From Bacteroidales bacterium (lineage in GTDB: Bacteria > Bacteroidota > Bacteroidia > Bacteroidales > UBA932): a stretch of DNA of 20,032 bases. The position numbers and the translations under genes were made by a program. Positions within the stretch are counted from its first letter, which is position 1. Each line of letters opens with the position of its first letter. The notes beneath the pieces are model-generated. The model saw only the letters and a program-made list of their open reading frames with translations. It did no database searches and was not told the origin of the DNA. The DNA lies in contig JAFVDC010000099.1 of NCBI GenBank assembly GCA_017478685.1, forward strand, positions 1 through 20,032, read 5' to 3'. This document shows positions 1 through 20,032 of the stretch, in pieces.

Positions 1-2530
1 CAATAAGAAGAGTGGAGGTTGTACTTGAGAAGAATCCAAACAGACCGCCGGACCAACCTGTACAACTCAGAGAACCTGAGGAGTAGCAGTTTCTGATTGT
101 AATCTTGACGGCGGCTGTACCGATACCGCCAACCAGACCGCCCACGCGATAACCTCCTGTCAAAGAGTACCCACCTGCAACCTCGGGGCCTTCATAGGCA
201 CACTCTTCAATAAGGAAACCGGTTTCTGTATTCTGGGTATAGGCTATCAATCCTGCCGTAAACTTGGTTCCTTCAATACGGGCAGTCACCAGATTTTTCT
301 GATAACGATGCGCAAGCGTATTCTGCGCATATCCCACAAGGCCGCCGACATATGCTTCATCTCCGGCACTATGAATATATCCAGCTACTTTGTTACCCGT
401 AAATGTTCCGCCGTTGCAAATACCTCCGATACCACCAATGTACTTTGTTCCGGTTATATCCGCATCAATCACATTTGATGAAATGGTGGCAACCTGCTCC
501 AGGCGTCCGATGACACCTCCGACCATTGTGGTGCCGGATATCTTTGTACCGGACAATATGTTTGAACCGGTTATTGTCAGGTCTTTTGCACTACCGGTGT
601 GGGCGCCCAGGATACCTCCGGTGCGGACATCCGAGCCACTAACAGATCCTGATACGGTTGCTCCCGATATAGTAATGCCGGCAGTGGAAGAATGGCCCAG
701 TATGCCTCCGGTATATTGTTTTCCTGATACGTTACCGTTGAATGAGCAACCGTTTTGGATAACTGAATTGGCATTTACCACACCGGCAATTCCTCCTACA
801 CCATTAGCCGATGTAGAGGATGTTACGTTACCGGCCACGTCACAATTGTCAATGGTCACGGCGCCACCGCCTTCACCAATGATACCGCCCACATAGTCAG
901 AGCCAGTAATACCAGCCCATGGACTTGAACCTTGCGTAACTGTGCAGTCTTTGATAGTGGTTCCGGTACCGGCCGAATTACGACCCACAATGCCACCCAC
1001 ATAATTACTGGCAGAAGCAGAAATGGAAACATTCGTTACGGTACAGTTACTGATAGATCTAGTCCCCGAACCGGAAGTCAATCCAACTATTCCGCCAAAT
1101 CTGGTGGCGGGCGAAGAACCTGTAATGGTGAGCCCGGTAACATCGCAATTCTGTACTGTGGAATTGTCTCCAACGCGACCTGCAATAGCTCCGGTCCCCT
1201 GATTATTGCTGTTCTCGCCGAGAGTTACAGTAAGCGAAACATTGTTCACATCAACATTATCAATTGTGCTGTTCAGGGCGTAGTAGGAAACGGTAGCAGC
1301 ACCGTTCTTGGAAGAACTGTCCACATCGTTGGAAAGGGTTACCGTATTGAAGACCAGATTCTTTACGGTACAGCCGTCCATGTAGCCAAAGAAACTTGCG
1401 CCAGGGGTTGTACTGGAGAAGTTGCTCAGCGTATGGTTGTTCCCGTCAAAATAGAACTTATAACTGTTTTCCGCACTGGTATTTACCATTGACCAAGTGC
1501 CTACGGTGATGTTGTCTATTAACTTGAAATATACAAGCTCACCGCCTCCGGGAATAAGCCCGTTGGTATTCATAGCCGCATAATGCATATTGCTCAGGTT
1601 GGCAAGCGTCTTGATCTGGTACGGATTGCCCTCGGTGCCGTCGCCGCCCCAGAAGAGGGGCTCTTCCCAGTCTTCTTTATTCAGGGTAACTGTTGTCACC
1701 TTGCCGCCTGCAATGGTAAAGCCGCCGGCCTCAACGGTCTTGACCTTGGTCCAGGGCTCTTCCTGGTCTCCCCATACCTCAATGGTAAGATCTGTTCCTT
1801 CCGCAATGAAATTGTCGTTCCAGGACACCATCATGAAGGCCGTGAGGACATTGCTGTCTGCGGTGATATCAACGCCGTCTTCGCCTCCGGTCTTGAGGGT
1901 GAGACGAAGTTCATCGGTAGTGGATCCGCCGCCATTGGTGGTGGAGAAAATTGCTGAAGGAGCCTTCAGGGCAACTGAATACACCTTGGTAAAATCGGCC
2001 GGAAGCTGGAGTCTGAACTTAAGGGCGCCGTTTTGTTTGAGTGCGGCATTATCATAGAATTTCAGAGTACCGTAGCTGGTCACATCCGCAATCTTGGCAT
2101 TCCACTCAAGGTGGGAAGTGCCGCCGTTGCCGTCCTGAACCTGGGAAGTGTAGGAACGGGCATTGATTTCATCCACGGTGGAGTATGTCTGACCGGGGTA
2201 GAGGATGGTGTAAGTGGAACCTTCTACGGGTGTTCCTTCAAACTGGGCCGAATGGTCTGTAAAGCCGGCCTTTATGGAGAACTGCTCTGTAGCGTCTCCA
2301 ATTACCGTAAGTTTGTCTGTGGCTTCCCAGGCCATAGCGAGGCCGTTGCCTATTCCGGCATCATCAAGAGTGACCTTTGTCATTTCTTCACGCATGGAAG
2401 CGCTTATGACAGATGGTTTAACGTTGTCTGAGGCGGAATCCTGGACGGGGGCTTCCTTGGCGCAGGATACTGCAAGGACTAGTGCAAGGGCTGCCAATAT
2501 GGTGGCGCGCAAATAAATCATTTTCTTCAT
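1..2530 (-). CDS. GLUG-repeat surface lipoprotein with fimbrillin-like N-terminus (3' end beyond window)
   Basis: An open frame runs from ATG at 2530 through the left edge without a stop, giving 843 residues of an incomplete protein. Residues 1-23 form a lipoprotein signal (ALVLAVSC, lipid Cys about 23). Residues about 45-130 (TKVTLDD, W, ATDKLTVIG) resemble the first domain of Bacteroidales fimbrillin-like lipoproteins. From about residue 290 (FWGGDGTEGNPYQI) to the edge lie roughly eleven degenerate units with cores such as VGGIVGRN, TGGILGHS, VGGVIGRL and VGGLVGYA, separated by variable strands rich in T, N and V. This is the GLUG-motif pattern, which usually builds a right-handed beta-helix. 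The protein is probably exposed on the cell surface for adhesion or ligand binding; no catalytic site was seen. It is the last visible gene of the susC operon, 14 bases after the small gene at 2545-2709. The GLUG assignment is firm; the role is inferred. Confidence 0.85.
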   Translation of the reverse strand, partial: MKKMIYLRATILAALALVLAVSCAKEAPVQDSASDNVKPSVISASMREEMTKVTLDDAGIGNGLAMAWEATDKLTVIGDATEQFSIKAGFTDHSAQFEGTPVEGSTYTILYPGQTYSTVDEINARSYTSQVQDGNGGTSHLEWNAKIADVTSYGTLKFYDNAALKQNGALKFRLQLPADFTKVYSVALKAPSAIFSTTNGGGSTTDELRLTLKTGGEDGVDITADSNVLTAFMMVSWNDNFIAEGTDLTIEVWGDQEEPWTKVKTVEAGGFTIAGGKVTTVTLNKEDWEEPLFWGGDGTEGNPYQIKTLANLSNMHYAAMNTNGLIPGGGELVYFKLIDNITVGTWSMVNTSAENSYKFYFDGNNHTLSNFSSTTPGASFFGYMDGCTVKNLVFNTVTLSNDVDSSSKNGAATVSYYALNSTIDNVDVNNVSLTVTLGENSNNQGTGAIAGRVGDNSTVQNCDVTGLTITGSSPATRFGGIVGLTSGSGTRSISNCTVTNVSISASASNYVGGIVGRNSAGTGTTIKDCTVTQGSSPWAGITGSDYVGGIIGEGGGAVTIDNCDVAGNVTSSTSANGVGGIAGVVNANSVIQNGCSFNGNVSGKQYTGGILGHSSTAGITISGATVSGSVSGSDVRTGGILGAHTGSAKDLTITGSNILSGTKISGTTMVGGVIGRLEQVATISSNVIDADITGTKYIGGIGGICNGGTFTGNKVAGYIHSAGDEAYVGGLVGYAQNTLAHRYQKNLVTARIEGTKFTAGLIAYTQNTETGFLIEECAYEGPEVAGGYSLTGGYRVGGLVGGIGTAAVKITIRNCYSSGSLSCTGWSGGLFGFFSSTTSTLLI

Positions 2531-2544
2531 AACTCTCCTGATCA

Positions 2545-2709
2545 TTAGATAAACACTTCTTCAAAGAGGGGATCCTCGGCCATGTCCATAAGGCCTGGAG
2601 CTAGAAGGGAAATGTCAACCTCGCCGCTTTGGCACAGCGGTCCCTCATACTGGATTTCCAGAACGTTTGATTCCGGAGAAATGTAGGTTTGCCTTTCTTT
2701 TGTTTTCAT
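2545..2709 (-). CDS. Small conserved-type hypothetical protein (54 aa)
   Basis: A short frame from ATG 2709 to TAA 2545 sits 8 bases after the EEP gene and 14 bases before the GLUG lipoprotein, in the same direction. The product starts MKTKERQTYISPESNVLEIQ, continues through a GPLCQSGE motif and ends in an acidic tail (MAEDPLFEEVFI). There is no signal peptide and no membrane segment. Bacteroidales genomes contain many short proteins with this layout: a basic N-terminus, a YxSPExxVLE-type strand, a Cys-x-Ser-Gly motif and an acidic tail. They are often found next to surface lipoprotein genes. Their function is unknown, and I infer only that this is a genuine operon member because of spacing, codon continuity and this recurring pattern. 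Confidence 0.65.
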   Translation of the reverse strand: MKTKERQTYISPESNVLEIQYEGPLCQSGEVDISLLAPGLMDMAEDPLFEEVFI

Positions 2710-2717
2710 ACTATAGT

Positions 2718-4448
2718 TTAATTAGATATTAGCCAGTCTATGTATATGGGCATGTGGTCCGACCCTCCCCTCATTCCGTCATGGTTGTCCATAATAAGTT
2801 TCCAGTACTTCACCTTTGACTTTCCAACGGTGAAATAAATATGATCCAGCTGGTACCCGTCCTTAGCCACCTTTTCTGCGTAGCGGCGCATGGAGGAGTA
2901 CTCTGCGTTTTCTTTTTTATCGGCCTTTTTCTTGGAATCGGCAAGGAAGCCGCAGTTTTCTATCCAGGCAAGCGCAGGATTGTCGTCTGAACAGTTGAAG
3001 TCCCCGGTGAGGAAAGACGGATATTCACCGGCAATTTCCCGCACCTTGTTCACCAGAAGGCGGGAAGACAAAAGCATGGCCTCATTACTTATGAAATCGT
3101 AATGGGAATTGAAATTGAAGAATATCTTTCCTGTTTTCCTGTCACGGAATTTGGCCCAGATGCAGAGGCGGGACGTACTTCCGCCAAAGCCGCCCTTGGC
3201 TCCGGGGTTCTCAGTGTACCAGAATACGCCGTGGTCCAGTTTTTCCACCCTGGAGCGTTTCCAGAAGATGGAGTTGGAGAAATCCGGCTGCTCAAGGTTT
3301 GTGGAAGCGAAAACAGCGTCATATTCGTCTCCAAGCAGCCTCTCAAGGTCATGGAATTCCGGTTCAAAAGGCTCCTGCACGCCAAAGACATCAAATCCAT
3401 ACTCACGTACAACCCAATTGATGTAAGGAAGCCTGTCTTCCCAGGACGGACGGGAAGGGTCATCGTGCTTATATTCAATATTGAAAGTGGCAACCCTCAC
3501 AGTCTCTGACGCCCAGGATGCTTTGGCCGATGTCAGGGGCTTGAACCACTGGTCATAAGCCGCCCTGGCTTCCTTATTGCCGTCCACAATGGTCTTCACC
3601 TGGGAAGCCGTCTTGAAGGCGGTGATTTCGCTCATGCCTATTTCTGCCTCTCCGGTGACTGCAAGGCGTATTTCCGCGGCGTGGCCGTCCTCGGGGCTGT
3701 AAGACCATGCTATGTATATGCTTCCATTTCCGGGGGCGCAGACAACCGGATTGACAGCGTCCGTTCTGCTGTCCAGCATCATTCCGCCATACCAGGTGGC
3801 GCCTTCATCGTCAGAGAGATAAGCATAGATCTTGCGGGGAAGGTAGAAGAGGTTTTCGTCTATCTTGCCGTTTTTCACCAGCAGCCACTTTCCGCTTGGA
3901 AGCACTGTGATACAGGATGAAGACCACGGGTTAAGGAAGAAAGGCTCCGGTGAACTCCAGGTTTGCCCGAAGTCGGAGGACACGCTCCTGTATCTCCAGT
4001 TGTACCCGTGCGCCGATGTAAGAAGGACAATGCGTCCGTCCCTCAGCGGGATAAGCTCCGGGTAATTGTGTCCGTCCTTAACTTTCTCATCTATTGACAA
4101 TTGCCCACCAAAAGGCATCCAGCTTCTTCCTTTGTCCATTGACGCTTCAAGGCCAACAGTGCCCATTCCCTGCACAGGGCGCAGGTACATTCCGCTCCTG
4201 AGGCCGATTGCCGGAAGAGACAGCGGGCCTCCCACCGGCAGCAGTTCCGGGGCAGACCATGACGCACCGCCGTCCTGCGATGTTATGTACTCTGTATTGT
4301 CACCGTGGGAATAGGTCAGAGCCAGGGTACCGTTACGGCCGGAGAAGGACAACGGAGTGAGATTCCCGGTCAAGCCGGGAATGACGGAGGAGACGCCGGG
4401 AATGACGTTTATCAACAGGCAGAGGGATATGATAATCAGTCTTCTCAT
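2718..4448 (-). CDS. Secreted fusion of Asp-box (BNR/sialidase-like) propeller and EEP phosphodiesterase/nuclease domain
   Basis: The protein has 576 residues, with the start chosen at ATG 4448. Its first bases overlap the TGA of the preceding gene (ATGA), and it gives a signal peptide (MRRLIIISLCLLIN); a longer upstream reading would add a non-secretory leader. Residues about 40-250 carry four Asp boxes (SxDxGxxW-type, near 57, 103, 157 and 212), the mark of BNR/sialidase-like propellers. I see no FRIP motif or arginine triad, so sialidase activity is not supported. Residues about 317-575 are an endonuclease/exonuclease/phosphatase domain with its conserved set present: FNI (N323), QE (E359), NSHYD (H449), GDFN (D483, N485), LDH (D535, H536) and SDH (D564, H565). 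It is closest to the uncharacterized secreted EEP group common in Bacteroidales. Known EEP enzymes are metal-dependent and cleave phosphodiesters or phosphomonoesters; the substrate here is unknown. A short palindromic repeat is embedded in the coding sequence just after the signal peptide. Confidence 0.85.
   Translation of the reverse strand: MRRLIIISLCLLINVIPGVSSVIPGLTGNLTPLSFSGRNGTLALTYSHGDNTEYITSQDGGASWSAPELLPVGGPLSLPAIGLRSGMYLRPVQGMGTVGLEASMDKGRSWMPFGGQLSIDEKVKDGHNYPELIPLRDGRIVLLTSAHGYNWRYRSVSSDFGQTWSSPEPFFLNPWSSSCITVLPSGKWLLVKNGKIDENLFYLPRKIYAYLSDDEGATWYGGMMLDSRTDAVNPVVCAPGNGSIYIAWSYSPEDGHAAEIRLAVTGEAEIGMSEITAFKTASQVKTIVDGNKEARAAYDQWFKPLTSAKASWASETVRVATFNIEYKHDDPSRPSWEDRLPYINWVVREYGFDVFGVQEPFEPEFHDLERLLGDEYDAVFASTNLEQPDFSNSIFWKRSRVEKLDHGVFWYTENPGAKGGFGGSTSRLCIWAKFRDRKTGKIFFNFNSHYDFISNEAMLLSSRLLVNKVREIAGEYPSFLTGDFNCSDDNPALAWIENCGFLADSKKKADKKENAEYSSMRRYAEKVAKDGYQLDHIYFTVGKSKVKYWKLIMDNHDGMRGGSDHMPIYIDWLISN
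4361..4407 (-). repeat. REP-like palindromic repeat inside the coding sequence
   Basis: On the minus strand the 13-mer CGTCATTCCCGGC occurs at 4407-4395 and again at 4386-4374, exactly 21 bases (seven codons) later. The second copy continues into TTGACCGGGAATC, so ATTCCCGG and CCGGGAAT form an 8-bp inverted repeat with a 5-base loop (4362-4382). The segment is translated in frame as VIPGVSSVIPGLTGNL, right after the hydrophobic core of the signal peptide. The GTCATTCCCGG...CCGGGAAT pattern resembles short intergenic palindromes found in many bacteria. I saw no other copy in this window. Confidence 0.7.
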
Positions 4449-5863
4449 CTGTAACGCACAGCTATGGTTCCAAACTCCATATAGGTCCAGACGCTGCTGT
4501 TGGGGCGCAGGACTCCGTTGTCTGACCTGTACATGGCAAGGGTATAGGCATTCTTTTTCACGGGAGCTATGCGCACCCACACATCCTTGGCCCCAAACAG
4601 GGATGACGGAAGGACCACCTGATGCTCAGTAAGGCCCATACCACATTCGGTTGATGTATAATATGTAACACCGTCCTGCTCCCTCTGCCACCATGGCAGC
4701 GGCCTGCATGTGATGTCCGGGATATCCACACGGGCGTAGGCAACGTCGTCGGTTGACACCTCAACGCCCCAGTAAACAGGGCACATGCGGGTATTTCCGG
4801 AATAGTTGTCTCCGGCGGCAAATGAGAAGTCGAGGACAAGCCTGTCTCCGGATATACCAGACAGTGAGAACTTTACCACTACGGCATTACCGCAGTCTGA
4901 GCCCCAGTCCCACCAATGAGAGGCCAGGGTCCTCACCTGAAGTGAGCCGTATGGAACCTGTCCGCGGCTACCTACCTTATAATCCTTGTCCGGTTCCACA
5001 GCCGGATTGTCAATGTCACGGCCGCGGTATGTAGATGCCTCAAAATCAGTGTATAAGTACCCCTTTCCTTTGTCCGGGAGCACTTTTTGGCGCTTGATGT
5101 ATTCTTTCTCCCCCTCATCAGTCATCAGATATTTCTGATTGTCATTCCAGTTCCATTCGCAAACGGTGCTGAATGAGGACGGGCCGTCCCACTCAAAGTC
5201 AAAATCCCCTTCCTCCAGCGGACGGATCTGCGGCGCGTAAACCTTACCGTAACGGAGGATATCGGAACGCACATAAATGCCGCTGAGAGTTCCCTTGCCC
5301 TGCGGAACACCGTTTCCGCTGCGGCGCCAGGGGACTCTGGAGTTTATCATTGCATAAACCGGGGAGCCTTCTGAATCTGTAAGGAGAGTCTGCCATGAGT
5401 CCATCATGCCATTGCCGCCGAGAGCCTTGTTGTCTGAAGGACGGGCCGCGTATGACTCCAGTATATTGCAATAGGAACCGTATTTGAACACAAATTCGCA
5501 GTCGGGGATGCTCACCCAGGTGTAGAGGTCATCATCCGTCAGTTCACGGACACGCCTTACCCGTACGGGGACATCCTCCTTACGTCCCGGGACCACAGAC
5601 AGGACCGCGCCGTTGGGGATATCCCTTATAACCCGTCCACCGTCCTCTACCACTGCCTGTTCAATGTCTATGGTAACCCTGCTGTACCTCTCCAGTTTGC
5701 GGGCTTCAGGGTCCAGGTGCTGGAAGACCAGCTTCACGCCCCGCCACTTTCCGTCCTCACAAACCTCCATATACGCGGTCCTGTTGTTCTGCGTGGCACT
5801 TGCCGACCGATAATTGGTTTGCACGGAAAGGTCCAGATTGGGATTGGCCGGGGCCGATATCAC
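4445..5863 (-). CDS. DUF5689-type surface protein, third paralogue, start uncertain and N-terminus reduced
   Basis: The first usable canonical start is GTG 5863, giving 472 residues and TGA at 4445 that overlaps the next ATG. The first ~220 residues match the DUF5689-type region of the two upstream paralogues: LTDDDLYTWVSIPDCEFVFK, WRRSGNGVPQG...LSGI, and IRPLEEGDFD. The remainder is a beta-rich C-terminal domain ending FGTIAVRYR, like the others. There is no lipobox and no BACON-like region. Similarity to the paralogues starts upstream of the GTG: the in-frame codons before it read VIEGIVIS, matching IEGVVIS and LEGYIVS at the domain start of the paralogues. The frame is open back to 5986 without ATG, GTG or TTG. 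Either initiation is unusual (the upstream stretch LLKLLLISVIEGIVIS could pass for a secretion signal), or an ancestral N-terminus was deleted. Its role is probably substrate binding with its paralogues. Confidence 0.75.
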   Translation of the reverse strand: MISAPANPNLDLSVQTNYRSASATQNNRTAYMEVCEDGKWRGVKLVFQHLDPEARKLERYSRVTIDIEQAVVEDGGRVIRDIPNGAVLSVVPGRKEDVPVRVRRVRELTDDDLYTWVSIPDCEFVFKYGSYCNILESYAARPSDNKALGGNGMMDSWQTLLTDSEGSPVYAMINSRVPWRRSGNGVPQGKGTLSGIYVRSDILRYGKVYAPQIRPLEEGDFDFEWDGPSSFSTVCEWNWNDNQKYLMTDEGEKEYIKRQKVLPDKGKGYLYTDFEASTYRGRDIDNPAVEPDKDYKVGSRGQVPYGSLQVRTLASHWWDWGSDCGNAVVVKFSLSGISGDRLVLDFSFAAGDNYSGNTRMCPVYWGVEVSTDDVAYARVDIPDITCRPLPWWQREQDGVTYYTSTECGMGLTEHQVVLPSSLFGAKDVWVRIAPVKKNAYTLAMYRSDNGVLRPNSSVWTYMEFGTIAVRYR

Positions 5864-5895
5864 TATCCCCTCTATAACCGATATGAGCAGCAGTT

Positions 5896-8070
5896 TCAGC
5901 AGTATTTGTTGTATCTGACAGCTATGTAATTGACAGCGTTGTTGGCCTTTGATGTGCTGCCCGCGGTACCGTTGGAAAACTTGGTGTCACAGTAGCCCTG
6001 GGTTGTGTTTCCGGAATTGTCCGCGGGAGTGAGGCGGACATAGACGTCGGCATATCCAAGCATGGACAGGGGAAGAGGAATGTCGATAGGCTTGTAGCCT
6101 GCGCTCTGCCAGGGCTGGGTCATGGTCCAGAGGACTATATCCGGAACGGAATAGGTACCCACTTCCTGCCAATCGGCCGATGCGTCATTGGACGTGGCCC
6201 ATACTACCTTCCAATGAACGGGGCTCTTCCCTTCCTGAGATGTGTTGAGGGTGGAAACCTGAAGGGAAAGGACATCAGTCTGGATATCCGCGGTGGAGAA
6301 GTGAATCTCCCATGAGTGGAAGGAGCCGTCAGTAGCCACCCAGTACTCCTTCATCCAGGCCATGGGCCATCCGGAACCGGCAAGGAGCTGCCCCTTGTCA
6401 ACGCTTCCGGTATATTCCGAGGCGTAGTCGGAACCGTCCTCCAGTACCACGCCAAAGCCGTTTTCATTGGTGCACCCGCTGAAGACCGGGCCCAGATAGC
6501 TTTGGTCGTAATTGGGATAGCAGACGGTGTTCATGGCACTGCTGTAAGTGGAGGTATAAGTATGGGTCATGGTGCCGGAACCGGCTGTTGCACTCCAGCT
6601 CCTGTCACTGTTTCCTGAACGGAGATACCGCCATTCGCAGATAAGGCCGGAGAAACTGTCCTCAAAGCTCTGGGTAAAGTCGAGGTCTTCCCAGCGCTGG
6701 TGGCGTATCTGGTATCGGCCCACTTCCTGAAAACTCTCATAAGGCTCGGAAACCACTATCCCTGAGATGCTTCCGCTTCCGTTACCTATTCTCCGTCCGT
6801 CCCTGCGGTAAGGGCAGGAAGTGTTTGTGTAGGTATAGATGCTGTTACCTGTAATATCCCTGATGACGGATGCGAACTTTGTGACACGATCGGCCTTGTA
6901 AAGCAATGTATAACCCTCGTTCAGAGGCGTGAGACCGCCTTTACGGATGGGAAATTCGCAGTCCGTGAGGGTGACTCTGGTGTAGATGTCGGAATCTGAC
7001 AACTGAGAAATATGCATCCTCTTTGACGGGATGCCGTCTATGCCCACCTCCCTTGATGAGGCTATCATGGATGAGCGCACATTGGAGATGATGTAGCGGT
7101 CCGGGGAAACATCTTTCCTTATCTGGGCGCCGCTGAGGAGCAGGGTGACCTTGCTGTAAGGGACAAAGGTATTTTCTTCCTCGCTAACAGTCTCTATGAG
7201 GAAACCGTATCGGCCGTCAAGGCTTTCAAAAACAGCGCTTTTGTCAGTAATGGAATAGTCTATTGAGGTTGACGTGCGCCTGGGGTTTTCCGTGACGTTT
7301 CCGGAAGCGTTGTCACTCACTATGTAGCCTTCCAGGAAGATATTGTCTGTGATAACGGCCGGGTCTTCACCGGCCATTGCCCTCACATCTTCAAATGAAG
7401 CGGGCGTGCCAATGGTGTTGCCCGAAGCCGCACTCACGGCCTGGGTAAGATTGATGTCACGGTGCATCTTCTGGCCCCATCCGTTGATCCAGGAAAGGGT
7501 GAGCACGGCGCTTCTGACATCGGCCGTTTCATTATCTTCCGTCCTTACCCGGACAAGGTTTTCATAGACGGAACAGGCCTTCACCCACTGCGCGCCGTCA
7601 GTATCAAGATAACGGACCGTTGCCTTCACAGAAGACGGCGTGAGGGTGACTGTGGCGGGGATTTCAGTGTCTCCCATCCTGTTATAGACAACCGCGCTGG
7701 AAACGCCCACTGACAGAGTGTCAATGAGACCGGCCTGTCTTAGAACCACAGTATCCCGACGTACAACGTCACCTGCGCTGAAAAGCAGCCTTGCATAACG
7801 GCGTATGCCGGTATTTTCGTCAACTGTTACCTTAAGCGTCCCGTCAGAGGAAAAAGATTCCTTGTCAAGATGCGCCCACGGAGCCTGGTCCAGCAGGGAG
7901 ATTGTGCCGGAGAGGTTTGCGTAATATGGGATTTCCACTTCCCCGCCCGCCTTTTGGGCAAGGACAATCTCAGGAACGGCGCCAAGCTCCACGGCATCGG
8001 TAAGGAGCATGTCGTCGTAGCTGCAGGAAGCCAGAATCAGGAGCAAAACCGGTATAATGAGCTTTTTCAT
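5896..8070 (-). CDS. BACON-like and DUF5689-type surface lipoprotein, second paralogue
   Basis: The protein has 724 residues and starts 6 bases after the stop of the upstream paralogue. It has a lipoprotein signal MKKLIIPVLLLILASC (Cys16) followed by SYDD, an acidic stretch compatible with export to the outer surface. Residues about 24-115 and 116-213 are two BACON-like beta-sandwich repeats (PWAHL, GIRRYARLLFSAGD, VVLRQAG; then ADVRSAVLTLSW, INLTQ). Residues about 220-470 are DUF5689-like (FLEGYIVSD, LSDSDIYTRVTLTDCEF, YRRDGRRIGNGSGSISGIVV). Residues 470-724 form a beta-rich domain ending NYIAVRYNKYC, which aligns with the tails of its two paralogues. BACON domains in PUL proteins are usually associated with binding or spacing at the surface. 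It is likely a surface glycan- or ligand-binding protein working with SusCD. It ends in TGA, evidence that TGA is a stop in this genome. Confidence 0.82.
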   Translation of the reverse strand: MKKLIIPVLLLILASCSYDDMLLTDAVELGAVPEIVLAQKAGGEVEIPYYANLSGTISLLDQAPWAHLDKESFSSDGTLKVTVDENTGIRRYARLLFSAGDVVRRDTVVLRQAGLIDTLSVGVSSAVVYNRMGDTEIPATVTLTPSSVKATVRYLDTDGAQWVKACSVYENLVRVRTEDNETADVRSAVLTLSWINGWGQKMHRDINLTQAVSAASGNTIGTPASFEDVRAMAGEDPAVITDNIFLEGYIVSDNASGNVTENPRRTSTSIDYSITDKSAVFESLDGRYGFLIETVSEEENTFVPYSKVTLLLSGAQIRKDVSPDRYIISNVRSSMIASSREVGIDGIPSKRMHISQLSDSDIYTRVTLTDCEFPIRKGGLTPLNEGYTLLYKADRVTKFASVIRDITGNSIYTYTNTSCPYRRDGRRIGNGSGSISGIVVSEPYESFQEVGRYQIRHQRWEDLDFTQSFEDSFSGLICEWRYLRSGNSDRSWSATAGSGTMTHTYTSTYSSAMNTVCYPNYDQSYLGPVFSGCTNENGFGVVLEDGSDYASEYTGSVDKGQLLAGSGWPMAWMKEYWVATDGSFHSWEIHFSTADIQTDVLSLQVSTLNTSQEGKSPVHWKVVWATSNDASADWQEVGTYSVPDIVLWTMTQPWQSAGYKPIDIPLPLSMLGYADVYVRLTPADNSGNTTQGYCDTKFSNGTAGSTSKANNAVNYIAVRYNKYC

Positions 8071-8076
8071 AGGCGG

Positions 8077-10524
8077 TTAATTGTAACGGAGAGTGAGCTC
8101 GCCAAAGCGGACCATGGTATAAAGCGGAGATGAATAATTCTTGATGGTGCCTCCCTCGGGGGTGAGGAATGCATCGTCAAGGGACTTGTTGGAGGCGGCC
8201 CGCACCCTTACCCAGACCTGGCTCTTGCCAAGCAGGCTGGCGGGAAGTTTGGTCACGTACTGATGCAGTCCTGGGACGGAGAAGCCGCCTCTCAGGGCAT
8301 CGGAGTTGGTGACGATGGGATGCATGGCATAGAGATGGTCAATGGCGGTAAACGTGCTGCCGTCGGTGGAATACTCAACCCGGTACTGGGTAGGGCCCTG
8401 GATGTCGTCGGTTGCCCCACGTGTAGATCCCTGTGCAGCGCTCCAGATGAGTACCAGGTTGCTGCCGGAAAGGCCTTCCGCGGAGAACTTGATGCAGAAC
8501 CAGGGGGCGTCATCCATGTTGCCAATGTCCTGACTGCCCCAGAAATAGCCACCGGTTTTCACAAAACCGAGAGCTCCGTTTTTCACCATTCCTTTGTAGT
8601 ATCCCGGTTTTACAGGGTCTGAAGTGTAATTGGTAAGATCATTGAAGCCGACGCTTGTCTGGATGGAGCCCACATTGCTGGTGATAGTTGCTGTGCCGTG
8701 GAGACCCGCCGCTATGGCATCTGCACCGTTTTTCTGCTCTTCGTCCCAGCCTTTGTACCAGGAGACAATCTCTTTGGAGAAGGCGTCGCCGGTGGGTTCT
8801 ATGTCGCTTTCTTCCAGGGGACGAAGCTGATAGTTGCCCAGCCATCCGTTCCTGGCCCAGCGGATAAGGTCCGTGTGTACCAGGATGCCGGTAACGCTGC
8901 AAGTTCCCTGCGGAACACCATTTCCGTAGCGGCGCCAGGTTACGCCATTGTTTACAAGTAGGTTGATTTCATTGCCATCGGCATCTGTCATACTGCACGG
9001 GGTGGTGTCGGACTTCTGGGGCGAACCTGACCAGCCTACATTGGTCTTCTCACCCTCAGGATTCAGTGCCGCGACGGGAGCAGCGTAGCCGTCGTGGCAG
9101 TTGGTGTAGGCCCCGTGCTTGAAACTCATCTCCAGCCCGGGAATCCTAACCAGAGTGTAAATATCTTTGTCTGTGAGCTCTGACAGCTTCTTTTCCTTAA
9201 CCTTGGGCGTTTCAGGGTCTCCCATTGACACGGCCGATTGTGTGAGGCCCTCTATGGTATAGCGGTCCGGATTGGTTTCCTTTCTCACAGTGACGCCGTT
9301 AAGATCAAGGGAGATACGGGAGCCGCGGTGAAGGGAGTTGTCGGCTCTGGAGGCAAAGACAAGGCGCAAGCCCTCCTCTGCGTCCGGAGTCTGGAGATAG
9401 GCGGTAACCCCGTTAAGGGAGGCGTCAAGTTCGGCCGGATTGAGGTTGGGTGCCGTTTCCATATTGGGAGAATCCATATCGGAAATAACCACGCCTTCTA
9501 TGGCGCCGTCGTCAGTGAACTCATACTCGCCGGAGGCTGCGAGGGCCTTTACATCGGCAAAAGAGAGGCGGGGCGCCTTCTTTTTCTGGGTAAGGGTATA
9601 GCTGAAAGGCGCTGTCGTGCCATTTGAATCAGTGAAACTCAGGTCAAGGTTGGCCACCCTGTCAGTGCTTGCCGTGTTCTCCTCAAGCGTGACGAGGAAG
9701 GCAGAACTACCATCGGCCGGAAGGGAAACCTGTGCCCACGACGGGGCTGTCTGAGCCGCCTTCTTTACCATGTTTCCGAGGTAAGGCAGGAGATTGGTGA
9801 TGACCGGGATAGTCACCACGGAGGATAGTGAGGACTGTCTGACGCCCAGCACTTCTTCCGGAAAGCTGAGGTATGGAGCCGCGTCTTTCTGCGCGAGCCT
9901 GAGGGTGGAGGTGTATTCAGTCCCTATGACATCGGCATAAGAAAGGGAGATGATTGCCACCCTTTCCGCACCGGTTTCATTTGCGGAGACGGTGAATTCA
10001 ACGGCCGATTGTTTCAGAGCCACACCGCTCACCCAATCTACCGCTGCGCCTTCGTCTGTACGTACATCAACCTGAACTTTGTCCATTTCAGAAGCGGGCA
10101 GGTTTGTGAATAAGGCAAGCTCCCCCGACGCGCCGTTCCGGGGAAGGTCAACTCCTTTGGTTGCGAAGCCGAAGCTGACCTCTCCAAGGCCCGATTTCTG
10201 GACCATGGCAACGCTCCTGACGTCACCGCCGGAGCTGATTTCTATTACGGCCCTGCGTGCGATGCCGACGTTGGCCGAATAATGGAAACGGACCTGTCCC
10301 ATGCCTGTACCGGAAGTGCCCTCGAGGCTGGCCCAGTCGGTGCCTTCCGTAAGTGTAGCCGTCCATGCTCCGTTGGCATAGACAATAACCGGAGTCATTC
10401 CCTCGGCCGCATCAAGTTCAACCTTATCGCTGGCAAGGGAGAGGTTCTGGTCAAAGCGGAACTCACTCTTGCAGGAAACAAGGAGAGCCAAAAGGGCCGA
10501 TATAAGAGTCAGATGCTTTCTCAT
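8077..10524 (-). CDS. BACON-like and DUF5689-type surface lipoprotein, first paralogue
   Basis: The protein has 815 residues, and its ATG overlaps the susD stop by one base (TAATG). The signal is MRKHLTLISALLALLVSC (Cys18). Residues about 30-113 are a good BACON-type repeat (DWASL, GIARRAVIEISSGG, VQKSG). Two further related sandwiches follow to about 320 (AERVAIISLSY...LAQKD; TDRVANLDLSF...LTQKK). Residues about 324-575 are DUF5689-like (AIEGVVISD, LTDKDIYTLVRIPGLEMSFK, WRRYGNGVPQG, VTGILV, QLRPLEESDIEP). The C-terminal ~240 residues are beta-rich and end FGELTLRYN. Its place immediately after susD is where surface glycan-binding proteins normally sit in PULs, so ligand binding at the cell surface is the best inference. 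No catalytic signature was seen. It is the longest of three tandem paralogues and has the most N-terminal sandwich repeats. Confidence 0.82.
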   Translation of the reverse strand: MRKHLTLISALLALLVSCKSEFRFDQNLSLASDKVELDAAEGMTPVIVYANGAWTATLTEGTDWASLEGTSGTGMGQVRFHYSANVGIARRAVIEISSGGDVRSVAMVQKSGLGEVSFGFATKGVDLPRNGASGELALFTNLPASEMDKVQVDVRTDEGAAVDWVSGVALKQSAVEFTVSANETGAERVAIISLSYADVIGTEYTSTLRLAQKDAAPYLSFPEEVLGVRQSSLSSVVTIPVITNLLPYLGNMVKKAAQTAPSWAQVSLPADGSSAFLVTLEENTASTDRVANLDLSFTDSNGTTAPFSYTLTQKKKAPRLSFADVKALAASGEYEFTDDGAIEGVVISDMDSPNMETAPNLNPAELDASLNGVTAYLQTPDAEEGLRLVFASRADNSLHRGSRISLDLNGVTVRKETNPDRYTIEGLTQSAVSMGDPETPKVKEKKLSELTDKDIYTLVRIPGLEMSFKHGAYTNCHDGYAAPVAALNPEGEKTNVGWSGSPQKSDTTPCSMTDADGNEINLLVNNGVTWRRYGNGVPQGTCSVTGILVHTDLIRWARNGWLGNYQLRPLEESDIEPTGDAFSKEIVSWYKGWDEEQKNGADAIAAGLHGTATITSNVGSIQTSVGFNDLTNYTSDPVKPGYYKGMVKNGALGFVKTGGYFWGSQDIGNMDDAPWFCIKFSAEGLSGSNLVLIWSAAQGSTRGATDDIQGPTQYRVEYSTDGSTFTAIDHLYAMHPIVTNSDALRGGFSVPGLHQYVTKLPASLLGKSQVWVRVRAASNKSLDDAFLTPEGGTIKNYSSPLYTMVRFGELTLRYN

Positions 10525-12026
10525 TATTCGTAGGCTTTATTGTCAAGGGCGTTCTCGGAAAGGGCCACTTCAGTGTCCGGGATGGGATAATACTCGTGGT
10601 ACGGCCTGATGTTTTCCTTCAGGACACCATAGTCTGAGAATTCGTAAGTCCTCTTGTACCAGATGCCCCAGCGGACAAGGTCAAACTTACGCTGAAACTC
10701 TCCCAGGAGCTCACGTCCGCGTTCCATCTGGATCTCGTCAAGTAAACGGTCCTTGGTGGTGAAAGTGTCTATGCCGGAGATTCCCGCACGGGTTTTTACC
10801 ATGTTAAGTTGCGTGAGGGCGTCGTCGGGGCGGTCAAGGGCGTTGTAAACCTCAGACAGCATAAGGACGGCGTCGGCATAGCGGAAAACAGGGTAATTGT
10901 TGCTGTCATAGGTGTTTATCATGTTGTAACACCAGAATTTGGGGCCCGGCCAGTTGCGCGAGAACCGGGTTCCGTTCCAGCTATATACCACTGACATGTT
11001 GCAGCGCCGGTCACGTCCTCCCTCTATAAAGAGGCCGTTTGCAAGATAGGCGTTGGGCCTCATTGGCTGCCAGGCAATACATTCGGAGCCGAGTTCAGGG
11101 ATTTCAGCGCCATTGAACTTGCAATTGCCGTTGTCATCCTTCTCAAGCGGGTATGGCATGAGCACAGCCCCATAGTTGGAATAGTACTGTAGGCCGCCGG
11201 GAGTGTAGGTGTGCTGGACTTCAAAAATGCTTTCCCTGGTGTTTTTGTTGCGGAAAGCAATGTCTTCAAGAGGATAATTGTCCTCAGTGAGGGCACCGTA
11301 CACTTCCTGAAGTGCTTCCAGGGACACACGAGCTTTGTCCCACCACGCGGCGGCGTTGGCCTCAGCATCCTTGCAGGCATTCCACATTGCCATTTTTGCA
11401 ATGAGCATGCGGGTGAAAGCCCATCCCGCCCTCTGGAGACCAAGGTCATAGGCCCGCTCCCTCGGTAGGTCTTCAACACACTGCTCAAGCTGCTCTATAA
11501 GCGTGCCGCGGGTTTCAATGGCGCTCATGCGGGGGAGGTGGCGCACCTTGTCCAGCGTGGGCCTGTCCCTTACATAATCTTCATAGTACGGGACATCCCC
11601 AAAGAAGCACGTGAGAATGTAGTACCAGTATGCGCGCATGGCCATGGCTTCCGCCTGCAGCGGCTTCAGGTCTTCAGGGTCAATTCCGGAGTTTTCCATG
11701 GCCCAGAGAGCATAGTTGGCGTTCCTTACTCCGGCGTATGCGTATTCCCAAAGGGTGATTCCAAAACGGGCGTTGGCCGGTGAGATGTCAAGTTGGGCAT
11801 CCTGGGTACCGGACTGGATGTAGAAAAGGTCTGTGCATCCTTCGGTTGCAATTGCAAAGCCAAGGGCATAGACAGTATTCAGCGGGCTGTAGGTTGCGGT
11901 GACACAGGCATCGGCCTGCTGGAGGGTCTCCACAAAATCAGGACTCACATAAAGATTGGCGGGCTCCTTGAGGGAACACGAAGCCGCGAATATGGCAAGT
12001 GCCAGTATGATTAATGTCCTTTTCAT
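10524..12026 (-). CDS. susD: SusD/RagB family nutrient-binding outer-membrane lipoprotein
   Basis: The protein has 500 residues, close to the usual SusD length, and starts 3 bases after the susC stop. The signal peptide MKRTLIILALAIFAASC ends in a lipobox (Cys17). The body shows the SusD pattern: an early helix with TATYSPLNTVYA, the AYAGVRNANYALW segment, the LQAEAMAMRAYWYYILTCFFGDVPY helix-loop, and a C-terminal RYADAVLMLSEVYNALDRPDDALTQLN TPR-like helix followed by an RGREL motif. SusD proteins sit as a lid on the SusC barrel and bind the incoming oligomer at the cell surface. The symbol denotes the family; the ligand of this copy is unknown. Confidence 0.95.
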   Translation of the reverse strand: MKRTLIILALAIFAASCSLKEPANLYVSPDFVETLQQADACVTATYSPLNTVYALGFAIATEGCTDLFYIQSGTQDAQLDISPANARFGITLWEYAYAGVRNANYALWAMENSGIDPEDLKPLQAEAMAMRAYWYYILTCFFGDVPYYEDYVRDRPTLDKVRHLPRMSAIETRGTLIEQLEQCVEDLPRERAYDLGLQRAGWAFTRMLIAKMAMWNACKDAEANAAAWWDKARVSLEALQEVYGALTEDNYPLEDIAFRNKNTRESIFEVQHTYTPGGLQYYSNYGAVLMPYPLEKDDNGNCKFNGAEIPELGSECIAWQPMRPNAYLANGLFIEGGRDRRCNMSVVYSWNGTRFSRNWPGPKFWCYNMINTYDSNNYPVFRYADAVLMLSEVYNALDRPDDALTQLNMVKTRAGISGIDTFTTKDRLLDEIQMERGRELLGEFQRKFDLVRWGIWYKRTYEFSDYGVLKENIRPYHEYYPIPDTEVALSENALDNKAYE

Positions 12027-12029
12027 GCC

Positions 12030-15000
12030 TTAATACCTTAACTGAACGGAGAAAACAATTTTGCGGGCCTTTGGATACGCGCCCACATCCATACGTCGTA
12101 TCTTGGAACCGGAAGCGTCTGAGGAGACATCCGGGTCAAAGCCGTTGTAGTACTTGAATAACAGAAGATTGTTCCCGGACAGGGTGAATACCACATCCTT
12201 GAGGAAAGTCTTCCTGGAGAGGTTGAGAGTGTAACTCAGGCTCAGGTCCTGGAGACGCAGGTAACTTGCGTCAAACACCATGAAATCACTTGGAACTGCC
12301 ACTTCATAGTTTCCGGCACGGGGGATGTCGGAGTCCGGGTTCCTCACGGGATGCCAGGAGTTGAGCATGAAGCGGTACTGGTTTGTATAGATGCCACCGG
12401 CCATGTAGAACATGGTGTAGTTGAAAATCTTGCCGCCAAGGCTGTAGGTCCAGTACATGTTGAGCTTGAATCCTTTGTAGCGGAAGGTGTTGTTGAGACC
12501 GCCGTAGATATACGGGTCTGCGTTTCCAAGGTAGCAGAGGTCACTCTGGTTAAGGACACCGTCATGGTTCACGTCCACATAGCGGGGAAGCCCCAGGGTG
12601 CGGGATGCCGTTTGCCCGGCATAAGCATGAGTGATGTTGTTGCGCTCAACTTCTTCCTGATTGTGCCAGACTCCGGCATAATGGAAGCCCCACAGGGCGT
12701 TGAGCGGGTATCCCTTCACATATCCCAGCATCATGTAAGGATTGTTGTTTGGGGATCTGTAAACGGATACAAAGTCCTCTGTACCAATGTCAAGGACCCT
12801 CTGGTCATTGTGCGAAACCGTAAGGGTTGTGCTCCAGGAGAAATTCTTTGTAACAATGTTCCTGGTGTCAAGAGTGAGCTCAAGTCCCTTGTTGGAGGTT
12901 ACGCCAAGGTTCTGGAGCACGGAGGAGTATCCGGTGCTCTTTGGAACTGACACGTTGAGAAGGAGGTCCCGCGTGCGGGAATCATAGGCCTCCGCTGTGA
13001 CGGAAATACGGTTGTTGAAGAATTTCCCCGTAAGGCCGATGTTATAAAGCGTGGTGGTTTCCCAGGTAAGGTCCGGGGAGGATATCCTTGACGGACGGTA
13101 AGAGGTTGCCCTTGAACCGTCAATGAGATAACCGGAGAATGAGGACATGGCGGCCTGGGACAGGAAATAGCCTATGGCGTCATTACCCGTCTGGCCCACG
13201 CTCACCCTTACAGAAAGCTCGTCCACATCTTTGGCGCCTGACATGAATTTTTCATTGTGGATATTCCATTTGGCCGATGCCGAAGGGAAAAAGCCCCATT
13301 TGCGGTTATCTGCAAAATTGGATGCGCCGTCTACACGGCCTGTAACGGTGAGATAATAGCGTTTGCGGTAGTTGTAATTGACCCTGGCAAGGACAGAGGC
13401 CGTTTCCTTGTATCTTGCGTAAGAATCGACGGTGTAGGTCTCTTTGTCAAGGACGGCGTTCATGTCGTTCCAGGCGATGTCGTCCACCAGGTACCCTGAC
13501 CCCTTTGCGCTTAAACGGCTGTAATCCAGAATGAAGCCGGTGAATCCGGCCACAGCGTCTATATGGTGCCCGCCCTTGAAATCTTTGTCTGCGGTGAGGC
13601 TGGTTTCAAAGGTGTGGTGGTACTCCGGAAGGGCCTCCTGATAGGCGTCACCGCCTTCACGCCCCTGTTTTGCAGGCAGGGAAGACTGGTAATAGTAGAA
13701 GCGCTGGCGGTCAAACTGAAGGAAGTTATACTGGAGTTTGAGCTTGAGCCACGGGGCAAGGGACGCTTCTCCCCAAACTGTCTGTGAGTTTGTAAAACGG
13801 CGGCAGAAATCGGTCTCGTTCTCTATCACGGAAAGCGGGGTGTTAATGACTCCGCCGTTGAAATAAAGCGGATTGTAATTGTCCCTGGGGCCAATTATGG
13901 GAGACAGGTACATGGCGGAATTCCACCAGCCTGTACCGCCTATCTTTGTAAGGGGATTCTCCGTGCGGCGGTATGTGAAACTCATCTTGTATCCCACCTT
14001 GAGCCATTTGAAAAGCTGGTGGTTTATGGAGAACGTGTCTGTAAAACGCTTCTCCCCCGTTTTCTTGATTATGCCCTCGTTGTCCGTATAGCTTGCAGAG
14101 AAGAAATACTTGGTTGCCGCGCTGCCACCGCTTGCGGAAAGGTAATAGCTCTGGTAGGGGGCAACCTGGGTTATCTGATCTATCCAGTCCGTGCCTTCCC
14201 CGTAGGAGAAAGGATCCGGAACGGACATTGAAGACACCGGGAGGGTAGAACTGTACTGGTTGCGGAAATAGGCGTAGTCGTTCCTGTAAATGGCAAACTC
14301 GGTGGCATTCATGATATCCGGCTTGAACGGGAGCTGGGAAATGCCGGCGGTAGCCTTGAAAGTTATGCTTGGCTTGGAGGAAGCCTGCGACGAAGACGCC
14401 TTAGTTGTAATAAGGATAACGCCGTTGGCACCCCTGGCGCCGTAGATTGCCGTAGAGGAGGCATCCTTGAGGACGGAGATATCTTCAATATCGGCCGGAT
14501 TTATGTCATTGAGGTCACTCACTGCGTCCATGATGCCGTCCACTACTATGAGGGGCTCGTTTGATGCCTCAATGGAACGCGTGCCGCGGATACGTATGGA
14601 CGTGGTTGCGCCGGGTTCTCCGGTGGTTGTCATGATATCGGCCCCGGCAACTTTGCCCTGAAGGGCCTGGTCAACTGATGTAAGGGGACTTTCACGGATA
14701 TCAGCCATCTTGATGTTGGACACGGACCCTGTAAGGTCTTCGTGCCTTACGGAGCCGTAACCGATGGCCACAGCTTCGTCCAGTGCCATTGTTACATCAG
14801 GCTCCATTACAACGTTGATGCGCGCCCTTCCGGAAACATTTTCCTCAACATCCTTCATTCCCAGATAGCGGAACTCCAGCACATCCGTGGTGGTGCAGTT
14901 TATCTTGTAGTAACCGTTGATATCGGCCATGGCCGTGGCCTTGGGAACGCCTCCCTGGCCCTGGACCAGGACCATGGCTCCGGCAAGGGGTTCGCCGCCG

Positions 15001-15116
15001 TCATCACTAATCCGGCCTTCAACCGAAAGCGCCTGCTGGGCATAAAGCCCGGTTGGCAGCAGGACCATCCAAATCACGGCAGCACAATGAGAGGCGAAGA
15101 TTTTCAGGTTGTTCAT
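12030..15116 (-). CDS. susC: SusC/RagA family TonB-linked outer-membrane transporter
   Basis: The protein has 1028 residues. A signal peptide (MNNLKIFASHCAAVIWMVLL...GLYAQ) is followed by a carboxypeptidase-regulatory-like sandwich (about 30-110: GRISDDGGEPLAGAMVLVQG, ADINGYYKI, LEFRYLGMK). Next is a TonB-box-like ALDEAVAIGYG, then the plug (about 120-250: VDQALQGKVAGADIMTTTGEP, IRIRGTRSI, PLIVVDGI, VLKDASSTAIYGARGANGVI). The rest is the 22-strand-type barrel, which ends KIVFSVQLRY, an aromatic-terminated strand as expected for outer-membrane insertion. It imports the substrate across the outer membrane using TonB energy together with the SusD encoded next. It is the first gene of the operon, preceded by a -7 box at 15148-15141 and a putative regulator site at 15205-15164. 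Confidence 0.96.
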   Translation of the reverse strand: MNNLKIFASHCAAVIWMVLLPTGLYAQQALSVEGRISDDGGEPLAGAMVLVQGQGGVPKATAMADINGYYKINCTTTDVLEFRYLGMKDVEENVSGRARINVVMEPDVTMALDEAVAIGYGSVRHEDLTGSVSNIKMADIRESPLTSVDQALQGKVAGADIMTTTGEPGATTSIRIRGTRSIEASNEPLIVVDGIMDAVSDLNDINPADIEDISVLKDASSTAIYGARGANGVILITTKASSSQASSKPSITFKATAGISQLPFKPDIMNATEFAIYRNDYAYFRNQYSSTLPVSSMSVPDPFSYGEGTDWIDQITQVAPYQSYYLSASGGSAATKYFFSASYTDNEGIIKKTGEKRFTDTFSINHQLFKWLKVGYKMSFTYRRTENPLTKIGGTGWWNSAMYLSPIIGPRDNYNPLYFNGGVINTPLSVIENETDFCRRFTNSQTVWGEASLAPWLKLKLQYNFLQFDRQRFYYYQSSLPAKQGREGGDAYQEALPEYHHTFETSLTADKDFKGGHHIDAVAGFTGFILDYSRLSAKGSGYLVDDIAWNDMNAVLDKETYTVDSYARYKETASVLARVNYNYRKRYYLTVTGRVDGASNFADNRKWGFFPSASAKWNIHNEKFMSGAKDVDELSVRVSVGQTGNDAIGYFLSQAAMSSFSGYLIDGSRATSYRPSRISSPDLTWETTTLYNIGLTGKFFNNRISVTAEAYDSRTRDLLLNVSVPKSTGYSSVLQNLGVTSNKGLELTLDTRNIVTKNFSWSTTLTVSHNDQRVLDIGTEDFVSVYRSPNNNPYMMLGYVKGYPLNALWGFHYAGVWHNQEEVERNNITHAYAGQTASRTLGLPRYVDVNHDGVLNQSDLCYLGNADPYIYGGLNNTFRYKGFKLNMYWTYSLGGKIFNYTMFYMAGGIYTNQYRFMLNSWHPVRNPDSDIPRAGNYEVAVPSDFMVFDASYLRLQDLSLSYTLNLSRKTFLKDVVFTLSGNNLLLFKYYNGFDPDVSSDASGSKIRRMDVGAYPKARKIVFSVQLRY

Positions 15117-15140
15117 ACAAAATGTGGTTGTCTATCGATG

Positions 15141-15148
15141 CAAAGATA
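15141..15148 (-). promoter_or_regulatory. Bacteroidetes -7 box for susC operon
   Basis: On the minus strand the sequence TATCTTTG at 15148-15141 matches the Bacteroidetes -7 consensus TAnnTTTG. It lies about 25 bases upstream of the susC ATG, leaving a short leader of roughly 15-20 bases. No clean TTTG -33 element is present; a T-run of the putative regulator site (15177-15173) is about where it would fall. Confidence 0.6.
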
Positions 15149-15163
15149 ACCCCTATTGCCCGG

Positions 15164-15205
15164 AGGCGGGGGAAAAACAGTACCTAAAAAAGAAAAAATA
15201 GTCCC
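15164..15205 (-). promoter_or_regulatory. Putative HTCS operator upstream of susC (two 21-bp direct repeats)
   Basis: Minus-strand repeat 1 (15205-15185) begins GGGACTATTTTTTC and repeat 2 (15184-15164) begins GGTACTGTTTTTCC. The units match at 11 of their first 14 positions and their starts are exactly 21 bp apart. The same arrangement lies upstream of the regulator gene, including a shared 17-mer, AAAAAAGAAAAAATAGT, on the opposite strand. AraC-family regulators, including the output domains of HTCS proteins, bind direct repeats about 21 bp apart. Repeat 2 abuts the -33 position, which suits an activator. Repeat 1 starts within the stop codon of the upstream GH43-like gene. Confidence 0.6.
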
Positions 15206-16269
15206 TACTCCTCGGGGGTTGGAGCATAAAGAAGAGAATCCTCCCTGACGGGAAAACCCAGTACCGGAACACCGTCTTTTCCCCATTTAACTTCCTGCAT
15301 TCTGGGAGAACGGTTGTCCACTGCACGCATGTCAGGAAAACGGGATTTGCCGTTATAAAGAATGTACAACTGTTCACGGGTGCGGTAAAAACTAACGTGA
15401 CCGGGGCCGAGTACTCCCGTTCCCTCATTCTTGGAAAACACCGGTTCCGGGGATTTGTGCCAGGAGGAAGGTTCAAGGGGGTCTGCGCCTGCCGGAGCCA
15501 TGAGAAGTCCTTCACAGTAGTAACTTGTATAAGTCTCGCTTGCTGCGTAATACACTAGAAGACGCGTGCTGTCCCTTGAGTAGAGGAACTCAGGGCCTTC
15601 GTTTACAAGTGAGGGGGCGGGATAGGAAGTACCGTCCTCGTCTATCCATTGGCATTCCCATTCATATTGCGGGGTGGATATCACCCGCGGCGTTCCCTCA
15701 ATAGTCCAGGGATTTGTCATGGGGGCTATGCAAATATTCCAGACTGTAGCTTTCCCGGGGACCACGGAATCTGTCCCGGACCATAGGAGATAGCGTTTCC
15801 CGTCATGAGTGAAAGTAGTGGGGTGGATGTCCTTGACATTGCCTGTCTTAATCCAGCCCTTCATGGTGAAAGAGCCTTCCAAAGGGTCACGGGAAGGATT
15901 TTCCATAACATATATATGGCGGATGTCTCTTCCGGAGCCGTCGTCCGCCGAAAACATCACGTACCATTTTCCGTCTATGTGGTGAAGTTGCGGGGCCGAA
16001 ATGTGCGATGCACTGCCAGGAGAAAAAATCACGTGCTCTTTTGCGCCTGCAATATCTGAGATATGATCTGCCTTCCACACGGAGACACGGTCGTTCATGG
16101 ACTGGGTGTAGTAATAATGCCCGTCAAACCTGATAAGGCGCGGAGATGAGCCAGCAGGATAGATGGGATTGGTGAATGTCTCCCGCCCCACATCGGGAAC
16201 ATTTTTCTCGTAATTGTAGCAGGAAAGGACCAGAAGGGCCGACAAAAGTATGGGCACTATGCGTATCAC
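15205..16269 (-). CDS. GH43-family-like lipoprotein with substituted catalytic residues
   Basis: GTG 16269 is preferred as the start (354 residues). It gives a clean lipoprotein signal MIRIVPILLSALLVLSC (Cys17) and lies 4 bases after a -7-like box; an ATG at 16305 would add 12 residues before the signal. The protein follows GH43 five-bladed enzymes along its length: NPIYPAG at 34-40, APQLHHIDGKWYVMFSADDG at 92-111, GKRYLLWSG, NEGPEFL (E224, the position of the general acid), GPGHVSFY and SPRMQEVKW. In active relatives the first motif is GADPWV and the third is AIDGTV. Here they read GSSPRL (Ser42 for the base Asp) and DIHPTT (His149 for the pKa-modulating Asp). It is therefore probably not a working glycosidase and may be a surface glycan-binding protein. 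A motif shift relative to my remembered family alignment is the main uncertainty. It ends in TAG, 88 bases before susC. Confidence 0.75.
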   Translation of the reverse strand: MIRIVPILLSALLVLSCYNYEKNVPDVGRETFTNPIYPAGSSPRLIRFDGHYYYTQSMNDRVSVWKADHISDIAGAKEHVIFSPGSASHISAPQLHHIDGKWYVMFSADDGSGRDIRHIYVMENPSRDPLEGSFTMKGWIKTGNVKDIHPTTFTHDGKRYLLWSGTDSVVPGKATVWNICIAPMTNPWTIEGTPRVISTPQYEWECQWIDEDGTSYPAPSLVNEGPEFLYSRDSTRLLVYYAASETYTSYYCEGLLMAPAGADPLEPSSWHKSPEPVFSKNEGTGVLGPGHVSFYRTREQLYILYNGKSRFPDMRAVDNRSPRMQEVKWGKDGVPVLGFPVREDSLLYAPTPEE

Positions 16270-16273
16270 GGCG

Positions 16274-16281
16274 CTAATATA
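16274..16281 (-). promoter_or_regulatory. Candidate -7 box for the GH43-like gene
   Basis: Minus-strand TATATTAG (16281-16274) differs by one base from TAnnTTTG and ends 4 bases before GTG 16269. It mirrors the box in front of the divergent regulator gene, and it supports the GTG start and a leaderless or almost leaderless transcript. No clear -33 element was seen. Confidence 0.4.
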
Positions 16282-16310
16282 CAATTTTTCAGAAACGGCA
16301 GACACCGTGC

Positions 16311-16352
16311 GGTACTATTTTTTCTTTTTTCGGTCCCGGTTTTTTCTTTCTG
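16311..16352 (+). promoter_or_regulatory. Putative HTCS operator in the divergent intergenic region (two 21-bp direct repeats)
   Basis: Repeat 1 (16311-16331) begins GGTACTATTTTTTC and repeat 2 (16332-16352) begins GGTCCCGGTTTTTTC. Their starts are 21 bp apart and they match at 13 of 21 positions. Repeat 1 shares a 17-base identical stretch with repeat 1 upstream of susC. The site starts 68 bp before the regulator's -7 box, against 57 bp at susC, so the offset is 11 bp, about one helical turn. It also lies about 30 bp upstream of the GH43-like -7 box on the other strand, so one site could serve both directions. This would mean autoregulation if the HTCS binds here. Confidence 0.55.
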
Positions 16353-16378
16353 GGGCTTCAAGGTTCATCGCAATTTTA

Positions 16379-16386
16379 TATATTTG
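16379..16386 (+). promoter_or_regulatory. Bacteroidetes -7 box for the HTCS gene
   Basis: TATATTTG at 16379-16386 matches TAnnTTTG exactly and ends only 5 bases before ATG 16392. A transcript starting at the usual distance would have almost no leader and no Shine-Dalgarno sequence. No convincing -33 TTTG was seen. Confidence 0.6.
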
Positions 16387-16391
16387 CAGAC

Positions 16392-19300
16392 ATGAGGAAC
16401 ATTCTTCTCATAATCCTTCTTGCGTTGAACGCCTTCCCACAGAAGGCCACAGAGTATCTTGGGCAGAAGGAAGGGCTTTCAAGCAATCATGTCAACTGTG
16501 TAATCCAGGATGGCAGGGGATTTTTGTGGATAGGAACAGACTCCGGCCTGGACCTTTACGACGGAGACGCTGTGCAGTCTTTCCCACGTCCCGTCATTTC
16601 CCTTGCAGAGTGCGGAGGCTTCATCTGGGCCGGAACAAATGAGGGCGTTTTCTACTACAATCCCTCCGACGGCAGCCTCTCCCCTTTCAGGGTCACAACC
16701 AGATACGGGGTTAACATCATAGCCCCCGTAAACGCCCTTGCCGTTAACGGGAACAACCTGTGGGCGGGAACGGCTGGCCAGGGCATCTTCATTTACAATC
16801 TTTCAACTCAGGAACTTGTCCAGCACAGCATTCACACGCCATACGTGAAAAGGATAACACAGGACGCCGACGGACGTATCATTGTTGAATGCCTGGACGG
16901 CTCCACATATCTTTACAGCCACACAGGAGATTATATCCGGGATGTGAACATTCACCTGGCCAATAACGGAGCCTCTCTCCTTGACAGGGAGGGAACCCTC
17001 TGGATTCCTACTGAAGACATGGGGCTGATGATTATCCCAAGGAAAGATGCAGGAACCGTCTCCACTCCTCTCCCGGAAGGCAATTTACCGGGCAGAACCA
17101 CCCCCATTACAGAAGACGACGAAGGGACGCTATGGATGGGTATCGGCAACAGGCTTTATACTCTTTCTCCGGAAGGCCATGAAATCACGGTGGAAAAAGG
17201 GGCGAATATCTCCGGAAACATATCCCAGCTCCTGTATGTGCCGGGATATATATGGATAGGAACGGAAGAAGACGGGCTCTACAGATACGCCCCCGCGCAG
17301 AAAAGGGTGACGCATTACCCCTTAGCTACATCTGTAACCGCCATCCAACGTCTTTCCGGCGGAGATATCATTGTGGGAACAGACCTGGGGGTGTTCTCAT
17401 ACAGAACAGACACAGACAGTTTTGTGCCGGAACTCAACCGCAAAGACATAAGGATAATCCTCAACGGAGATGAATCCGAAAACCGGAATCTGGTTGAGTT
17501 TGAAGTGGTTGCAAAGAGTTCTGTGGCCGCCTTCGCTGAAGACATATCTTACCATCTGTATATGGCTACGTCCAACAGGGGACTGTTCAGGAAAGACCTT
17601 ATAGGTGGCAGGTGGGAGCATCTTGTAAACACACGCACAGGAGACAATTACCTGTCCGGAAACAAAGTGACCACCCTCTTCCCCGGAAAAGACGGCGGAA
17701 TATGGGCCGGCACAGCCGGGGACGGGCTCTGGTACCTTCCAAAGGACAGCCTGTCCTTCTCCCGACACGCTCTTCCGGACCGCCGCCTGGACGGAGCGGG
17801 GATAACCTCTCTTGCTACAGACGGCATCGGCCGCCTCTGGATGAGCACTACGCTGGGATTGTGGTGCTTTGACAACTCCCGCCACAGCATTACGCCGTAC
17901 AACATACGGTCCGGAAAGTTGCTGTATTCTAAAAGTGGGAAACTGTATGTGGGACAAAGTGATGCCATTGTCTCACTGATTCCCGGAGAGGCCGGGGCTG
18001 GAGCCGGTAATTCCAATGTGGTAATCCGCGAAATGCATGTTGGAGACAGCACGTTATTCATACCTCCTGGCGGGCGGGATATTGTCCTGAAGTATTCCCA
18101 GAACAGTTTTTCCATACGTCTTGCAGAACTCAGCTATACCGCTCCCTCCAGGAAAGTTTATTCCTGGCGGTTAAGGGGCCTTGAAAAGAACTGGACAAGG
18201 GGAAGCAGTCAGAACATGGCCACCTACACCAAAATCCCCTACGGTGATTACGTGTTCGAAGCCGGTGGCTGTGACGATATCCTGCATATTACCGTGAGCC
18301 CGCCATGGTGGCGCAGTACGGCGGCAAGCATCCTGTGGGTAATCCTTGGAATGGGAGCCCTGGCTGCGGCCATGATACTTTGGCAGAGGAGCATAAAACG
18401 GCGTTATTCAAAGCTCATGAAGGAAAGGGAAGAGGCTCGTGAGAAGGAGCTTTACAAGCAACGCTTACGCTTTTTTATCGGCCTGGTGCATGAGATAAGG
18501 ACTCCCCTCACGCTCATCCGTCTCCAGCACGACAAAGAAGAGCATGAACCCGACGACACCATCAGCCGGAACCTCAATTACATGCAGGACACCATAAACA
18601 GGATTCTGAGCTACGACAAAAACACCTCTGACGGCATAGACATGCTGGTGACAAGAGTAGATTTGAACGCCCTCGTGGAAGCCGTGGCATCAAACTTCCG
18701 GGAAAGCGCCATTTCAAAGGGACTCAGGCTCATGACGGCCCCGTATGCGGAAAGAGTATTTGTATATGCCGATGAAGACCAGATAACCAAGATACTGAAC
18801 AACCTTCTGTCAAACGCCCTGAAATACACACGGGACAGCATAGTGGTAGAGGTTGATGCCAGCGGGGAAAAAGCCTTTATACGGGTAGAGGACAACGGTC
18901 CGGGGGTCAAAGAGGAAGAACGTGAGAAGATCTTCGGCATGTTCTACACCCCGGCCGATGACAAGATAGCCGCATCCTCCGGTATGGGTGTAGGGCTGGC
19001 CTACGCTCGGCAGATTGCCAAAGCCCATAACGGGGACATTTCCGTGGAAAAATCGGCCATGGGGGGAGCATCTTTTGTTTTAAGCCTGCCTCTTATGAAG
19101 GAGGAGGAGAAACCAGAGGAACCCGCCTATTCAGGCACTCCGGCCGACACCGGCATCACAGTGCTCATTACAGAGGACAACACGGAACTTTTGAAAACGG
19201 TGCAGGAAGAACTTTCTTCCTATTACCGAATACTTACGGCAACGGACGGAGCCAAGGCCCTCACCATACTTGAAGAAGAGGATGTGGACATAGTTGTCAG

Positions 19301-19814
19301 CGATGTCATGATGCCCATAATGGACGGCCTTGAGCTGTGCCGGAAGATAAAAGGGAACATGGCCTACAGCCACATTCCCGTTATACTTCTCACAGCCAAA
19401 GTCTCTGTTACGGACAAGACGGAAGGCATGACAAGCGGTGCCGATGCATACGTGGAGAAGCCCTTCTCACTGCGGCAACTGCGCGGCCAGATAGACAACC
19501 TAATCCACCTGAGGGAAGCCTTCAGGAAAGCCGTTACAGAGAGCGGTGAACTGCCTAAAGAAGCTCATCAAGGCCATGATGCAGACTTTATGAACGCAAT
19601 AAACGCATCCATCGAGAAACAGATAGCGGAAGAGTCCTTCTCCATAGAGACCCTGGCCTATGACATGGCCATGTCCAGGACCAATTTCTTCCGGAAGTTC
19701 AAAGCCCTTACAGGAGGAACGCCCAACGACTACCTCAAGAATTACAGGCTCACAAGGGCGGCTGAACTCATACGCGAGGGTGCAAGGATCAACGAAGCTG
19801 CTGAGAAAGTGTGA
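16392..19814 (+). CDS. Hybrid two-component system regulator (HTCS), truncated by an in-frame TGA
   Basis: The protein has 1140 residues to the TGA. After a short signal or anchor (MRNILLIILLALNAFPQ), residues about 20-560 hold Reg_prop propeller repeats (GLSSNHVNCVIQDGRGFLWIGTDSGL, NNLWAGTAGQGIF, GGIWAGTAGDGLWYL). A Y_Y_Y sandwich (YSWRLRGLEKNW...YGDYVFEA) and a transmembrane helix at about 642-662 follow. In the cytoplasm come HisKA (VHEIRTPL, phospho-His 700), an ATPase domain (NNLLSNALKYT, DNGPGV, GMGVGLAYARQIAKAHNG), a receiver (ITEDN, phospho-Asp 971 in SDVMMP, LTAK) and an AraC-type output domain from about 1070. The first helix-turn-helix is complete (SIETLAYDMAMSRTNFFRKF). The frame stops at INEAAEKV, where relatives continue with Gly-Phe-Thr. 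HTCS proteins sense oligosaccharide in the periplasm and activate PUL transcription. All upstream catalytic residues are intact, so the break looks recent or artefactual. Confidence 0.93.
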   Translation: MRNILLIILLALNAFPQKATEYLGQKEGLSSNHVNCVIQDGRGFLWIGTDSGLDLYDGDAVQSFPRPVISLAECGGFIWAGTNEGVFYYNPSDGSLSPFRVTTRYGVNIIAPVNALAVNGNNLWAGTAGQGIFIYNLSTQELVQHSIHTPYVKRITQDADGRIIVECLDGSTYLYSHTGDYIRDVNIHLANNGASLLDREGTLWIPTEDMGLMIIPRKDAGTVSTPLPEGNLPGRTTPITEDDEGTLWMGIGNRLYTLSPEGHEITVEKGANISGNISQLLYVPGYIWIGTEEDGLYRYAPAQKRVTHYPLATSVTAIQRLSGGDIIVGTDLGVFSYRTDTDSFVPELNRKDIRIILNGDESENRNLVEFEVVAKSSVAAFAEDISYHLYMATSNRGLFRKDLIGGRWEHLVNTRTGDNYLSGNKVTTLFPGKDGGIWAGTAGDGLWYLPKDSLSFSRHALPDRRLDGAGITSLATDGIGRLWMSTTLGLWCFDNSRHSITPYNIRSGKLLYSKSGKLYVGQSDAIVSLIPGEAGAGAGNSNVVIREMHVGDSTLFIPPGGRDIVLKYSQNSFSIRLAELSYTAPSRKVYSWRLRGLEKNWTRGSSQNMATYTKIPYGDYVFEAGGCDDILHITVSPPWWRSTAASILWVILGMGALAAAMILWQRSIKRRYSKLMKEREEAREKELYKQRLRFFIGLVHEIRTPLTLIRLQHDKEEHEPDDTISRNLNYMQDTINRILSYDKNTSDGIDMLVTRVDLNALVEAVASNFRESAISKGLRLMTAPYAERVFVYADEDQITKILNNLLSNALKYTRDSIVVEVDASGEKAFIRVEDNGPGVKEEEREKIFGMFYTPADDKIAASSGMGVGLAYARQIAKAHNGDISVEKSAMGGASFVLSLPLMKEEEKPEEPAYSGTPADTGITVLITEDNTELLKTVQEELSSYYRILTATDGAKALTILEEEDVDIVVSDVMMPIMDGLELCRKIKGNMAYSHIPVILLTAKVSVTDKTEGMTSGADAYVEKPFSLRQLRGQIDNLIHLREAFRKAVTESGELPKEAHQGHDADFMNAINASIEKQIAEESFSIETLAYDMAMSRTNFFRKFKALTGGTPNDYLKNYRLTRAAELIREGARINEAAEKV

Positions 19815-19895
19815 TTCACGTCTTCATCATACTTTGCCAAGTGCTTCAAGCAGCGTTTCGGCGTACTTCCAAAAGACTATACAAAAACCAATTGA
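19812..19895 (+). pseudogene. In-frame TGA and detached C-terminal part of the HTCS DNA-binding domain
   Basis: After the TGA at 19812-19814 the same frame continues for 26 sense codons to a second TGA at 19893-19895. The product, FTSSSYFAKCFKQRFGVLPK followed by DYTKTN, is the standard end of an AraC-type domain (recognition helix plus FGVLPxxY signature). In relatives the position of the first TGA is a conserved Gly; GGA to TGA is a single substitution. Read through, the protein would be 1167 residues, normal for the family. The tail has no start codon of its own and no function unless the stop is bypassed. Confidence 0.85.
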
Positions 19896-19896
19896 C

Positions 19897-20032
19897 ATGA
19901 AAAAACTTGTTGCAGTAATCTTTTCCCTGTTAATTTTCCGGCTCTCTTTTGCGCAGAAGCAGGATATTCTCATAAAGAAGAATTTTCCCTTTACCGTTGC
20001 GCTGGAAAACTCCGCAGCAGAATGTGTCAGGA
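19897..20032 (+). CDS. Secreted protein of unknown family (5' fragment)
   Basis: ATG 19897 lies one base after the distal TGA of the HTCS frame, and the reading frame stays open to the window end (45 codons). The visible part is a signal peptide (MKKLVAVIFSLLIFRLSFA, cleavage likely before QKQ) followed by DILIKKNFPFTVALENSAAE. No lipobox Cys is present, so it is probably periplasmic or translocated further. Its tight position downstream of the regulator suggests cotranscription with it and a role in the same system. The fragment is too short to assign to a family. Confidence 0.75.
   Translation, partial: MKKLVAVIFSLLIFRLSFAQKQDILIKKNFPFTVALENSAAECVR

What the first reader, a model, noticed from the sequence alone, without database searches (positions are those of the whole stretch)
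15164..16352. Shared 21-bp-spaced direct-repeat operator upstream of susC and of the HTCS gene
Seen directly: both promoter regions carry two tandem 21-bp units with core GGKACTRTTTTTTC, in the same orientation relative to the gene they precede. A 17-base stretch is identical between the two sites (15186-15202 and the reverse complement of 16314-16330). Distances from site start to -7 box are 57 and 68 bp, differing by 11 bp or about one helical turn. Known: AraC-type output domains contact direct repeats separated by about two helical turns. Inference: this is the recognition site of the adjacent HTCS, making the regulon susC operon plus autoregulation, possibly with the divergent GH43-like gene.
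Basis: partly seen in the sequence, partly recalled or inferred. Interest (0 to 1): 0.78.

Follow-up and report, generated by a model that had tools for sequence, protein, structure and literature searches.

The report
Conserved two-part sugar-sensor DNA site
A gut bacterium's sugar-sensing gene and the sugar-uptake genes it probably controls carry the same two-part DNA landing site, kept at fixed positions in related species; it is a well-supported new example of a known kind of switch, not a new kind.

Summary
Two 21-bp units lie upstream of susC (15205->15164, minus strand) and of the HTCS gene (16311->16352, plus strand); 100 window shuffles gave no such pair. Correction: the quoted core fits only two of the four units exactly.

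Five relatives keep the HTCS / GH43-susC-susD gene order (HTCS 49-84% identical). The susC site is present in 6 of 6 loci, 57-58 bp before the -7 box. The HTCS site is present in 5 of 6, 67-68 bp before its box, about one helical turn further. In 400 genomes of the relatives' genus the 26-nt core with at most 2 mismatches occurs only at this locus (6 places). The HTH1 recognition segment is identical in the six loci with the site and differs in three distant relatives without it.

Best explanation: recognition sites of the adjacent HTCS, controlling susC and its own promoter, probably also the divergent GH43 gene. Ravcheev 2013 already predicted 21-bp direct repeats for Bacteroides HTCSs, so this is a new member of a known kind.

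Caveats: this contig's HTCS has an in-frame TGA (19812-19814) that removes the second HTH; relatives are intact. Binding is untested.

The parts
15185..15205 (-). susC operator, unit 1 (upstream unit)
   Evidence: sequence; conserved in 6 of 6 loci
15164..15184 (-). susC operator, unit 2 (promoter-proximal unit)
   Evidence: sequence; 36-37 bp before the -7 box in 6 of 6 loci
15141..15148 (-). -7 box TATCTTTG of the susC promoter
   Evidence: fits TAnnTTTG; no TTTG in the 30 nt before it
12030..15116 (-). susC (TonB-dependent receptor)
   Evidence: Pfam Plug and CarbopepD_reg_2
10524..12026 (-). susD
   Evidence: Pfam SusD_RagB
16311..16331 (+). HTCS-promoter operator, unit 1
   Evidence: sequence; conserved in 5 of 6 loci
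16332..16352 (+). HTCS-promoter operator, unit 2 (degenerate)
   Evidence: sequence; 46-47 bp before the -7 box in 5 loci
16379..16386 (+). -7 box TATATTTG of the HTCS promoter, 5 nt before the ATG
16392..19814 (+). HTCS gene, the proposed regulator; in-frame TGA at 19812-19814 cuts off the second HTH
   Evidence: Pfam Reg_prop, Y_Y_Y, HisKA, HATPase_c, Response_reg, HTH_18 (partial, 1-53 of 80); relatives run on
16274..16281 (-). candidate -7-like box TATATTAG of the divergent GH43 gene
   Evidence: TAnnTT[AC]G lies 3-6 nt before the GH43 start in 6 of 6 loci
15205..16269 (-). GH43 gene from the likely GTG start (ORF reaches 16305); lipoprotein-like N-terminus by eye
   Evidence: Pfam Glyco_hydro_43; start inferred

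Best explanation
The two sites are operators for the AraC-type output domain of the adjacent HTCS. Each 21-bp unit would be read by one output domain, HTH1 on the GGNAC box and HTH2 on the T-rich part about one turn on; two subunits would sit on the same DNA face, two turns apart. When the periplasmic sensor binds its oligosaccharide, the phosphorylated HTCS would occupy the susC site next to the -7 box and recruit RNA polymerase to a promoter without a -33 element. The same protein would act on its own promoter from a site about one helical turn further upstream, most likely as positive autoregulation, and probably from there on the divergent GH43 gene. Shown here: the repeats, their conservation, constant spacing, locus specificity and co-occurrence with one HTH1 sequence. 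Inferred: binding, activation, the HTH-to-box assignment and the GH43 effect.
For: Conserved pairs with constant spacing in 6 of 6 (susC) and 5 of 6 (HTCS) loci. Offset 21 stands out in non-T matches, 38 against at most 19 at offsets 8-41. With at most 2 mismatches the core occurs only at this locus in 400 genus genomes. HTH1 segment identical in the 6 loci with the site and different in the 3 without. No TTTG at the -33 position in the 12 promoters looked at. The 21-bp architecture is known for Bacteroides HTCSs and is the top offset in 15 other -7-anchored HTCS-linked susC promoters.
Against: No binding or expression data. The HTCS site is missing in L135. The second units are weakly conserved. 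The HTCS of this contig lacks HTH2. Anchors for L134, L136 and L162 were chosen by eye with 21 bp in mind. HTH1 identity and site presence both follow relatedness, so the co-occurrence is not independent evidence.
Confidence: 0.85

Rival explanations
1. The shared sequence is a generic T-rich upstream promoter element with no dedicated regulator.
For: The best conserved stretch is T-rich.
Against: With at most 2 mismatches the core is found only at this locus in 400 genomes, and the non-T boxes repeat at 21 bp.
Confidence: 0.04
2. The site belongs to another AraC-type regulator or HTCS encoded elsewhere in the genome.
For: HTCSs are numerous in this phylum, and regulation in trans was not tested here.
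Against: The site goes with the adjacent HTCS in six loci and only with its HTH1 sequence; the HTCS gene itself carries the site.
Confidence: 0.08
3. The site in the HTCS promoter serves repression (negative autoregulation) or only the divergent GH43 gene.
For: The site also lies at a fixed 28-30 bp from the GH43 box; the HTCS site sits 11 bp further from its box than the susC site.
Against: It is oriented towards the HTCS gene, about one helical turn further out than the susC site rather than over the -7 box, and at constant distance from the HTCS box.
Confidence: 0.25
4. The susC-side copy is a transcription terminator of GH43.
For: The site begins in the GH43 stop codon and is T-rich.
Against: By eye there is no strong hairpin before it (neither the terminator scan nor folding was run), and the same sequence precedes the HTCS gene, where no gene ends.
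Confidence: 0.02

Closest known systems
Predicted HTCS operators of Bacteroides (Ravcheev et al. 2013, PMC3878776; abstract and passages read)
   Same: Direct repeat of two sites, on average 21 bp apart, upstream of susC-type operons next to an HTCS gene; proposed dimer on one DNA face.
   Different: Another lineage (uncultured rumen/gut Bacteroidales) and another sequence; here also in the HTCS gene's own promoter, at a second fixed distance. Whether their regulons include HTCS genes could not be checked (supplements not open).
AraC-family proteins with two HTHs, such as MarA (1bl0) and the solved HTCS chain 12aw_A
   Same: The output domain of the intact ortholog L001 matches both by sequence (E 2.4e-4 and 2.4e-17). 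Two HTHs reading two major-groove segments one turn apart, and AraC half-sites about 21 bp apart, are recalled.
   Different: MarA binds as a monomer to one site (recalled); here the site is a tandem pair.

Membership tests
HTCS operator (21-bp direct repeat) | Two direct-repeat units about 21 bp apart | tested here: met
HTCS operator (21-bp direct repeat) | Lies before susC or other locus genes next to an HTCS gene | tested here: met
HTCS operator (21-bp direct repeat) | Conserved in orthologous loci | tested here: met
   susC site 6 of 6, HTCS site 5 of 6
HTCS operator (21-bp direct repeat) | Bound by the cognate HTCS and needed for induction | not testable with these tools
   needs EMSA, footprint or reporter
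Hybrid two-component system protein (16392-19814) | Periplasmic Reg_prop / Y_Y_Y sensor, histidine kinase and receiver in one protein | tested here: met
   (HisKA below its curated cut-off: 22 against 26.9 bits)
Hybrid two-component system protein (16392-19814) | Complete AraC-type output domain with both HTHs | tested here: not met
   in this contig the second HTH is cut off; complete in the five orthologous loci and in 17 of 17 close homologs

The most novel reading that the evidence does not exclude
One HTCS works as a three-promoter switch of fixed geometry: at susC unit 2 lies 36 bp before the -7 box, at its own promoter 47 bp (about one turn further), and the divergent GH43 promoter is read from that same site, the boxes being 96-98 bp apart in 5 of 5 loci with the site. 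Both divergent mRNAs are leaderless. HTH1 sets the GG-box specificity while HTH2 and the T-tract stay nearly fixed, so operator specificity could be predicted from HTH1.
Probability: 0.3. Interest if true: 0.5.

Novelty: new member of a known kind. Interest (0 to 1): 0.36.

Why it matters
Here an HTCS site, its regulator and its promoter geometry are tied together in an uncultured rumen/gut lineage, by sequence alone. If positive autoregulation is real, the locus should respond to its glycan in a sharper, switch-like way. The 21-bp repeat placed about 36 bp before TAnnTTTG is also a simple aid for finding HTCS operators in other genomes, though only part of the promoters tested fit it.

Tried and rejected
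Own-genome search was not possible. An HTCS search in 249 family genomes gave 14 with a match, 13 of them only 31-35% identical, and one in 249 'relatives' of G400 gave no new ortholog; the four useful loci beyond L001 came from the SusC search in 300 genus genomes (20 of the listed matches fetched) and the HTCS search in 400 (8 with a match). Of the 20 fetched SusC loci, 3 have the HTCS and GH43 beside susC. SusC homologs below about 60% identity (L139-L153, 15 loci) mostly seem to sit inside operons and gave no test of the site. L137 and L138 keep a T-rich tract and a GGTA or GATA box but do not match the core; they were not counted as conserved. Without a -7 anchor, 21 bp is the top offset only narrowly: 11.8 against 11.0 in 52 susC regions and 11.2 against 10.7 in 74 HTCS regions, and several HTCS hits are the divergent susC site read backwards. 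In the -7-anchored test (15 of 52 regions) six near-identical loci were collapsed to one; 21 bp is then among the top three of 30 offsets in 7 of 10 loci (first in 3) and not in L051, L066, L030. The idea that HTCS genes are leaderless in general failed: of 18 boxes found before 17 of 74 other HTCS genes, 14 lie 22 nt or more before the ATG (starts estimated). In one search the GH43 query was in the wrong frame, corrected. Structure prediction, Rfam search, RNA folding and the promoter/terminator scan were not run.

Full report
WHAT IS THERE. The window holds a polysaccharide-utilisation-type locus. On the plus strand lies an HTCS gene (16392-19814) with Reg_prop, Y_Y_Y, HisKA (weak), HATPase, receiver and AraC-type HTH matches. 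On the minus strand lie a GH43 gene, susC, susD and further genes with BACON, DUF5689, BNR and GLUG matches. Between GH43 and susC, and between GH43 and the HTCS gene, lies the same tandem site: two units 21 bp apart, oriented towards susC and towards the HTCS gene respectively. A two-box pattern with up to 2 mismatches finds only these two places in the window and none in 100 dinucleotide shuffles. The 17-base identity is exact. Only the first unit of each site fits the quoted core exactly; the second unit at the HTCS gene is degenerate.

CONSERVATION. SusC and HTCS searches in the relatives' genus gave four more loci with the same gene order: L134 (HTCS 69%), L135 (51%), L136 (49%) and L162 (51%). 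In all six loci, window included, the susC promoter carries the pair, 57, 57, 57, 58, 57 and 57 bp before the -7 box (order window, L001, L134, L135, L136, L162). Five of six carry the pair before the HTCS gene, at 68, 68, 68, 67 and 68 bp. In L135 the HTCS/GH43 intergenic stretch is short and the pair is absent. Non-T matches between the head of unit 1 and downstream sequence, summed over the 11 sites, are 38 at offset 21 and at most 19 at any other offset from 8 to 41. Bias to note: the anchors were set by eye, and for L134, L136 and L162 with the 21-bp rule in mind. Compared with the window, the first 28 nt of the site are 64-93% identical in the four diverged loci, while the 14 nt after the pair are 21-50% identical; T-richness inflates the first figure.

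SPECIFICITY. In the 2.1-Mb genome of L001 a loose two-box pattern has two perfect matches, both at this locus, among 7 matches with up to 2 mismatches; the reversed control has 17. A stricter pattern with up to 1 mismatch hits 3 of 300 genus genomes at 4 places: the two sites of L001 perfectly, and one single-mismatch place each in G504 and G259; the control column shows 1 by eye. The 26-nt core GGNACKNTTTTTTCYTTTTTNGGTMC with up to 3 mismatches gives, in 8 genomes (about 17.5 Mb), 6 matches in 5 genomes, all at this locus, control 0. It misses 3 of the 9 sites known in those genomes (L134 susC, L136 HTCS, L162 HTCS), which are more diverged. In 400 genus genomes, those 8 included, it gives 26 places in 24 genomes: the 6 places with 0-2 mismatches are all this locus, the other 20 all have 3 mismatches and are background, since the reversed control gives 39 by my hand count of the table. 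The pattern was made from these sites, so the information lies in the absence of other good hits.

REGULATOR. The HTH1 recognition segment MSRTNFFRKFKALTG is identical in the six loci that carry the site. It differs in the three more distant HTCS-GH43 loci L163, L164 and L165 (MSKTNFYRKFHGITG, MSKSNFFKKFKAVAG, MSKTNFYRKFHAITG), whose genomes have no match to the core at 3 mismatches or fewer. HTH2 is nearly unchanged in all that have it. Among the 18 closest proteins, window included, 14 have exactly this HTH1 segment. This suggests, but does not show, that HTH1 reads the GG box and HTH2 the T-rich part; both traits also follow kinship. The protein has the SHIP residues (seen in the translation) of the S/CHIP-DK motif that PMC11253607 (passages) links to inhibition of DNA binding before phosphorylation; the D and K positions were not checked.

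PROMOTER GEOMETRY. In the 30 nt before the -7 box no TTTG is found in 11 of 12 promoters; the twelfth (HTCS promoter of L136) has one 6 nt before the box, not at -33. This fits activator dependence. The HTCS ATG lies 5-6 nt after its box in 6 of 6 loci, and the likely GH43 start 3-6 nt after a TAnnTT[AC]G box in 6 of 6. Both are thus predicted leaderless or nearly so; leaders under 10 nt are about 3.7% of those mapped in B. thetaiotaomicron (PMC7366714, passages). The GH43 box lies 28-30 bp from unit 1 and 96-98 bp from the HTCS box in the 5 loci with the HTCS site, so the divergent gene may well be controlled from the same site.

GENERALITY. Beside other HTCSs across Bacteroidota and neighbours, 58 SusC-like ORFs were found in the 80 loci. 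52 upstream regions were kept (L001, fragments and short flanks dropped) and 15 have a TAnnTTTG box. The best direct-repeat offset is 21 bp (mean score 13.2, next 7.8); 11 of 15 score 10 or more, and of these 9 have the best downstream window 35-43 bp before the box. After collapsing six near-identical loci, 10 remain: 12.1 against 8.0, with 21 bp among the top three offsets in 7 and not in 3. Without the -7 anchor the signal is weak.

CAVEAT ON THIS CONTIG. The window's HTCS has an in-frame TGA at 19812-19814 that removes the second HTH. The 17 closest homologs (50-89% identical) continue through it. The frame past the stop is still conserved: 16 of 26 codons differ from L001, 12 of them silently, against 389 silent of 567 differing codons before it. 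So the stop is recent or an assembly error. The operator reading rests on the orthologs and does not need this copy to work.

NOVELTY. Ravcheev et al. 2013 predicted motifs for 16 HTCSs as direct repeats averaging 21 bp (PMC3878776, abstract and passages). The present site is a new member of that kind in another lineage. Four full-text searches on HTCS operators and autoregulation led to no paper that, in the passages I read, describes a conserved operator in an HTCS gene's own promoter. Most of the listed papers were seen only as listings, and subscription papers and supplements were not searched, so this is not a claim of absence from print.

Noticed in passing
window 19812-19814 (+): In-frame TGA in the HTCS gene cuts off the second HTH; close homologs are intact and the frame past the stop is still conserved, so it is recent or an assembly error.
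   Followed up: partly
window 16267-16281 (-) and 16379-16394 (+): Both divergent genes, GH43 and HTCS, have a -7-type box only 3-6 nt before the start codon in 6 of 6 loci, so both mRNAs are predicted leaderless; not general among other HTCSs.
   Followed up: partly
L135 (G474), about 8913-9030: The HTCS-promoter site is lost and the two divergent boxes lie almost back to back, while the susC site is kept.
   Followed up: partly
L025, L032, L042, L048, L055, L072 (susC upstream): Six marine-type loci share another 21-bp direct repeat with a CTTCAAAT / CCTCAAAT core before susC, likely one further HTCS operator family.
   Followed up: no
L163, L164, L165: More distant relatives keep the divergent HTCS-GH43 pair; in G379 and G497 (L163, L164) susC lies far away on the same contig (about 18-20 kb), L165 is a short contig. 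Sensor about 23% identical, HTH1 changed.
   Followed up: partly
window 2718-4580 (-): One ORF matches both a BNR (sialidase-type) repeat family and Exo_endo_phos, a pairing that looks unusual to me for a glycan locus.
   Followed up: no
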